Positions 1 to 64,000 of a stretch of 64,000 nt of DNA are shown here, piece by piece. Location: NCBI RefSeq assembly GCF_900182795.1, contig NZ_FXTX01000005.1, forward strand, positions 1-64,000, in the 5' to 3' direction. The DNA comes from Venenivibrio stagnispumantis. Its GTDB lineage: Bacteria; Aquificota; Aquificia; Aquificales; Hydrogenothermaceae. The notes beneath the pieces were generated by a model that was given only the letters and a program-made list of their open reading frames with translations, was not told the origin of the DNA and made no database searches. Each line of letters begins with the position of its first letter. Position 1 is the first letter of the stretch. The position numbers and the translations under genes were made by a program.

Positions 1-1148
1 ACAGAACCAAGCACTCTTAAAGTTGATAAATCATATTTTGCTGGTATTTCTTCTCCAAATCTCATTAACATTCTTATTGCTGTTGGTGCTGTGTAGAATA
101 CATTTACTCTGTATTTTTCAACATATTCCCACCATATTCCGGGGTGAGGATATACAGGAACTCCTTCCATTATTACAGATGTTATACCATTTGCAAGTGG
201 CCCATATACTATATAACTATGTCCTGTAATCCAGCCAATATCGGCAGTGCACCAATAGATAGTATCTTCTTTTACATCAAAAACTGCTTTTGTTGTTATA
301 TATGTATTTACCATATATCCGCCGGTTGTATGTAATACTCCTTTTGGTTTCCCTGTTGTCCCTGATGTATAGAGTATGAATAATGGGTCTTCTGAATCCA
401 TTATTTCCGGTTCGCAATAGATACTACTATTTTTTATAAGATTTTCAAAATCAATTATATAACTTTCTTTTTCTTCCATCTCATCTTTATCTCTATCCCA
501 AAGGATAACTTTTTCAACAAAATCTAAATCTCTAATAGCTTCTCTTACAACCGGATAAAGAGGTATTCTTTTTCCCCTTCTTTTTGTATAAGTAGCTGTT
601 ATAACTACTTTTGCTTTTGCATCTTGTATCCTTGTTCTTAAAGCACCTTCACTAAATCCGGCAAATACAACGCTATGGATTGCTCCTACTCTTGCACAGG
701 CAAGCATAGAGATTATAGCTTCTATTGTATTTGGCATATATATAGATACTCTATCTCCTTTTTGAGCACCGAGGGATTTTAGCCCATTAGCCAATCTATT
801 TACTTGTTCTAATAGTTCTCCGTAAGTTATCTTTTTTTCATTTCCTTCTTCATCTACATATATGTATGCTACTTTGTTTCTCTTTCCGTTTTTAACATGT
901 CTATCAAGGCAGTTATAGGTGATATTTGTTTTTCCACCTACAAACCATTTTGCATAAGGATAATTCCATTCAAGAACTTTTTCCCATTTAGAAAACCATT
1001 CAAGCTGATTTGCTATTTCGCTCCAAAACTCATCCGGATTTTCTATGGATTTTTTATAAACAGATTCATAATCCGGAAAATTTGCTGTTTTTACTATCTC
1101 TTCCGGTGGGTAATACTTTTCTTCAATTCTTAAATGTAATTCATCCAT
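1..1148 (-). CDS. acs: acetyl-CoA synthetase, N-terminal part (runs off the window)
   Basis: AMP-forming acetate:CoA ligase, converting acetate, ATP and CoA to acetyl-CoA in the cytoplasm. The reverse strand reads an unbroken frame from an ATG at 1148 preceded by GGAGGG; it opens MDELHLRIEEKYYPPEEI and holds the adenylate-forming P-loop ILYTSGTTGKPKG (about residue 260) and CTADIGWITGHSY, both hallmarks of Acs rather than of other acyl-CoA ligases. About 382 residues are present; the C-terminal acetylated-lysine domain lies outside the window. It starts 38 bases after pyrG ends, so it probably ends the same operon. In an autotroph it would salvage acetate into the pool fed by ATP-citrate lyase (inference). 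Confidence 0.93.
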   Translation of the reverse strand, partial: MDELHLRIEEKYYPPEEIVKTANFPDYESVYKKSIENPDEFWSEIANQLEWFSKWEKVLEWNYPYAKWFVGGKTNITYNCLDRHVKNGKRNKVAYIYVDEEGNEKKITYGELLEQVNRLANGLKSLGAQKGDRVSIYMPNTIEAIISMLACARVGAIHSVVFAGFSEGALRTRIQDAKAKVVITATYTKRRGKRIPLYPVVREAIRDLDFVEKVILWDRDKDEMEEKESYIIDFENLIKNSSIYCEPEIMDSEDPLFILYTSGTTGKPKGVLHTTGGYMVNTYITTKAVFDVKEDTIYWCTADIGWITGHSYIVYGPLANGITSVIMEGVPVYPHPGIWWEYVEKYRVNVFYTAPTAIRMLMRFGEEIPAKYDLSTLRVLGS

Positions 1149-1186
1149 TTTTTATCCCTCCTACAAAATTTTTATTCCCCTTAAAT

Positions 1187-2791
1187 TTATAGATTTTTCA
1201 TTTTTTTATCAAGTGAAGCCTGAATAAATGCAACAAATAAAGGATTTGGTGCAAAAGGTTTACTTTTAAATTCCGGATGAAACTGGCAACCTATAAACCA
1301 CGGATGCATATTATCAGGAAGTTCTATAATTTCTGCAAGATTTTTTGCTTTATAAACACCGGATACTATTAATCCTTTTTCTTCCAATATAGGTCTATAT
1401 TTCGGATTTAATTCAAATCTATGTCTATGTCTTTCTGAAATCTCTTCTTGTTTATAAATTGAGTATGCTTTTGTTCCTGGTTTTATATGACATTTATAAG
1501 CTCCAAGCCTCATTGTTCCGCCTTTTTTATCTACTTCTTTTTGTTCAGGCATTATATCTATAACCGGATGAGGTGTATCTATTCTAAATTCTGTTGAGTT
1601 TGCATCTTTTAAGCCGGCCACATTTCTTGCAAATTCTATAACTGCTATCTGCATTCCAAGACATATACCAAAATACGGGATTTTATTTTCCCTTGCAAAT
1701 TTTGCAGTTAATATCTTTCCTTCTACTCCCCTTTCTCCAAAACCTCCCGGAACAAGGATACCATCAAATTTATTTAGCTGCTCAACATTTTCTTCATTTA
1801 TCTCGTCTGCATTAATCCAACTAATATTTACTTTTGTTTTGGTAGGGATTTGGGCATGGATTAATGCTTCATATATACTTTTATAAGCATCTTTAAGCTG
1901 AACATATTTACCTACAATTGCAATATTCACCTCTTTTTCAAGCTTAGATAAAGTATTTACTATTTTTTTCCATTTTGATAAATCAGGCTCTCTATATTCA
2001 ATATTTAGATTTTTTGCAATTACTTTATCTAATCCTTCTTTTTTCAGATATAAAGGAATTTCATAAATAATATTTAAATCCGGTGCAGAAAATACAGCAT
2101 CTTCATCTACATTTGTAAATAATGCTATTTTTTTCTTTATGCTTTTTGGAAGGGGAATTTCAGCTCTTCCTATTAAAATATCTGGCTGTATTCCGATAGC
2201 TCTTAGCTCTTTTACAGAATGCTGGGTTGGTTTTGTTTTTAACTCTCCTGCTACCGATATATAAGGAACATAAGTTAAATGAATATAAACAACATTAGAT
2301 TTACCTTTTTCAAGCCCAATCTGTCTAATTGCTTCTAAAAATGGTAAACTTTCTATATCTCCTACTGTTCCACCAATTTCTACAATAGATATATCATAAC
2401 CTTCAGATGCTTTTTCTATGGCTTTTTTTATCTCATTAGTAAAATGTGGAATAACTTGAACAGTTGCCCCTAAGAATGCTCCTCTTCTTTCTTTTTCAAG
2501 TAAGTTATGATAAAGCTTTCCTGATGTTGTATTGTTATATTTTGTTAAAACTGCATTTGTAAATCTTTCATAATGACCTAAATCTAAATCTGTTTCTGCT
2601 CCATCTTCAGTTACATATACTTCTCCATGTTGATAAGGGTTCATTGTTCCTGGGTCAATATTTAAGTATGGGTCTAATTTTAAAAATGTTATTTTATAAC
2701 CCATTGCTTCAAGAATAGAACCAATACTTGCAGATGTTACTCCTTTTCCAAGTGAAGAAAGAACACCACCAGTTATAAAGATATATTTCAC
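1187..2791 (-). CDS. pyrG: CTP synthase
   Basis: Glutamine-dependent CTP synthase, UTP to CTP, full length at 534 residues. The N-terminal synthetase domain begins [17 protein letters not shown] with its ATP-binding loop, and the C-terminal class I glutamine amidotransferase domain carries the nucleophile motif GICLGMQ (Cys377) and a late HPE for the His-Glu pair. Translation starts at GTG (2789-2791) with GGAG 6 bases upstream. It lies between the rhamnose genes and acs on the same strand; the 100-base gap before it has no convincing terminator, so it may share the rfb transcript. Confidence 0.97.
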
Positions 2792-2891
2792 TTTTTGCTC
2801 CTTCTTTAAAAAATTTTGAACTGATATATTTTATCAAAAATTGAGAATTGAGATTTAATACTTTTTACTATGATTATATTAGTAATTTAAT

Positions 2892-3737
2892 TTAGATTTC
2901 TCCGGTATCTATTAATTCCTTTAACTCTTCATTCCATTCTTTTATCTGAATACCAAGCTCTTTGCATATTTTATCATTACTCATAGCTGAAAATCTTGGT
3001 CTTTTAGCAGGTAAGTTAAAATCTTGTTGATAAGCAGGATAGATAAATTTATCTATTTTTTTAAGTTTTAAATATTCTCTTGCCCATTCAAAACGGGATG
3101 TATATCCGGAATTTGTTAAATGATATAAACCGGTTAATCCTTTTTGTATTGATTTTAAAGTTATATCTACTATGGTTCTTGTAGATGTAGGAACTGAAAA
3201 TTCATCACAGGCTATTTTTAAATATTCCTGAGACTCTGCCCAATAGTTAAGTTTATATAAAAAGTTTTGTTTTCCTTCTCCATAAACCCAGCTTACCCGA
3301 AAAATTATATATCTTTCTAAAATATTTTGAATATTCTTTTCTCCAATATATTTTGATATTGCATATCTACTTAATGGATTTGGAATATCTTCTTCTGTAT
3401 ATAATCCTTCTTTTTTTCCATCAAAAACATAATCTGTGGAATAATGGATTAATAAAGATTTTGTTTCTAAGGAAGCTACTGCAAGATTATATACACCGGC
3501 TCCATTAACAGCATAAGCTTTTTCAAACTCTTCTTCTGCTTTATCAACAAGATTATATGCAGCACAATTTATAATAATATCCGGTTTATACTCTTTTATG
3601 GTTTTAATAACATTTTCAAAATTAGATATATCAAGCTCTTCTTTTGATAAAGCTAAAAAATCTATATTTTTTTCATTAAATCTTTTTATAAACTCGTTTG
3701 CAAGCTGACCTTTTGACCCTGTTAAAAATATTTTCAT
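2892..3737 (-). CDS. rfbD: dTDP-4-dehydrorhamnose reductase
   Basis: Last step of dTDP-L-rhamnose synthesis, NAD(P)H reduction of dTDP-4-keto-rhamnose. 281 residues, the usual length of the RmlD family. The Rossmann loop is GSKGQLANEF near the start, followed by the family's CAAYNLVDKAEEE and the SDR active-site stretch YAISKYIGE (Tyr-x3-Lys). Its ATG overlaps the rfbB stop by 4 bases, which suggests translational coupling. It closes the rfbA-C-B-D block, so the product should feed a surface polysaccharide. Confidence 0.95.
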   Translation of the reverse strand: MKIFLTGSKGQLANEFIKRFNEKNIDFLALSKEELDISNFENVIKTIKEYKPDIIINCAAYNLVDKAEEEFEKAYAVNGAGVYNLAVASLETKSLLIHYSTDYVFDGKKEGLYTEEDIPNPLSRYAISKYIGEKNIQNILERYIIFRVSWVYGEGKQNFLYKLNYWAESQEYLKIACDEFSVPTSTRTIVDITLKSIQKGLTGLYHLTNSGYTSRFEWAREYLKLKKIDKFIYPAYQQDFNLPAKRPRFSAMSNDKICKELGIQIKEWNEELKELIDTGEI

Positions 3738-4726
3738 CTATAAACCTTTTCCCAATAATCTTTTAAATATTTTAATTTTCTTTCTACCCAGCTTATATTT
3801 TCAAGATACCATTTAACGGTTTTTTCTATACCTTCTTCAAATTTTATTTTTGCTTTCCATCCTATCTCTTTTTCAATTTTATCTGTATTTAATGAATATC
3901 TAAAATCATGCCCCGGTCTATCTTTTACAAAGGTTATTAAGCTTTCTGGTTTTTTTAGAATATTTAAAATTGATTTAACTACATCTATATTTTTTCTTTC
4001 TTCTCCACTACCTACATTATATATCTCTCCGATTTTTCCTTTTTGTATTATTTCAAAAACAGCATCTGCACAGTCAGATACAAAAAGCCATTCCCTTATA
4101 TTTTCTCCTCTACCATAAACTGGTATAGGTTCGTTATTTAATGCTTTTAGGATTACAACCGGAATAAGTTTTTCCGGATATTGCCAATATCCATAATTGT
4201 TAGATGGTCTAACTGTTATAACCGGAACTCCATAAGTTCTATAATATGCCCTTCCAAGCATATCTGCTGAAGCCTTTGATACAGAATAAGGTGAATTTGG
4301 ATTTAAAGGTGTATCTTCATAAAACTGCCCTTCTTCTGTTTCAAGCTCTCCATACACTTCATCTGTTGCAATATTTATAAATTTTTGTATTCCTGTATCT
4401 CTTGCTACATCTAATAAGATTTGTGTTCCTTTTATATTTGTTTCAATAAAAGGTGTTGGGTCTAATATACTTCTATCTACATGGCTTTCTGCCGCCCAAT
4501 GGACTACAATATCCGGTTTTTCTTTTTTAAATATAAATTCTATAAACTCTTTATTTGTTATATCTGCTTTATAAAATTTTATCTTATCTTCAACTTCTTT
4601 TAATCTTTCTAAATCTCCTGCATAAGTAAGTTTATCAATAACAACTGTATCAAATCCTTTTTTAACTGCCTGTCTTACAAATTCACTTCCTATAAATCCG
4701 GCTCCACCTGTTATAAGTAATTTCAA
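3734..4726 (-). CDS. rfbB: dTDP-glucose 4,6-dehydratase
   Basis: Converts dTDP-glucose to dTDP-4-keto-6-deoxyglucose using bound NAD. I chose the TTG at 4724-4726: GGAGG, encoded by the last codons of rfbC, lies 5 bases upstream, and the protein then begins MKLLITGGAGFIGSEF with the Rossmann loop at residues 7-13, as in the family. A longer ATG start at 4744 would lie inside rfbC and add 6 residues without a ribosome site. Further motifs are HWAAESHVDRS, the catalytic TDEVYGE and YSVSKAS. 330 residues. It is coupled to rfbC (1 base apart) and rfbD (4-base overlap). Confidence 0.96.
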   Translation of the reverse strand: MKLLITGGAGFIGSEFVRQAVKKGFDTVVIDKLTYAGDLERLKEVEDKIKFYKADITNKEFIEFIFKKEKPDIVVHWAAESHVDRSILDPTPFIETNIKGTQILLDVARDTGIQKFINIATDEVYGELETEEGQFYEDTPLNPNSPYSVSKASADMLGRAYYRTYGVPVITVRPSNNYGYWQYPEKLIPVVILKALNNEPIPVYGRGENIREWLFVSDCADAVFEIIQKGKIGEIYNVGSGEERKNIDVVKSILNILKKPESLITFVKDRPGHDFRYSLNTDKIEKEIGWKAKIKFEEGIEKTVKWYLENISWVERKLKYLKDYWEKVYR

Positions 4727-4727
4727 T

Positions 4728-5294
4728 TTATCCTCCATATACAAAATTTATATCTGCATCTTTTAATAAAGGTAGATTTTTATCTTTTTCTGATAGAATT
4801 ATATTATCAATTTGAGGCCATTTTATATTTATATCGGGGTCATTCCATATTATACCTGCATCGTGCTGAGGAGAATATTCTCCACCACTTACTTTGTATA
4901 TAATTTCTGCTTCTTCTGAAAGGGTTAAAAATCCGTGAGCAAATCCTTTTGGTATCCAGAGCATTAATCTATTTTCTTCTGATAATTCAAAAGCTACCCA
5001 TTTTCCAAATGTTGGGCTATTCTTTCTAATATCAACTGCCACATCAAAAATTTTCCCTTTTATACATCTAACTAACTTTCCCTGAGCAAATGGCTCTTTT
5101 TGATAATGAAGACCTCTTAATACTCCTTTAATTGATTTTGAGTGATTATCCTGTATAAAATCTGTATCTATACCGGCTTTTTCAAAATCGGATTTTTTAT
5201 ATGTTTCCATAAAAAAGCCACGGTTATCACCAAATATTTTTGGTTTTATAATTATTACTTCCGGTATTTCTGTCTTTATAAACTCAAAAGGCAT
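4728..5294 (-). CDS. rfbC: dTDP-4-dehydrorhamnose 3,5-epimerase
   Basis: Cupin-fold epimerase acting between RfbB and RfbD. 188 residues, typical for RmlC. Motifs visible are DNRGFFMETYKKSDF, the substrate-binding QDNHSKSIKGVLRGLHYQ with the catalytic His in RGLHYQ, and WIPKGFAHGFLTLSE. Its ATG shares one base with the stop of the PIN toxin gene (TAATG), so its translation is probably coupled to a toxin gene, an unusual arrangement for this pathway. The last codons double as the ribosome site of rfbB. Confidence 0.96.
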   Translation of the reverse strand: MPFEFIKTEIPEVIIIKPKIFGDNRGFFMETYKKSDFEKAGIDTDFIQDNHSKSIKGVLRGLHYQKEPFAQGKLVRCIKGKIFDVAVDIRKNSPTFGKWVAFELSEENRLMLWIPKGFAHGFLTLSEEAEIIYKVSGGEYSPQHDAGIIWNDPDINIKWPQIDNIILSEKDKNLPLLKDADINFVYGG

Positions 5295-5698
5295 TAAGGC
5301 TCTCCTATTATTTCTTTTGGTGTTTTTCTTTTTATATCTGTTTTATCAAAATCTTTATCAAAACTTACTAATATAAGATTATATTTTTTAGAAAGATAAT
5401 ATTGATAGGCATCATCAAGGTCTATATTAAAATTTTTGATTATATCAATAACTTTATATAAATCATTAGGTTCTATAGCTAAAATATTAACTCCTGAAGT
5501 AGTAATATCATCCAAAAACATATTAGCTGTTTCAAATTCTTTTAGTTTTGTAAGTATCAATATAATTGAATGTAAAGAAAAATCCGACATTGCTAAATAA
5601 ATACTATCAACTTTACTTAAAAAATCAAAAGCTTCTTCACTTTTCTCTTGCTCTAATAAAATTTCAAGCCATATATTGGTATCTATTAAGTATTTCAT
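5294..5698 (-). CDS. PIN-domain toxin (VapC type)
   Basis: Probable ribonuclease toxin. 134 residues with the PIN pattern: first acidic residue in YLIDTNIWLE (Asp6), a central Glu, NIDLDDAYQYYL (paired Asp near residue 94) and a late SFDKDFDKTD. PIN proteins cut RNA with Mg2+ held by these acids (family knowledge). It overlaps its putative antitoxin gene by 4 bases (ATGA) and overlaps the start of rfbC by 1 base. Lying inside the rhamnose operon, it may stabilise that locus or simply have inserted there. Which RNA it cuts is not visible. Confidence 0.82.
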   Translation of the reverse strand: MKYLIDTNIWLEILLEQEKSEEAFDFLSKVDSIYLAMSDFSLHSIILILTKLKEFETANMFLDDITTSGVNILAIEPNDLYKVIDIIKNFNIDLDDAYQYYLSKKYNLILVSFDKDFDKTDIKRKTPKEIIGEP

Positions 5699-5916
5699 CT
5701 AAAATTTATTCTCCACTCTAAAGCTTTTTTTTGAAGTTCTAAAGAAGTAAAATCTTTTTTATATTTGCTTAAATTTCCTTTCCATTTTAATGACAATCTT
5801 TTTTTTGTTTTTGATTTTGTTAATAAATACTCAGCAAAGTCTTTAACTTCTCTTTTTAAATCTTCTGGCAAATTTTCTATTAATTTTATGATTTCTTCAT
5901 TTTTTACTGTTTCCAT
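5695..5916 (-). CDS. antitoxin of the PIN toxin, DUF2281-like
   Basis: Small 73-residue protein opening with a helical segment (EIIKLIENLPEDLKREVKDFAEYLL) that matches the DUF2281 type of antitoxin found before PIN toxins, followed by a basic, lysine-rich tail with KKRLSLKWKG. The first part is presumably the folded or DNA-binding region and the tail the toxin-wrapping part (inference). The gene starts 14 bases after rfbA stops and overlaps the toxin by 4 bases. No DNA-binding motif of the RHH or AbrB kind is obvious. Confidence 0.75.
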   Translation of the reverse strand: METVKNEEIIKLIENLPEDLKREVKDFAEYLLTKSKTKKRLSLKWKGNLSKYKKDFTSLELQKKALEWRINFR

Positions 5917-5930
5917 AATTACCTCTAATT

Positions 5931-6806
5931 TTAAGATTGAGCTATTTCTATTAAATATTTTCCATATTCTGTTTTTTTCAAAGGCTTAGCAAGTTCTAAA
6001 AGTTGCTCTTTATCTATCCAACCATTTCTATAAGCTATCTCTTCAATACAACCTACCATAAGACCTGTTCTTTTTTCTATTGTAGCGACAAATTCACCGG
6101 CTTCAAGAAAGCTATCATGGGTTCCTGCATCAAACCAAGCAAATCCTCTTCCAAGAAGTTTTACCTTTAATTTTCCTTTTTTCAAATATTCTTCATTTAC
6201 AGATGTAATTTCAAGCTCTCCTCTATCGGAAGGTTTTATATTTTTTGCTATATTTATTGCTTCTTTATCATAAAAATACATACCGACAACTGCATAATTA
6301 GATTTTGGTTTTTTGGGTTTTTCTTCAATAGACAAAACATTTCCATTTTCATCAAATTCTACTACTCCAAATCTTTCCGGGTCTTTTACCGAATATCCAA
6401 AAACATAAGCTCCACCATTTTTTTCAACATCTTTTTTTGCTTCTTCCATAATCTTTACAATATCATGACCGAAAAATATGTTATCTCCAAGCATATAACA
6501 GATATTATCATTTTTTATAAAATCTTCTGCAAGAATAAGTCCTTCTGCAAGTCCATTTGGTTTTTGTTGCAAAACATATTTTACATTCATTCCAAGATGG
6601 GAGCCATCTTTAAATAATTTTTCAAAACTTGGTTTATCTTCCGGATTAACTACAAATAAAACATCTTTTATTTTTAAAAGCATAACCAATGAAAGTGGAT
6701 AATAAATCATAGGCTTGTTATAAATTGGTAATAGATGCTTATTTATAGATTGAGTAACCGGATAAAGTCTTGTCCCGCTTCCACCCGCAAGTATAACTGC
6801 TTTCAT
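5931..6806 (-). CDS. rfbA: glucose-1-phosphate thymidylyltransferase
   Basis: Makes dTDP-glucose from glucose-1-phosphate and dTTP, the entry to dTDP-rhamnose. 291 residues, normal for RmlA. The nucleotidyltransferase signature [11 protein letters not shown] is at residues 8-18, then [20 protein letters not shown] (metal-binding Asp) and [15 protein letters not shown]. First gene of the minus-strand operon, behind the TTGATG-N17-TATAAT promoter at 6850-6878. Confidence 0.97.
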
Positions 6807-6843
6807 AAATAATTTTTCTCCTCAACTTTTATTAATTTTGTCA

Positions 6844-6878
6844 TTAAAAATTATACATTTTTTTGATATAATCATCAA
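6844..6878. promoter_or_regulatory. face-to-face overlapping promoters for rfbA (minus) and the aldo/keto reductase gene (plus)
   Basis: On the minus strand TTGATG (6873-6878) and TATAAT (6850-6855) are exactly 17 bases apart and point at rfbA. On the plus strand TTAAAA (6844-6849) and TATAAT (6867-6872) are also 17 apart and point at the aldo/keto reductase. The two core promoters occupy the same 35 bases, so two polymerases could not sit there together. The match of the plus -35 box is only moderate. Confidence 0.6.
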
Positions 6879-6913
6879 AGCTTAAAGCTTAATAAGATAA
6901 AGGAGATAAGATT

Positions 6914-7930
6914 ATGATATATAAAAAATTTTTAGATTTAGAACTATCAGAGATAGGAATAGGAACATATCTTGGAAATCCGGATATTCAGACAGATAAA
7001 AATTACGAAGAAGCTATAAAAACTGCTATAGAACTTGGTGTAAATGTTATTGATACTGCAATAAATTACAGAAATATGAGAAGTGAAAGGGTTATAGGTA
7101 AAGTTATAAAAAATTATGATAGGAAAAATTTAGTTATATCAACAAAAGGTGGCTATTTCCCTATTGATGCAGATTTAAATATTACAGATATTACGAAATA
7201 TTTAAAAGAAAATTTTATAGATACCGGAATAATCTCAAAAGAAGATATAACACCTTACGGAAATATAATTTCTCCTAAATATATAGATTGGTCATTTGAG
7301 AAAAGCTTAGAAAATCTTAATACTGATTATATAGATATTTATTTTTTACATAATCCGGAAGACCAGCTTCAGATAATAGATAAGGAAAAGTTTTATAGAA
7401 AATTATGGGCTACATTCAGATTATTAGAAGGTAAGATAAAAGAAAATAAATTAAGATATTACGGAATTGCTACATGGAACGGTTTAAGGGCAAAACCAAC
7501 AGATAAACAATATCTTAATTTAAAAGAGATATACGATATAGCTGTAGAAGTAGGTGGAGAAAATCATCATTTTAGATTTATCCAACTTCCTTATAATGTT
7601 GCAATGACCGAAGCTTACTCATTAAAAAATCAAGAAGGAAATTTATCAGTGCTGGAGTTATCTAAAAAATTAAATATTTATGTTTATACAAGTGCTACAT
7701 TATTTCAAGGAAGGGTAATAAGACAACTACCGGATATAACAAAACAGATTTTTAAAGTTGAAAAAGATATACACGTTCCAATCCAATTTGTAAGAAGCAC
7801 ACCTAACATAGGAACAGCTTTAATAGGAATGAGTAAAAAAGAACATGTAATTGAAAATTTAGAGATAGAAAAATATCCAAAACTTACACCGGAAGAATTT
7901 GAAGCTTTATTTGAAAAAGCAAAAAAATAG
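6914..7930 (+). CDS. aldo/keto reductase family protein
   Basis: Probable NAD(P)H-dependent aldehyde or ketone reductase, cytoplasmic TIM barrel. 338 residues. It has the early GIGTYLGN, DTAINYRNMRSERVIGK (Asp and Tyr of the catalytic tetrad), STKGGYF (Lys) and YFLHNPEDQ (His); a C-terminal GTALIGMSKKEHVIENL resembles the cofactor-binding end of the family. There is an insert after STKGGYFPID compared with short members. Substrate cannot be told. It is transcribed away from rfbA and is followed 16 bases later by mtaB. Confidence 0.88.
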   Translation: MIYKKFLDLELSEIGIGTYLGNPDIQTDKNYEEAIKTAIELGVNVIDTAINYRNMRSERVIGKVIKNYDRKNLVISTKGGYFPIDADLNITDITKYLKENFIDTGIISKEDITPYGNIISPKYIDWSFEKSLENLNTDYIDIYFLHNPEDQLQIIDKEKFYRKLWATFRLLEGKIKENKLRYYGIATWNGLRAKPTDKQYLNLKEIYDIAVEVGGENHHFRFIQLPYNVAMTEAYSLKNQEGNLSVLELSKKLNIYVYTSATLFQGRVIRQLPDITKQIFKVEKDIHVPIQFVRSTPNIGTALIGMSKKEHVIENLEIEKYPKLTPEEFEALFEKAKK

Positions 7931-7946
7931 GAATAGGTTGTATATT

Positions 7947-9251
7947 ATGAAAAATCTAAAAGTAGCAGTCAATACCATAGGATGTAGAATGAACCAGTTT
8001 GAATCTTCTGCAATAGAAGAGAAATTTTTTGAAAAAGGATATCAGATAACTGATTTTGAAGATATTGCAGATATTTATATAATAAACACATGCACCGTTA
8101 CAAATGATGCAGACAGAACATCAAGAAAAATTATCAGAAAAGCAAAAAAACAAAACCCAAGGGCAGTAGTAGTAGCAACCGGATGTTATGCTCAGGTAAA
8201 GCCGGAAGAACTTGCTAAAATGGAAGAGATAGATATTGTAGTAGGCAATTCCCATAAAACAGATATACTTGATATAGTAGAAAATTATATAAATGAAAAA
8301 TTTCAAGAAAAAATCCTTGTAAATAATATTTTCAGAGAAAATGATTTTAAAACATTCCAGATAAGCACATTTTTTGAAGGAGCAAGACCTATCTTAAAAG
8401 TCCAAGAAGGATGTAATAGCTTTTGTAGCTTTTGTATAATACCATTTGCAAGAGGAAAAGTAAGAAGTGCAAAAATAGAAGATATTGTAAATCAAGCAAA
8501 AATATTAGCAGAAAGAGGATATAAAGAAATAGTCCTTACCGGAACCCAGCTATCCCAATACGGATACGACCATAAAGAAGGATATTTATTAGATTTATTA
8601 AAAAAACTATCAGAGATAGAAAATTTAAAAAGAATAAGATTATCTTCAATGGGAATAAATGAGCTAAATGATGAGCTTATAGATTTTATAACAGAAAATC
8701 CCAAAATTGCTAAGCATTTCCATCTTTCTATCCAATCAGCAGATGATAAAGTTTTAAAAGATATGAGGAGAGATTATACTGTAAAAGATTATATAAAAGT
8801 AGTTGAGAAAATACTGAAAAAAGCACCGGAAACTGCCATAGGAACAGATATAATAACCGGATTTCCCACAGAGGATAAAACAGCTTTTGAAAATTCATTA
8901 AAAAATATAGAAAAAATACCTTTTGCATATATTCATGTTTTTACATATTCAGAAAGAGAAGGAACAATAGCAACAAAATTAAAATCAGTAGTATCACCAC
9001 AAGAAAAGAAAGAAAGAACCCAAATATTAAGAGATATAAGTTATCAAAAAAATTTAGAATTTAGAAGAAAATTTCTACAAAAAGAGATGGAATTTTTAAT
9101 AATTTCTGAAAAAGATGGAAAGAAAATAGGACTTACTTCAAATTATATTCATGCTTATATAGAAACAGAAAAAGATATAAATCAATTTGTAAATGCAAAA
9201 TTAAGCATCCTTGGTAAAGAAAGAGAAGATAATATAGCAGTTGAATGTTAG
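7947..9251 (+). CDS. mtaB: tRNA threonylcarbamoyladenosine methylthiotransferase MtaB
   Basis: Radical SAM enzyme adding methylthio to t6A37 of tRNA (ms2t6A). I start it at the ATG of 7947, giving MKNLKVAVNTIGCRMNQFES; an earlier in-frame start would overlap the previous gene. The N-terminal UPF0004 cluster uses Cys13, Cys49 and Cys80, and the radical SAM cluster is CNSFCSFC (Cys156, Cys160, Cys163). GCRMNQFES and FARGKVRS fit MtaB better than MiaB or RimO. 434 residues with a short C-terminal TRAM-like part. Confidence 0.92.
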   Translation: MKNLKVAVNTIGCRMNQFESSAIEEKFFEKGYQITDFEDIADIYIINTCTVTNDADRTSRKIIRKAKKQNPRAVVVATGCYAQVKPEELAKMEEIDIVVGNSHKTDILDIVENYINEKFQEKILVNNIFRENDFKTFQISTFFEGARPILKVQEGCNSFCSFCIIPFARGKVRSAKIEDIVNQAKILAERGYKEIVLTGTQLSQYGYDHKEGYLLDLLKKLSEIENLKRIRLSSMGINELNDELIDFITENPKIAKHFHLSIQSADDKVLKDMRRDYTVKDYIKVVEKILKKAPETAIGTDIITGFPTEDKTAFENSLKNIEKIPFAYIHVFTYSEREGTIATKLKSVVSPQEKKERTQILRDISYQKNLEFRRKFLQKEMEFLIISEKDGKKIGLTSNYIHAYIETEKDINQFVNAKLSILGKEREDNIAVEC

Positions 9252-9308
9252 TTAATTATATTTAAAATTAATGGTAAAAATCTGAGTTTGTAGATTATTG
9301 TAAAGTTC

Positions 9309-9653
9309 TTATTGTTCGTTTTCCAAAACTTTTTTAGTTAAATTTTCTAATTCATCAAGTTCATTTTCTATAACGTCCCAGATTATCTCTATATCTACTC
9401 CCCAGTAATGATGAACTATAATATCTCTCAAACCGGATATTTCTTTACAAAAATAAGGATATTTTTCCTTTATCTCAGATGGAATATTTTTTGCCGCCTC
9501 TCCTATATTTTCAAGAGCCTTTAAAACTGCAAAGAGTATGAGCTTACTGTTCTCCAAATCTTCTAAACTATTAATGTTAGAAGTAAATTCCTTGATTAAT
9601 TCAATATTTTCAAGAATATCTTTTAAAAAAAGTTTATATTCTCGTTTAGACAT
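9309..9653 (-). CDS. hepT: HEPN toxin HepT
   Basis: Toxin of a HEPN/MNT toxin-antitoxin pair, a probable RNase. 114 helical residues with the exact family motif R-x4-H-x-Y at Arg76, His81 and Tyr83 (RDIIVHHY). In studied MntA-HepT systems the antitoxin inactivates the toxin by AMPylating the tyrosine of this motif (known of the family). The gene overlaps mntA by 8 bases, downstream of it. It lies about 0.7 kb from a CRISPR array. No second copy of this pair is seen in the window. Confidence 0.93.
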   Translation of the reverse strand: MSKREYKLFLKDILENIELIKEFTSNINSLEDLENSKLILFAVLKALENIGEAAKNIPSEIKEKYPYFCKEISGLRDIIVHHYWGVDIEIIWDVIENELDELENLTKKVLENEQ

Positions 9654-9939
9654 TTACAGCTTCTGAGTATATATGTCTTTTTAGTTCTTTCCTTACTGCT
9701 TCTTTTATAACAAGGTCAACTTTCAAACCAAATAAATCTTCCAAATAAAATTTTAATCCCATATAATTTCTAAAACTCTTTTTTCCTTTCTCAAACTCTA
9801 CAAGAATATCAATATCACTTTTTGGAGTTTGCTCTCCTCTAACATAAGAACCAAAAATATATAGATTTTTCACACCGTATTTTTCTTTTATCTCCGGCAT
9901 TCTTTCTTTCAAAGTTTGCTTTATTTCCTGTAAATTCAT
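9646..9939 (-). CDS. mntA: MNT nucleotidyltransferase antitoxin MntA
   Basis: Minimal nucleotidyltransferase, antitoxin partner of HepT. 97 residues with the complete G-S-x10-D-x-D motif (Gly30, Ser31, Asp42, Asp44 in GSYVRGEQTPKSDIDILV) that marks catalytically competent MntA, so AMPylation of the HepT tyrosine is expected by homology. It is the first gene of the pair, transcribed leftwards away from the CRISPR leader. Upstream, the 9940-10000 stretch is AT-rich without an evident consensus promoter. Confidence 0.93.
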   Translation of the reverse strand: MNLQEIKQTLKERMPEIKEKYGVKNLYIFGSYVRGEQTPKSDIDILVEFEKGKKSFRNYMGLKFYLEDLFGLKVDLVIKEAVRKELKRHIYSEAVNV

Positions 9940-10270
9940 CTTTATTCCATTTTTAAGAGTATTTATATAAAAATAATTCTAAAAACTTATTTATTCAAAT
10001 TTAATCTTATTAGGGCTTAAATCTTTGCTTAATATTAAATTTCTCCAATTTTTTATGATTATAAAAATTATAAAAAATTCTTTGAAAATCTGCAAACGGA
10101 TTTTTTAGAAAAAAAATTTGAGTCCGTCGATGTAGATTTTTCAGGGCTAATTGAGACAAAATCTCATAGGAAAAAACGGTAAAAATTGGGAGTTTAGCTT
10201 AGAGTATCAAGGATTTGTCGATGTCCGGTATTTTTTGCAAGATTGGAGGTCGACTGAAAATAAACTCAAT

Positions 10271-10299
10271 TTGACAGAAATAAATTTGTGTATTATGAT
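10271..10299 (+). promoter_or_regulatory. probable pre-crRNA promoter in the CRISPR leader
   Basis: TTGACA (10271-10276), 17 bases, TATGAT (10294-10299): a consensus -35 and a 5-of-6 -10 at ideal spacing, pointing into the array 61 bases away. A TATAAT overlapping the -10 at 10299-10304 has a 22-base spacing and is less likely. Expected transcript start is about 10306, just before the hairpin at 10311. Confidence 0.7.
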
Positions 10300-10310
10300 A
10301 TAATATAGAT

Positions 10311-10331
10311 AAGTAATTACAAGCATTACTT
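10311..10331 (+). repeat. 7-bp inverted repeat in CRISPR leader
   Basis: AAGTAAT, 7 bases, ATTACTT: a perfect short inverted repeat 29 bases before the first CRISPR repeat, located at the expected 5' end of the leader transcript. It could be a protein site or an RNA hairpin; the stem is AT-only apart from one G-C pair and would be weak as RNA. Confidence 0.45.
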
Positions 10332-10360
10332 GGCAATAAAATAGGATATAAAATTTCGGG

Positions 10361-10794
10361 GTTTGTAGCGTGCCTATGAGGAGTTGAAACTATACTTCTT
10401 CTCATTTTCGGTAGAAATAATATTTTTCGTTTGTAGCGTGCCTATGAGGAGTTGAAACTATTTTTCTTTTATGAAGCTTCCTTTTACCATTTTTTGTTTG
10501 TAGCGTGCCTATGAGGAGTTGAAACGCCTGACACATAACCAAAAAATCAGATACATCAAGAGTTTGTAGCGTGCCTATGAGGAGTTGAAACATTGTTTTT
10601 CATACATTTCTCTTTCTTTTTCTCTTTGTTTGTAGCGTGCCTATGAGGAGTTGAAACAGAAACAAACTTGGGCTTACACAGGAAGAATTTGCACAGAGTT
10701 TGTAGCGTGCCTATGAGGAGTTGAAACTACCTTCTAATATTTTGAAAAATACTTGATAAAACACGTTTGTAGCGTGCCTATGAGGAGTTGAAGT
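10361..10794 (+). CRISPR. CRISPR array, 7 repeats and 6 spacers, no cas genes in view
   Basis: Repeats of 30 bases start at 10361, 10429, 10496, 10562, 10628, 10698 and 10765. The first six are identical, beginning GTTTGTAGCG and ending GAGTTGAAAC; the seventh ends AAGT instead of AAAC, marking it as the leader-distal repeat. Spacers are 38, 37, 36, 36, 40 and 37 bases. Orientation is plus: the terminal repeat is degenerate on the right, GTTGAAAC at the 3' end would give the usual 8-base crRNA handle of type I-B/III systems, and a promoter lies on the left. The effector class is inferred from the repeat only. Confidence 0.98.
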
Positions 10795-10945
10795 CTGTCA
10801 AATGTTTTTATGTGGAAGGATATTTCAATGTTTCTCAAAAAATCTACTTTTTCCTTATTATCTTTTTAAATTCTAAAAAATATCTGCCAAACTTTGCTTT
10901 CTGTATGATATAATTTTTTAAGTTTAATTTTTTGAGGTAATTTTT

Positions 10946-11578
10946 ATGGAAAAAGAAAAACTCCCTTTGGAAAAAGATGTTGATATAGAGCTTGAATATA
11001 AGCTTTACTCTATTTACGATAAAATAAAAAAGCATTGGAAAATTTTCTTAGGATTAGTCATAACGCTTTTTGTTATAACAGCAATCTTTTATTATCTCAA
11101 AGAACAGAAAGAAGAAAAATATCAAAAAGCAACAGTCTTACTTTCTCAAATATCAGATAAATTATTCTCAAAAGATTATGAAAATGCAAAAAAATTAATT
11201 TCAGATTTTGAGAAAAAATATGCAGATACAGATATTTATAAAGTAGTTCTTGCTTACAAAATAATTATTAACAACGAAGAAGGAAAGATAGATAAAACAG
11301 ATGCAGAAAAACTTAAAAATTTATTAAAAACAGATTTAAAATCTAATATTACAGAATATTTAGCTTACAGCTATTATAAAGAAGGAAAAATCAATGAAGC
11401 AATTTCTCTACTTGACACCATAAAACAAGAAAACAATAATTATCTGTCAGCCGGTCTTTTGAAAGCTTTTATATTACAAAAAGAAGGAAAAGAAGCAGAA
11501 GCAAAAAATATATTTACACAAATTAAAGATAACAAAAAATACAATTATTTCTCAGTTATAGCAAGAGAAAATTTATAA
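10946..11578 (+). CDS. membrane-anchored TPR-like protein (YfgM-like)
   Basis: 210 residues: a charged N-terminal tail, one transmembrane segment at about 32-52 (WKIFLGLVITLFVITAIFYY), then helical repeats with a YSYYKEGKINEAISLLD unit and an AFILQKEGKEAEAKNIF unit. This resembles the YfgM family (single-pass, periplasmic TPR domain) but identity is not certain. Ribosome site GAGG 9 bases before ATG. It heads a tight cluster with purC, galU, rsmA, DUF503, rbfA and sppA; a TATAAT at 10909-10914 may be its -10, without a good -35. Confidence 0.72.
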   Translation: MEKEKLPLEKDVDIELEYKLYSIYDKIKKHWKIFLGLVITLFVITAIFYYLKEQKEEKYQKATVLLSQISDKLFSKDYENAKKLISDFEKKYADTDIYKVVLAYKIIINNEEGKIDKTDAEKLKNLLKTDLKSNITEYLAYSYYKEGKINEAISLLDTIKQENNNYLSAGLLKAFILQKEGKEAEAKNIFTQIKDNKKYNYFSVIARENL

Positions 11579-11591
11579 GAGAGGTAAGATA

Positions 11592-12299
11592 ATGGAAAAA
11601 AAAGAAAAATTGTATGAAGGAAAAGCTAAAATCGTTTATGCTACAGATGAAAAAGATAAAGTTATTGTATATTTTAAAGATGAAGCAACAGCATTTAATG
11701 CCCAAAAAAAAGATGTAATAGAAGGAAAAGGAATATTAAATAACAAAATATCTTCTTTATTTTTTCAATTGTTAGAAAAAAATAATATTCCAACCCATTT
11801 CATAAAACAGTTATCTGATAGGGAAATGCTTACTTATCATGTAAAGATAATACCAATTGAAGTAGTTGTAAGAAATATAGCCACCGGTAGCATAGTAAAA
11901 AGGCTTGGCATATCGGAAAAAACAGAATTTAATCCACCACTTATAGAATTTTATCTAAAAAATGATGCATTGGGCGACCCTATTATATGTTATGAGCATA
12001 TAATAGCATTAAATCTTACAACAGATGAAGATATAAAAATAATAAAAGATTTAGCTTTAAGGGTAAATAAAGTTTTAAGGGAGTTTGTAGAAAAAGCTAA
12101 TATTATACTTGTTGATTTTAAATTGGAATTTGGTAAAAAAGAAGATGGAACGATAGTAGTAGCAGATGAAATATCACCGGATACATGCAGATTTTGGGAT
12201 AAAGAAACCGGTGAAAGAATGGATAAAGATAGATTTAGATTAAACCTTGGAGATTTAACAAAATATTACGAGGAAGTATTAAAAAGAATTGAAAAATAA
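11592..12299 (+). CDS. purC: SAICAR synthase
   Basis: Phosphoribosylaminoimidazole-succinocarboxamide synthase of purine synthesis, joining CAIR with aspartate using ATP. 235 residues, the standard length of the bacterial single-domain form. Motifs: LYEGKAKIVYAT at the start, FKDEATAFNAQKK, VVVRNIATGSIVKRLG, and DEISPDTCRFWD near the end. Starts 13 bases after the TPR protein gene with GAGG upstream; no other pur gene is nearby. Confidence 0.96.
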   Translation: MEKKEKLYEGKAKIVYATDEKDKVIVYFKDEATAFNAQKKDVIEGKGILNNKISSLFFQLLEKNNIPTHFIKQLSDREMLTYHVKIIPIEVVVRNIATGSIVKRLGISEKTEFNPPLIEFYLKNDALGDPIICYEHIIALNLTTDEDIKIIKDLALRVNKVLREFVEKANIILVDFKLEFGKKEDGTIVVADEISPDTCRFWDKETGERMDKDRFRLNLGDLTKYYEEVLKRIEK

Positions 12300-12313
12300 A
12301 TGGGAGGATGCCT

Positions 12314-13180
12314 GTGAAAAAAGTTAGGAAAGCAGTTATTCCGGTAGCCGGTTTTGGAACAAGATTTTTACCGGCTACAAAATCTTCCCCAAAAGAGATG
12401 ATGCCTCTTGTTGATAGACCTATTATTCATTATATAGTTGAAGAAGCGGTAAATTCCGGCATAGATACTATAATCTTTGTGACAGGAAGACATAAAAGGT
12501 CAATAGAAGATTATTTTGATTACACACCGGAACTTGAAAATGTTCTTTTAAAATCAGGTAAGAAAGAATATATAGAAATGCTTAGACAAATTAGTAATAT
12601 GGCAGATTTTGTTTATATAAGACAAAAAGAACAAAAAGGTCTTGGAGATGCAGTATATACTGCTCATGCACTTATAGGAGATGAACCGTTTGCAGTTTTA
12701 CTCGGAGATGAGATTATAAAAAATCCTCAAAATCCAGCAATAAAACAACTAATAGATATATATTATAAATTTGGAAAATCTGTAATTGGCACAATAGAAG
12801 TGCCAAAAGAAGAAGTTTCTAAATATGGAATAATAAGTGGAAAAGAGATAGAAAAAGGACTTAAATTGGTGGATACATTAATAGAAAAACCATCTATTGA
12901 AGAGGCTCCTTCTACATCAGCAATAGTAGGAAGATATGTATTAACTCCGCAGATAATGGATGCATTAAAAGAAACAAAACCGGGAAAAGGTGGAGAAATA
13001 CAGCTTACAGATGCATTAATGTTATTACGCCAATCAGAAGTGATATATGCAAAAGATATTGAAGGGAAAAGACATGATACAGGAAATAAGATAGGATATA
13101 TCAAAGCTTTAATAGATTTTGCCCTTGAAAGAGAAGATATTAAAGATGAAGTAAGAAAGATATTAGAGGAATATTGTTGA
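12314..13180 (+). CDS. galU: UTP-glucose-1-phosphate uridylyltransferase
   Basis: Makes UDP-glucose. Nucleotidyltransferase signature AGFGTRFLPATKSSPKEMMP close to the N-terminus, IEDYFDYTPELE, and EKPSIEEAPSTSAIVGRYV are all GalU features. I start at GTG 12314: GGGAGG ends one base before the in-frame ATG at 12308, too close to use, but is 6 bases before the GTG. About 288 residues. It ends inside the start of rsmA. Together with rfbA it gives the cell two separate routes from glucose-1-phosphate. Confidence 0.95.
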   Translation: MKKVRKAVIPVAGFGTRFLPATKSSPKEMMPLVDRPIIHYIVEEAVNSGIDTIIFVTGRHKRSIEDYFDYTPELENVLLKSGKKEYIEMLRQISNMADFVYIRQKEQKGLGDAVYTAHALIGDEPFAVLLGDEIIKNPQNPAIKQLIDIYYKFGKSVIGTIEVPKEEVSKYGIISGKEIEKGLKLVDTLIEKPSIEEAPSTSAIVGRYVLTPQIMDALKETKPGKGGEIQLTDALMLLRQSEVIYAKDIEGKRHDTGNKIGYIKALIDFALEREDIKDEVRKILEEYC

Positions 13181-13944
13181 GTTTTAAAACAAAAAAACAT
13201 CTTGGACAACATCTTCTGATTGCAGAAGGTATATTAGAAAAAATTGTAGAATTTGCAAATATTACACAAGATGATATAGTTGTAGAAATTGGAGTAGGAA
13301 CCGGAAATCTAACAGAAAAATTACTACAAAAAAAACCGGCTATATTGTATGGAATAGAGATAGATGAAACAGCTTATAAGATTATAGAAGAAAGATTTAA
13401 AGATTATCAAAACTTTATCTTGATAAAATCTGATTTTTTTGATGTAAATCTTTTTGAAATTGCTAAAGATAAAAAGATAAAACTAATAGGAAATCTTCCT
13501 TATAATGTTGCATCATTAATATTAGTAAATATTGTTTTTTATAAAGATATAATAAAAAATGCAGTTTTTATGGTTCAAAAAGAAGTTGCAGAAAAATTAA
13601 TTGCAAAACCAAAATCCAAAGATTACACATTTTTATCTGTATTTATTCAATCATTTTTCAAAGTAGAATATCTTATGAGTGTCCCTGCAAGATTTTTTTC
13701 TCCACCACCGAAAGTAACATCAGCAGTAATAAAATTAACTCCAATTGAAAATAAAGATATACAGGATATAAAGGCATATAAAAGGTTTGTTTCAGAAATA
13801 TTTGCAAACAGAAGAAGAATGCTCAGAACAAAGATAGATACAGAAATCTTACAAAAGGCAAATATAAAAGAAACAGCAAGGGTTGAAGAATTATCTATTG
13901 AAGATATAAAAAATCTGTTTAAAATATATAAGCAAAATTTTTAA
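13177..13944 (+). CDS. rsmA: 16S rRNA dimethyladenosine transferase RsmA (KsgA)
   Basis: Dimethylates A1518 and A1519 in 16S rRNA helix 45. Contains KKHLGQHLL, the SAM loop VEIGVGTGNLTEKLL, the catalytic NLPYNVAS and ARFFSPPPKVTSAVIKL. Two TTG codons (13174 and 13177) can start it; 13177 sits 6 bases after GAGGA and overlaps the galU stop (TTGA), so I prefer it. About 255 residues, normal size. Confidence 0.95.
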   Translation: MSFKTKKHLGQHLLIAEGILEKIVEFANITQDDIVVEIGVGTGNLTEKLLQKKPAILYGIEIDETAYKIIEERFKDYQNFILIKSDFFDVNLFEIAKDKKIKLIGNLPYNVASLILVNIVFYKDIIKNAVFMVQKEVAEKLIAKPKSKDYTFLSVFIQSFFKVEYLMSVPARFFSPPPKVTSAVIKLTPIENKDIQDIKAYKRFVSEIFANRRRMLRTKIDTEILQKANIKETARVEELSIEDIKNLFKIYKQNF

Positions 13945-13959
13945 ATTTTATAGGTAAAG

Positions 13960-14241
13960 ATGGTAATAGGGAATATTTTGCTTGATATTTTTATTTCAGA
14001 TGCAGGCTCATTAAAAGAAAAAAGAATGGTTATAAAATCTCTTAAAGAAAAATTAAGAAATAGATTTAATGTTTCGGTAGCAGAAGTAGGTAGCCACGAT
14101 TTGTGGCAAAGTAGTCAGATAGCAGTTGTATTTGTAACAAATGATAGAAAAGAAGCAGATAAAACATTTCAATTTATTACTAATTTTTTAGATGAAAATT
14201 TTCCGGATTTACATATAAATATACATAAAGAAATTTATTAA
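13960..14241 (+). CDS. DUF503 family protein (YlxP-like)
   Basis: 93 residues with the family's pattern GNILLDIFISDAGSLKEKRM, VIKSLKEKLRNRFNVSVAEVG and DLWQSSQIAVVFV. Ribosome-associated YlxP-type proteins of this family often sit beside rbfA, as here (18 bases before rbfA). The molecular role is not established; a link with small-subunit maturation is suggested by the neighbours rsmA and rbfA. Confidence 0.88.
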   Translation: MVIGNILLDIFISDAGSLKEKRMVIKSLKEKLRNRFNVSVAEVGSHDLWQSSQIAVVFVTNDRKEADKTFQFITNFLDENFPDLHINIHKEIY

Positions 14242-14259
14242 AAAAGGTGATGGTGAAAA

Positions 14260-14553
14260 ATGAGAGAAAAAACCCATAGAATGGAAAAAGTTAATATGAT
14301 GTTAAGAAAAGAGATAAGTGATATTATATTTGAAGAATATCAAACTCCAAAAGATAATTTAATTACGGTTTTAAATGTTGATACAAAAGCAGATTTAAGT
14401 TCAGCAGAGATTTATATATCTGTTTTAAAAAATGAAGAATCGGTTATAGATGATTTAAATAAAATAAGCGGACATATCAGATATATTCTTGGTAAGAAAG
14501 TTAGAATTAAAAAAATACCTAAGCTAATCTTCAAAAAAGGATATGCAGTATGA
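14260..14553 (+). CDS. rbfA: ribosome-binding factor A
   Basis: Late 30S maturation factor with a KH-like fold. 97 residues, slightly shorter than usual, opening with RMEKVNMMLRKEISDII and containing VLNVDTKADLSSAEIYISV and IRYILGKKVRIKKIPKLIF, which fit RbfA. It overlaps sppA by 4 bases at its end (ATGA). It follows DUF503 in a run of translation-related genes. Confidence 0.92.
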   Translation: MREKTHRMEKVNMMLRKEISDIIFEEYQTPKDNLITVLNVDTKADLSSAEIYISVLKNEESVIDDLNKISGHIRYILGKKVRIKKIPKLIFKKGYAV

Positions 14554-15371
14554 AAAAGAAAATTCTGATAGGACTTGGATTAATTTTATTTATATTCTAT
14601 CTAATTTCCGGATATATTTACTCAAAATCTCCTAAGATTGCTTTAATTAGTATAGATGGAGTTATCAGTGAATATGTAGATATATTAAATCTTATTGAAG
14701 AGGCAAAAAAAGATAATTCAATAAAAGCAGTAGTTATTAAAGTAGATAGTCCAGGTGGAGCAGTAGGTGCTTCTCAGGAGATTTACAGAGCAATAGAAAA
14801 ATTAAGAGAAAAGAAACCGGTTATAGTCTCTATGGGTAATGTGGCTGCTTCCGGTGGTTATTATATATCTGCACCGGCAAATATTATATATGCAAATCCG
14901 GGAACAATAACCGGTAGCATAGGAGTAATAATTCAACAAGTAGATGCATCTGAAATTTTAAACAAAATAGGGATAAAAATAAACAATATCAAAAGCGGAG
15001 AGAACAAAGATATACTCTATCCTAATAAACCTCTAACACCAGAGCAAAAAGCTTTACTACAACAAACCGTTTTAGATGTATATAATCAATTTTTAGATGC
15101 TATTGTAAAATATAGAAAGATAGACAGAAATATTTTAATAAAATATGCAGATGGTAGAATATTTAGCGGAAAAGAAGCCCAAAAATTAGGATTGGTTGAT
15201 AAACTTGGAAATCTTCAAGATGCAATAGAAGAAGCAAAAAAATTGTCAAATGAAAAAGAGATAACCATAATTGAGTTAAAACCAAAAAAACCTTTGTTAG
15301 ATGAGCTTTTTAACTCTAAGCTCAGTTTATCAGAAGTAAAAAGTGGAATATATTATCTTTTTTCTTTTTGA
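14550..15371 (+). CDS. sppA: signal peptide peptidase SppA (S49 protease)
   Basis: Membrane-anchored serine protease degrading cleaved signal peptides. 273 residues, the short single-domain form. One N-terminal transmembrane segment (about 4-24), VDSPGGAVGAS (oxyanion part), nucleophile Ser101 in VAASGGYYISAPA and the general base Lys153 (ENKDILYP), matching the Ser/Lys dyad of the family. Last gene of the TPR-purC-galU-rsmA-DUF503-rbfA cluster. Confidence 0.94.
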   Translation: MKKKILIGLGLILFIFYLISGYIYSKSPKIALISIDGVISEYVDILNLIEEAKKDNSIKAVVIKVDSPGGAVGASQEIYRAIEKLREKKPVIVSMGNVAASGGYYISAPANIIYANPGTITGSIGVIIQQVDASEILNKIGIKINNIKSGENKDILYPNKPLTPEQKALLQQTVLDVYNQFLDAIVKYRKIDRNILIKYADGRIFSGKEAQKLGLVDKLGNLQDAIEEAKKLSNEKEITIIELKPKKPLLDELFNSKLSLSEVKSGIYYLFSF

Positions 15372-15443
15372 TGTGATATATCTCATAACAATGAATATGA
15401 ATAAAAGATATATTTTTATAAAATTAATTTAGGAGGTTTTGCC

Positions 15444-15791
15444 ATGCAACAAGCAACATTAGAATTTACAGTTACACCATCTGCTGCAAAAGAAATTAAA
15501 AGAATAGCAGATGAAAATGGAATCACAGATATAATTTTAAGAGTTAGAGTGGTTCCTGGTGGATGTTCCGGATTCCAATATGCTATGGGATTTGATGATG
15601 AGATTTCTGAAACAGACAAAGTAGTAGAAGCTGAAAATGGTGTAAAAGTAGTTATTGATGAATTTAGTGCACCATATATAAGAGGTGCTGTTCTTGATTA
15701 CGTAACAGATTTTATGGGTGGTGGATTTACAATTAAAAATCCTAATGCAGTAAGCTCTTGCGGTTGCGGAAACTCATTCTCTTGTGGTTAA
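15444..15791 (+). CDS. IscA/HesB-type iron-sulfur carrier
   Basis: A-type Fe-S carrier protein, 115 residues. The three ligand cysteines are Cys41 (PGGCSGFQY) and the CxC pair Cys106/Cys108 (SSCGCG), with an additional Cys114 near the very end. The ribosome site AGGAGG is strong. A monocistronic unit: 72 bases from sppA and followed at once by a terminator. Whether it acts as IscA, ErpA or SufA cannot be told from sequence alone. Confidence 0.93.
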   Translation: MQQATLEFTVTPSAAKEIKRIADENGITDIILRVRVVPGGCSGFQYAMGFDDEISETDKVVEAENGVKVVIDEFSAPYIRGAVLDYVTDFMGGGFTIKNPNAVSSCGCGNSFSCG

Positions 15792-15795
15792 TATA

Positions 15796-15822
15796 AAGAG
15801 GGGCTTTTGCCCCTTTTAATTT
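15796..15822 (+). terminator. rho-independent terminator after the IscA-type gene
   Basis: GGGGC (15800-15804), loop TTTT, GCCCC (15809-15813), extended by A-T pairs on both sides and followed by a TTTTAATTTTTATT run. It begins a few bases after the stop codon. Confidence 0.85.
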
Positions 15823-15964
15823 TTATTCTTTAAGTATCAATTTCTTCAAAAATCATTTTACTCTAAACATATCTATAAAATTTATCTTTAAAATTTCCTT
15901 AAAATCAACATCAAAATTTGTTATATAATAATTTTACATCAATTCCCAAGGAGGATAAATTTTT

Positions 15965-17005
15965 ATGTTTTTAGAGCATATTATAGGTTTTTTTTCTAAT
16001 GATATTGGTATAGACCTTGGAACAGCAAATACACTTGTATTTTTAAGAGGAAGAGGAATTGTTTTAGCCGAGCCATCTATCATAGCAATAGATAAATTAA
16101 ATAAAAAAATTATAGCCGTTGGTAAAGAAGCAAAAGATATGATAGGTAAAACCCCTGATACAATAGAGGTTATAAGACCATTAAAAGATGGGGTTATTGC
16201 TGATTTTGATACGACGCAGGCTATGCTTCAATATTTTATTAAAAAAGTTCATTCTAATATGTTTTTAACAAAAATATTAAAACCAAGACCAAGGGTAGTT
16301 GTAGGGGTTCCTTCCGGTATAACTACAGTAGAAAAAAGGGCAGTAATAGATGCAGCAAGACAGGCAGGAGCAAGGGAAGTATATTTAATAGCAGAGCCAA
16401 TGGCAGCAGCAATAGGTGCAGGATTGCCGATAGATGTTCCCGGTGGAAATATGATAGTAGATATTGGTGGTGGCACATCTGAAATAGCTGTTATATCTCT
16501 ATCAGGTATTGTTGTTTCTAACTCAATAAGAATAGCCGGTGATGAAATGACAGAAGCTATTATAAACTACCTAAAAAGAAATAATCATATTTTAATAGGA
16601 GAGCAAACAGCAGAAAATATAAAGATAACTCTTGGTTCTGCATATCCTTCTGAAAGAGATGAAAAAACAATGGAAATTAGAGGAAGGGATATGACCGGAA
16701 TGCCAAGAAGTATAACAATAACAGGAAGAGAAATAAGAGAAGCTTTAGAAGATGTAATTTCTTCTATAATAAATGCTGTTAAAACCACATTGGAAAGAAC
16801 ACCTCCTGAGCTTGCAGCAGATATTGTTGAAAGAGGTATTGTTCTGGCAGGTGGTGGCTCTTTAATTTATAAATTAGACCAAAGATTGAGAGATGAAACA
16901 AATTTACCGGTTGTTTACTGTGATGAGCCTCTAACTGCTGTTGCAAGAGGTATTGGTAAAGCTTTAAATAATATTGAGCTAATAAAAAGAGTATCTATGA
17001 AGTGA
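15965..17005 (+). CDS. mreB: rod-shape actin homologue MreB
   Basis: Bacterial actin organising lateral wall synthesis. 346 residues. Shows the phosphate-1 loop DIGIDLGTANTLVF, IAEPMAAAIGAGLP, the phosphate-2 loop MIVDIGGGTSEIAVIS and adenosine motif IVLAGGGSLIY. The N-terminal MFLEHIIGFFSN resembles the amphipathic membrane anchor of MreB. AGGAGG upstream; a TATAAT at 15924-15929 may be the -10 of the mreB-to-SNF2 operon. Confidence 0.97.
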   Translation: MFLEHIIGFFSNDIGIDLGTANTLVFLRGRGIVLAEPSIIAIDKLNKKIIAVGKEAKDMIGKTPDTIEVIRPLKDGVIADFDTTQAMLQYFIKKVHSNMFLTKILKPRPRVVVGVPSGITTVEKRAVIDAARQAGAREVYLIAEPMAAAIGAGLPIDVPGGNMIVDIGGGTSEIAVISLSGIVVSNSIRIAGDEMTEAIINYLKRNNHILIGEQTAENIKITLGSAYPSERDEKTMEIRGRDMTGMPRSITITGREIREALEDVISSIINAVKTTLERTPPELAADIVERGIVLAGGGSLIYKLDQRLRDETNLPVVYCDEPLTAVARGIGKALNNIELIKRVSMK

Positions 17006-17009
17006 TAGG

Positions 17010-17801
17010 TTGTATCTAAAAAAATTTTTTTATTTAGTCTTTATTATATTGGGTGTTGTAGGAATTTTATATTTAACTACATATTTGAAGACACCTTTTT
17101 TAGATATATTTTCTCCATTTTTTAAAATCAGCAGTTCTACTTTTGAATTTATAACCGATAATTTATCTTATTTAAAATCAAAGAAAGATTTAGAAGAAGA
17201 AAATAAATTATTAAAAAAGCAAGTTCAAATTTTAAATTTGGAAAAGATAAAAGCAAGACAGCTTGAAGTTGAAAATGAGGCTTTAAAAAAAGCTTTAAAT
17301 TTTGTCGGAGAAAAGCAGTTAAAAGATTTTGTTATTGCAAAGGTGATAGCTTTTTCTCCGGATAATTGGATAAATTCTATAATATTAAATGTTGGAGAAA
17401 AAGATGGTGTAAAAGAAGGAGATTTGGTTATTCAAGATGGATATTTAATAGGTATTTTATGGAAAGTAGGAAAATATAGCTCTTTTATATTAACAGTAGC
17501 AGATAAAGATTTTAAAATTACAGCAAGAACAAGAAAAACAGGAGAAATTGTTTATTATCAAGGATATAATCAATATTACGGCATACTAAAATATGCAAGA
17601 CCAGAACAGGATATAAGAATATCTGATATTATAGAAACTGCCGGAATGAATGAAACATCTTTAAATGGCATACCTATTGGTATTATAAGAGATATTTCTT
17701 TAGAAGAAGGAAGATTTTTTAAAGAGATAAAAATTAGACATTTTTTTAATCCTTATAAATTAGATTATTTAATAGTGCTGAAAAATAAGGAAATAAGATG
17801 A
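17010..17801 (+). CDS. mreC: rod-shape protein MreC
   Basis: Periplasmic scaffold of the elongasome. 263 residues: transmembrane segment at about 7-26, coiled coil rich in Leu/Glu/Lys at about 60-95, then the beta-barrel half with VIAFSPDNWINSIILNVGEKDG. It starts at TTG 17010, four bases after mreB stops, and ends overlapping fliR by 4 bases. No MreD gene follows; fliR takes that position. Confidence 0.93.
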   Translation: MYLKKFFYLVFIILGVVGILYLTTYLKTPFLDIFSPFFKISSSTFEFITDNLSYLKSKKDLEEENKLLKKQVQILNLEKIKARQLEVENEALKKALNFVGEKQLKDFVIAKVIAFSPDNWINSIILNVGEKDGVKEGDLVIQDGYLIGILWKVGKYSSFILTVADKDFKITARTRKTGEIVYYQGYNQYYGILKYARPEQDIRISDIIETAGMNETSLNGIPIGIIRDISLEEGRFFKEIKIRHFFNPYKLDYLIVLKNKEIR

Positions 17802-18574
17802 ATCCTCTTATTACACCGGAGCAGGCTATTGCAGTAGCACTTATTTTTACCAGAATTATTGCATTTTTTTTATCTTTTCCATTTCTTAATTCTACATTAA
17901 TTCCATTAAATATAAGAATTTTACTTATAGTGGCTTTATCTTTTTATACAATGTCTATATTCAATATCCAAATTTCAATAAAAGAGATAGATATGTTAGT
18001 TTTATTTTTACTTGTGATAAAAGAGCTTTTTATAGGATTTTCTCTTGGCATAATTACAAATATATTTATAGCAGCATTCTCTTTTGCATCTGAGATTATC
18101 AGTTATCTAATGGGATTTACAGTTGTTAATATGTTTGACCCATCTTTCGGACAAATTTCGGTCTTAGATAGGCTATTTATTTTATTATTTTACCTTTTAT
18201 TTTTTATAACCGGTAGTTATGCAGTTTTTATCGGTGGATTAATGAGAAGCTTTGAAATAATGCCTATTACAGAATTTAAAATAAATGAAGGGATATTTGA
18301 ATTTATAATTCAGCAAAGCTCTAATATATTTATACTTGCATTCCAAATTGCTTTTCCTTTTGTTATTATATTAATGATAATAAATATAGTTTTGGCAATG
18401 ATAAATAGGCTTATACCTCAAATAAATGTTTTTATAGTAGGATTGCCTTTACAGATTTTTGTTGGATTTTTAGCATTAATGTTTGGAAGTTGGTTTTTGG
18501 TGTATATATCAGTCCATCTTTTAGAAAGATTAACGGATATTTATTTAAATATTATAAAAATAATGGGAAGATAA
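17798..18574 (+). CDS. fliR: flagellar export protein FliR
   Basis: Membrane component of the flagellar type III export gate. 258 residues with about six hydrophobic segments and the family stretches FTRIIAFFLSFPFLN, AFSFASEIISYLMGFTVVNMFDPSFG and NRLIPQINVFIVGLPLQI. Coupled to mreC (4-base overlap) and to flhB (1 base apart). A flagellar gene following mreBC in the same transcript is unusual. Confidence 0.95.
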   Translation: MNPLITPEQAIAVALIFTRIIAFFLSFPFLNSTLIPLNIRILLIVALSFYTMSIFNIQISIKEIDMLVLFLLVIKELFIGFSLGIITNIFIAAFSFASEIISYLMGFTVVNMFDPSFGQISVLDRLFILLFYLLFFITGSYAVFIGGLMRSFEIMPITEFKINEGIFEFIIQQSSNIFILAFQIAFPFVIILMIINIVLAMINRLIPQINVFIVGLPLQIFVGFLALMFGSWFLVYISVHLLERLTDIYLNIIKIMGR

Positions 18575-18575
18575 A

Positions 18576-19631
18576 ATGGCAAAAGACCCAAGTAAGACAG
18601 AAAAGGCAACGCCACGGCGAAGACAGAAAGCAAGAGAAGAAGGACAGGTAGCAAGAAGTCAAGATATTCCTATCGCTACAACTTTATTTATACTATTTAT
18701 AGCATTTTTATTTTATCTGCCATTTGCCTATAAATATATAATCGGCTATTTGAAATACTCTTTTGCAAATTCTTTTGTTATAAGCACAGAAATGTTTTCT
18801 AATTTTTTACTTTTTTCTTTAAAGGTTATGGCTATATTACTTGCCCCAATACTTATTGTTTTATTTTTGACCGGCATTATATCAAATGTTGCCCAATTTG
18901 GATTTTTATTTACAACAAAACCACTTACTCCAAAATTTGACAGATTTAATATTATTTCCGGATTAAAAAGAATTTTTTCTTTGCATACAGCTTTTGAAAC
19001 AGTAAGAAATTTACTTAAATTATCGGTTGCTTTTGTTATTAGCTATTTTTTAATAAATTTTCTTTTAGAAGGTATTTTTAGAACAGGTTTTATTCCGGTA
19101 GAAGGACAGATGCTTTTAATGATTAAATATATTCTTATTATAATTTTTACTTTTGCTATATTTTCAATACCAATTGCCATTATTGATTTTGCTTATAGAA
19201 AATGGGAGTATGAAGAAAGTATAAAAATGACAAAACAAGAAGTAAAAGAAGAGATAAAATCTTATGAAGGAAATCCTATTATAAAATCTGCCATCAAAAG
19301 AAAACAAAGGGAACTTGCCCTTAGAAGAATGATGGCAGATGTAGCAAAAGCAGATGTTGTTATAACAAACCCTGAGCATTTTGCAGTAGCTTTAAAGTAT
19401 GAAAGGGGAAAAGATGAAGCTCCGAAAGTAGTAGGAAAAGGTATAGACAATATAGCACAGAAAATAAAGGAAGTAGCCAAAGAAAATAATATTCCTATTA
19501 TAGAAGACCCACCACTTGCAAGAGGTCTTTATGAATCAGCAGAGATAGGAGATTATATTCCGGAGAAATTTTATAAAGCTATTGCTAAAATATTTGCTAT
19601 GCTTTATAAAAAGAAAAATATTAAGGTGTGA
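18576..19631 (+). CDS. flhB: flagellar export switch protein FlhB
   Basis: Type III export gate protein that switches substrate class after self-cleavage. 351 residues: basic start SKTEKATPRRRQKAREEGQV, four transmembrane segments, the linker WEYEESIKMTKQEVKEE and the cytoplasmic domain. The cleavage motif, normally NPTH, is NPEH here (Asn265 to His268); the scissile Asn-Pro bond and the His are kept. Downstream ALKYERGKDEAPKVVGKG and DPPLARGLY are typical. Confidence 0.96.
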   Translation: MAKDPSKTEKATPRRRQKAREEGQVARSQDIPIATTLFILFIAFLFYLPFAYKYIIGYLKYSFANSFVISTEMFSNFLLFSLKVMAILLAPILIVLFLTGIISNVAQFGFLFTTKPLTPKFDRFNIISGLKRIFSLHTAFETVRNLLKLSVAFVISYFLINFLLEGIFRTGFIPVEGQMLLMIKYILIIIFTFAIFSIPIAIIDFAYRKWEYEESIKMTKQEVKEEIKSYEGNPIIKSAIKRKQRELALRRMMADVAKADVVITNPEHFAVALKYERGKDEAPKVVGKGIDNIAQKIKEVAKENNIPIIEDPPLARGLYESAEIGDYIPEKFYKAIAKIFAMLYKKKNIKV

Positions 19632-19634
19632 AAA

Positions 19635-20147
19635 ATGAATTTAGCCTATTTGCATTATAAAATAGAAGAAGATAATTATAGAGCCGGTGTATTGGTTACA
19701 GATGAAAAAACAAAACCCTTAGAATTTAGAATAACTACAAGTTTAAATATTGACCAACTTCAAAAAATATTATATGGAGAATCTTTAAAAGAGATACTTT
19801 TTAAAGAAAGATTTGGGATAGAACTACTAAATGCCTTAAAAGAAAGTTATGATTTAGTTTTGATAAAAGATAAATCTTTACTTATTTTAAGAGAAAAGAT
19901 AGATAAACCGGTAGTTTTTATTCAAAAATATGATGAATTTTTACCAAAAAGTAGATTAAGTTATAAAATAATAAATTTGCAGGAAAAATTTGAACCGCTT
20001 TATATCACAGTATCCAAAGAAGATGAAAATAAGTTAATATCCATAGCAAAGGCTTTTCAAGATATTTATAAATATTTTAATCTTTTAGAGCCTTTTGATA
20101 GAATAGAGAAAGCAATAGAATTTATATCTCTTCAAGAAAAGCTATGA
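19635..20147 (+). CDS. unrecognised protein between flhB and an SNF2 ATPase
   Basis: 170 residues, mixed alpha/beta, no signal peptide or membrane segment, charged. Opens MNLAYLHYKIEEDNYRAGVL. I recognise no family. Coding is supported by a good ribosome site, tight packing (3 bases after flhB, 4-base overlap with the next gene) and base use like its neighbours. The coupling to the SNF2 ATPase suggests the two may work together (inference). Confidence 0.6.
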   Translation: MNLAYLHYKIEEDNYRAGVLVTDEKTKPLEFRITTSLNIDQLQKILYGESLKEILFKERFGIELLNALKESYDLVLIKDKSLLILREKIDKPVVFIQKYDEFLPKSRLSYKIINLQEKFEPLYITVSKEDENKLISIAKAFQDIYKYFNLLEPFDRIEKAIEFISLQEKL

Positions 20148-21820
20148 AATATATATTAGAGCAAAATTTCGTAAAAAATTTAGAGATAGAAATAAAACAG
20201 ATAGAGATTAAGCAAGAATTCTTAAATATCTCTGAAAATTTACTGAAAAATATTCCATCAATTAAAGAAGCCGGTAAAATATATACAGAAAAAGATATAA
20301 TTTTAGAAGAAAATCCGAAAGGAAAGATAAAAAGAGAAAATAAATTAGTCAAATATAAAAATCTTTCTTTATTTGATTTAGTAAGACCGATTTTAATGCC
20401 TTCAATAGATTTTGATTTAGAAACAGATTTATCTTTTCCTTGTAGATTATTTAATTATCAGATAACCGGTATAAAATTTTTGATAACAAATAAATCTGCT
20501 TTACTTGCAGACCAGATGGGAACCGGTAAAACCGTAATGGCTACCACTGCACTGCGAATATTATTTATAAAAGGACAGGTAAAGAAAGCCTTAATCGTAG
20601 TGCCTTCAAATCTTTTATATGTGTGGGAAGAACATATTAAAAAATGGGCACCGGAACTTCAATATATTGTGATAAATGAAACCAAAAACATAAGAGAAAT
20701 CCTTTATAATATAAAATCTCATATATTCTTAGTAAGCTATGATACATTAAAAAATGATTACATTACAAAAAGAAATATTTTAAAAAGATTTTCGGAAGAT
20801 TTAGATATAATTATCCTTGATGAAGCACATAATATAAAAAATTCAGAAACTTTAAAATCAAAAGCAGTAAAATTTATATCCAAAAACGCCTCTTACAAAT
20901 GGGCATTGACCGGAACACCTATACAAAATAATTTAAAAGAGTTTGTCTCTTTATATGAATTTTTAAATCCTGATGAAAAATTAAGTATTAACAAAGAAAC
21001 CATAAAAGAAACAATCCAAAAAATAATGTTAAGAAGATTAAAAAAAGATGTTTTATCGGAACTTCCTGAAAAATTACCACCGGAAATTGAGTATTTTGAT
21101 TTATCTTTAAAACAAAAATTAGAATATGAAAGCATTTTATCAAAAGAAAAAGATAGAATATCTCAGATAGCAAAAAAATATAAAGAAAGCAAAAATTATA
21201 AATTTATATTAAAACAAAATCTGATTACAGCATTACAAAAATTAAGACAGATATGTAATTTTCCTTCCGATAGCATAAAAAGTCCAAAAAGTGATAGATT
21301 ATTGGAAATATTAGAAGAGTTATTGGAAAATCAAGAAAAAGTTATTATATTTACAAATTTTATAAATAATGGAGTAGAAAAAATATCTAAAAATTTAGAA
21401 AAAAAATTTGGAAAAGATATATATGTTTCTTATACCGGAAAGATGTCAAAAGAAGAAAAAAATAAATCTGTAATTAGATTTAAGGAAGATAATAAATGTT
21501 TCTTTTTTGTGGCAACTATAAATGCTGCTGGAGAAGGGTTAACTTTAACAGAAGCAAGTTATGTAATCTTTTTTGATTTACATTGGAATCCTGCAAAAAT
21601 ATGGCAAGCAGAAGATAGAGCCCATAGAATAGGACAAAAAAATAAAGTAAATATTTATAACTTTATAACAAAACAAACAGTAGAAGAAAAAATATTTCAA
21701 AAGTTAGAAGAAAAGAAAAATTTAATATCGCAAGTAGTTGATGATATTGAATATAAAGATGAAGATATTCAATTGGAAGAGCTTTTAACACTATTAGATA
21801 TAAAAGATTTAACCGGATAA
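20144..21820 (+). CDS. SNF2-family DNA-dependent ATPase
   Basis: 558 residues with all SNF2 landmarks: Walker A in ADQMGTGKT (to Thr130), DEAH at 226-229, WALTGTPIQNN, and in the second RecA lobe AGEGLTLTEASYVIFFD and the arginine-finger motif QAEDRAHRIGQ. Such proteins translocate on double-stranded DNA and remodel bound proteins; bacterial members include RapA, but the RapA-specific domains are missing, so the target is unknown. Its gene overlaps the preceding unknown by 4 bases. About 100 N-terminal residues before the helicase core are unassigned. Confidence 0.92.
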   Translation: MKYILEQNFVKNLEIEIKQIEIKQEFLNISENLLKNIPSIKEAGKIYTEKDIILEENPKGKIKRENKLVKYKNLSLFDLVRPILMPSIDFDLETDLSFPCRLFNYQITGIKFLITNKSALLADQMGTGKTVMATTALRILFIKGQVKKALIVVPSNLLYVWEEHIKKWAPELQYIVINETKNIREILYNIKSHIFLVSYDTLKNDYITKRNILKRFSEDLDIIILDEAHNIKNSETLKSKAVKFISKNASYKWALTGTPIQNNLKEFVSLYEFLNPDEKLSINKETIKETIQKIMLRRLKKDVLSELPEKLPPEIEYFDLSLKQKLEYESILSKEKDRISQIAKKYKESKNYKFILKQNLITALQKLRQICNFPSDSIKSPKSDRLLEILEELLENQEKVIIFTNFINNGVEKISKNLEKKFGKDIYVSYTGKMSKEEKNKSVIRFKEDNKCFFFVATINAAGEGLTLTEASYVIFFDLHWNPAKIWQAEDRAHRIGQKNKVNIYNFITKQTVEEKIFQKLEEKKNLISQVVDDIEYKDEDIQLEELLTLLDIKDLTG

Positions 21821-21892
21821 TTCAATTAATCTATATAAACTCTTATTATAGTATAATATAAATTCAAAAATTTTTAAGGGAGTATTCTAACT

Positions 21893-23734
21893 ATGAGAAA
21901 AATAGAATTTACAGATGTATCATTAAGAGATGGACAGCAAAGTTTATTAGCTACGAGAGTTAGAACAGATGATTTGATACCTGCTGCTGAAAAATTAGAT
22001 AAAGCCGGATTTTGGTCTTTAGAAGTTTGGGGTGGTGCTACCTTTGATGTATGTTTGAGATTTTTAAAAGAAGACCCATGGAAAAGATTAAGAGATATAA
22101 GAGCAGCAGCCCCAAACACAAAATTAGAGATGCTTCTTAGGGGACAAAATATTGTAGGATATAGACATTACCCTGATGATGTTGTTGAAATGTTTGTAAG
22201 AAAAGCAGCAGAAAATGGAATAGATGTATTTAGAATATTTGATGCATTAAATGATGTTAGAAATATGGAAGTTGCAATATCTGTAGCAAAAGAAGAAAAT
22301 AAAATAGTAAAAGGTGTTTTATCTTATGCAATAAGTCCGGTTCATACGGTTGATTATTATATAAATATTGCAAAACAACTTAGAGATTTAGGTGTTGATA
22401 TTATATCTATTAAAGACCAAGCAGGAATTTTATCTCCAAAAATAGCTTATGAACTTGTCAAAAGATTAAAAGAAGAGATTAAATTACCTGTTCATATCCA
22501 TGCCCAAACTACAGCTGGTATGGCAGAAATGACTTTACTTAAAGCAGTTGAAGCCGGAGCAGATATTATTGATACAGATGTATCAACTTGGTCATGGCTA
22601 ACAGCCCACCCTGCAAATGAAACGATGGTATATGTATTAAAAGAGTTTGGTTATGAAATAAATATTGATTTGGATATTGTATTAGAAGTTGCAGAATACC
22701 TAAAAGAAGTTAGAAAAAAATATGCAAAATATGACACAGCAGACAAATGGCCTGACTCCCAAGTTCTTATTCACCAAATACCGGGTGGAATGATGTCTAA
22801 TTTTATAAATCAATTAAAAGAAAATAATGCATTGGATAAACTTGATGAAGTTAAAAAAGAAGTTGCAAGAGTGAGAGAAGACCTTGGTTATCCACCGCTT
22901 GTTACTCCTACAAGCCAGATAGTAGGAACCCAAGCTTTACTAAATGTTTTACAAGGAGAAAGATATAAAGTAGTAACTAAAGAAACAAAAGATTATGTAA
23001 AAGGATTATACGGAAGACCACCGGCACCTATTAAGCCGGAAATTATGAAAAAGATAATCGGAGATGAACAACCTATTCAAGTAAGACCGGCAGATTTACT
23101 TGAACCGGAATATGATAAAAAATGTGAAGAAGCAAGAAAATATGGAGCAAGAAATGATGAAGATTGCTTATCATACTGTTTATTCCCACAGGTAGCAAAA
23201 GAATTTTTTGAATGGAGAGAAGCTTATGAAAAAGGTGAGGCTCTTCCACCGGAAGTTGAAGAAATACAGCCAGAAAAATCACCTTGCATAGAAAAAGCAC
23301 CTATTGAATTTAATATAACTCTTCACGGTGAGCAATATCATATAAGAATAGCAGGGACAGGTAGTCCGATAGAAGGAAGAAAATCCTACTTTATAAGAGT
23401 AGATGGAAGATTGGAAGAAGTATTGGTTCAACCAATTAAAGAGATAGAAGTATCAAATACATCTGTTTCTTTGCCTTCGGAAGCAGTATTGGCAGGAAGA
23501 CCTAAAGCAGTAGGAATAGGAGATATTAGCTCTCCAATGCCGGGTAAAGTTGTATCCATCAAAGTATCCGTAGGAGATAAAGTAAAGAAAGGAGATATTT
23601 TATTTACAGTTGAAGCAATGAAAATGGAAAATGAGATACATTCACCTATAGATGGAACAGTTACGGAGATATTTATAAAAGAAGGAGACCAGATAGACCC
23701 TGAAGAATGTTTAATGAGAATAACACCGGATTAA
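21893..23734 (+). CDS. biotin-dependent carboxylase subunit (PycB/OadA/CfiA family)
   Basis: 613 residues. N-terminal carboxyltransferase TIM barrel beginning TDVSLRDGQQSLLATRVRTDD, with HIHAQTTAGMAEMTLLKA, a central conserved domain, a short linker, and a C-terminal biotinyl domain with VEAMKMENE (biotin on about Lys577). It moves CO2 between biotin and an oxo-acid. In the Aquificales this family includes pyruvate carboxylase B and the 2-oxoglutarate carboxylase subunit CfiA; sequence alone does not decide. No biotin carboxylase partner gene lies near. Probable own -10, TATAAT at 21852-21857. Confidence 0.9.
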   Translation: MRKIEFTDVSLRDGQQSLLATRVRTDDLIPAAEKLDKAGFWSLEVWGGATFDVCLRFLKEDPWKRLRDIRAAAPNTKLEMLLRGQNIVGYRHYPDDVVEMFVRKAAENGIDVFRIFDALNDVRNMEVAISVAKEENKIVKGVLSYAISPVHTVDYYINIAKQLRDLGVDIISIKDQAGILSPKIAYELVKRLKEEIKLPVHIHAQTTAGMAEMTLLKAVEAGADIIDTDVSTWSWLTAHPANETMVYVLKEFGYEINIDLDIVLEVAEYLKEVRKKYAKYDTADKWPDSQVLIHQIPGGMMSNFINQLKENNALDKLDEVKKEVARVREDLGYPPLVTPTSQIVGTQALLNVLQGERYKVVTKETKDYVKGLYGRPPAPIKPEIMKKIIGDEQPIQVRPADLLEPEYDKKCEEARKYGARNDEDCLSYCLFPQVAKEFFEWREAYEKGEALPPEVEEIQPEKSPCIEKAPIEFNITLHGEQYHIRIAGTGSPIEGRKSYFIRVDGRLEEVLVQPIKEIEVSNTSVSLPSEAVLAGRPKAVGIGDISSPMPGKVVSIKVSVGDKVKKGDILFTVEAMKMENEIHSPIDGTVTEIFIKEGDQIDPEECLMRITPD

Positions 23735-23753
23735 TGAAATTAGCTCTACAAAG

Positions 23754-23772
23754 AGGGCACTTTGAGTGCCCT
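23754..23772 (+). terminator. hairpin after the biotin carboxylase gene, possible terminator
   Basis: AGGGCACT, loop TTG, AGTGCCCT: a perfect 8-bp stem 19 bases after the stop codon. No U-run follows (CTTAGTCCTTT), so it may be an imperfect terminator or one whose tail was lost when the neighbouring remnant arrived. Confidence 0.5.
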
Positions 23773-23775
23773 TAG

Positions 23776-24246
23776 TCCTTTGAGCAGCTAAAGTATGAAG
23801 AATGTCCTCAAAAGCTATTAAATTTAGCTACCAAATATGGGGTACCTGCCGAAAATGTTATTATAGAAATAACAGAAACAGAAACAATGAAAAATCCTGA
23901 AAAAAATATAGCAAGATTAAAAGCTATTAAAGAAATGGGATTTAAAATTTCCATAGATGATTTTGGAACCGGTTATTCATCATTAAATTATCTAAAACTT
24001 ATACCTGCTTCGGAAATAAAAATTGATAGAACATTTATAAATGATATGATTACAGATAATAATGATTTAGAACTTGTTAAGATTATTATAAATATTGCAA
24101 AAATAATGAATTTAAAAGTTGTAGCAGAAGGAGTAGAAACCAAAGAACATCTAACATTTTTACAGATTTTAGGTTGCGATTATGCACAAGGATATTACTT
24201 TTCTAAACCGGTTCCTTTTGAAGAATTTATAAAAAAATTAAAATAA
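23776..24246 (+). pseudogene. truncated EAL domain (c-di-GMP phosphodiesterase remnant)
   Basis: From 23776, just after an in-frame stop, the frame reads without break to 24246 as the C-terminal two thirds of an EAL domain: VIIEITETETM, DDFGTGYSSLNYLKLI, EIKIDRTFI, VVAEGVET and GCDYAQGYYFSKPVPFEEF. The first EAL/ExLxR part, the N-terminal strands and any sensor domain are absent. An ATG at 23887 exists but has no ribosome site and would drop further catalytic residues. So it is very likely a dead fragment left by a rearrangement between the hairpin at 23754 and the transposase fragment at 24251. Confidence 0.85.
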
Positions 24247-24250
24247 ATAC

Positions 24251-24410
24251 TACTAAGGACTTTTAGAATTAGAGCGAATATAATAATTTTATCATCATAT
24301 TTTTTAGGTCTTCCTCTTTTTCTTTCTTTTTCAGTTAATGAGTTACTTAATTCATTTAGATATTTAGATACTATTTTTAAAACCTTATAATTAGAGATTC
24401 TTTTTTTCAC
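24251..24410 (-). pseudogene. N-terminal transposase fragment
   Basis: Read leftwards from ATG 24410: a lysine-rich helical start with NYKVLKIVSKYLNE and KRGRPKKYDDKIIIFALIL, the look of the N-terminal part of an IS transposase. After about 53 residues the frame runs into the antisense of the EAL fragment, so the catalytic domain is missing. I cannot name the IS family with confidence, and no matching terminal inverted repeats were found on either side. Confidence 0.6.
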
Positions 24411-24525
24411 TTTTTCCCTCAGTTTTATCTGTTTTTTAGCCTTGATAAATAATGATTAGATAATATATTAATCAACTCATTGTCTGTCAAGCATTAGCGA
24501 ATTTTTAAACACTCTTTAATACTAC
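24411..24525. other. AT-rich gap between transposase fragment and efflux promoter
   Basis: No gene. Very AT-rich, stop-rich in all frames, probably the former upstream end of the insertion element plus native sequence before the efflux promoter. I see no convincing IS end or target duplication. Confidence 0.4.
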
Positions 24526-24554
24526 TTGACATTATAAAAAATTTTTTATATAAT
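24526..24554 (+). promoter_or_regulatory. consensus promoter of the efflux-SQR operon
   Basis: TTGACA (24526-24531), 17 bases, TATAAT (24549-24554): a full consensus sigma-70 promoter 38 bases before the tolC-like start codon. A 10-base palindrome ATATTAATAT (24567-24576) lies just downstream of the expected start site and could be an operator, though in such AT-rich DNA it may be chance. Confidence 0.8.
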
Positions 24555-24592
24555 TATATCGTAATAATATTAATATAGTTAAATGGTGAGAG

Positions 24593-25855
24593 ATGAAAAA
24601 ATTTTTTATTCCTCTTTTATCTGTGTGTTATCTTTCTTATGGGATAACAATTGATGAAGCTGTAAAAAAAGCTTTGGAAAATAACCTTGATATAAAAAAT
24701 CAAGTTATAAATGAAAAAATAGCAGAAGAAGGAATTAAAAAATCAGAGGCCACCAGATTTGGAAAATTAGATATATTTGCAAATTATATAGATTATAACT
24801 CAAGAAGAGTTGTTGCTCCTTTATCTCCACCGATAAATCCACAAAATTTAAAAGGCTCAAGAGATATATTTATTCCCGGCATAAATTATACTATCCCTCT
24901 TTTTACCGGATTTAATATAGAAAATCAGATAGAAATATCCAAACTAAATCAAAAATTAGAAAGTGTTAGAACAAATCTAACAAAAAATGAAATAGCTTTT
25001 AATGTTCGTTCAGTTTATTTAAAAATTTTAACCTTAAAAAAACAGCTTCAAGCTATGGAAAATTACAAAGAAGCTGTGGATAAATTATATAATGATATAG
25101 AGCAAGCATATAAGGTTGGAAAGAAACCGGAAGCAGATTTATTAAAAGTTCAATACCAAAAAGAAGCAGTAGAAAGCACTATACAGCAAATAAAAAATAA
25201 TATAGATACATTAAATAAAACATTACAAACATTATTAAATACACAGGAAAATATAGAAGTTGAAGATATAACTTTAAAAGATATAGACCCAAATCTAAAT
25301 GTAGATACTCTTTTAAAACAATACTATCAAGATTTATACAGCTATAAAGTTTTAAATCTTCAACAGAAAATCCAAGAAAGTAAAATAAATATAGCTAAAT
25401 CAGATTATTTTCCAACTATTTCTTTAAGCACAATTTACCAAAGAGATATTGGAGGTAGTGTCAATAGGGAAGATTGGCAAATAAGAGTTATGGGTAATTT
25501 AACTATTTTTGATTTTGGAAAAAGAAAAGCTAACCTTCTTGAAGAAAAATTATCATTATCAAAGGTAGATATACAAAAGCAAAAACTTCTTTTAGACAAA
25601 GAAAAACAATTAACAGATGCATTAAATCAGATAAAAACTGCTGATTTTAAAGTAAAAGCGACAGAAAAACAGCTAAAATATGCAATAGAAGTTGAAAGAG
25701 TAGAAAGATTAAAATATGATGAAGGTGTTTCATCTCTTTATGATTACCTTTATGCCCAAAGCCAAAGATATATAACGGAAGCCTCTTACTATGAAGATAT
25801 TTATGAAAAACAAAGAGCAATCTATTATCTATATTATGTATTAGAAAAAATTTAA
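24593..25855 (+). CDS. TolC-family outer membrane efflux protein
   Basis: 420 residues. Signal peptide MKKFFIPLLSVCYLSYG, then two outer-membrane-factor repeats with long amphipathic helices: AVKKALENNLDIKNQV early in repeat 1, KSDYFPTISLST at the strand region of repeat 2. It forms the trimeric outer membrane channel of a tripartite pump. First gene of the operon, ribosome site GGTGAGAG, 13 bases before the adaptor gene. Confidence 0.93.
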   Translation: MKKFFIPLLSVCYLSYGITIDEAVKKALENNLDIKNQVINEKIAEEGIKKSEATRFGKLDIFANYIDYNSRRVVAPLSPPINPQNLKGSRDIFIPGINYTIPLFTGFNIENQIEISKLNQKLESVRTNLTKNEIAFNVRSVYLKILTLKKQLQAMENYKEAVDKLYNDIEQAYKVGKKPEADLLKVQYQKEAVESTIQQIKNNIDTLNKTLQTLLNTQENIEVEDITLKDIDPNLNVDTLLKQYYQDLYSYKVLNLQQKIQESKINIAKSDYFPTISLSTIYQRDIGGSVNREDWQIRVMGNLTIFDFGKRKANLLEEKLSLSKVDIQKQKLLLDKEKQLTDALNQIKTADFKVKATEKQLKYAIEVERVERLKYDEGVSSLYDYLYAQSQRYITEASYYEDIYEKQRAIYYLYYVLEKI

Positions 25856-25868
25856 TGGAGTAGAAGAT

Positions 25869-27065
25869 ATGGAAAAGTCAAAGATTTTAAGAATTTTAAT
25901 TATCTTATTGGTGGTTTTCTTGATAGCTTTTTCTGCAATATATGTTCTGAAAAAAAGAAAACAAGAAATCAGTAATCTTCAAACTCCACAAGAGCCTGAA
26001 TATGTTGTTTCCGGTGCCATTGTAAAAAAAGGAGAAATTTATGACAAAAAGAAATATCTTGGAGAGATAGTTCCTGTAAATGAAGTTGAAATCTCTACAA
26101 AAATTCCCGGATATATTGAAAAAGTTTATGTAAATGAAGGAGATTTAGTAAAAAAAGGACAATTGGTTGTTAGTGTTGATGATACGGAAGCTAAACTTAC
26201 CATTGATAATCTAAAAATAAATCAGGAAGAAGCAATAAATCAGCTAAATAGCTTACAAGAATCTTTAAAATCTGCTCAAGCAAATTATGAATTTGCAAAA
26301 ACAAATTTTGAAAGAGATAAAAGATTATTTGAAGGTAAAGCAATATCAGAAATCCAATATCTGCAATCTAAAACCCAGTATGAAACAGCAAAAGCAAATG
26401 TAGAAGCAATTAAATCAAATATAGAAGCATTGAAAAATAAAGTTAAATCAGTAGAAAAGCAAATTGAGATAGCTACTGACAATCTGAAATATTTAAATAT
26501 ATATAGTGATATAGATGGAATAGTAAGTAGAGTTCTTTTAAGGGAAGGAAATATGGCACTTACCGGAAAACCTATTCTAAAAATACAATCCTTGGATAAT
26601 AAGATTCTAGTTAAATTTCCAAAAGAATATGTTGGAAAAATTAAAGAAAATGATATTGCAATAGTTGATTTTAATGGTGTCAAACAAGAATTAAAGATAT
26701 CAAAAATTTACCCTTCTGCCGATGAGAATAATCTTGCTGTTGCAGAGATATATCTTGGAAAATTACCGGAAAATACAATCTCAAACTCATTTATAAATGT
26801 ATCGGTTATTACAGGAAAAGTAGAAGGGCTATTAGTTCCGAAAAATGCAGTTTTAGAAATGACAAATGGAACTTTTGTAGTTGTGAATAAAAATGGTATA
26901 TTTACAAAAATTCCGGTAAAAGTAATAGCTTCTGATGAAGAAAATGCAGTTATTGAAGGTGATATACCGGAAGGAACTCCTGTTGCAGTAGGTATGGAAA
27001 ATAAACTTAGATTACTTACAATGGGCAAAAAAGGAAAAATCCTTTTGGAAGGTGGAAATAAATGA
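25869..27065 (+). CDS. RND efflux periplasmic adaptor protein
   Basis: Membrane fusion protein, 398 residues: one N-terminal transmembrane segment (about 7-27), lipoyl half VEISTKIPGYIEKVYVNEGDLVKKGQLV, a long coiled-coil hairpin (about 115-205), the second lipoyl half IYSDIDGIVSRVLLREG and beta-barrel. Links the RND pump to the TolC-like channel. It overlaps the pump gene by 4 bases. Confidence 0.94.
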   Translation: MEKSKILRILIILLVVFLIAFSAIYVLKKRKQEISNLQTPQEPEYVVSGAIVKKGEIYDKKKYLGEIVPVNEVEISTKIPGYIEKVYVNEGDLVKKGQLVVSVDDTEAKLTIDNLKINQEEAINQLNSLQESLKSAQANYEFAKTNFERDKRLFEGKAISEIQYLQSKTQYETAKANVEAIKSNIEALKNKVKSVEKQIEIATDNLKYLNIYSDIDGIVSRVLLREGNMALTGKPILKIQSLDNKILVKFPKEYVGKIKENDIAIVDFNGVKQELKISKIYPSADENNLAVAEIYLGKLPENTISNSFINVSVITGKVEGLLVPKNAVLEMTNGTFVVVNKNGIFTKIPVKVIASDEENAVIEGDIPEGTPVAVGMENKLRLLTMGKKGKILLEGGNK

Positions 27066-30000
27066 ATCAAAATTTAATAACTTTTGTATTAAAAAGACCT
27101 CACTTTGTCCTTTCTGTATTATTTGCATTAACTATTCTTGGAATAATAGGATTTTTTAATATCAAACAAAAACTTTTTCCGGATGCAGATAGACCTCAAA
27201 TTGCAGTTGTAGTTATTGAACATGGTGCTTCTGCAAAAGATATGGCAGATAATGTAGCAAATCCAATAGAAAGAAGATTATATACAATAGATAGAGTAAG
27301 AAGAGTTTTTTCTACATCAAAAGATGAAGTGGCAGTTATTACAGCAGAGTTTGACTATGATAAAGATTTAGGGGAAGCGGCTACCGATGTTGCCAATGAA
27401 TTATCTAAAATAAAATCTCAACTTCCGAAGGATATAGAAGACCCACAAATATATAAAATATCTTCTGCAACTCCACCGGCTATTGTTTTATCAGTTTATC
27501 CTAAAGATAAATCTATAGATTTAGCAGATGTTAGACAGATAGCAGAAAATCAAATAAAAAATGAGATTTTAAAATTAAGCTCTGTTGCAAATGTTGATGT
27601 TTTTGGTGGCTATCAAAAAGAAGTATTTATTGAGATAGATAAAGATAAACTAAATGAACATAATCTATCTTTACCTTTTGTGTTATATAAAATTAAAGAA
27701 ACAAATGCAGATTTACCAATTGGATTTATAATAAATCAAAATGGAGAATTCCTTCTAAAATCTCTTAATAAAGCAACTACCCTTGAACAACTAAAAAATA
27801 TTCAGATAACAAAAGATATAAAACTTTCGGATATTGCAAAAATAAAATATGATTATTATGAAAATAATTCTCTTTATTATGGTAATGGTAAACCGGCTAT
27901 AGCCCTTGCAGTCCAAAGACAACCTACCGGAGATACTCTTAGAACAATTGATGAAGTAAAATCTATAATACCTAAGCTCCAAAAGGAATTTCCTGAGCTT
28001 GGATTTGAGATTACAGATTCACAGGAAAAGATAATCAGATTAAGTAATCTAAATATGATAGAGGCTTTAAGAGATGCTATCATAATGACAGCAATTGTCA
28101 TATTTTTCTTCCTTTCAAATTTAAGACAGATGATTATTGCAGGTTTATCAATTCCTTTTGTTTATGGTATAACCATTGCAATAATGTGGCTTCTTGGAAT
28201 GGAATTTAATATTGTAACACTTACCGGTATTATCTTAGCTTTGGGTATGCTTGTTGATGATGCTGTTGTTGTTTTAGAAAATATTGAGAGACATTTATAT
28301 GAATTAAAAGAACCTACCAAAGAAGCAGTTATAAATGGAACAAAAGAAGTTGTGTTTGCAGTTTTATCCGGTACAATAGCCACATCTGTTGTTTTAATAC
28401 CACTTTTATTTGTAGGTGATTATCCTCAATATATATTTAGACCTCTTGCAGGAACACTTTTAATTGCAGTTATCATATCTTTCTTTGTCTCTATAACATT
28501 TATTCCACTTATTGCTCCTTATTTACTGAAAAAAGATAACTCAAAAAATAAATTAGAAAGTGTTGTTTATAGAATATCTGAAGCAATAATAACACCTTTA
28601 AAAAATCTTTATGTAACTGCCGTTTCTTTTGTTTTTAAAAGAAAATTTCTGGCAAGACCTTATTTTGTATTTATCATTATGATGTTTATTGTTAGTTTAA
28701 AAATAATTTTACCAACAATTGGAAGAGAAATAATGCCTCCTATGGATACAGGAATAGTAAAAGGAGATATAGTTGCAGATAGTAATCTTTCTATATATCA
28801 GGTGGAAGATATAGTTAAAAAAATCTCTGAAATGCTTAAAAATGATAAAAGGGTTGAGATGGTATCAATAGCTGTTGGTTCAGAACCGGGTGTATTTACA
28901 ATGGGCTCCGGTAAAACAACACAAAATATAAGCATTACAATCCATTATGTAGATAGATTCCACAGAAAAGAAGATATTTGGAGCATAGAAAGAGAACTAT
29001 CAAAAAAAATAAGAGAAATTCCAAATATAAAATATGTTAGTATTTATGATTATGGTGCTACTCCTTTATCTACTGTAAGGGCAAATCTTGATGTTATGGT
29101 CAGCGGTGATGACTTAAAAACTCTTGATAAAATAGCAAATAACATTATGGAAAAAACATATCAAGTTAAAGGAATAAAATCTGTTTCAAGAAGTTGGGAT
29201 TATGATAAAATTACATATAATCTGAAAATAGATTATGCTCTTGCTTCTTTTTATGGTATAACACCATTTGATGTAGCAAGCCAGTTAAGCACAAAAATTA
29301 GAGGTTCTGTTATATCCTTTTATAATATACCTAATGAAAAATCTCTTAATGTGAGGGTGGTATATAACAAAGAAAATAGAGATTCCTTACTTGATTTAGA
29401 CTCATATTATATAACCACACCAAAAGGAAATATTCCTTTATCTGCAGTTGCTAAAATTGAAAAAAATATAGAGCCAACGGTAATCACAAGGGAAGGATTA
29501 AATTATACCGTTGATATCTTAGGATACAGAGAAAAAGCCGCTATATCTCATATAATGGAAAGTTTTAAAGAAGTTATGGAGAAATCAAAAGTGAAACTTC
29601 CACCGGGATATGAAATTTCTCAAGAAGGCGATGTTAAAGAGATGATGGATTCTATGGGTAGAATGTTAAAAGCCATAGGAATTGGTATAATTCTTTTATT
29701 CTTTGCTCTTGTTCCTCCATTTCGTTCTTTCTCTGCTCCTATTGCAGTTATATTTGCAGTTCCGCTTTCTGTTATCGGAGCATCCTGGGCTATACTTATA
29801 ATGGGATATCATCAATCAATGCCGGGACTTATGGGTATTGTATTATTAGCCGGTATAATAACAAAAAACTCAATTCTTTTAATTGATTTTATAAATGATG
29901 CATTATCAAAAGGAAAAGATATAGAAACTGCCATATTGGATAGTATAAAAATTAGAACAAGACCTGTTTTAATGACTGCATTTGGAACTTCTGTTGGAAT

Positions 30001-30169
30001 GATACCAATTGCCCTTGGATGGGCTCTCGGACTTGAAAGGCTTGCACCTCTTGGAGCGGTTGCAATAGGAGGATTAATTATAGGAACATTCTTAACCCTT
30101 ATTTATGTTCCTCTTCTTTATTATTTCTTTTATAAAATAAAATCAAAATTCGGCTTTGCAGGAGGATAA
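27062..30169 (+). CDS. RND efflux pump, HAE1-like inner membrane transporter
   Basis: 1035 residues, full length, 12 transmembrane segments in two halves. TM4 carries LALGMLVDDAVVVLENIERH with the paired Asp of proton relay, as in drug-type (HAE1) pumps; heavy-metal pumps have a different TM4 pattern. C-terminal half has GIVLLAGIITKNSILLIDF. Substrate unknown. The next gene, an SQR-like flavoprotein, begins only 2 bases after the stop, so pump and oxidoreductase share a transcript. Confidence 0.95.
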   Translation: MNQNLITFVLKRPHFVLSVLFALTILGIIGFFNIKQKLFPDADRPQIAVVVIEHGASAKDMADNVANPIERRLYTIDRVRRVFSTSKDEVAVITAEFDYDKDLGEAATDVANELSKIKSQLPKDIEDPQIYKISSATPPAIVLSVYPKDKSIDLADVRQIAENQIKNEILKLSSVANVDVFGGYQKEVFIEIDKDKLNEHNLSLPFVLYKIKETNADLPIGFIINQNGEFLLKSLNKATTLEQLKNIQITKDIKLSDIAKIKYDYYENNSLYYGNGKPAIALAVQRQPTGDTLRTIDEVKSIIPKLQKEFPELGFEITDSQEKIIRLSNLNMIEALRDAIIMTAIVIFFFLSNLRQMIIAGLSIPFVYGITIAIMWLLGMEFNIVTLTGIILALGMLVDDAVVVLENIERHLYELKEPTKEAVINGTKEVVFAVLSGTIATSVVLIPLLFVGDYPQYIFRPLAGTLLIAVIISFFVSITFIPLIAPYLLKKDNSKNKLESVVYRISEAIITPLKNLYVTAVSFVFKRKFLARPYFVFIIMMFIVSLKIILPTIGREIMPPMDTGIVKGDIVADSNLSIYQVEDIVKKISEMLKNDKRVEMVSIAVGSEPGVFTMGSGKTTQNISITIHYVDRFHRKEDIWSIERELSKKIREIPNIKYVSIYDYGATPLSTVRANLDVMVSGDDLKTLDKIANNIMEKTYQVKGIKSVSRSWDYDKITYNLKIDYALASFYGITPFDVASQLSTKIRGSVISFYNIPNEKSLNVRVVYNKENRDSLLDLDSYYITTPKGNIPLSAVAKIEKNIEPTVITREGLNYTVDILGYREKAAISHIMESFKEVMEKSKVKLPPGYEISQEGDVKEMMDSMGRMLKAIGIGIILLFFALVPPFRSFSAPIAVIFAVPLSVIGASWAILIMGYHQSMPGLMGIVLLAGIITKNSILLIDFINDALSKGKDIETAILDSIKIRTRPVLMTAFGTSVGMIPIALGWALGLERLAPLGAVAIGGLIIGTFLTLIYVPLLYYFFYKIKSKFGFAGG

Positions 30170-30171
30170 AA

Positions 30172-31392
30172 ATGAAGAAAAAAATAGTTATCATCGGTGC
30201 AGGATTTGGAGGATTAAGAGTCCTTTATAATTTGGAAAAATATAAGGACAAGTTTGATTTTACAGTGATTAATAAAACAGATTATTCTTTGGAGCGTCCG
30301 GCTTTACCTGAAGTTGCTATTGAGGGAAAACCTGTTTCTAAAGCACAGATAAAAATAAAAGATTATTTAGAAAAAAAAGGCATTAACTTTAAACTTGGAG
30401 AAGTTAAAGAAATAAAGCCAGAAAGAAATGAGGTTATAGTAGATGAAGAAATTATACCTTATGACTATTTAATTATTGCTACCGGTTCAATAAAAGATTA
30501 TGATTCAATAAAAGGATACAGAGAATATGGATACTCTGTTTGTGATGATAAAGAGGCTTCAAAACTTTATGAAAGATTGAAAACCTTTGAAGGTGGTAAT
30601 GTAGTTGTAGGTGCTGCAAGAAGTTATTTTGGTCATGTGGTAGAAGCACCTGATTTAAAAGCTCCCTGTGAAGGTCCTGTTGGAGAAGTTATGTTTATGA
30701 TAGACCATAGATTAAGAAAAGAAGGTAAGAGAGAAAAAAGTAGTATAAATGTTTTTACTCCCGGAGAAATATTTTTTGAAGACGTTGGAGATAACCCCAG
30801 AAATACGGTAGGAAAATTCATGGAAGAAAGAGGCATAAAACTCCATCTAAATAAAGAACTTGTAGAAATTACAGATAAAGAAGTAATATTTAAAGATGGA
30901 AGTAGTTTACCTTGCGATTTAGCCATTATAATTGCACCATATAAAGCACCGGATTTTATAAAAGAATCCGGTCTTGGAGATGATATGGGATGGGTTCCTA
31001 CAGATAGAACGATGAAACACATAAAATATGACAATATATATGCAGTTGGAGATGTTAATGCTTTAGCACAGCCAAAACTTGGACATATAGCAGTTATGCA
31101 AGCAGATGTTGCGTCCTCTGCAATAGAAAAACAAGAAGGATTAACAGATGAAATAAAGCCATTTAAACCGGAAGTATTTTGTATTATGAATATGGGTGGT
31201 TTTGAAGCAACATTAATTTTATCAAATGCTCTTTATGAAAATGAGTATGATATTGCATGGCATTCTCCGATAGCAAAATTGATGAAAATTAGTTTTGATG
31301 AAGAATATTATTATGCTCACGGTAAATTACCACCTGATTTTATGATAGAAATAAGTAATTATTTAATAAAAAAACTTTTTGGAGGTAAGTAA
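30172..31392 (+). CDS. sulfide:quinone reductase-like flavoprotein
   Basis: 406 residues. FAD-binding GAGFGGLRVLYNLEKY at residues 9-24, second dinucleotide-fold ATGS at 103-106, and FAD-closing IYAVGDVNA. Cysteines at 124, 166 and 337 lie close to the places of the three redox cysteines of known SQRs (124, 156 and 347 in the Aquifex enzyme, from memory). The C-terminal amphipathic helices fit monotopic membrane attachment. Sulfide oxidation with quinone is likely but another SQR-clade function is possible. Confidence 0.75.
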   Translation: MKKKIVIIGAGFGGLRVLYNLEKYKDKFDFTVINKTDYSLERPALPEVAIEGKPVSKAQIKIKDYLEKKGINFKLGEVKEIKPERNEVIVDEEIIPYDYLIIATGSIKDYDSIKGYREYGYSVCDDKEASKLYERLKTFEGGNVVVGAARSYFGHVVEAPDLKAPCEGPVGEVMFMIDHRLRKEGKREKSSINVFTPGEIFFEDVGDNPRNTVGKFMEERGIKLHLNKELVEITDKEVIFKDGSSLPCDLAIIIAPYKAPDFIKESGLGDDMGWVPTDRTMKHIKYDNIYAVGDVNALAQPKLGHIAVMQADVASSAIEKQEGLTDEIKPFKPEVFCIMNMGGFEATLILSNALYENEYDIAWHSPIAKLMKISFDEEYYYAHGKLPPDFMIEISNYLIKKLFGGK

Positions 31393-31393
31393 A

Positions 31394-31777
31394 ATGTCAA
31401 ATCAAATGCCAACTGTAGAACAGATTTTAGAAATGATGGCTAAAAAATTAGGAGGTAAAGAAAATATTCCGGAAGCGATAGTTTATGCAAAAGATGTTGC
31501 TCCTGATATTGTTCAGCAAATAGCCATGTCATCAAAACAAAGTGTAAATGATGAAAATTCACCATTTGACCCAAAAACTGCAAATTTAATATATTTAGCA
31601 GCTGCACTTGCAATGAAAGATGAGGAATGTATAAAAGCAACTTTAAATGCAGCATTAACATTTGGAACTACAAAAGAAGAGCTTTTATATGTAGTAAAAA
31701 TTGTAAGACATGCTGCAAATAATGGAATAATCGGAGCAGCAACACCAATATTTAAAGCATTGGCTGAAAATAAATAA
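31394..31777 (+). CDS. carboxymuconolactone-decarboxylase (AhpD) fold protein
   Basis: 127 residues from ATG 31394, which has GGAGGT 7 bases upstream; an in-frame TTG at 31379 would overlap the SQR gene. Helical, with the CMD-like stretch AAALAMKDEECIKATLNAALTFGTTKEELLYVV and GIIGAATPIFKAL. The catalytic CxxC of AhpD is absent; a single Cys lies in EECIKA, so peroxidase activity is doubtful. Placed directly behind the SQR-like gene, it may serve the same pathway. Confidence 0.75.
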   Translation: MSNQMPTVEQILEMMAKKLGGKENIPEAIVYAKDVAPDIVQQIAMSSKQSVNDENSPFDPKTANLIYLAAALAMKDEECIKATLNAALTFGTTKEELLYVVKIVRHAANNGIIGAATPIFKALAENK

Positions 31778-31791
31778 GGAGGTGAAAGAAA

Positions 31792-31977
31792 ATGTTAGAT
31801 TTAAAATTAAATGAACTTATGATGGAAACAAAACTTGCTCTAAAACTAGGTAAAATTGACACTGCAAAAAAGCACGCTCAGGAAATCATAGATTACATTA
31901 ATGAGAAAAATTTAAAAGGTTTGCCTTATGACAAAGCTAAGTATTTTGCAGAAGTAGTTTTAGAAATAGAAGAATAA
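31792..31977 (+). CDS. 61-residue helical protein, function unknown
   Basis: MLDLKLNELMMETKLALKLG opens a short, charged, helical protein without cysteines, signal or membrane segment. The ribosome site AAGGAGGTGA is very strong and the gene starts 14 bases after the CMD gene, so it is probably translated as the last member of the efflux-SQR operon. I do not recognise the family. Confidence 0.6.
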   Translation: MLDLKLNELMMETKLALKLGKIDTAKKHAQEIIDYINEKNLKGLPYDKAKYFAEVVLEIEE

Positions 31978-32040
31978 TTTTTAAGAATAGTTGGAGTTGC
32001 TACTCCTATATTTAAAACAATTTCAAAAATGGAGGAATAA
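31978..32040 (+). pseudogene. remnant of a second CMD-fold gene
   Basis: Directly after and in frame with the stop of the 61-residue gene, the DNA reads IVGVATPIFKTISKMEE then stop. This closely repeats the end of the upstream CMD protein (IIGAATPIFKALAENK). It looks like the tail of a duplicated copy whose front was deleted, or a recombination scar. Confidence 0.65.
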
Positions 32041-32242
32041 AAATAAAAAATTATTAACAGTTCGGGGAAAAAGCAAAAAAAGGAACTTCTAAAAATATGC
32101 ATCAAATCAGGAAAGCTATGAATTTATGGATAGATTAAATAAAAAATATCAAATAAATATATGTGCTATCAAACTTCAAAAAGCTACCGGTAGAAACCTT
32201 TTAGCGAGAGGATTAAGGAGATTATTTGGGAGGTAAAAATTT
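32041..32242 (+). other. decayed coding remnants before marC
   Basis: No intact gene. A short frame ending at 32236 reads LQKATGRNLLARGLRRLFGR from an ATG at 32126 and stays open upstream for some residues, but has no ribosome site and I recognise no family. Interrupted frames surround it. Together with the CMD tail remnant this suggests that genes once followed the operon here. Confidence 0.4.
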
Positions 32243-32890
32243 TTAATATAGATTCCAGAGAGCCTTTACCCCACTTATAATAAATTGAGACGCGATTGCT
32301 CCAACTATTAATCCCATAATCCTTGCAGTAATTTTTATACCAGTTATCCCTAAAAATCTATTTAAAATTACAGCATTTTTTAATGTATAGAATACTGTTA
32401 ATGAAGAAATAAAAATGGATATAATTAGCAATACTAAATCTAATAATGTTGAAACTTCTTCATAAAATACAATTAGTGTAGCAATAACTCCTGGACCAAA
32501 TAATATAGGTATTCCAAGAGGAATTATAGATATATCATCTATCTCTTTTGACTCTTCTGTTTTTTCTTCTGAATGATTTGTTTCTGAAATTTTCCCCAAA
32601 GCCATATCTAAGGCAATTTTTAATAAAACAATCCCACCTATAACTTTTATCGAGTCAATATCAATACCAAAAAGTTTAAATATATAATTACCTACAAAAA
32701 TAGTTAATAAAGATGCTATTAATACAGTTAAACTTGCTTTTAAACTAATAGAATGTATTTTTCTTCTTGGAGTGGATAAAGGGATTAGACTTAACATTAT
32801 AGCAGCTGCTTCTATTGGATTCAAAATTGTAAGCAGGCTTATAATGAAATGTAATAATATTTTCATTTCATTTAGAATATTTGTTTCCAT
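32243..32890 (-). CDS. MarC-family integral membrane protein
   Basis: 215 residues with six hydrophobic segments and the MarC/UPF0056 features LLTILNPIEAAAIMLSLIP near the start, RIMGLIVGAIASQFIISGVKAL at the end, and a hydrophilic loop around residue 115. Function unsettled; the name comes from a multiple-antibiotic-resistance locus, but a role in resistance is disputed. Convergent with the decayed end of the efflux operon. Confidence 0.88.
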   Translation of the reverse strand: METNILNEMKILLHFIISLLTILNPIEAAAIMLSLIPLSTPRRKIHSISLKASLTVLIASLLTIFVGNYIFKLFGIDIDSIKVIGGIVLLKIALDMALGKISETNHSEEKTEESKEIDDISIIPLGIPILFGPGVIATLIVFYEEVSTLLDLVLLIISIFISSLTVFYTLKNAVILNRFLGITGIKITARIMGLIVGAIASQFIISGVKALWNLY

Positions 32891-32976
32891 AATTTAATTC
32901 TCCAACCTCTAAAAATGGTAATATAAATATATTTTAACATAAATGGTTTTTTAAGTTTTTTCAAAAAAAAAAGAAT

Positions 32977-33072
32977 GGTATCGTATTTAATAGATGAAAA
33001 ATTATAAGAAGCTCCAATGTTTATTTCTCTTTTACCTGTATTTATATTTTATCATCTATTGTGTTGAATACC
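32977..33072. repeat. 96-base imperfect inverted repeat
   Basis: Left end GGTAT-N7-AATAGATGA (32977-32997) is mirrored by right end TCATCTATT-N7-ATACC (33052-33072); complementarity continues inward in A/T-rich sequence. The outer 5 and inner 9 bases of the arms pair perfectly with a 7-base mismatch at the same place in both. It lies between marC and the promoter at 33089. It could be a small non-autonomous mobile element or a structured leader. Confidence 0.55.
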
Positions 33073-33088
33073 TTGGGTTAAATATATC

Positions 33089-33117
33089 TTGTTTTATTCA
33101 TCTTTATAGCCTATAAT
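33089..33117 (+). promoter_or_regulatory. promoter of the cysteine protein-hemJ-nadC-leuB operon
   Basis: TTGTTT (33089-33094), 17 bases, TATAAT (33112-33117), 31 bases before the first start codon of the operon. Confidence 0.6.
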
Positions 33118-33148
33118 TATAGATAGCATTATAAATAAGAGGTAAAAA

Positions 33149-33682
33149 ATGGCTATTCAGGGTGAAATAAATGAAGAAGTTATATCTACGCTTGTAAATC
33201 TTTCCAAAAATATTCTTGGTGAAAATCTGGTAAATCAGTTATTAAACAATTTAAAATCCAAAGAAGGTACTGAAAATTTATCCGGAAAAGATATAGTTTT
33301 CGCTTTTGCTGATAAAATTCAAGAAATATTTGGTAATAACGGGGGGTATGCTATCATCAGACAACTTGCCAGAGAAGTTACAAAAGTTCTACAGGAAAAT
33401 AATCCAAGGGAAGAGTGGGAAGAGTTATTAGAAAAATCTCTTAATACATTTGGATTTGCTCATAAAATAGAAAGAAGCAAAGATGAAGCTTATATCTGTA
33501 ACTGTGTTTTTTATCCGGTATTAAAAGAAAAAGGATATGAACCAATAAAACATAGTGTATGCTGGTTTGGTTTGGGATTTATAGAAGGATTTGTTAGAAA
33601 GTTAGAAGAAGATGTTAAAGGGATTAAATGGGTTGAAAGAGATATACAAAATGAAAAATGTAAATTTATTTATCTACGCTGA
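33149..33682 (+). CDS. four-cysteine protein, perhaps V4R-like
   Basis: 177 residues, soluble. The N-terminal half is helical; the C-terminal half has Cys117, Cys119, Cys138 and Cys171 in the order CNC, HSVCWFGLGFIEGF, EKCKFIY. The spacing and glycine pattern resemble V4R-type small-molecule-binding domains (inference, not secure); the cysteines could hold metal, heme or an Fe-S cluster. Being first in an operon with hemJ and nadC is suggestive of a cofactor role. No recognised name. Confidence 0.6.
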   Translation: MAIQGEINEEVISTLVNLSKNILGENLVNQLLNNLKSKEGTENLSGKDIVFAFADKIQEIFGNNGGYAIIRQLAREVTKVLQENNPREEWEELLEKSLNTFGFAHKIERSKDEAYICNCVFYPVLKEKGYEPIKHSVCWFGLGFIEGFVRKLEEDVKGIKWVERDIQNEKCKFIYLR

Positions 33683-33703
33683 TTAAATATTTTGAGGTTA
33701 GAT

Positions 33704-34135
33704 ATGGTTTATATATGGATAAAAGCTATACATATTATATTTGTTATTTCATGGATGGCAGTTTTGTTTTATCTTCCAAGATTATTTGTTTATCATGCAG
33801 AAAATAAAGATAATGATGGTTTTGTAAAAGTAGTTAAAATAATGGAGAAAAAGTTATTTTATGTTATCGGCATACCGGCTTTTGTTATTACATTGATAAC
33901 CGGCATAGCTATGATAATATTAAATCCGGAGCTTTTTAAATCAGGTGGCTGGTTACATGCAAAATTAACAGCAGTTGCTTTACTGATAGGATTTTTCATC
34001 CATAATGAGATAGTTAGAAGAAGATTTGAAAAAGATTTATGCAACAAATCCGGTAAATTTTTCAGAATATATAATGAAATACCAACAATACTTATGATTA
34101 TAATTGTAATTTTAGTTATTGTAAAACCATTTTGA
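33704..34135 (+). CDS. hemJ: protoporphyrinogen oxidase HemJ
   Basis: Membrane enzyme of heme synthesis oxidising protoporphyrinogen IX. About 143 residues from ATG 33704 (GAGG six bases upstream; an in-frame TTG at 33692 has no such site). Four transmembrane segments, with the family's IKAIHIIFVISWMAVLFYLPR and GGWLHAKLTAV, which hold the conserved His and Lys. It lies 9 bases before nadC. Confidence 0.9.
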   Translation: MVYIWIKAIHIIFVISWMAVLFYLPRLFVYHAENKDNDGFVKVVKIMEKKLFYVIGIPAFVITLITGIAMIILNPELFKSGGWLHAKLTAVALLIGFFIHNEIVRRRFEKDLCNKSGKFFRIYNEIPTILMIIIVILVIVKPF

Positions 34136-34144
34136 GAGATAAAA

Positions 34145-34972
34145 ATGCTTGATAGATTGTTTATTAGGGAAAAGATTAAACAATTCTTATTGGAAGATAT
34201 AGGATATTCTGATATTACAACGGATAATCTGAAAGATAAATTCATAAAAGCATATATACTTGCAAAAGAAGATGGAATTTTAGCCGGTATAGATATAGCT
34301 AAAGAAGTTTTTAATGTAATAGATGAAAATATTAATTTCAAAATAATGAAAAAAGATGGGGAATTTATAAAAAAAGGTGATATAATCGGATATCTTTATG
34401 GAAGTGGAAAATCAATCTTAAAAGGAGAAAGATTATCATTAAATATAATCCAGAGATTATCCGGAATAGCAACAAATACAAATAAATATATAAATCTTAT
34501 AAAAGATACGGGAGTAAAAATACTTGATACAAGAAAAACTACACCGGGATTTAGGGCTTTTGAAAAATATGCCGTTAAAGTAGGTGGAGGATACAACCAT
34601 AGATTTGCTTTATATGATATGGTTATGATAAAAGATAATCATAAAGTTCTTGCCGGTGGAATAAAAGAAGCAGTAAATCAGATAAAAGAAAAAATATCAC
34701 CGATGGCAAAAATAGAGGTAGAAGTAAATACCTTAGAAGAATTAAAAGAAGCTATGGAGCTTGATGTTGATATTATTATGCTTGATAATTTTGATATAGA
34801 GCAGGTAAAAGAAGCAGTAAAAATAAATAATAAAAGAAAAAAATTAGAAGTTTCCGGTAATATAACCCTACAAAATATAAGGGATTATGCAGAAACAGGA
34901 GTAGATTTTATATCTTCCGGTGCATTAGTCCATTCAGCAAAATGGCTTGATATTAGTTTAAAGTTTTTATGA
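34145..34972 (+). CDS. nadC: quinolinate phosphoribosyltransferase
   Basis: NAD synthesis, quinolinate plus PRPP to nicotinate mononucleotide. 275 residues, standard. Motifs EDIGYSDITTDN, ILDTRKTTPGFRAFEKYAV, GGGYNHRFALYDMVMIKDNH and VEVNTLEELKEA are all diagnostic. nadA for the previous step is also in the window, about 22 kb away. Confidence 0.97.
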   Translation: MLDRLFIREKIKQFLLEDIGYSDITTDNLKDKFIKAYILAKEDGILAGIDIAKEVFNVIDENINFKIMKKDGEFIKKGDIIGYLYGSGKSILKGERLSLNIIQRLSGIATNTNKYINLIKDTGVKILDTRKTTPGFRAFEKYAVKVGGGYNHRFALYDMVMIKDNHKVLAGGIKEAVNQIKEKISPMAKIEVEVNTLEELKEAMELDVDIIMLDNFDIEQVKEAVKINNKRKKLEVSGNITLQNIRDYAETGVDFISSGALVHSAKWLDISLKFL

Positions 34973-35011
34973 AAAATGTTAAAATAAATAAAAACCTACT
35001 TGGAGGAGTCT

Positions 35012-36085
35012 ATGAAAAAGCATTTTAAAATAGCAGTTTTACCGGGAGATGGAATAGGTCCCGAAATAATTGATGCAGCTTTAAAAGTTTTAGATGTAAT
35101 CTCTAAAAAATACGGCATAACATTTGAATTTGAAAAAGCATTGGTAGGTGGTGCTGCTATAGATGCAGTAGGAGACCCACTTCCTGAAGAAACATTAAAA
35201 CTTTGTAAAGAAAGTGATGCTGTCTTATTTGGTGCTGTTGGTGGAGAAAAATGGGATAATTTACCTACAGATAAAAGACCGGAAAAAGGATTACTCAGAA
35301 TTAGAAAAGAGTTAAATCTTTTTGCTAATATAAGACCTGCTAAAGCCTATGATGCACTTTTAGATGCTTCACCTCTTAAACAGGAAATAATAAAAGGTGT
35401 AAATCTTGTTGTTTTAAGAGAATTAACCGGAGATGTATATTTTGGAGAACCAAGAGGAATAGAAGAAAGAAACAATGAAAGAGTTGGATATAACACAATG
35501 ATATATTATGAGCACGAAATAAAAAGAATAGCAAGACTTGCATTTGAGATAGCAAGAGGAAGAAGAAATAAAGTTACAAGTGTTGATAAAGCAAATGTTC
35601 TTGAAGTAAGTGCATTATGGAGAGAAGTAGTAAATGAAGTTCATAATGATTATGCTGATGTTGAGCTTGAACATATGTATGTAGATAACTGTGCTATGCA
35701 ACTTATAAGAAGACCAAGAGATTTTGATGTAATAGTGACAGGAAATATTTTCGGAGATATAATATCCGATGAAGCAGGAGCTTTAACAGGAAGCCTTGGA
35801 ATGCTCCCATCTGCAAGCATAGGAGAAAGATATGCATTTTACGAACCAATTCATGGTTCTGCACCGGATATAGCCGGAAAAGGAATAGCAAATCCAATAG
35901 CTACAATCTTATCTGCCGCAATGATGCTTGAATTAACATGTAAATTGCCAGAGGCAGCAAGAGATATAGAAAATGCAGTAGAAAAAGTTCTTGAAGAAGG
36001 TTATAGAACAGCAGATATATGGTCAGTTGGGACAAAAAGAGTAAATACTCAGGAAATGACAGAAGCAATAATTAAACATTTATGA
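35012..36085 (+). CDS. leuB: 3-isopropylmalate dehydrogenase
   Basis: Leucine synthesis, oxidative decarboxylation of 3-isopropylmalate. 357 residues from ATG 35012, which has GGAGGA before it; an upstream in-frame TTG at 35000 overlaps that ribosome site. Contains [32 protein letters not shown], and the metal-binding [20 protein letters not shown]. The leuB-specific loop, not that of isocitrate dehydrogenase, is present. Confidence 0.96.
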
Positions 36086-36092
36086 GGATAAT

Positions 36093-36764
36093 ATGATTAA
36101 AGATATTTTGCCCTTTTATTTAAAACCGAAAGAATTACCGGATAAGATTAATCAGATAGATATATATTCAAAAGATTTATTTATAAAAGTAGTAATTCCA
36201 TTTGCATTAATACCGGTAATTGGTTATTTAATAGGTTTTACAATATTAAAAGGGCTATATATATCTTCCATAGATAACTTTTTAAAAGAGTATGCAACAA
36301 ATAAAGAGCTGCAAGATACAGTCCGATATATGCAAACATTAAAAAATATCCTTGTAGAAAACAATTACTCAAAAATATTTATTATGCTTGGAATAACTTG
36401 GATTTTTGAGATAATCAGGCCAATAATTTTATATTCAATAGTTTATTTCTTTGCAGGAAGCTTTGGAGGAGATAAAGATATAAATAAAGCCTTCAAAGTT
36501 TCTGTATTTTCTCTTATTCCTATGTGGATAGCAGGTATTTTTTATATGATAAATTCACCTATAACAATGATTGTTATGTTTTTAGCTACATTTTATGCTT
36601 TTTATATCATCTTCTTATCTTCCGATAAAATTTTAAACATTCCAACAGAAAACTCTAAAAATTTCCAATTTATTATCGTTCTGATTATCTTTTACCTCAT
36701 CATAAGTGGTTTAATAGGTATGTTTGAAACTAAATTGATTAAATCCTTAGTTCTTGGTATTTAA
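36093..36764 (+). CDS. Yip1-like integral membrane protein
   Basis: 223 residues, five hydrophobic segments: about 30-50, 105-125, 145-165, 170-185 and 200-220. The central segment after YFFAGSFGGDKDINKAFKV is the usual Yip1 feature in bacterial members; function unknown. It closes the hemJ-nadC-leuB operon, 7 bases behind leuB. Confidence 0.72.
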   Translation: MIKDILPFYLKPKELPDKINQIDIYSKDLFIKVVIPFALIPVIGYLIGFTILKGLYISSIDNFLKEYATNKELQDTVRYMQTLKNILVENNYSKIFIMLGITWIFEIIRPIILYSIVYFFAGSFGGDKDINKAFKVSVFSLIPMWIAGIFYMINSPITMIVMFLATFYAFYIIFLSSDKILNIPTENSKNFQFIIVLIIFYLIISGLIGMFETKLIKSLVLGI

Positions 36765-36773
36765 TCTAGACTC

Positions 36774-36804
36774 AAATTAAGATTTAAAATTCTTAAATTT
36801 TTTC
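36774..36804 (+). terminator. weak A/T hairpin after the Yip1-like gene
   Basis: AAATTAAGA and TTCTTAAATTT can pair with a one-base bulge, followed by a T-run. Almost all A-T, so only a possible terminator. Confidence 0.35.
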
Positions 36805-36895
36805 CTTATAACTTTCCGAATTAGAATTATGCAGTTTAATTTTTCATAAAATAAATTATTTAAACGCCATTTTAAAAACAAAAATAAAACAATGT

Positions 36896-36924
36896 TTGAT
36901 TTTTTAAAAATGCAATGCTATAAT
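36896..36924 (+). promoter_or_regulatory. promoter of icd
   Basis: TTGATT (36896-36901), 17 bases, TATAAT (36919-36924) preceded by TGC, thus also an extended -10. It is 38 bases before the icd ATG. Confidence 0.75.
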
Positions 36925-36962
36925 ATTTAGCAGATAATTAAAAAACTTTAGGAGGTTTTAAA

Positions 36963-39188
36963 ATGGCGACGATAGTTTGGACGAAAATTGATGAAGCTCC
37001 GGCACTTGCAACTTATTCTTTACTTCCAATTATGAGAGCTTACACAAAAGTTGCAAACCTAAACATAGAACTTAGAGATATTTCTTTAGCCGGTAGAATT
37101 ATTGCCCAGTTTTCTGATACTAATTATTTGAGAGAAGACCAAAAAATTCCTGATGAACTTGCATATCTTGGAGAACTTGTATTAAGACCGGAAGCTAACA
37201 TAATGAAACTTCCTAATATATCTGCATCTTTACCTCAGTTAAAAGAAGCAATTGCAGAACTTCAGTCTCAAGGATACAATTTACCTGATTATCCGGAAAA
37301 TCCACAAACAGAAGAAGAAAAAGATATAAAAGCAAGATATGATAGATGTATCGGTTCTGTAGTTAACCCTGTTTTAAGACAAGGAAACTCTGACAGAAGA
37401 TTATCAAGGTCTGTAAAAGAGTATGCTAAAAAACATCCTCACAAATTAGAACCGGTTTCAGAAAACTCAAAATCTCATGTTGCTCATATGGTTGCAGGAG
37501 ATTTTTATGAAAATGAAAAATCTGTAACAATTCAAAAAGATACAAAAATAAGATATGAATTTGTTGATAAAAACGGAAATGTTCAAGTTTTAAAAGAAGT
37601 TGAAGTTAATGCAGGTGATGTAGTAGATGGAACTTTCTTAGATAGAGCAAAATTAAGAGATTTTTATGAAAAAGTAATAGAAGATGCAAAAGATAATGAT
37701 ATATTGTTCTCTTTACACCTTAAAGCTACAATGATGAAAGTTTCTGACCCTGTTATGTTTGGAGATGCTATTAGAGTTTATTTTAAAGAATTATTTGAAA
37801 AACACGGAAAGGAGCTTGAAGAGATAGGATTTAATCCAAACAATGGTCTTGCTGACCTTGAAAACAAAATGAAAAAACTTCCAGAAGATAAACAAAATGC
37901 AATAAAACAAACAATAGCAGAAATTTATGAAAAAAGACCAAGAATGTATATGGTTGATTCTGATAATGGCATAACAAACTTACATATGCCAAATGATGTT
38001 ATTGTAGATGCATCTGTTCCTGCTGTTATAAAAAATGGATTAAAAGGATGGGGGCCAAAAGGTGAAGTAGATGATTGCGTTATCACAATACCTGACAGAA
38101 GCTATGCAAGAATGTATAAAGAGATAGTAGAAGATATAAAAGTAAATGGACAATTTGACCCTACAAGAATAGGAACGGTTCAAAATGTTGGACTTATGGC
38201 AATGAAAGCAGAAGAGTATGGTAGCCATGATAAAACATTCTTCCCTCCAGCAGATGGAATAATGAGAATTGTAGATGCAGAAGGAAATATTTTAATAGAG
38301 CACCAAGTAAATGCCGGAGATATTTACAGAAGTTGCATAACAAAAGATATAGCTATAAGAGACTGGATAAAACTTGCAATAAATAGAGCAAAAGAAGCAA
38401 AAATGCCAATAGTTTTCTGGCTTGATAGATACAGAGCCCATGATAGAGAATTAATCAAAAAAATAAAAGAAGAACTTCCAAAATATGATTTATCAGATGT
38501 AGAATGGTATATAAAATCTCCTGAAGATGCAATGAAATATACATTAAAAAGATTTAGAGAAGGTAAAGATACAATATCTGTAACAGGAAACGTATTGAGA
38601 GATTATTTAACAGATTTATTCCCAATAATAGAAGTTGGAACATCTGCAAGAAGTTTATCAATAGTTCCACTTATTGCAGGTGGTGGTGTATTTGAAACAG
38701 GAGCAGGTGGTAGTGCACCAAAGCATGTTGAACAATTCTTAAAAGAAAGCCATTTAAGATGGGATAGCCTTGGAGAGTTCTTAGCTTTTGTTGAAGCATT
38801 AAAACTTGCATACAAGCAGGACGGAGAAAAAGATAAAAGATTATTAATATTGGCAGATACTCTTGATAGAGCTATAGAAAAATACTTAGAAAATGATAAA
38901 ACACCAAGAAGAAAAGCAGGACAGCTTGATACAAGAGGAAGCCATTTCTATTTAGCAATGTATTGGGCAGAAGCTCTTGCTAACCAAAAAGAAGATGAAG
39001 AGATTGCTAAAAAATTTGCTGAGGTTTATCAAAAATTAGCTGAAAATGAGCAAAAAATTCTTGAAGAAATAGCCGCAACAGAAGGTAAACCTGCAGATAT
39101 AGGTGGGTGGTATCATCCGGATGATGTAAAAGCAGAAAAAGCAATGAGACCAAGTGCAACATTTAATGCAATTATAGATTCTATTTAA
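36963..39188 (+). CDS. icd: isocitrate dehydrogenase, monomeric type
   Basis: 741 residues, the size of the monomeric NADP-dependent enzyme. Starts [19 protein letters not shown], contains [38 protein letters not shown] and [19 protein letters not shown], all of the monomeric family and unlike the small dimeric form. Beside aclBA it is expected to run reductively, fixing CO2 onto 2-oxoglutarate (inference from context). Own promoter at 36896; a hairpin follows before aclB. Confidence 0.95.
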
Positions 39189-39197
39189 ACATAGATG

Positions 39198-39221
39198 GCA
39201 GGCTTTAAGCCTGCTGTTTTT
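39198..39221 (+). terminator. hairpin with U-run between icd and aclB
   Basis: GCAGGCT, loop TTA, AGCCTGC, then TGTTTTT. A perfect 7-bp GC-rich stem ten bases after icd. Only 23 bases separate it from the aclB start, too little for a separate promoter, so it may act as a leaky attenuator or mRNA-end stabiliser. Confidence 0.8.
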
Positions 39222-39243
39222 AAATTTGAAAGGAGGAATTTAA

Positions 39244-40545
39244 ATGGCTCAGAGAGGAATTAGAGAGTATGATGGAAAAAGAATTTTAGCTCAAAATTGG
39301 AAAGATTATTTTGATGATGTATTTGAGTATGATTTTAAATCTGTACTTGTAACTCCTGAAACAGATTTTGACAAACTTCCTGAAGAATATCCATGGCTTA
39401 AAGAAACTCCACTTGTTGCAAAACCTGATATGCTTTTTGGAAAAAGAGGAAAGCTTGGGCTTGTTTTGTTTAAGATAAACAAACCGGGAGATGTTATTTA
39501 CGAAGATGCAGTAAAATGGATAAAACAAAAAATGAGCGAAGAAGTTGAAATAAATGGAGTAAAAGGGCATCTAACCCATTTCTTAATAGAGCCTTTTGTT
39601 CCACATAAACAGGAAGAAGAATATTATGTAGCATTTTCTATGGGAGAAGATGCAGATATTGTTTATATGTCTGCTTTTGGTGGTATAGATGTTGAAGAAA
39701 ACTGGGATAAAGTTAAAGAAGTAAAAATTCCACCTCTCGCAACAGATGAAGAAGTTGAAAAATTAATAAAAGAAAATGTTCCGGTAGAGATAAAAGATAA
39801 AGAAAAATATGCAGAATTTGTAAAAAGAGCTTATAAACTTTTTAAAGATTTACATTTTGCATATTTTGAAATAAACCCTCTTGTTATTGTTGGTAATAAA
39901 GTATATCCTCTTGATTTTGTTGGAAAGCTTGATGATACTGCTGCTTTTGTAGCAGGTAAAAAATGGGGTGAAGTTGAATTTCCTTCTGGTTTTGGAAGAG
40001 ATTTAACACCGGAAGAAAAATATATAAAAGAACTTGATGAAAAATCCGGTTCATCTTTAAAATTAACTATATTAAATCCTGAAGGTAGAATTTGGACTCT
40101 TGTTGCAGGTGGTGGAGCTTCTGTTGTTTATGCAGATACAGTAGCAGATATGGGATATGTAAATGAACTTGCTAATTATGGTGAATATTCAGGAAACCCA
40201 ACAAGAACAGAAACAAGAGAGTATGTAAAGACAGTGCTTGATTTAATGACAAGAAATAAACATCCTTCCGGAAAACCAAAAATCCTTTTAATTGGCGGTG
40301 CTATTGCTAACTTTACAGATGTAGCAAAAACTTTTGATGGTATTATAGATGCATTTAAAGAATATGCAGATAAGATGAGAGCCGTCGGCATTAAAATCTA
40401 TGTAAGACGTGGTGGGCCAAATTATGAAGTTGGCTTAAAAAGAATTAAACAGGCAGCAGAAGAGCTTGGTTTACCAATAGAAGTGTATGGACCAGAATTA
40501 CATATGACAGATATAGTTAGAAAAGCTCTTCAAGAAGAGCAATAA
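39244..40545 (+). CDS. aclB: ATP-citrate lyase, small (ATP-grasp) subunit AclB
   Basis: 433 residues. Starts QRGIREYDGKRILAQNW, contains the ATP-grasp stretch HFAYFEINPLVIVGNKVYPLD and a CoA-ligase-like C-terminal part RIWTLVAGGGASVVYADTVAD with PTRTETREYVKT. Forms the citrate-phosphorylating half with AclA; together they cleave citrate to acetyl-CoA and oxaloacetate, the diagnostic step of the reductive TCA cycle. Strong ribosome site GGAGGA. Order aclB then aclA as in green sulfur bacteria. Confidence 0.97.
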   Translation: MAQRGIREYDGKRILAQNWKDYFDDVFEYDFKSVLVTPETDFDKLPEEYPWLKETPLVAKPDMLFGKRGKLGLVLFKINKPGDVIYEDAVKWIKQKMSEEVEINGVKGHLTHFLIEPFVPHKQEEEYYVAFSMGEDADIVYMSAFGGIDVEENWDKVKEVKIPPLATDEEVEKLIKENVPVEIKDKEKYAEFVKRAYKLFKDLHFAYFEINPLVIVGNKVYPLDFVGKLDDTAAFVAGKKWGEVEFPSGFGRDLTPEEKYIKELDEKSGSSLKLTILNPEGRIWTLVAGGGASVVYADTVADMGYVNELANYGEYSGNPTRTETREYVKTVLDLMTRNKHPSGKPKILLIGGAIANFTDVAKTFDGIIDAFKEYADKMRAVGIKIYVRRGGPNYEVGLKRIKQAAEELGLPIEVYGPELHMTDIVRKALQEEQ

Positions 40546-40561
40546 TGAGGAGGTTTTATAA

Positions 40562-42412
40562 ATGAGCAGACCAGATTATTTATTATTTGACAGAAACACA
40601 AAAGCTATTTTCTGGAATTTAAACACAACAGCAATTCAAAGAATGCTTGATTATGATTATGTTGTAGGAAGGTCTCCAAGTATTGCTGCAATTGTAGCAC
40701 CTACAGCAGAAAGAACATTTGAAAAATTTTTCTACGGAACAAAAGAGATAATTATCCCAATTTATAAATCAACAAAAGAAGCAGCTAAATTTCATCCTGA
40801 AGCTGATGTTTTATTAAATTTTGCATCATTTAGAACTGCTTATAATGTTACATTGGAAGCCTTTGATATACCAACAATAAGAACAATAGTTATAACTGCA
40901 GAAGGTATTCCGGAAAGATATGCAAGGGAAATGAGAATAAGAGCGAAACAACTTGGTAAATGGATAATCGGGCCTGCAACAGTTGGTGGCATAGCACCAG
41001 GAGCATTCAGAATAGCAAACACCGGTGGAACAATAGAAAATATTATTCAATCTAAATTACATAGACCGGGTTCAGTTGGTCTTGTTACAAGGTCTGGTGG
41101 ATTATTCAATGAGCTTTCCAACATAATAGCAAGGAATGCAGATGGACTTGCAGAGGGTATAGCAATCGGTGGTGATAGATTTCCAGGTTCTGACTTTTTA
41201 GACCATTTAGTTAGATTTGAGCAAAATCCACAAGTTAAATTTATGATATTACTTGGAGAAGTAGGTGGAGAACTTGAATATAAAGTAGCAGAAGCTGTTA
41301 AAAATGGTTTAATAAAGAAACCGGTTATCGGTTGGTGTATAGGAACAATATCTAAATTCTTCGGTGGAGAAGTCCAGTTTGGGCACGCAGGAGCAAAAGC
41401 CGGAGCAGACAGAGAAACTGCAGATGCAAAAAATAGAGCATTAAAAGAAGCAGGAGTTCATGTTCCTAATAACTTTAATGAACTTCCTCATGTAATAAAA
41501 GGAATATATGAAATGCTTCTCGGAGAAGGAAAAATTCAACCTATACAGGAGCCGGAAGTTCCACCAATACCGGAAGATTTATCAAAAGCTATAAGAGAAG
41601 GAAAAGTAAGAAAACCAACAAACTTTATATGCACAATTTCGGATGATAGAGGAGAAGAAGCTACATATTGTGGAGTTCCTATAAGTGAAGTTATAGAAAA
41701 AGGTTTATCTATAGCCGATGTTATTGGTTTATTGTGGTTTAAAAAGAAATTCCCTGAATGGGCTTCAGGTTTCATAGATATGGTTATAAGAGTTGTAGCA
41801 GACCACGGACCGGCAGTAGCAGGAGCTCACAATGTAAAAGTTACAGCAAGAGCCGGTAAAGATTTAATGTCTTCACTTGTAACAGGTATATTGGCGATAG
41901 GGCCAAGATTTGGTGGAGCTATTGATGGAGCTGCTAAATATTTTAAAATGGCAAAAGAGAAAAATATGTCTCCAAATGAATTTGTTGAATATATGAAAAA
42001 TGTAGAAAAAATACCTATACCGGGAATAGGACATAGAATAAAATCTACAAAAAATCCGGATAAAAGGGTAGAGCTTCTTAAATCTTATGCATTTAAAAAT
42101 TTCCCATCAACAGATTTATTACAATATGCCCTTGAAGTAGAAAAAGTTACAACTTCTAAGAAAGAAAACTTAATTCTTAATGTTGATGGTACAATAGGAG
42201 TTCTTCTTGTTGATATGTTTAGAGCCCTTGGTTATACAGAAGAAGAGATAGATGAACTTATAAATGCCGGAGCATTTAATGCATTCTTTGTTCTCGGTAG
42301 GTCAATAGGATTCATAGGACATTATCTTGATGAAAAACGCCTTGATATGCCATTATACAGACATCCAACAGATGATATCCTTTATGATGTAAAAAGACCT
42401 GAAGGTATATAA
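40562..42412 (+). CDS. aclA: ATP-citrate lyase, large subunit AclA
   Basis: 616 residues. N-terminal CoA-binding and succinyl-CoA-synthetase-like part with FGHAGAKAGADRETADAKNR holding the phosphorylated His, and a C-terminal citrate-synthase-like lyase part with DHGPAVAGAHNVKVTARAGK and IPIPGIGHRIKS. Sixteen bases after aclB, with GAGG upstream. This separate-subunit, ATP-dependent form argues for Hydrogenothermaceae rather than for Aquificaceae, which use citryl-CoA synthetase and lyase (known of the lineage). Confidence 0.97.
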   Translation: MSRPDYLLFDRNTKAIFWNLNTTAIQRMLDYDYVVGRSPSIAAIVAPTAERTFEKFFYGTKEIIIPIYKSTKEAAKFHPEADVLLNFASFRTAYNVTLEAFDIPTIRTIVITAEGIPERYAREMRIRAKQLGKWIIGPATVGGIAPGAFRIANTGGTIENIIQSKLHRPGSVGLVTRSGGLFNELSNIIARNADGLAEGIAIGGDRFPGSDFLDHLVRFEQNPQVKFMILLGEVGGELEYKVAEAVKNGLIKKPVIGWCIGTISKFFGGEVQFGHAGAKAGADRETADAKNRALKEAGVHVPNNFNELPHVIKGIYEMLLGEGKIQPIQEPEVPPIPEDLSKAIREGKVRKPTNFICTISDDRGEEATYCGVPISEVIEKGLSIADVIGLLWFKKKFPEWASGFIDMVIRVVADHGPAVAGAHNVKVTARAGKDLMSSLVTGILAIGPRFGGAIDGAAKYFKMAKEKNMSPNEFVEYMKNVEKIPIPGIGHRIKSTKNPDKRVELLKSYAFKNFPSTDLLQYALEVEKVTTSKKENLILNVDGTIGVLLVDMFRALGYTEEEIDELINAGAFNAFFVLGRSIGFIGHYLDEKRLDMPLYRHPTDDILYDVKRPEGI

Positions 42413-42420
42413 TCCCAAAT

Positions 42421-42445
42421 AGCCCTGCATAAAAGCAGGGCTTTC
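42421..42445 (+). terminator. terminator after aclA
   Basis: AGCCCTGC, loop ATAAAA, GCAGGGCT followed by TTTCATCT. A perfect 8-bp stem 8 bases after aclA; the T-tract is short. Confidence 0.8.
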
Positions 42446-42498
42446 ATCTAATTTCCTCAATTTCTCAGCTTAAAAAAAATCCTTTTTAATCTCAAAAA

Positions 42499-42507
42499 TG
42501 CTATAAT
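42499..42507 (+). promoter_or_regulatory. extended -10 promoter of the aldehyde dehydrogenase gene
   Basis: TGC-TATAAT (42499-42507), 31 bases before the start codon; no good -35 box at 17 bases, as is common for extended -10 promoters. Confidence 0.55.
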
Positions 42508-42538
42508 ATCTTAATAAAAATCCTTAGAGGATTTAAAA

Positions 42539-43972
42539 ATGATTAAAAAATTGATGATTATCGGTGGAGAATTTTTAGATAAAGAAGAAAAAATAGATGT
42601 GATTTATCCGTATAATCTTCAAAAGATTGGGGAAGTTCCAAAAGGTTCTCCAGAAGATGTAGAAAAAGCCATTGAAAAAGCAAAAATCGGATTAAAGAAA
42701 TTAAAAGAGTTATCATCTTATGAAAAATATAAGATATTATCAAAGGTAGCAAAACTTTTAGAAGAAAGAAAAGAAGATTTTGCTAAAGCAATAGTTTTAG
42801 AAACCGGAAAAACAATAAGAGAAGCAAGAATAGAAGTAAATAGAGCAATTAACACGATAACTTTTTCTGCCGAAGAAGCAAAAAGAATACATGGAGAATA
42901 TATTCATATTGATGCTTCTGAAAATGGAAAAGGGAAAAAAGGATTTTATTTTAGAGAGCCAGCAGGAATTGTATCTGCAATCACACCTTTTAATTTTCCT
43001 GTAAATCTTACAGCCCATAAAATAGCCCCATCTATTGCAGCCGGCTGTCCTTTTATATTAAAACCAAGTGAAAAAACACCTCTATCACCAATAATGCTCT
43101 GTGAATTATTCTTAGAGGCAGGAGTGCCAGAAGAAGCAGTATCGGTTATTCCGGGTTTTGCAGATGTAGGGCAGGCAATGACTACCCATCCGGATGTTAG
43201 GGTTGTATCTTTTACAGGAAGTTTAAAGGTAGGAGAAATAATAGCAAAACAAGCGGGATTAAAGAAGATAGTTATGGAGCTTGGCTCAAATTCTGCCGTA
43301 ATTGTAGATGAAACTGCAAATCTTGAAATAGCAGCTAAAAAATCTGTTATAGGTGGATTTGCATTGGCAGGACAGGTTTGTATTTCTGTCCAAAGAGTAT
43401 TAGTTCATGAGAAAGTTGCAGATAGATTTGAAAAGCTTCTTAAAGAAGAAGCTTCTAAGCTTAAATTCGGAGACCCTATGGAAGAGGATACAGATGTAGG
43501 CCCTGTTATATCATTAAATGAAGTAGATAGAATACATACTTGGATACAGGAAGCAGTTTTAAAAGGTGGAAAATTAATCAGTGGTGGCATGTCTTGTGCA
43601 GAAGATAAAACCGTTTTTCAACCTACAATTATAACAGATACACCGGAAGAATCAAAATTATTTTATGAAGAAGCATTTGCTCCGGTAGTTGCTGTTAAAA
43701 GATTCAAAACCATAGAAGAAGCCATTGAGCTTGTAAATAAAACAAATTATGGTTTGCAAGTTGGAATATTTACAAATGATTTAAAAAATGCATGGAAAGT
43801 TATTCAAAATGTGAATGTTGGTGGTGTTATAATAAATGATATTCCTACATTTAGAGCTGACAATATGCCTTATGGTGGTGTTAAAGGTAGTGGTATAGGA
43901 AGGGAAGGGCCTAAATTTGCAATTGAAGATTATACAGAAATAAAAGTTGTTGTTTTTGATTTAAATGCATAA
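42539..43972 (+). CDS. NAD(P)-dependent aldehyde dehydrogenase
   Basis: 477 residues. TPFNFPVNLTAHKIAPSIAAG (oxyanion Asn), VSFTGSLKVGEIIAKQAG, the catalytic Glu in VMELGSNSAVIV, the catalytic Cys in GFALAGQVCISVQRV, and GVKGSGIGREGPKFAIEDYTE. The GQVCISVQR form occurs in lactaldehyde/glycolaldehyde and non-phosphorylating glyceraldehyde phosphate groups, so the substrate is open. Single gene between acl and gln units. Confidence 0.9.
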   Translation: MIKKLMIIGGEFLDKEEKIDVIYPYNLQKIGEVPKGSPEDVEKAIEKAKIGLKKLKELSSYEKYKILSKVAKLLEERKEDFAKAIVLETGKTIREARIEVNRAINTITFSAEEAKRIHGEYIHIDASENGKGKKGFYFREPAGIVSAITPFNFPVNLTAHKIAPSIAAGCPFILKPSEKTPLSPIMLCELFLEAGVPEEAVSVIPGFADVGQAMTTHPDVRVVSFTGSLKVGEIIAKQAGLKKIVMELGSNSAVIVDETANLEIAAKKSVIGGFALAGQVCISVQRVLVHEKVADRFEKLLKEEASKLKFGDPMEEDTDVGPVISLNEVDRIHTWIQEAVLKGGKLISGGMSCAEDKTVFQPTIITDTPEESKLFYEEAFAPVVAVKRFKTIEEAIELVNKTNYGLQVGIFTNDLKNAWKVIQNVNVGGVIINDIPTFRADNMPYGGVKGSGIGREGPKFAIEDYTEIKVVVFDLNA

Positions 43973-43996
43973 AATTTGTGCAAAATAATTATTTAG

Positions 43997-44015
43997 TTGC
44001 ATAAAAAATATGCAA
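43997..44015 (+). promoter_or_regulatory. palindrome, NtrC-like enhancer site of glnB-glnA
   Basis: TTGCATA, five A, TATGCAA: perfect inverted repeat with the arm length and 5-base spacing of NtrC sites (TGCACC-N5-GGTGCA type), about 65 bases upstream of a sigma-54 promoter match. Which regulator binds is inference. Confidence 0.55.
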
Positions 44016-44078
44016 AATTGATAAAAATTTTGGTATAAATTTAGATATAAAACAAATAAGTTATTGAAAAAATTAAAT

Positions 44079-44094
44079 TGGCATAAAATTTGTA
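44079..44094 (+). promoter_or_regulatory. sigma-54 promoter of glnB-glnA
   Basis: TGGCAT-AAAAT-TTGTA against the consensus TGGCAY-RNNNN-TTGCW: GG and the TTG element at exact spacing, a single mismatch (C to T) in the -12 element. Transcript start would be near 44105, so the leader to the glnB ATG is only about 13 bases and already contains the ribosome site AAGGAGG. Confidence 0.65.
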
Positions 44095-44117
44095 TATTTT
44101 ATAGAAGGAGGCGTTAA

Positions 44118-44456
<339 letters not shown>

Positions 44457-44480
44457 AAATTTTTATATAGGAGGTTTTTT

Positions 44481-45905
44481 ATGACTATGATTCAATGTCA
44501 AACACCAGATGATGTAATGCGTGTTATTTCAGAAAAAGGTATTTCTTTTATTGATGTAAAATTTTCTGACCCATTTGGACAGTGGCAACATATTACTATT
44601 CCTTCCCATGAGTTTTCCTTAGATAGTTTTGAAGAAGGAATTCCTTTTGATGGTTCATCAATAAGAGGTTGGAAAGGTATTCAAGAATCTGATATGCTTC
44701 TTATTCCTGATCCAAAAACAGCATTTATAGACCCATTTATAGAAGAACCTACATTATCTCTTATCTGTGATGTTGTAGACCCTATTACAAAAGAGGCTTA
44801 CAATAGAGACCCAAGACAGATTGCAAAAAAAGCTCTTGAATATTTAAGAGCATCCGGAATAGGAGATATAGCTTATTTTGGACCGGAAGCTGAATTCTTT
44901 ATATTTGATGAAATAAGATTTAGCAATGGAGCAAACCATTCTTATTATGAAGTAGATTCTGAAGAAGGTTGGTGGAATACAGGAAGAGAAGAAAATCCAA
45001 ACCTTGGATATAAAATTCCTTTTAAAAGAGGATATTTCCCTGTATCTCCTTTAGATAAAACTCACCATATCAGAATGGAAATGGTAAAAACCCTTGAAGA
45101 AGTTGGCTTAACAGTAGAAAGAGAGCATCATGAAGTTGCTACAGCAGGACAGGGAGAGATAAATTTCAGATTTTCTGACATAGTAGGCAGTGGAGATAAT
45201 ATTCTAAAATACAAATATGTTCTTAGAAATGTTGGTTATAGATATGGAAAATTTGTTACATTTATGCCAAAACCACTTGCAGGTGATAACGGCTCGGGTA
45301 TGCACGTTCATATGTCTATCTGGAATAAAGGACAAAACTTATTTGCAGGAAATGGCTATGCCGGTTTATCTGATATAGCTTTATATGCTATCGGCGGAAT
45401 AATAAAACATGCCAAGGCTATAGCAGCATTTTCAAATCCTACAACAAACTCTTATCACAGATTAGTGCCTGGATTTGAAGCTCCTGTTAGACTTGCATAT
45501 TCTGCAAGAAATAGAAGTGCTGCTATAAGAATTCCGATAGTAGATTCTCCAAAAGCTAAAAGAATAGAAGTAAGATTCCCTGATGCTTCATCTAACCCAT
45601 ATTTAACGTTTACAGCATTACTTATGGCAGCTATAGATGGTATTGAAAACAGAATCCATCCGGGAGAACCTCTTGATAAAGATATCTATTCATTACCACC
45701 GGAAGAACTTGCGAATGTTCCACAAACACCAGGTTCTCTCCAAGAAGCAATAGATGCTCTTAAAGCTGATAATGAATTTTTATTAAAAGGTGGAGTAATG
45801 GATTTAGATTTCATTAATATGTGGATAGAAACAAAACAAGCAGAACATGACGCTATAAGATTAATTCCTCATCCAAAAGAATTTGAACTTTATTTTGATA
45901 TCTAA
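44481..45905 (+). CDS. glnA: glutamine synthetase, type I
   Basis: 474 residues, the GSI size. Starts [20 protein letters not shown]; has [15 protein letters not shown], metal ligands in [11 protein letters not shown], the ATP-site and [18 protein letters not shown], and the adenylylation loop Tyr403 in [10 protein letters not shown]. The retained tyrosine and the glnE gene in this window together imply control by adenylylation. Ribosome site GGAGG. A strong terminator follows. Confidence 0.97.
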
Positions 45906-45910
45906 TCTCA

Positions 45911-45938
45911 AAGGGGCAGTTAATCTGCCCTTTTTTTT
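45911..45938 (+). terminator. rho-independent terminator after glnA
   Basis: GGGCAG, loop TTAAT, CTGCCC followed by eight T, extended by AAG/T pairs at the base; begins 6 bases after the stop codon. Confidence 0.93.
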
Positions 45939-46028
45939 CTATAATTTTGAAATTAAGCAATTTAAAATCTAATTTTTAGAATTTGTATACTCTGCTGAAC
46001 TATTTTTTCTAATGTGCTTTTATGTTGC

Positions 46029-46457
46029 TTATGTCAGTTTTTCTAAAAAATCTTTTGTATTTATCTTTTTTATATCTGGTGAGTAAAAATCATCATCATT
46101 AGATAAAATTAAATCGCATTGGTTTTCTTTTGCTAAAACATATTGTAAAGTATCTTCTAAATCTTTAAAGTTTTTATCTTTTTGCATTAATTCTATGGCT
46201 TTTTTAGTTTCATAATTTGAAAATGGTATTAAGTATAATAATTCCAAAGTATATGAAAGGTTTTCTAAAGCTTTTTCTTTGTCGTATTTTCTTAACACAT
46301 AGTAAACTGTTGTTATTAAATCACAACTTGTTAAAAGTTCTACATTATTTTTTTGTAAATGGAAAAAAGCTTCTTTGGAATATTCACTATAAGGTCTGTT
46401 ATCTAAAAATAGGTCTAAAATGACATTGGCATCTATAAATACTTTTTTACAACTCAC
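46029..46457 (-). CDS. PIN-domain toxin
   Basis: 142 residues: Asp9 in VFIDANVILDLFL, a central acidic residue and DLEDTLQYVLA, ending with LILSNDDDFYS. This is the PIN ribonuclease pattern. Starts at GTG, overlapping the RHH antitoxin gene by 11 bases, so expression of toxin depends on translation of the antitoxin (inference). Different from the PIN toxin at 5294 (low likeness beyond motifs). Confidence 0.85.
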   Translation of the reverse strand: MSCKKVFIDANVILDLFLDNRPYSEYSKEAFFHLQKNNVELLTSCDLITTVYYVLRKYDKEKALENLSYTLELLYLIPFSNYETKKAIELMQKDKNFKDLEDTLQYVLAKENQCDLILSNDDDFYSPDIKKINTKDFLEKLT

Positions 46458-46719
46458 TTTCCATTTGCTCCTTAATTTTTTGAATAGTAAGATTTGGGTC
46501 TATCTCTTTAAAATACTTTCTATTTTCGACTATTCTTTTTAAAGCTTCTAACTTTTTCTTTTTTTCTATTTCTTTATAAACATTTTCTATAAGTTTTTCT
46601 ATTAGCTCACTTTGGGATTTATTTTCTATTCTTGCAAGTTCTTTTAGTTTTTCTTCTGCTTCTTTGGAAAGAGTTATATTTTTTCTAACTTTATTAGTTT
46701 TTTGGTTTTTTAGCTTCAT
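46447..46719 (-). CDS. ribbon-helix-helix antitoxin
   Basis: About 90 residues from ATG 46719 (AAGGTG 8 bases upstream; an in-frame GTG at 46728 is weaker). Basic N-terminus, then KNITLSKEAEEKLKELARIENKSQ and SELIEKLIENVY, the strand-helix-helix plan of RHH DNA-binding antitoxins, followed by a Lys/Glu tail that likely wraps the toxin. Probably represses its own promoter. Confidence 0.8.
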   Translation of the reverse strand: MKLKNQKTNKVRKNITLSKEAEEKLKELARIENKSQSELIEKLIENVYKEIEKKKKLEALKRIVENRKYFKEIDPNLTIQKIKEQMESEL

Positions 46720-46861
46720 TTTTATCACCTTTTAAATTTGTTTATACGCATAAATTTATACATAAAATTTATTATGTCAATATAGTTTAACTCTAATCTT
46801 TCTATATTTCATTTACAAATAGCTTTTTAATTTTGGAAATTGTGTTTATATGTTTAATGAA

Positions 46862-46945
46862 TGCGAGTGGTGGGAGTTGAACCCACACGGCTTTTCAGCC
46901 ACGGGATCCTAAGTCCCGCGCGTCTGCCAATTCCGCCACACTCGC
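46862..46945 (-). tRNA. tRNA-Leu (anticodon TAG)
   Basis: 84 bases, reverse strand. Acceptor GCGAGTG pairs with CACTCGC; anticodon stem CGGGA/TCCCG encloses CTTAGGA with TAG at 34-36; a long class II variable arm of the Leu type and a T arm GGGTTCAACTCCC follow. CCA is not encoded. Its 5' end is 4 bases after the stop of the lipoprotein gene. Confidence 0.97.
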
Positions 46946-46949
46946 AGAT

Positions 46950-47360
46950 TTATTTAGCTGTTAATAATATTCTTATAACTGTTTCTGTTAAACCATACTC
47001 TATTCTAATAACTACTAATTTATCTTCTTTTGAGTAAGCTAAGATAGCTTCTTTTGAAATCAAAGAAGATTCTTTCTGCCAACCAAGTTTTGCCATATTT
47101 TTATCAAAAAAATCTACCAAATCAATGATATTCCCCTGTCCTTTATATATGAGATATGCCCTATAATATTTAGAAGAATCATATATCATTGAATTGGCTT
47201 CATCTAATACAAAATTTGCAGGTATCACAAATTGGTAATCTTTTCTATTTTCCGTTTTTGCCATTAATACAACCGGCTCTTTAGATGCAAATGATACTTG
47301 AGAACAGGAGCTAACCAATGTTGCAAATGTTAAAATCCCTGCTAATATTATCTTTTTCAT
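46950..47360 (-). CDS. small lipoprotein, function unknown
   Basis: About 136 residues from the second ATG (GAGG 8 bases before it; the first ATG is only 2 bases from GAGG). Signal peptide with lipobox LVSSC (Cys19), then a small folded domain with IPANFVLDEANSMIYDSSKYYRA. No catalytic motif seen. It lies between tRNA-His and tRNA-Leu on the same strand, with 25 and 4 bases of spacing. Confidence 0.75.
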   Translation of the reverse strand: MKKIILAGILTFATLVSSCSQVSFASKEPVVLMAKTENRKDYQFVIPANFVLDEANSMIYDSSKYYRAYLIYKGQGNIIDLVDFFDKNMAKLGWQKESSLISKEAILAYSKEDKLVVIRIEYGLTETVIRILLTAK

Positions 47361-47385
47361 TTTCATATCCTCAAAAATAATAAAG

Positions 47386-47459
47386 GGAGGATGACGGGAC
47401 TTGAACCCGCGACCACATGGGCCACAACCATGTGCTCTGCCAACTGAGCTACATCCTCC
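47386..47459 (-). tRNA. tRNA-His (anticodon GTG)
   Basis: Reverse strand. Acceptor GAGGATG pairs with CATCCTC; a G precedes position 1 and the discriminator is C, the G-1:C73 identity pair of tRNA-His. Anticodon stem CATGG/CCATG with loop TTGTGGC (GTG). CCA is not encoded. Confidence 0.97.
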
Positions 47460-47509
47460 GTGTAAACAGGTATATATTATATATATTTTTTTCCTTTATT
47501 TCAATAGCT

Positions 47510-48277
47510 TTAAAATCCTTTTTTTGCAAATATTAAATAGCCGGTATGGGCAACCATTCTATCTTCCGGTCTAAATCTGTCAAAAATCGGTTTATAGTCC
47601 CTAACAAATAATTCCTGCACTTCTATATTTATAAATCCATGATTTTTTAATCCTTTTAATAATTCTATAACTTGATTTGTGGTCGGGAGTAAAAAACCAA
47701 TTGGGGCACCTTTTTTTAATGCTTCTTTTATATTATCTAAATAAAGCCAAGGTTCTCTTACATCTATAAAAGCAGCATCAAAATTTTTTTCCGGAAGTGG
47801 ATTTGCCAAATCAAAAATAAAAGCATTTACAGTGTTTTCAAATCCAGCAAGTTGTATATTTTTTAATGCATTATTTAAAAATTTTTCTTCTTTTTCGTAA
47901 GCATAAATTCTGCCATCTGGATATAATGCATTTGCCATAACTATTGTCAAAGCTCCGCTTCCTATACCGGATTCTAAAACTTTCATACCATTTCTTAATC
48001 CGAGCTTTAAAGTTATATATCCGGAATCTTTTGGATATATTATCTGTGTTTGTCTTTTTATGGCATACATAATAATATCGTATAAAGATGGCTTTATTAA
48101 TATAAAATTATGTCCGGAATGGGTTTGTATAGTATCGCCCCATTCCTTTCCGATAATATCATCATGGTTAATATTACCAAGATGGGTAGAATATACCTTT
48201 CCTTTTTCTATCTTTATAAAGAATCTATCTTTTCCGTTTGTTAATTCTACGGTGTCGTTTTCTTTTATTTTATCCAT
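47510..48277 (-). CDS. trmI: tRNA (adenine-58-N1) methyltransferase
   Basis: 255 residues. SAM site GMKVLESGIGSGALTIVMANAL, catalytic-site FIDVREPW and GFLLPTTNQVIELL are typical of TrmI. An N-terminal small barrel (about 1-60) is present. Makes m1A58 in the T loop, a stabilising mark common in thermophiles. Its start overlaps the next upstream gene by 8 bases. Confidence 0.93.
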   Translation of the reverse strand: MDKIKENDTVELTNGKDRFFIKIEKGKVYSTHLGNINHDDIIGKEWGDTIQTHSGHNFILIKPSLYDIIMYAIKRQTQIIYPKDSGYITLKLGLRNGMKVLESGIGSGALTIVMANALYPDGRIYAYEKEEKFLNNALKNIQLAGFENTVNAFIFDLANPLPEKNFDAAFIDVREPWLYLDNIKEALKKGAPIGFLLPTTNQVIELLKGLKNHGFINIEVQELFVRDYKPIFDRFRPEDRMVAHTGYLIFAKKGF

Positions 48278-48926
48278 TCTTTTTCATAAGTAATGCAAGG
48301 CTAAATTCTTTATTATTATATAAATCTATTGAGTAATTATCCCAGAAAACACAAGTTCCACCGGCTATAAAACAGCCACCACTTGGGTCATCATATTTTG
48401 CAAATAATATTTTTTCTTTTCCAAGTTTTGAAATAGCTGTATTTTCAGCTTTTATTAAAGGTTTAACATTTTCTGCTATTGTTAATGTATCTGTGCATGC
48501 AAGCATAACTTTTTGAATTCCTTTTTCTTTTAGCTTTGGAAATATATCTGTTGTGGTTATTAATAGATTATCATTATCATAATTGTTAACATCGTCTGTT
48601 ACAATATCTCCGTTAAACTTTATCCCAAATCTTTCTGATAAAGTATTACATCTATCTGCTATGGAGTCTTCATTTTTGTAATATGCATATATACCTACTT
48701 TTTTCCCTTTTTTAACAAGTTCTTCTATGAAATCTGCTTCTTCTTTTGTAAATGGTATTTCCGGATAGTTGAAAACTATAACATCATAATCTGCAAGTTT
48801 TTCAAATTTATCAACTTCTTCTACTATAATGCTATTTTCTTTTGTGTATCTTTCAAGCTTAGAAAAATAGTAATGGTCTGATATTATAAATTCTTGGTGT
48901 GTAATGCTCCATGCAACTTTTGTCAT
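48270..48926 (-). CDS. unrecognised cytoplasmic protein, glutamine-amidotransferase-like fold possible
   Basis: 218 residues without signal peptide or membrane segment. The first half reads VAWSITHQEFIISDHY, then YDVIVFNYPEIPFTKEEADFI and KKVGIYAYYKNED, giving alternating strands and helices reminiscent of GATase1-like/IFT52 domains; this is a fold impression, not a family match. It ends AGGTCVFWDNYS. Seated between aroC and trmI with 14 bases and an 8-base overlap. Confidence 0.6.
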   Translation of the reverse strand: MTKVAWSITHQEFIISDHYYFSKLERYTKENSIIVEEVDKFEKLADYDVIVFNYPEIPFTKEEADFIEELVKKGKKVGIYAYYKNEDSIADRCNTLSERFGIKFNGDIVTDDVNNYDNDNLLITTTDIFPKLKEKGIQKVMLACTDTLTIAENVKPLIKAENTAISKLGKEKILFAKYDDPSGGCFIAGGTCVFWDNYSIDLYNNKEFSLALLMKKNG

Positions 48927-48940
48927 AAATGACCTCCTTT

Positions 48941-50116
48941 TTAATAAATTTTTATATATTCAATATAATCTTGATATCTTTTTTTGATATTATTCATATT
49001 ATCATTACCAAATTGTTCTAATATGGCATCTGTTAAAACTATTGCAAGCATTGCTTCTCCTACAACTGCTGCTGCCGGAACTGCTGTTATATCTGAGCGT
49101 TCTTTTGCCGCCATAAAAGGCTCTTTTGTTATCACATTTACAGATTTTAATGATTTTTGTCTCATCAATGTTGGGATAGGTTTCATAGCCGCTCTTACAA
49201 TTATTGGTTCTCCGTTTGAGATACCGCCTTCAATACCGCCGGCATGGTTTGTTTTATGATAAAATCCTTTTTCTTTGTCATAAAATATTTCATCATGAGC
49301 CATTGAGCCGGGTAAATAAGATAGCCTACATCCATCTCCTATTTCTACACATTTTATAGCTTGAATACTCATAAATGCTTGGGCAATCTTTCCATCTAAT
49401 TTTCTATCCCACTGGACATAAGAGCCTAAACCGATAGGCACTCCAATTGCAAAAACCTCAAATATACCACCAAGACTTTCACCATCTTCTTTTGCTTTGT
49501 CTATATAATCTTTAAACTCTTGGTCTAACTCCGGTAGAGGTATTCTAATCTCTGAACTCTCTGCCTTTTCAAATCTTTCTTTTAAAGGCATATCTTCTAT
49601 CTTATCTTTTATTGATTTTTCACCGATAGATAAAACATAACTTCCTATCTCTATTCCAAATTCTTTTAAAAATTGTTTGCAAATAGCTCCTACTGCAACC
49701 CTTGTTGTTGTTTCCCTTGCACTTGCTCTCTCTAAAACATTTCTTAAATCATAAAAACCATATTTTATTCCACCAACTAAATCTGCATGTCCAGGTCTTG
49801 GCTCTATTATCTGTTTTTTTTCTACCGGTGAGCCTTCTATTGACATTATATCAGTCCAGTTTTCCCAATCTTTGTTTTTTATCATCAATGTTATAGGTGA
49901 GCCAAGGGTATATCCAAATCTTACGCCGGATAATATTTCTGCGGTATCTTTTTCTATTTTCATTCTACCGCCACGGCCATATCCTTTTTGTCTTCTTACA
50001 AGCTCATTATTTATAAATTCAGAAGATATTTTTAAATTAGAAGGTATTCCTTCTATAATAGCTGTCAATGCCGGTCCGTGGGATTCTCCCGCATTTAAAA
50101 ATCTCAAATGTCCCAT
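48941..50116 (-). CDS. aroC: chorismate synthase
   Basis: Last step of the shikimate pathway, EPSP to chorismate, with reduced FMN. 391 residues, normal length. Opens MGHLRFLNAGESHGPALTAI (signature), with RRQKGYGRGGRMKIEKD, RPGHADLVGGIKYGFYDLRN, ASARETTTRVAVGAI and GGIEGGISNGEPI. Starts the aroC-unknown-trmI run on the minus strand. Confidence 0.97.
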   Translation of the reverse strand: MGHLRFLNAGESHGPALTAIIEGIPSNLKISSEFINNELVRRQKGYGRGGRMKIEKDTAEILSGVRFGYTLGSPITLMIKNKDWENWTDIMSIEGSPVEKKQIIEPRPGHADLVGGIKYGFYDLRNVLERASARETTTRVAVGAICKQFLKEFGIEIGSYVLSIGEKSIKDKIEDMPLKERFEKAESSEIRIPLPELDQEFKDYIDKAKEDGESLGGIFEVFAIGVPIGLGSYVQWDRKLDGKIAQAFMSIQAIKCVEIGDGCRLSYLPGSMAHDEIFYDKEKGFYHKTNHAGGIEGGISNGEPIIVRAAMKPIPTLMRQKSLKSVNVITKEPFMAAKERSDITAVPAAAVVGEAMLAIVLTDAILEQFGNDNMNNIKKRYQDYIEYIKIY

Positions 50117-50248
50117 ATTTCTCCTTTTTAAATCTTGATAAGATATAATATTTTACATTAAATTTAATCTGCGAGGTAGTTAAAAATAATCAAATCAATA
50201 TTTTTATTTATCATAGCATTTTTTATATTTTCTGCAAATATAGGTGGT

Positions 50249-51700
50249 TTGTCAATTATTAGCTTAGATGAAGCAAAAAATGCATCCTGTGCAAGGGAGA
50301 TGATGGAAAGAGGGGATTATATTGTCCCTACATTTAATTATGAACTCAGAACTGATAAACCACCAATGCATTACTACTTTATGATAATAGCATACAAAAT
50401 TTTTGGAGTAAATGAGTTTTCTGCAAGATTTTTTTCTTCAATTTTTGGTGCTTTTACAGTATTAATAACATTTTTATTTGGAAAAAAAGTTTTTAATGAA
50501 AAGATAGGATTTTTATCGGCAATTATTTTAATTTCTTCTATGCATACTGCCATTCAGTTTCATTTAGCTGTCCCTGACCCTTATCTTATATTTTTTATAA
50601 CTTCTGCTTTATTTAGTTTTTATCTTTTTTATGCAGAGAAAAAGGATATATGGCTTTATATCTTTTATATATCCATAGGACTTGGCATTTTGACAAAAGG
50701 ATTAGTTGCTTTTGTTTTACCTTCTACAATTATATTTTTATTTTTGGTTTATAAAAAAGAGCTTAAATTTATTAAAGATTTAAAATTATTTCAAGGATTT
50801 GTAATAATATCAGCAATATCTCTTCCCTGGTATATTGCTGTTTGGATAAAAACCGATGGCGTTTGGATTAAGGAATTTTTATTTAAACATAATATAGAAA
50901 GATATTCTACAACTTTTGAAGGACATGGTGGAAATTTTCTTTTACCGGTTTTATTTGTTCTTATAGGTATTCTTCCTTTCTCTATTTTTTCTATTCAATC
51001 TATCTTTCATTTATTTAAAGATAAAAAAGATAGCCTTATATATCTTTTTATAGCAGTAGCTTTATGGATTATATTTTTTTCATTTTCCGGAACAAAACTT
51101 CCAAATTACACTACACCAATATATCCGGCTTTATCAATCATAATTGGAAATTATTTATCCAATTTTGAAAAAAATAGATTTAACACTGCTTCCATAATTT
51201 TTTATATTTTATTGACAATAATTTTAACTTTTGCATTATTCTATTTTATTAGCCAAGATAAAACTCTATCCTATTTATCTTACAATGCCTTTTATTTTAT
51301 TATTTTAACAATTGGAGCTATTATAGGGCTTTATTTTTATTTAAAAGATAGATTTTTATATTCTTTTGCTTCTTTATCTCTTTCTTCTGTATTAATGATA
51401 TTTTTATTCTTTTATTATATCTTTCCTAAATTTGACAAAGAATCTTCTGTTTTGTATATTTTGCCGTATATTGAAAAAGATAAACCGGTTTTTTATTATA
51501 AAAGATTTAATCCTGCATTTTCTTTTTATTTAAAGAAAAAGATAGAAGAGATAAAAGATTTTAATAATCTAAAAGATATAAATATCTTGACAAGAGAAGA
51601 GTATCTACAAGAGATTTTAGAAAAAGGAATAACTGTTAAGAAAATTATAAAGAAGAAAGATTTATTTGAAAATCATGTTTCTGTATTGCTTGTTTTATGA
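50249..51700 (+). CDS. ArnT/PMT-like membrane glycosyltransferase, 5' end uncertain
   Basis: At least 483 residues, about ten hydrophobic segments. The loop motif SLDEAKNASCAREMMERGDYI followed by RTDKPPMHYYFMIIAYKIFG is that of ArnT/PMT-type enzymes using lipid-linked sugars. In this family an N-terminal membrane segment precedes the DE motif; here the TTG start at 50249 omits it, while the missing segment (IKSIFLFIIAF) is readable upstream in another frame (50190-50225). See the finding. Ends overlapping rnc tail-to-tail by 28 bases. Confidence 0.85.
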   Translation: MSIISLDEAKNASCAREMMERGDYIVPTFNYELRTDKPPMHYYFMIIAYKIFGVNEFSARFFSSIFGAFTVLITFLFGKKVFNEKIGFLSAIILISSMHTAIQFHLAVPDPYLIFFITSALFSFYLFYAEKKDIWLYIFYISIGLGILTKGLVAFVLPSTIIFLFLVYKKELKFIKDLKLFQGFVIISAISLPWYIAVWIKTDGVWIKEFLFKHNIERYSTTFEGHGGNFLLPVLFVLIGILPFSIFSIQSIFHLFKDKKDSLIYLFIAVALWIIFFSFSGTKLPNYTTPIYPALSIIIGNYLSNFEKNRFNTASIIFYILLTIILTFALFYFISQDKTLSYLSYNAFYFIILTIGAIIGLYFYLKDRFLYSFASLSLSSVLMIFLFFYYIFPKFDKESSVLYILPYIEKDKPVFYYKRFNPAFSFYLKKKIEEIKDFNNLKDINILTREEYLQEILEKGITVKKIIKKKDLFENHVSVLLVL

Positions 51701-52413
51701 AGCTGTATATATGCTTTTTTTGCTGCTTCTGTTTCTGCTTCTTTTTTTGATTTTCCTTTTCCGCTTGTTGTTAATTTATCACTTATTTTACATTCTATTG
51801 TAAATATTTTGCTATGCTCCGGACCTTCTTCTGAAATTAATTTATATTTAGGTGCTATGCCAAAATGTTTTTGTGTGTATATTTGAAGAAGGGATTTATA
51901 ATCTCTTGGTATATTTCCGGTTTTTATATCATTTATTAAATCTTTGTAAAATAATTTTTTGAATATTGCCCTTGGTTTTGAGATATTATATCCGCAGTCT
52001 ACATATATAGCTCCAAAAATAGCTTCAAATACATCACAAAGAAGGGATTCTCTTTCTGTGCCTTTTTGCATTAATTCACCTTTGCTGACAAGTGCTATCT
52101 CTGTAAGGCTTATTTTTCTACCGAGCCTTGAAAGATATGCTTCACTAATAATTGAAGAGCGAAGTTGTGATAACTCTCCTTCTCTTGCATTTGGAAATTG
52201 TTTAATAAGTATCTCACTTACTATTAAAGATAAAACTGCATCTCCGAGAAATTCTAAAACTTCATAATCTTTTATTTTTTCCGGGTATTCGGCTACAAAT
52301 GAGCGATGGGTTATTGCTGATAATATATTGGATTTATCTTTAAAATTATATCCAAGTATAGCTTCTATTTTATTAATTCTGTCTTCAAACTGCTTTATAA
52401 CTTTTTCATCCAT
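51673..52413 (-). CDS. rnc: ribonuclease III
   Basis: 246 residues. RNase III domain with the signature YEVLEFLGDAVLSLIVSEIL and DVFEAIFGAIYVDCG (catalytic Glu), and a C-terminal double-stranded RNA-binding domain with YKSLLQIYTQKHFG and GKGKSKKEAETEAAKKAY. Processes rRNA; might also cut CRISPR or antisense RNA duplexes. Follows fabF by 2 bases, the usual fab-rnc neighbourhood. Confidence 0.97.
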   Translation of the reverse strand: MDEKVIKQFEDRINKIEAILGYNFKDKSNILSAITHRSFVAEYPEKIKDYEVLEFLGDAVLSLIVSEILIKQFPNAREGELSQLRSSIISEAYLSRLGRKISLTEIALVSKGELMQKGTERESLLCDVFEAIFGAIYVDCGYNISKPRAIFKKLFYKDLINDIKTGNIPRDYKSLLQIYTQKHFGIAPKYKLISEEGPEHSKIFTIECKISDKLTTSGKGKSKKEAETEAAKKAYIQLHKTSNTET

Positions 52414-52415
52414 AT

Positions 52416-53657
52416 TTACTCAAAAGCTTTAAATACAAGACAAGCATTTGTTCCGCCAAATCCAAATGAGTTAGATATAGCAACTTTTACCGGATATTCT
52501 ATTGCTTTATTAGGAACATAATCTAAATCACAATAAGGGTCTGGATGTTCATAATTAATTGTTGGTGGGATTATGCCATGTTTTATAGTTAAAGCAGTTG
52601 CTACTGCTTCTACTGCTCCTGCTGCTCCAAGTAAATGTCCTATCATAGATTTTACAGAGCTTATTTTTAATTTGTATGCGTGTTCTTTAAATACTTCTTT
52701 TATGGCATGAGTTTCTACTCTGTCATTTAAAGGTGTAGATGTTCCGTGGGCATTAATATAATCTACTTCTGTTGGATTTATTCTTGCATCATTTAAAGCC
52801 ATTTTCATAACTCTGATTGCACCATCTGCATCTGCACAAGGAGCTGTTATATGGTATGCATCACCTGTCATTCCATAGCCAACAACTTCTGCATATATTT
52901 TTGCTCCTCTTTTTATAGCATGTTCTAACTCTTCAAGTACTAATATTCCTGCTCCTTCTCCCATTACAAAGCCATCTCTTTCTGCATCAAATGGTCTTGA
53001 TGCTTTTGTAGGTTCTTCATTTCTTGTAGAAAGGGCTTTCATATTGGCAAAACCGGCTATTCCAAGTGGTGTAATTGCTGACTCTGTTCCACCGGCAATC
53101 ATAATATCAGCATCGCCTCTTTGTATTATTTTAAATGCATCTCCTATGGAATGGGTTCCGGTAGCACAGGCTGTAACTACACAGGAATTTGGTCCTTTAA
53201 ATCCAAACTCTATGGATATATATCCGGAAGCCATATTTGATATTCCAGATGGAATGAAGAAAGGAGATACTCTTCTTGCTCCTTTCTCCATTAAAACCAT
53301 CTGTTGTTCTTCTATATCTCTGAGTCCGCCAATACCGGTTCCGACTATAACACCGGCTTTTTCTTTATCTATTTTTTCTAAATCTAAACCGCTATCTAAG
53401 ATAGCTTCTTTTGCAGCAATTACTGCAAATTTAACAAAATCACTCATTCTTTTGAGTTCTTTTGAGTCAAGATATTTAGAATAATCTATATTTTTTACTT
53501 CGCCGGCTATCAATACAGGAAGGTTATAAGCAACAGGGTCAAATCTTTTGATTATATCTATACCACTTTTGCCGTTTATAAGACCTTCCCAGTATTCTTT
53601 TACATTTTCTCCAAGCGGTGTTACAGCTCCTAAACCGGTAATGACGACTCTTCTCAT
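52416..53657 (-). CDS. fabF: beta-ketoacyl-ACP synthase II
   Basis: 413 residues, a KAS II. Active Cys164 in [16 protein letters not shown], His motifs [15 protein letters not shown] and [18 protein letters not shown], and [12 protein letters not shown] at the end. Elongates acyl-ACP in fatty acid synthesis. Between acpP (6 bases) and rnc (2 bases). Confidence 0.97.
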
Positions 53658-53663
53658 CTTATA

Positions 53664-53900
53664 TTAAGCTCCTTTTTTAGAAGATATATAATTTAAAACA
53701 TCTCCTACTGTTGATATTTTTTCTGCATCTTCATCAGGAATTTCTATTCCAAATTCTTCTTCAAAAGCCATAATAAGCTCTACTACGTCCAATGAATCTG
53801 CTCCAAGGTCTTCTACAAATTTAGATTCTGGCTTGATACTCTCAATATCAACACCAAGCTGGTCAGCTATAATTTCTTTTACTCTTTGCTCAATAGACAT
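53664..53900 (-). CDS. acpP: acyl carrier protein
   Basis: 78 residues from ATG 53900, which has AGGAGG 7 bases upstream; an in-frame TTG two codons earlier is less good. Phosphopantetheine site [19 protein letters not shown] with Ser36, typical acidic composition. Confidence 0.97.
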
Positions 53901-53927
53901 TTTCAAAACCTCCTATATAAAAATTTT

Positions 53928-54662
53928 TTAATACATTCCGCCATTTACATGAATAACTTCACCGGTAATATAAGAAGCTAAATCAGAAGCTAAAAATAAA
54001 ACTACATTGGCAACATCTTCCGGCTTTCCGAATCTGCCAAGAGGTATCTGTTTAAGATAATTCTCTTTTATATCAACAGGAAGTGTTTCAGTCATATCAG
54101 TTTCAATAAATCCCGGTGCTACTGCATTTACCGTTATATTTCTTGATGCAAGTTCTTTTGCAAGAGATTTTGTAAAACCGATTAAACCTGCTTTTGTAGT
54201 AGCATAATTTACCTGACCTATATTTCCTATAAATCCTATTATTGAGCTTATATTTATTATTCTGCCGTATCTTTGTTTAATCATATTTTTTACGATAGCT
54301 TGGGTTATTTTGAAAGTTCCATTTAAATTAGTATTTATAACAGCAAGCCAATCTTCTTCTTTCATTCTGATAAATAGGGTATCTTTTGTTATTCCGGCAT
54401 TATTGACTAATATATCTATTTTTCCGATTTTGTTTATTTCTTCTATTGCTGAAGATATATCTGATGATAAATCAAGGGCTATTGCATATGTATTTACATT
54501 AAATTCATTTTTTATATTGTCTGCTACAAGCTGAGCTGTGTTTTTATCTCTACCGGTTATTATAACATCTGCACCATATTTTGCAAATTCTACGGCTATT
54601 GCTTTACCAATTCCTCTTGTAGAACCGGTTATTAAAGCCGTTTTTCCTTTAAAATCTATCAA
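53928..54662 (-). CDS. fabG: 3-oxoacyl-ACP reductase
   Basis: 244 residues. SDR Rossmann loop GSTRGIGKAIAVEFAKYG, LVNNAGITKDTLF, catalytic NISSIIGF and YATTKAG, and NVNAVAPG-type FVETDMT variant GFIETDMT. NADPH-dependent reduction of ketoacyl-ACP. TTG start (54660-54662) behind GAGAGGG. First gene of fabG-acpP-fabF-rnc. Confidence 0.96.
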   Translation of the reverse strand: MIDFKGKTALITGSTRGIGKAIAVEFAKYGADVIITGRDKNTAQLVADNIKNEFNVNTYAIALDLSSDISSAIEEINKIGKIDILVNNAGITKDTLFIRMKEEDWLAVINTNLNGTFKITQAIVKNMIKQRYGRIINISSIIGFIGNIGQVNYATTKAGLIGFTKSLAKELASRNITVNAVAPGFIETDMTETLPVDIKENYLKQIPLGRFGKPEDVANVVLFLASDLASYITGEVIHVNGGMY

Positions 54663-54842
54663 TATTACCCTCTCAATCAGATAATTGTTTTATATTTTAT
54701 CATAAAATTGTTAAATTTTCATAAGAAGTTATCCTTATTCGCCAAAAATGCTAAATTAACTTAATGTATAACAATACAAAAAAACAATTTTAGGAATAAT
54801 TTGATATATACTATTAATTTTAAAAAATCAAGAGGTGTAGTT

Positions 54843-56723
54843 ATGAAAATACTTGATAAAATCAATGATTATAAAGATTTAAAAAATTTAACAAAAGAAG
54901 AGATAAATCAGCTTTGTGAAGAGATAAGAGAATATATAATAGATGTTACTTCAAAAAATGGCGGGCATATAGGACCATCTCTTGGGACAGTAGAATTAAC
55001 CATTGCATTACTTATGGCTTTTGACCCTGAAATAGATAGAATAGTATGGGATGTTGGACATCAAACATATACATATAAAATATTAACCGGTAGAAAAGAA
55101 CAATTTAAAACATTAAGACAGTATAAAGGTATTTCAGGATTTTCAAAAATAAAAGAAAGCAAATACGACCATTTTGGAACAGGACATAGTAGCACATCAA
55201 TATCTGCTGCACTTGGTATGAGGGTAGCAAAAGATTTGAAAAAAGAGGAAGGATACACCATAGCAGTAATAGGCGATGGAGCAATGACAGCAGGCGAAGC
55301 CTTTGAAGGATTAAATAATGCAGGATGGCTTGACCCATCTAAATTCATAGTAATACTAAATGATAATCAGATGTCTATATCTCCTAATGTTGGAGCTTTA
55401 TATACATATTTTAATAAAATAATTACAAATCAAGTTTTTCAAAAGCCAAGACAAAAATTAAAGGAAATCACGGAAAAATTATTAGGAAAAAAAGCAGTAA
55501 GATTGCTCAGAAAGATAGAAGAATACACAAAAGGATTATTTGCACCGGGAATAATCTTTGAAGAACTCGGATTTACTTATGTTGGAACTATTGACGGACA
55601 TAATCTATTTGACCTTGAAAAAACACTACAAAATATTAAACAGATGAGGGGACCAATTCTTTTGCATGTTATTACCCAAAAAGGAAAAGGATATAAATTT
55701 GCAGAGGAAAATCCGGTAACATTTCATGGTGTTTCTCCTTTTGATAAAATATCCGGTTTATCTATAAAAAAATCATCTTTACCAACATATAGCAAAATTT
55801 TCGGAGATGCTCTTGTAGAACTTGCAGAAAAAGATGAAAAAATAGTTGCAATTACTCCGGCAATGAAAGAAGGCTCAGGACTTGTAGAGTTTTCAAAAAG
55901 ATTTCCTGACAGATTTTTTGATGTAGCAATAGCAGAACAGCATGCATCAACATTTGCAGCAGGACTTGCAAAAGAAGGATTAAAGCCGGTTGTTGCGTAT
56001 TACTCAACATTTATGCAAAGGGCTTATGACCAAGTAATCCACGATGTAGCCCTTCAAGAATTACCGGTTATATTTGCAATAGATAGGGCAGGATTGGTAG
56101 GTGATGATGGACCTACCCATCATGGTGTTTTTGATATAGCTTATTTAAGACCTATACCGAATATAATAATATCAGCACCAAAAGATGAGCAAGAATTAAG
56201 AAATCTGCTTTATACTGCTATAAATAGCAACAAAGTATTTGCTATAAGATATCCAAGAGGGAATGCTGTTGGAGTAAATATTGAAGATTTTGAAAAGATA
56301 GAGATAGGCTCTTGGGAATTATTAGAAGAAGGAAAAGAGATAGCAATTTTAGCGGTAGGTAAATATGTTCAAAGAGCCTTAGAAGTAAGAAAATTATTAA
56401 AATTAAAAGGCATAAATCCAACAATTATAAATGCAAGATTTATAAAGCCGATGGATGAAAAGTTATTAAAAATTACCTTAAATAATCATAAATATATAGT
56501 TACAATGGAAGATGGAGTTTTAAATGGTGGCTTTTCTTCTGCAGTTGCCGAGTTTATGGCTGATTATGGATATACAAATATCTTAATCAGATTTGGAATA
56601 CCGGATAGATTTATAGAACATGGAAAAACAGAACTCTTAGAAAAAGACCTCGGATTACTTCCGGAACAAATGGCAGATAGGATATTAAATAGATTAATAA
56701 ATACAGTTAAAAAAGAGGCGTAA
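54843..56723 (+). CDS. dxs: 1-deoxy-D-xylulose-5-phosphate synthase
   Basis: Entry step of the MEP isoprenoid pathway, thiamine diphosphate enzyme. About 626 residues from ATG 54843 with AGAGGTG upstream; an earlier ATG at 54801 adds 14 unlikely residues. GHQTYTYKILTGR, thiamine-site GDGAMTAGEAFEGLNNAG, IAEQHASTFAAGLAKEG and DRAGLVGDDGPTHHGVFD are diagnostic. Confidence 0.97.
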   Translation: MKILDKINDYKDLKNLTKEEINQLCEEIREYIIDVTSKNGGHIGPSLGTVELTIALLMAFDPEIDRIVWDVGHQTYTYKILTGRKEQFKTLRQYKGISGFSKIKESKYDHFGTGHSSTSISAALGMRVAKDLKKEEGYTIAVIGDGAMTAGEAFEGLNNAGWLDPSKFIVILNDNQMSISPNVGALYTYFNKIITNQVFQKPRQKLKEITEKLLGKKAVRLLRKIEEYTKGLFAPGIIFEELGFTYVGTIDGHNLFDLEKTLQNIKQMRGPILLHVITQKGKGYKFAEENPVTFHGVSPFDKISGLSIKKSSLPTYSKIFGDALVELAEKDEKIVAITPAMKEGSGLVEFSKRFPDRFFDVAIAEQHASTFAAGLAKEGLKPVVAYYSTFMQRAYDQVIHDVALQELPVIFAIDRAGLVGDDGPTHHGVFDIAYLRPIPNIIISAPKDEQELRNLLYTAINSNKVFAIRYPRGNAVGVNIEDFEKIEIGSWELLEEGKEIAILAVGKYVQRALEVRKLLKLKGINPTIINARFIKPMDEKLLKITLNNHKYIVTMEDGVLNGGFSSAVAEFMADYGYTNILIRFGIPDRFIEHGKTELLEKDLGLLPEQMADRILNRLINTVKKEA

Positions 56724-56724
56724 A

Positions 56725-57018
56725 ATGCTATCACCGGAACTTATCCAAAAATTAAACAATCCACCAAGAAAAACTATTAACCTTGTTATTAAACTAAATC
56801 CGGAAAAAATGAATTTTGTATCTATGGTAATAAACGGCTACGATAGAATAGCTCTTCCAAGAACAAGAAATGGAAAAGAAGGAATTTTGGATTTAATTGC
56901 TTCACCGGATTTTATAGATGATTTATATCTTATATTGGAAGATTTGAAAAAAAATTATGACCCTACCCTTGAAATCATAGAAGAACTTGGAGATAACTGG
57001 ATAGTTGCAGTTAAATGA
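56725..57018 (+). CDS. DUF4911-like small protein
   Basis: 97 residues with INLVIKLNPEKMNFVSMVI, YDRIALPRTRNGKEGILDLI and a final IIEELGDNWIVAVK, resembling the DUF4911 domain in pattern. One base after dxs and 46 before nadA. No catalytic residues can be inferred; function unknown. Confidence 0.65.
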   Translation: MLSPELIQKLNNPPRKTINLVIKLNPEKMNFVSMVINGYDRIALPRTRNGKEGILDLIASPDFIDDLYLILEDLKKNYDPTLEIIEELGDNWIVAVK

Positions 57019-57064
57019 AAAAAGAATAAATTTTTATAACGCTGTTTTATTTTAAGGAGGTAAT

Positions 57065-57997
57065 ATGGTAATAACCGAAAAACAGGTAGCAGAAAAAATA
57101 AATAAATTAAAAAAAGAAAAAAATGCTGTAATCCTTGCCCATTATTATCAAAGACCTGAAATACAGGATATTGCAGATTATATAGGAGATTCCTTAGAAC
57201 TTTCAAGAAAAGCCCAGCAAACAGATGCTGATATTATAGTTTTTTGCGGTGTTAGATTTATGGCAGAAACTGCAAAAATATTAAATCCGGATAAAAAAGT
57301 TTTACATCCTAATCCGGAAAGCGGTTGTCCGATGGCAGATATGGCTACCGTAGAAGGAGTATTAAGATTAAAAAAAGAACATCCTGATGCAGTGGTAGTA
57401 TCTTATATAAATACAAATGCAGATGTTAAAGCAGTATCAGATATTATAGTAACTTCAAGAAATGCAGTTAAGGTAGTTAAATCCCTACATGCCAAAAAGA
57501 TAATATTTGTTCCAGACCAATTTCTGGGAAGTTTTGTAGCAAAACAAATTCCGGAAAAAGAGTTTATATTATGGAAAGGATTTTGCCCACCTCATTTTAA
57601 TCTATCTGCAAAAGAACTTCTTGCTTTAAAAGAAAAATATCCGGATGCAAAAATAGCAGTTCATCCGGAATGTAATACAGATACGGCAGAAATTGCAGAT
57701 TTTGTAGGTAGCACAACCCAGATAATAGAATATGCAACAACCTGCGAAGCAGATACGGTAATAATAGGAACAGAAGTAGGAATAGAATATGCTTTAAAGA
57801 AAAAAAATCCAAATAAAAAATATATATTTCCTCAAGCAGCAGAATATTGCGGTGTAGTCCATTGCTGTGATATGAAGAAAAACACCTTAGATAAAGTTCT
57901 ACAAGTTTTAGAAGAAGAAAATAATGAGATAATTCTTGACAAAGAACTCATGGAAAAAGCAAGAATACCTCTTGAAAAAATGCTTTCTATTTCTTAA
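57065..57997 (+). CDS. nadA: quinolinate synthase A
   Basis: 310 residues. AHYYQRPEIQDIADYIGDS, FCGVRFMAETAKIL, AVHPECNTDT and EYCGVVHCCDMKKNTL contain the cysteines that hold the 4Fe-4S cluster. Condenses iminoaspartate with dihydroxyacetone phosphate to quinolinate, which NadC (34145) uses next. Ends 4 bases inside the convergent glnE. Confidence 0.97.
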   Translation: MVITEKQVAEKINKLKKEKNAVILAHYYQRPEIQDIADYIGDSLELSRKAQQTDADIIVFCGVRFMAETAKILNPDKKVLHPNPESGCPMADMATVEGVLRLKKEHPDAVVVSYINTNADVKAVSDIIVTSRNAVKVVKSLHAKKIIFVPDQFLGSFVAKQIPEKEFILWKGFCPPHFNLSAKELLALKEKYPDAKIAVHPECNTDTAEIADFVGSTTQIIEYATTCEADTVIIGTEVGIEYALKKKNPNKKYIFPQAAEYCGVVHCCDMKKNTLDKVLQVLEEENNEIILDKELMEKARIPLEKMLSIS

Positions 57998-60681
57998 AGC
58001 TTATATACTGTTTTTATAAATTTTTCTCTTATACGGTTTTTGCTATTTTTTATTTGATTAAATAATTCTTCTTCTTTTATATTTAAAAAGTTTGCTATAC
58101 GGGATAGCTCTTTACTTTCTTTTTGTAGCTTAGAGCTTGAAGAGCCTTTTATCATTCTAAGTTTTGTTTCCATATCCCTTAAAAATATAAAATCTTCTAA
58201 AATATCCGGAGCTATATTTTTAACACCTTCCAAAATGCTTGTATTTCTTATTTTATTTCTCAGATAAAAAATCTGAACTAAAAACTCAATATCTGCAATT
58301 CCACCTTTACCCAGTTTTATATCTATGCTATTTTCTGTTTCTTTGACTAATCCTTCAAGTCTATATCTCATCTCAACTGCTTCATCTATGAATGATTTAT
58401 CTATATCTTTTGAAAATAAAAACTGCCTGATTAAATTTTCAATATCAAAATCTCCAACTATAAATCTTGATTTTGTCCATGCAAGTTTTTCCCAAGCCCT
58501 TGCCTCTTCTTTAAAATATCTTTCATAAAAAGATACAGAAGGAGATAATTCACCGGCTTTCCCGTAAGGTCTAAGCCTTAAATCTATCTGATACAGATTT
58601 TTTTCTGTTAAATCTCTTACTATTTGGGAAGGTATTTTAGAATATAAATATTTAGATTCTTCATCTTTAAATACAAATATTAAATCAAGGTCAGAGCCTA
58701 TATTCATCTCTCTACTTCCAAGCTTTCCAAGTCCGTAAATTGCTAAATCTTTTCCATTATTCAATCTGTATAATCTTTTAATGATAAAATCAGCAAGATT
58801 TGTGATTGCTTCATTTAATTTTGTTAATTTTTCCTCTTTTATATCTTTATCTGATAAATATCTTAATGTTGAAACTACTTCAACAATTTTCTTTAATTTT
58901 TTTAATTTTTCCTTTTCTTCCGGTATATTTATTATTTTAAGCTCTTCTAAAAACTGCTCCTCATTTTCTAAATCTTTATCTAAACTGAAAACATAATCTA
59001 AAACCTCTTTATCTTTTGCAATAATATTAGTTATATAATCTGAACTATTTGATATATCTATTAAAAATTGGGATAGCTTTTTATTTTGCTCTAAAGCAGA
59101 AACAAATATTCTAAGTAGTTTTCCATCAATTAATAATTTTACAAAATTTATAATAAAACTTTCTTTATCTGAAATTCGTTTTAAAACATCTTCAAATTCT
59201 GATAAATACTCAAATAAAATATTTTTTTGATTTTCTGTTAATAAAGAGTAATCTTCCGATATAAATATACTTTCTATTAAATTTAAAGCCCAGCCTGCAT
59301 CTTTAAATCCGATTTCTCTTAAATAATTTATAGCTTCTTCATAATTTTGTTTTGTATATATATAGTTTTGTAAAATTGAGAACTGCTTTTCTTCTTCCGG
59401 CAATATATTTTCAAATATAGATTTTACTTTATTTCTGTAATAATTTAGTTTATTCAAAAATTGATTTTCATCTAAACCGAGTTTTTCTGCAAATTCCGGT
59501 GCATCTTTTAGGTTAAGAATTTGGGTTTGAACGCAATTTTTAAGTTGTATTCTATGCTCTAAATTTCTATAAAATATATATGCTTCTTCTAAAAGCTGGC
59601 TATCTTCTTTCTTTACATAACCTTTTTCTGTAAGTATTCTAAGGGCTTTTATTGTTTCTCTTTCTCTTAAATCTTTATCGTATCCACCATAAAGTAGTTG
59701 AAAAACCTGAACGAAAAACTCTATCTCTCTTATTCCACCTTCCGATTTTTTTATATCTATCTGTGAAGATTTATCTATTTTGGCATATTCTTCTATCAAT
59801 TTTTTCATAGAGACAATTTCTTTAACTACTTCAACATCTGTATGCTTTCTATAAACAAAAGGTGTTATAATCTGCATAAATTCATTACTTACAGATATAT
59901 CACCGGCACTATGTCTTGCCTTTATAAGCATATATCTTTCCCAGATTCTACCAACAGACCAATAGTATGCTTCTATAACCGGTAAACTATATGCAATTAA
60001 TCCTTTTTTACCTTCCGGTCTTAAATCTAAATCTATATTCCACGCAATTCCTTCTGAATTTCTTTTTGTTAGCCAACCTGTCATATCCCTGAATAAAAAT
60101 GAGAAAAACTCCCTATTTGAGATACTATTTGCTCCATCTGTTTTCCCTTCATTTGAGTATATATACATAATATCAATATCCGAGTAATAATTTAAATCTG
60201 TTCCTCCATGTTTCCCAAGGGCTATTATGCTACCTTTTGCCAAATCTCCTGTTGCCTCATCTATCGGATATCCGTATCTATTTTTATATTTTTCAAAGGC
60301 TCTTTTATAAGCAACTTCCAAACAAGCATCTGCAAGATATGAATATTCTTCCATAAGATTTAATAAACTATCTTTTTTCATTAAATCTCTTGCTACAATT
60401 CTTGAAAAATGCTTCATTTTAAAAAATGTTATCTGTCTGATGAACTCTTCATCTTGTTTAATATCTACAAGATTTAGTGCTTCCTCAATTAACTGCTCCC
60501 TTTTAAAAGATGGTTTATCAAGATTATCATATATATAATCAAGCTCTTCTGTATGCCTGAATATAAAATCTGTGATACAAGAGCTATTTTTGGCAATAAT
60601 AGAAAGAAGATTATATTTATCTTCAGATAAACTGTCTAAAAAATCTTTTTTTAGTGTTTCAAATTTACCAAGATTTGACAT
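57994..60681 (-). CDS. glnE: glutamine synthetase adenylyltransferase/deadenylylase
   Basis: 895 residues, a full two-domain GlnE. N-terminal nucleotidyltransferase with ALGKHGGTDLNYYSDIDIMYIY, C-terminal one with YGLGKLGSREMNIGSDLDLIFVF, each followed by its helical regulatory region containing EGGIREIEFFVQVFQ and KGGIADIEFLVQIFY. It adds AMP to, or removes it from, GlnA Tyr403 under PII control. Single gene on this strand, convergent with nadA. Confidence 0.96.
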   Translation of the reverse strand: MSNLGKFETLKKDFLDSLSEDKYNLLSIIAKNSSCITDFIFRHTEELDYIYDNLDKPSFKREQLIEEALNLVDIKQDEEFIRQITFFKMKHFSRIVARDLMKKDSLLNLMEEYSYLADACLEVAYKRAFEKYKNRYGYPIDEATGDLAKGSIIALGKHGGTDLNYYSDIDIMYIYSNEGKTDGANSISNREFFSFLFRDMTGWLTKRNSEGIAWNIDLDLRPEGKKGLIAYSLPVIEAYYWSVGRIWERYMLIKARHSAGDISVSNEFMQIITPFVYRKHTDVEVVKEIVSMKKLIEEYAKIDKSSQIDIKKSEGGIREIEFFVQVFQLLYGGYDKDLRERETIKALRILTEKGYVKKEDSQLLEEAYIFYRNLEHRIQLKNCVQTQILNLKDAPEFAEKLGLDENQFLNKLNYYRNKVKSIFENILPEEEKQFSILQNYIYTKQNYEEAINYLREIGFKDAGWALNLIESIFISEDYSLLTENQKNILFEYLSEFEDVLKRISDKESFIINFVKLLIDGKLLRIFVSALEQNKKLSQFLIDISNSSDYITNIIAKDKEVLDYVFSLDKDLENEEQFLEELKIINIPEEKEKLKKLKKIVEVVSTLRYLSDKDIKEEKLTKLNEAITNLADFIIKRLYRLNNGKDLAIYGLGKLGSREMNIGSDLDLIFVFKDEESKYLYSKIPSQIVRDLTEKNLYQIDLRLRPYGKAGELSPSVSFYERYFKEEARAWEKLAWTKSRFIVGDFDIENLIRQFLFSKDIDKSFIDEAVEMRYRLEGLVKETENSIDIKLGKGGIADIEFLVQIFYLRNKIRNTSILEGVKNIAPDILEDFIFLRDMETKLRMIKGSSSSKLQKESKELSRIANFLNIKEEELFNQIKNSKNRIREKFIKTVYKL

Positions 60682-60738
60682 TTATAACTCCACACAAATT
60701 TTTATGATAAAATATTTTATAACAATGGTGAAGGATAG

Positions 60739-61785
60739 ATGAGAGAATACAAATCATATATATTTTTACTCCTGATAACAATATTTATTGTTAGCTCATG
60801 TGATAGAAGACCTTTAGAAAAAAAGGATTCTATTCATCAACTTCAGGAAAAAATATCTTCTGTTATTACACAGGTTACTCCATCTATTGTGACGGTTTTC
60901 AGCAAGCAAAATGATAATAAATCTGCTCCGAATATATTCAGATATGATTTATCAGAAAATGAATCGGTAGGCTCCGGATTTATTATAAAAAGAGATGCAA
61001 AATATTTTTATATAATTACAAATACTCATGTTATAGAAAAAGCAAAAAATATAGCAGTTAAATTTTATAATGATTTAGAGCTAAAAGCAGAGGTTGTAGG
61101 TTCAGATACAAAAACAGATATATCAATTATAAAAGTTCCGATAACACCTTCTATTTCTAATCTAAAACCTTTAAAATTTGCTCCGGAAGAAAAAATAAAA
61201 GTAGGTTATTTTGTTATTGCTGCCGGTTCTCCTTATAATCTTGGATATACATATACATTTGGTATAATCTCGGCTTTAAATAGAGACCTTGGTATATCAA
61301 GTTATGAAGATTATATCCAGACAGATGCTGCGATAAATCCGGGAGATTCAGGAGGCCCTCTTATAAATATAGATGGGGAAGTGGTTGGAATGAATGTTGC
61401 TATAATACAATCAGGAGAGGGGCTTGGATTTGCAATACCTGTTTCAACTATAAAAGATATATCCGAAGATATAATAAAATACGGAAAAGTAAGAAGAGGT
61501 TGGATAGGAATAATGGTAGAAGATATTCCTGAAAATCTAAAAGAAAGCAAAAATCTTTCCGGCGGAGCAATAATAATAAAAATACAAAAAAATAGCCCTG
61601 CAAAAGAATATGGCCTGAAAGAAGGTGATATAATATATGCAGTAGATGATATTCCTGTAAAAAATGCAAAACAACTAAAAAAGATGATGTTAAAATTTAA
61701 ACCTAATCAAGATATTAAATTTGATATAATAAGGGATAATATAAGAATGAGTATAATAGTAAAAGCGGGGGAAAAAGATTTATGA
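60739..61785 (+). CDS. DegP/HtrA-type serine protease, lipoprotein
   Basis: 348 residues. Lipobox IVSSC (Cys21) with Asp at the next position, which by the enteric rule would keep it in the inner membrane. Trypsin-like triad: His97 (NTHVIE), Asp127 (GSDTKTD), Ser204 (NPGDSGGPL). One PDZ domain at about 250-340. Degrades misfolded periplasmic proteins. Overlaps the sigma factor gene by 4 bases. Confidence 0.9.
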   Translation: MREYKSYIFLLLITIFIVSSCDRRPLEKKDSIHQLQEKISSVITQVTPSIVTVFSKQNDNKSAPNIFRYDLSENESVGSGFIIKRDAKYFYIITNTHVIEKAKNIAVKFYNDLELKAEVVGSDTKTDISIIKVPITPSISNLKPLKFAPEEKIKVGYFVIAAGSPYNLGYTYTFGIISALNRDLGISSYEDYIQTDAAINPGDSGGPLINIDGEVVGMNVAIIQSGEGLGFAIPVSTIKDISEDIIKYGKVRRGWIGIMVEDIPENLKESKNLSGGAIIIKIQKNSPAKEYGLKEGDIIYAVDDIPVKNAKQLKKMMLKFKPNQDIKFDIIRDNIRMSIIVKAGEKDL

Positions 61786-62633
61786 GAAAATTTAATTATG
61801 AAGAAGATGTTGAATACTATCTTAAATCTATATATAAAATCCCACTCTTATCAAAAGATGAAGAAGAAGAAATTTTATCTCAGATAAAAGAAGGAAAAAA
61901 AGAAGCACTCCATAGATTAATCCAAGGAAATTTAAGATTTGTTGTAAATATTGCAAAAAGATATGCCGGATATAATATTCCTTTTCAAGAGCTTATATCT
62001 GCCGGAAATCTTGGGCTTGTAGAAGCAGCCCAAAGATATGACCCTTCTAAAGGAGTAAAATTTATATCTTATGCAGTATGGTGGATAAAACAATCAATAA
62101 TGGAGCTAATAAATAAACAAACAGATATTATAAAAAAACCACAAAAGAGTTATTCAATCTTTTCTAAAATAGATAATGCGTATATTAGATTAAAAGAGGA
62201 ACTACAAAGAGAACCTACCTTTGAAGAGATAGAAAATTTTATAAAAGAAGAAGGCATAGATAAAGATATAATAAAAAGCTATTTTTTAAATAAAAAATAT
62301 TTTGTATCCTTAGATGAACCAATTGATACAGATGATGAAGATATGATACTTTCTGATTTAATATCAAATTACGGCACAGAAGATATAGAAAAAGATATTT
62401 TGGAAGATGATATAAAATATCAGCTAAATAAATTATTGGATTATCTATCTCCAAGAGAAAAGAAAATAATAATACATAGATATGGACTTGATGGAGAAGA
62501 GCCAAAAACATTAAAGGAAGTAGGAGATATTCTTGGAATATCAAGGGAAAGGGTTAGGCAGATAGAAGTAAGAGCTTTAAAAAAATTAAAAAAACTTGCT
62601 AAAAAACATTCTATTGAAGATTTGATAAAGTGA
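61782..62633 (+). CDS. sigma-70 family factor (group 2-like)
   Basis: 283 residues: region 1.2 (DVEYYLKSIYKIPLLSKDEE), region 2 with NLRFVVNIAKRYAGYNIPFQEL, ISAGNLGLVEAAQRYDPSKG and FISYAVWWIKQSIME, region 3, and region 4 with LGISRERVRQIEVRALKKLKK. It lacks the long region 1.1 of a primary factor, so it is likely an alternative factor of the RpoS/SigB type. Overlaps degP; a stress role is plausible but inferred. Confidence 0.9.
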   Translation: MRKFNYEEDVEYYLKSIYKIPLLSKDEEEEILSQIKEGKKEALHRLIQGNLRFVVNIAKRYAGYNIPFQELISAGNLGLVEAAQRYDPSKGVKFISYAVWWIKQSIMELINKQTDIIKKPQKSYSIFSKIDNAYIRLKEELQREPTFEEIENFIKEEGIDKDIIKSYFLNKKYFVSLDEPIDTDDEDMILSDLISNYGTEDIEKDILEDDIKYQLNKLLDYLSPREKKIIIHRYGLDGEEPKTLKEVGDILGISRERVRQIEVRALKKLKKLAKKHSIEDLIK

Positions 62634-62666
62634 TATTAGAGATATCCAAATTAAGAGGCTGTTTTT

Positions 62667-63203
62667 ATGGAAAAAACGCTATTTATCATAGCCGGAGCAA
62701 ATGGAAGTGGTAAAACCACTTTTGCCAAAGAGTTCTGCAAAGAAAATAACCTTGAATTTTTAAACACCGATGAAATAGCAAAACATTGCAAAAGCGATAT
62801 AGAAGCCGGTAGAAAGTTTTTAAAATTAGTTAGGGAAAAATTTAATCAAGGCTCCTCATTTGTGATAGAAACTACTCTTTCGGGAAAATATATAAAGCAA
62901 TTAATCAAAGAGGCAAAACAAAAAAGATTTAAGGTTAAGCTCATTTATATCTTTTTATCTAAACCAGAGGAGAATATTTTAAGGGTAAAACAAAGAATTG
63001 TTACAGGTGGTCATTTTGTTCCGGAAGAAGATATTAAAAGAAGATATTATAGAAGTAAGAAGTTATTTTTAGAATTGAGAAACTTTGTTGATAGTTGGAG
63101 TTTAATTTTTAATGGTGAAGATGATTTCGTTTTAGTAGCCAAAGATAATCAAATTTACATTGATGAATTATACAAAAAGTTCTTGGAGGATTTAAATGGA
63201 TAA
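62667..63203 (+). CDS. zeta-toxin-like ATPase
   Basis: 178 residues with Walker A GANGSGKTT (residues 10-18), ETTLSGKYIKQLIKEA and a YRSKKLFLELRNFVDSW segment. This matches the zeta toxin/AAA_33 group, kinases that phosphorylate cell-wall precursors in known cases. Target here unknown. Overlaps a 71-residue downstream gene by 8 bases, likely its partner. Confidence 0.82.
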   Translation: MEKTLFIIAGANGSGKTTFAKEFCKENNLEFLNTDEIAKHCKSDIEAGRKFLKLVREKFNQGSSFVIETTLSGKYIKQLIKEAKQKRFKVKLIYIFLSKPEENILRVKQRIVTGGHFVPEEDIKRRYYRSKKLFLELRNFVDSWSLIFNGEDDFVLVAKDNQIYIDELYKKFLEDLNG

Positions 63204-63411
63204 TAAATTTAGTGATGAATTAGAGTTTAAGATTTTAGTTATAGGAAATAGGGCTGTAAGAAAGGCACAGCAAGAAAATTTAAAAAAAGGAGTTCCAAAT
63301 GTTTACTGTAAAAATGGTAATTTTTACTTTGAACTTCCGGATGGAACCATAACAACTGAAGTTCCTGACATTTATAAAGATGTTTTTGAAAAATTTAAAA
63401 AAACAGATTAA
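63196..63411 (+). CDS. 71-residue partner of the zeta-like ATPase, putative antitoxin
   Basis: Small charged protein beginning DNKFSDELEFKILVIGNRAV and ending DIYKDVFEKFKKTD. GGAGG 6 bases before ATG. The 8-base overlap with the zeta-like gene suggests a pair, but here the antitoxin follows the toxin, opposite to the classic epsilon-zeta order. No sequence family recognised. Confidence 0.6.
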   Translation: MDNKFSDELEFKILVIGNRAVRKAQQENLKKGVPNVYCKNGNFYFELPDGTITTEVPDIYKDVFEKFKKTD

Positions 63412-63528
63412 AGTTTTAAGCCAGCATAGATAATAATTACTTAAATATCAAGATTTTTGTATCCGAGGCTATAAATTAAAACTACACGATGGTATAATTT
63501 ATTTATAAATTTTTTGAGGTAAGAAAAG

Positions 63529-64000
63529 ATGAAGATAGCTATACTTGATGCTAAAACTCTTGGAAAGGATATAGATTTAAGCATATTTTCCGATTTTGGA
63601 TATGTTGAAATTTATGATACAACTTCAAAAGAAGAAAGGATAGAAAGGGTAAAAGATAAAAATATAGTAATCACAAATAAAGTTATAATTGATAAAGAAG
63701 TTATTGATAATGCACCGAATCTAAAACTTGTGGCTGTGGCTGCTACCGGTACAAATAATGTAGATATAGAATATTGCAAACAAAAAGGAATAGCCGTTTG
63801 TAATGTTGCCGGATATTCTACAGAAAGTGTAGTCCAGCATACATTTGCTATGCTTTTTTATCTTCTTAATAATCTCAGATATTATGATGATTATGTTAAA
63901 TCCGGTAAATATGCAAAAAGTGATATATTTACACATCTTGATAGACCATTTTATGAATTAAACGGAAAAATATTTGGGATAATAGGACTTGGAACCATAG
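63529..64000 (+). CDS. D-2-hydroxyacid dehydrogenase, N-terminal part (runs off the window)
   Basis: At least 157 residues of a NAD-dependent D-isomer dehydrogenase. Contains ATGTNNVDIEYCKQKGIAVCNVAGYSTESVVQHTFA and LNGKIFGIIGLGTI, the first residues of the Rossmann loop, before the edge. Glycerate, lactate or glyoxylate are possible substrates; not decidable from this part. GAGG 10 bases before the ATG; a TATAAT lies at 63493-63498. Confidence 0.9.
   Translation, partial: MKIAILDAKTLGKDIDLSIFSDFGYVEIYDTTSKEERIERVKDKNIVITNKVIIDKEVIDNAPNLKLVAVAATGTNNVDIEYCKQKGIAVCNVAGYSTESVVQHTFAMLFYLLNNLRYYDDYVKSGKYAKSDIFTHLDRPFYELNGKIFGIIGLGTI

Follow-up and report, generated by a model that had tools for sequence, protein, structure and literature searches.

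What joins a tripartite efflux pump to a flavoprotein of the SQR family in what appears to be one transcript? The question is raised by nucleotides 24526–31977 of a 64,000-nucleotide stretch of Venenivibrio stagnispumantis DNA (the window). The initial annotation had suggested that the pump could export polysulfide, sulfur or a toxic side product of the SQR reaction. Sulfide as organising signal and polysulfide or sulfur as likely cargo find no support here: the promoter, the encoded proteins and the neighbourhoods of their relatives point instead to arsenic and antimony.

The operon and its promoter

Six plus-strand open reading frames follow one another with gaps of 13, −4, 2, 1 and 14 nt, as had been claimed for a single operon, and a Shine-Dalgarno-like sequence lies ahead of every one of the six starts. 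They encode a TolC-family outer membrane channel (420 aa; 24593–25855; Pfam OEP, 3.8e-42), a periplasmic adaptor or membrane fusion protein (MFP, 398 aa; 25869–27065; NCBIfam RND_mfp, 5.4e-42, above cut-off), an HAE-1/MdtB-like RND permease (1035 aa; 27062–30169; Pfam ACR_tran, 1.9e-206), an SQR-family flavoprotein (406 aa; 30172–31392; Pyr_redox_2, 1.2e-26), a CMD/AhpD-fold protein (127 aa; 31394–31777; Pfam CMD, 2.3e-8; alternative TTG start at 31379) and an orphan protein of 61 aa (31792–31977; strong Shine-Dalgarno sequence AGGAGGTG). Neither arsR, arsB, acr3 nor arsC was found within 24593–31977; the ars genes of this genome lie on its contig 23, which counts against the arsenic and antimony function argued for below. 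The consensus promoter reported at 24526 was likewise recovered: the sigma-70-type sequence TTGACA-17-TATAAT (24526–24554, plus strand) matches the consensus at 12/12 positions and was the best of 52 in 9.5 kb.

Just 5′ of the promoter lie two pieces of decayed mobile or regulatory DNA (23887–24246 and 24195–24410, minus strand): an EAL-domain gene reduced to its C-terminal half, and a short fragment that resembles a transposase. At the other end, an in-frame remnant on the plus strand (31978–32040) follows the 61-aa stop codon immediately and looks like the C-terminal end of an additional CMD copy (FLRIVGVATPIFKTISKMEE versus IIGAATPIFKALAENK, compared by eye and unscored). Elsewhere in the window, a CRISPR-like array (10361–10804) contains seven 30-nt repeats, GTTTGTAGCGTGCCTATGAGGAGTTGAAAC, at a spacing of 66–70 nt, the last one being degenerate.

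The promoter spacer between the −35 and −10 boxes is filled by a perfect 18-bp palindrome, TATAAAAAATTTTTTATA (24533–24550), which overlaps the −10 box and is a candidate ArsR operator. Exact-site searches located it at only two positions in the window genome (G000; 1.56 Mb), the pump promoter and the ars operon, where it precedes h91-arsB-arsC. In five ars operons (G000, G007, G004, G057 and G053), a comparison of upstream regions also placed it 5′ of h91. The 61 Aquificota genomes contain 23 exact sites and none of the reversed control pattern. By their gene maps, 14 of the 23 precede ars operons, including the two, in G057 and G053, that contain TolC-MFP-RND as well, and five precede operons of the window pump subfamily (G000, G010, G008, G028 and G033). 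The remaining four come from two pairs of close relatives, two sites lying ahead of a murC-like gene (L214 and L215, in G057 and G053) and two near a CorA-like gene, both genes being named by eye; that these genes are unrelated to arsenic or the pump counts against an arsenic and antimony function. Sites with up to two mismatches were rejected as regulon members, since their number (26, against 24 for the control) is at background, and only exact sites were therefore counted. One single-mismatch site (C26:12087) has no recognisable ars gene downstream. Near-matches in the pump promoters of G011 and G004 are suggestive, and close variants of the palindrome occur in the ars operons of G026 and G010.

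The ArsR of the window genome is encoded on contig 23 in the order ArsR-h91-ArsB-ArsC, with neither SQR nor CMD, and is of the CxC type (YNELCVCQLQP). A CVC or CIC motif is present in the ArsR proteins of the palindrome-bearing ars operons; CxC is the known arsenite-sensor motif of ArsR. Judged from sequence, there is a strong case that the window operon belongs to the ArsR regulon of its genome, with ArsR presumed to bind the palindrome, and the operator predicts such a regulon across several genera. The gene set is thus most likely a defence against arsenic and antimony rather than a sulfur exporter, because its switch sequence is the one found before the arsenic-resistance genes of the same cell.

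The protein designated h91 deserves separate mention. This conserved protein of about 91 aa is encoded directly behind the candidate operator in many Aquificota ars operons (L193:6324–6602; L040:12666–12941; L178:14255–14539; and others). It has a recurrent motif, NC(Q/K)xGxC(D/E)CM, and no Pfam match above cut-off, and is a candidate new metalloid-binding ars protein.

The pump, the flavoprotein and the small proteins

Among proteins of solved structure, MdtB is the closest to the permease (1e-101), whose VDDAVVV and TKNSILLIDF segments align with it in the regions of the Asp pair and the Lys that serve the RND proton relay. Permease, adaptor and outer-membrane channel are all present, as in HAE-1 RND tripartite pumps, and the family matches, together with the permease tree given below, uphold the tripartite pump and assign it to a distinct subfamily. 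The usual cargo of HAE-1-type pumps is organic compounds and not inorganic metalloids, which counts against an arsenic or antimony function.

The nearest NCBIfam model for the flavoprotein, SQR_III_seleno, was missed at its cut-off (140 bits versus 525), a seleno-subtype threshold that is not required of SQR generally. The best solved sequence match is the SQR of Acidianus ambivalens (3h8i, 9.8e-79), with three cysteines aligned; these residues, C124, C166 and C337, do not vary among 19 relatives drawn from several phyla. In the predicted structure (pLDDT 91.6) the least confident part is the C-terminus, the membrane-binding region of SQR. Its 20 best PDB matches are all SQR, with TM scores reaching 0.87; NDH-2 and flavocytochrome c rank lower. 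What had been called SQR-like is a genuine member of the SQR family. With the A. ambivalens enzyme (3h8i/3h8l) it shares the three equivalent cysteines and, across the fold alignment, 36% identity; from that enzyme it differs in being bacterial and in lying with a pump in an ArsR-type regulon; its SQR activity is a prediction. A second SQR-like gene of the window genome (L190) lies outside any ars or pump context; V. stagnispumantis CP.B2 from Champagne Pool has been reported to carry arsRBC and two sqr genes (PMC10762115).

The CMD protein had been described as having lost the CxxC of AhpD. This is half correct: the site reads DEEC, so that the first cysteine is gone, but the second (C79) is retained in 23/23 aligned sequences, in all of which E78 and H106 are also invariant. 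The closest PDB relative, the Thermus thermophilus CMD-fold protein TTHA0727 (2cwq), is distant (62 bits) and has the single aligned cysteine in common. The 61-aa protein is predicted to form a three-helix bundle (pLDDT 94.9). No relative was detected in the 61 genomes, Pfam or NCBIfam, nor any fold match at E <0.001.

Neighbourhoods in Aquificota and Campylobacterota

Among the family genomes included in the 61 Aquificota searched, the window genome represents the sole species of its genus. Four other genomes (G007, G017, G026 and G004) encode close relatives of the SQR-like protein, with 54–87% identity, and seven encode close relatives of the CMD protein. Within the same family, 5/5 close SQR-like genes and 8/8 CMD genes are situated in ars operons or with a window-type pump, one of them by synteny. 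The SQR-like gene is inside the ars operons of the four genomes named; the CMD gene is inside those of G007, G017, G026 and G036, and adjoins the pump in G000, G001 and G008. For G028, the CMD-pump link is inferred, since the CMD gene is at a contig end and the synteny is G008-like.

The fullest order, h91-ArsR-ArsB-SQR-CMD-DUF2231-ArsC-ThiE, is that of G007, of which the operons of G017, G026 and G004 are truncated or shortened forms; G036 has ArsR-ArsB-CMD-ArsC. Pfam confirms ArsB, the ArsR HTH and an LMW-phosphatase-type ArsC in these neighbourhoods. Pump-associated arrangements are CMD-TolC-MFP-(VapBC-like pair)-RND in G001 and MFP-RND-TolC-(transposase-like)-CMD in G008, while in G057 and G053 the pump genes are within the ars operon itself (h91-ArsR-ArsC-TolC-MFP-RND). 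The pair in G001 (L045:3487–4117), toxin-antitoxin-like when judged by eye (PIN-like plus a small partner), splits the pump operon between adaptor and RND permease. Since the SQR-like and CMD genes are found in both the ars and the pump operons of relatives, they evidently move between the two. Against an arsenic or antimony function, the pump of most other Hydrogenothermaceae is accompanied by neither the exact palindrome nor SQR or CMD, and in several a divergent TetR gene lies beside it.

The residence of the SQR-like gene in ars operons would also suit electron harvest by an arsenite- or thioarsenite:quinone oxidoreductase whose product the pump removes; passages of one paper propose such an enzyme activity for the SQR of Synechocystis and Geitlerinema (PMC5061849). 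However, all three cysteines of sulfide oxidation are kept, and no dissimilatory arsenic genes are noted for V. stagnispumantis (PMC10762115); we regard this explanation as very unlikely.

A scan based on the SQR alignment, with one genome per species, yielded 54 loci, mostly from Campylobacterota. A same-strand RND gene ends within 5 kb upstream of SQR at 8 of the 32 loci that have at least 4.5 kb upstream, a frequency that, by selection, holds for loci found through SQR and not for all such pumps. CMD occurs within 6 kb of SQR at 14 loci and ArsR, ArsB or ArsC within 7 kb at eight. The typical order is TetR-TolC-MFP-RND-(thioredoxin-like, DUF4395 or CMD)-SQR-(rhodanese, TauE, cation-diffusion facilitator, Trx_3, ArsP_1). 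Gene order, whose conservation in relatives had been proposed as a check on the operon, is thus only partly conserved in Hydrogenothermaceae but recurs in Campylobacterota.

A tree of 52 permeases, built by a quick method whose output warned of long outgroup branches, groups the window pump with G001 and G011 (support 100) and G057/G053 with G008/G028/G033 (support 99). The SQR-linked pumps of Campylobacterota form an independent clade of 13 (support 100), several of them with CMD, ArsC, ArsR or ArsP. From these groupings, at least three pump clades have entered into association with SQR, CMD or ars genes. Because the window pump and the Campylobacterota SQR-linked pumps are not sisters, descent of the complete set by simple vertical inheritance was rejected.

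The operon might be a mosaic, in which a general multidrug pump came under ArsR control and ars accessory genes (SQR-like and CMD) were appended by recombination, the parts acting independently. The same pump does stand alone in sister genomes, several times beside a TetR gene, the operon is bordered by relics of an additional CMD copy, an EAL gene and a transposase, and the 61-aa gene occurs in the window genome only, among the 61. Yet the pump is combined with SQR-like and/or CMD and ars genes in separate pump clades of two phyla, which disfavours chance assembly, and the gap between pump and SQR is 2 nt; a mosaic is accordingly judged unlikely.

The same neighbourhoods bear on the sulfur-based explanation, in which sulfide induces an operon whose SQR oxidises it and whose pump disposes of polysulfide, sulfur or a by-product. 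The true SQR fold with its three cysteines speaks for it, as do the rhodanese, TauE, Trx_3 and YgaP-like genes adjoining the Campylobacterota versions and the sulfidic springs that V. stagnispumantis inhabits (PMC10762115). It fits poorly with a promoter bearing the palindrome of ars operons that are regulated by CxC ArsR proteins, with SQR-like and CMD genes that are ars-operon members in sister genera, and with the presence of L190 away from the ars and pump genes. On the operator and the ars linkage, sulfide export was rejected as the primary reading and is considered quite improbable. Sulfur chemistry may still belong to the mechanism, because rhodanese, TauE and thioredoxin-like genes accompany the operon versions of Campylobacterota.

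A probable arsenic and antimony response

The favoured explanation, to which we assign a probability of roughly 0.7, is that the operon is part of the ArsR regulon and serves arsenic and antimony stress in sulfide-rich water. It draws on the gene set, the common palindrome, the ars linkage of the SQR-like and CMD genes, the SQR fold and cysteines and the identity of the RND pump, all read from sequence; for the binding by ArsR, the inducer, the substrate of the enzyme, the cargo of the pump and a two-step route of export, the following is proposed. When no metalloid is present, the ArsR encoded with h91-arsB-arsC on the other contig would block transcription by occupying the palindrome in the −35/−10 spacer, and As(III) or Sb(III) would free the promoter of it. 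ArsC and ArsB would reduce the metalloid and export it from the cytosol. The membrane SQR-family flavoprotein would supply sulfane sulfur or act on thiolated arsenic species, the single-cysteine CMD protein may pass or buffer the sulfane sulfur, and the TolC-adaptor-RND pump would take up a resulting thio-metalloid or toxic by-product in the periplasm and expel it through the outer membrane. Because the substrate of RND pumps is drawn largely from the periplasm, such a pump could complete the export begun by ArsB. Sulfane sulfur from SQR might combine with As(III) to give thioarsenates, which are reported to be less toxic and to abound in such springs (PMC4220137). Taken alone, the thio-metalloid step is possible, with the odds against it. 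Tentative too, and doubtful as a whole, is a dedicated metalloid-sulfur export, in which sulfane sulfur from an ArsR-induced SQR-family enzyme would turn arsenite or antimonite into thio-species that a specialised RND subfamily expels through the outer membrane, the system having come together separately in Aquificota and in Campylobacterota. If true, it would have no precedent known to us as a tripartite RND system dedicated to arsenic.

Bacterial arsenic resistance has so far been told almost wholly through inner-membrane exporters (ArsB, Acr3 and ArsP). If an ars operator controls a tripartite pump alongside an SQR-family enzyme, this picture would widen to include export across the outer membrane and the redox chemistry of sulfur, and there would be a concrete gene set for thioarsenic handling by microbes of sulfidic, arsenic-rich springs. 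The open-access literature yielded no RND pump in an ars regulon, a PeerJ 2015 survey of ars-operon transporters and arsenic reviews make no mention of RND, and the earlier statement that no system with the whole gene set has been described held for the same literature. No description of an ArsR-regulated RND pump was thus found, and the co-regulation of SQR with arsenic genes is already known; what appears to be new is the extension of the ars regulon by a tripartite pump and an SQR.

Several known systems share parts of this arrangement. In Synechocystis PCC 6803, according to passages of two papers citing Nagy et al. 2014, the sqr operon is induced by sulfide or arsenite (PMC6620896, PMC5061849), SQR being co-regulated with arsenic genes as in the window; that operon is cyanobacterial and those passages mention no RND pump, whereas the window SQR is nearest that of A. 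ambivalens and its operator is common with an RND pump. The sqr2 region of Geitlerinema PCC 9228 has arsRBC downstream of sqr and a multidrug efflux pump gene upstream (PMC5061849); this sqr2 is of type VI and from a cyanobacterium, and the pump type is not given in the passages concerned. With the HAE-1 systems MdtABC, AcrAB-TolC and CmeABC the window pump has the three-part architecture in common, its permease being closest to MdtB, but it forms a distinct subfamily with a candidate ArsR site and linked metalloid and sulfur genes. Compared with the ars operon (arsR-arsB-arsC plus accessory genes), the window operon has the same candidate operator and, as in the ars operons of sister genera, SQR-like and CMD genes as members; in place of arsR, arsB and arsC it has a tripartite RND pump.

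Follow-up and report, generated by a model that had tools for sequence, protein, structure and literature searches.

An imperfect inverted repeat of 96 nt occupies positions 32977–33072 of the window (the whole stretch of 64,000 nt analysed here), and the question is whether it is a miniature mobile element, as guessed in the original prediction, a DNA or RNA element maintained by the host, or an accident of base composition. The repeat itself is real, with the arms lying where they had been placed: arm GGTATCGTATTTAATAGATGA is found at 32977–32997 (+) and arm GGTATTCAACACAATAGATGA at 33052–33072 (−), and the complete 34-nt arms match at 24 of 34 positions, the unique maximum among 63,904 window stretches of 96 nt. 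Within the window, the end pattern GGTAT-N{5,9}-AATAGATGA is confined to these two arms, and it did not occur in 100 shuffles. An inner repeat pairs 32989–33007 with 33042–33060 (19 nt, 89% complementary), and none of the listed reading frames of at least 60 aa overlaps the element. Folded as single-stranded DNA, the repeat is weak (z −1.58). The features of the locus are as follows.

32243–32890, − strand: gene of a MarC-family membrane protein, left neighbour (PF01914, E 3.8e-47)
32977–33072, + strand: window copy (96 nt) of the probable IS1-derived miniature element, aligned as one of six copies in the assembly
32977–33010, + strand: left arm, assigned from the arm comparison to the presumed IRR (right end) of the parental IS
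33011–33038, no strand: interior, lacking approximately 21 nt that are present in the other five copies (alignment gap)
33039–33072, − strand: right arm, a near-perfect match to the IRL (left end) of a broken IS1-like element at G000:C6:70877
33089–33117, + strand: promoter-like TTGTTT-N17-TATAAT, outside the element, recognized by eye
33149–33682, + strand: 177-aa gene without a Pfam match, right neighbour, with homologues (E up to 1e-10) in 28 of the family's 40 other genomes

The element thus sits in a 258-nt gap between the MarC gene (−) and the 177-aa gene (+). Of the original statement that it lies in the gap before a promoter, the position in the gap stands, while the promoter was seen only by eye and was not reported by the promoter scan, the count of which was at chance level (three found against 2.5 expected). 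The synteny comparison covered the window site, with 29 loci from other places that carry a homologue of the 177-aa protein, each merely 1.8–3.5 kb long; neither MarC nor three other neighbour proteins were found near the homologue at any of them, and no empty site in a relative was read.

Family members and related IS1 elements

The genome (G000; 1,561,122 bases in 41 contigs, with copies inside assembly gaps not countable) was searched with the DNA of the element, then with a 116-nt probe, and then with a sequence-only model of the copies. This yielded six full copies of 96–117 nt, dispersed and with unrelated flanks:

C5:32977–33072: window copy
C6:71558–71673
C2:76987–77102: C2a, first base changed
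C2:89607–89722: C2b
C10:50002–50117
C19:17704–17820, − strand

The six copies have model E-values from 8.4e-33 to 3.4e-22, and the next match in 41 genomes of the family is at 2.8e-4; under stricter filters, with 90 candidates scored per genome, no full copy was found in the 40 other genomes of the family. The copies in C10 and at C2:89607 are identical over 116 nt. The window copy is the most diverged one, with 75% identity to the 116-nt probe compared to 83–98% for the remaining copies, and its left arm is 86–89% identical to the left arms of the copies in C10, at C2:89607, and in C19 (E 2e-5 to 4e-5). The ends GGTAT/ATACC are kept in all six copies, save for one altered base in C2a. Further copies of the arms, proposed earlier as a check of the mobile-element reading, do therefore exist, with conserved ends.

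Throughout the genome, the pattern GGTAT-N{3,15}-AATAGATGA occurs in 14 places, against one for the reversed control. When up to three mismatches are allowed, the end pattern gives 289 places and its control 280, and thus weak copies are indistinguishable from chance. Partial matches on C3 and at C6:60508 were rejected as copies, being single ends. The plasmid collection contained no match to the element, and in viral contigs the 18-nt arm pattern matched 71 stretches, none of them with the full end GGTAT-N7-AATAGATGA, so the viral matches are taken as chance.

The interiors are weakly periodic. Among five distinct copies tested, C6, C10, and C2a have their best period at 21 nt (the value being reached by 0, 6, and 18 of 500 shuffles, respectively), C10 and C2a being near-identical. 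In C19 the best period is 27 nt, with 21 nt second (75 of 500 shuffles), and in the window copy it is 17 nt, which is not significant (116 of 500 shuffles). The window copy appears to have lost one unit of approximately 21 nt.

In three near-identical copies (C10, C2b, and C2a), TATTGG was noticed by eye at or just before the left end, shifted by 0, 1, or 2 bases (L004:1440–1450, L005:1439–1450, and L003:1494–1506). A target preference is possible; a related pattern, however, occurs 18 times in the window against 8.7 expected, and thus may be commonplace in this DNA.

The copy in C6 adjoins an IS1-like element, and another IS1 lies in C9:

C6:70869–71557 (L048:870–1558): truncated IS1-family element, adjoining the miniature element at C6:71558
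C9:530–1263 (L091), − strand: IS1, apparently complete, 734 nt, two frames, end type other than in C6

The end GGTATTCAATACAATAGATGATAAAATATAAATA opens the C6 element at 70877, and its frame (L048:941–1465, 174 aa) encodes an IS1-family transposase according to NF033558 (102.6 bits, cut-off 100), with the zinc ribbon PF03811 at 26.2 bits (cut-off 26.1). The transposase is incomplete, spanning profile positions 1–141 of 199, after which the miniature element follows at 71558. The right arm of the window copy is identical to the left end of this IS at 33 of 34 positions (97%, E 3.4e-9). The sharing of an end with a transposase-bearing element is hence shown for one of the two ends, the C6 element itself being broken, and no intact IS with exactly these ends was found in the assembly. 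As for the interiors of the miniature elements, their similarity scores to the IS interior were reached by 11, 19, 99, 137, and 263 of 500 shuffles (C2a, C19, C10, C6, and the window copy, respectively), and descent of the one from the other is not established by such sequence comparison.

The IS1 transposase is made through a frameshift between two frames. In the C9 element, the frames of 101 aa and 119 aa cover NF033558 positions 1–92 and 103–199, each singly below the cut-off (78.6 and 46.0 bits, respectively); the ends are alike at 19 of 24 positions, and the element is bordered on both sides by an exact 8-nt target duplication, AAAAGTTG. Its ends match the left end of the C6 IS at just 18 of 24 positions, and the left end of the C6 miniature element at 16 of 24, so the C9 element is a relative and not the parent. 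The C9 contig starts inside another IS1-type element, of which two frames (85 and 86 aa) lie at the edge, and the apparently complete IS1 is inserted beside the end of this one.

Other IS1 matter is more fragmentary. C17 contains a 123-aa IS1 fragment (NF033558 positions 1–103), while an IS1-like match in C12 (L093:1134–1871) was rejected, as the 245-aa protein has an initial zinc ribbon (NF050000, 51.3 bits) and is otherwise not IS1-like. In relatives, an end at a contig edge of G003 (L032) agrees with the C6 IS left end at 30 of 34 positions; by eye, an apparent gene start follows it. G017 (L030) has a lone end resembling the left arm of the miniature element, and in the sister genus G029 a 202-nt element (L045:1501–1702, G029:C88) combines two IS1-like ends with a transposase stub and lacks a target duplication; we read it as an independent case of internal deletion. 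Nine named loci carry a related transposase; seven of them are labelled Aquificota, Aquificaceae, Hydrogenothermaceae, or Persephonella, and the other two Arcicella and Gracilibacteria.

Given the six full copies and the right arm matching the end of the C6 IS1-family element, the window repeat is very probably a MITE of IS1 descent, one of a family of six copies, and the guess of a miniature element thus gains support from the conserved ends, one of them common to a broken IS1-family element. Such an element would have arisen by internal deletion, with both of the ends on which an IS1-type transposase would act by binding and cutting still in place; an enzyme expressed elsewhere in the cell could hence mobilize it in trans, and the one that moved the copies would have been the IS1 transposase. 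The window copy is probably inert by now.

Target duplications and placement of the copies

The original prediction suggested looking for target-site duplications at both ends. With offsets of up to 3 nt, and accepting exact repeats of 4 nt or more as well as repeats of 7 nt or more that contain one mismatch, an own direct duplication was found at none of the six copies, including both identical ones. In C6, the left ends of the IS and of the miniature element are preceded by the octamers TCCTCATT and AATGAGGA, respectively, which are reverse complements of each other. This is the sole exact pair of 7–10 nt among 18 ends (153 pairs, two modes), and by our estimate approximately 0.005 such 8-nt pairs are expected by chance (about 4^-8 each, at equal base frequencies); three imperfect AT-rich flank pairs from the same comparison were disregarded.

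For IS1 elements of this group in two related genomes, we compared four of 12 matches in G005 and four of five in G014. Seven of these eight loci are full-length near-identical IS1 copies of 736–738 nt, and the eighth, L098, has no match. Exact duplications of 8–9 nt flank four of the seven, or five of eight when the C9 element is added, and the other three (L096 and L097 in G005, L083 in G014) have none; thus, loss or absence of the duplication is not rare in this group.

When two ends are used in one transposition, their inward flanks must be reverse complements. The flanks of the IS and the miniature element in C6 are reverse-complementary, yet both ends face the same way, and same-facing ends with an inverted 8-nt pair are what intramolecular replicative inversion would leave. 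The truncated IS together with the miniature element looks like the remains of such an inversion. It is not a clean product, as a truncated IS is paired with a MITE, and it would need in addition either a later deletion or a transposition in which an IS end and a MITE end acted together. Intramolecular rearrangements mediated by IS1 are reportedly the subject of an earlier paper. For IS6-type replicative transposition, passages of one study describe duplication of the target in inverted orientation, and loss of flanking repeats upon intramolecular transposition (PMC7986276). Some moves of the miniature elements may have been replicative and intramolecular, splitting or removing the 8-nt target duplications. 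The stronger claim, that replicative intramolecular inversions and deletions, perhaps involving an IS end together with a MITE end, and not simple insertion are the main way in which the family spreads, with the copies marking rearrangement breakpoints between divergent transcription units and none retaining a direct duplication, we consider doubtful.

All six copies lie between divergent units, namely, MarC and the 177-aa gene for the window copy; aminotransferase and AdoMet decarboxylase; UDG and DNA ligase; ATP synthase A chain and YebC; MBL-rhodanese protein and GTPase; and, for the C6 copy, tRNA-Lys and a DUF4198 protein, with the IS remnant (+) in between. Among 17 window gaps of at least 100 nt, five are divergent, one of them being that of the window copy, and the probability of six out of six is then 6e-4 by gaps and 4e-3 by bases, for a bias that was noticed afterwards, on six copies, with a baseline of one 64-kb window with crude gene calls. 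The bias toward divergent gaps is suggestive.

This placement speaks for a DNA element maintained by the host in divergent promoter regions (a spacer, an insulator, or a protein-binding site), one that would have spread as a repeat and would now be regulatory, and the 21-nt interior period in three copies, about two helical turns, would also fit it. However, the bias carries the limits just given, and selection against harmful insertions, in operons and downstream of promoters, accounts for the placement equally well and may be enough to explain it; moreover, the neighbours have no common function, and no full copy was found under the stricter filters in the 40 other genomes of the family, which makes the host-maintained element improbable.

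A structured or cis-regulatory RNA is less probable still, and would hardly be our choice. The RNA fold of the window copy (−17.7 kcal/mol, z −2.86) speaks for it, but inverted arms of this sort fold anyway, the element lies, by eye, upstream of likely promoters on both sides, and an Rfam search of 32850–33200 gave nothing credible, the one match (15.5 bits against a gathering score of 51) lying outside the element. As for an imperfect inverted repeat arising by chance, the surrounding sequence is AT-rich, and the 9-nt core of the arm, taken by itself, is no less frequent than chance predicts (AATAGATGA, three matches against 1.98 expected); still, the arms are the best in the window, and the further copies, six full ones in all, already refute this reading, leaving it a negligible probability. 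We therefore retain the MITE of IS1 descent, most likely without any host function. Its copies would survive chiefly in gaps between divergent genes, where an insertion does little damage.

Comparison with known systems

The miniature elements share with the IS1 family (NF033558, represented here in C6, C9, G005, and G014) ends starting with GGTA, one of which agrees with the C6 element's end at 33 of 34 positions; a target pair of 8 nt, in inverted orientation, is seen at C6. They differ from the IS1 family in lacking a transposase gene, in their length (96–117 nt vs. 734 nt in C9 and 736–738 nt in G005 and G014), and in the lack of an own direct duplication at all six copies. REP/BIME elements are palindromes of 20–40 nt in very high copy number; by length and number, six copies of 96–117 nt are not of that type. 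The family is new, while its kind, a gene-less mobile element with IS ends, is well known; no description of an IS1-derived MITE in this group was found in literature titles and abstract openings. The analysis adds a probable IS1-derived miniature element family in an Aquificota lineage, being otherwise routine genome annotation. It also offers a modest opportunity to test whether inversions can be brought about by miniature elements, owing to the lack of direct duplications and the one inverted 8-nt pair set beside ordinary 8-nt duplications at the IS1 elements of the group.

Like other prokaryotic MITEs, as portrayed in parts of the literature (PMC10969869; SMN1 and SM3A of Sulfolobus, PMC3718332; MITEAba12, PMC6382973), the elements are short, non-coding, intergenic, and multi-copy, with inverted ends. 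Dependence on a transposase acting in trans, which they would share, is stated for SMN1 and SM3A in a passage of PMC3718332. The same source ties SM3A to ISC1058 and SMN1 to ISC1733, whereas the present MITE has IS1-type ends, and the term “IS1 family” is absent from the review on prokaryotic MITEs (PMC10969869). Direct target duplications are, in the wording of one paper, “frequently” contained in MITEs, and hence not obligatory (PMC4596501). The same paper describes BrickBuilt of Porphyromonas gingivalis, a MITE with an internal 23-nt repeat, comparable to the period of approximately 21 nt in three copies here, and with target duplications that are irregular there too (PMC4596501). The likeness is one of internal organization, BrickBuilt being a true tandem array in that account (PMC4596501), whereas the present MITE shows a weak periodicity.
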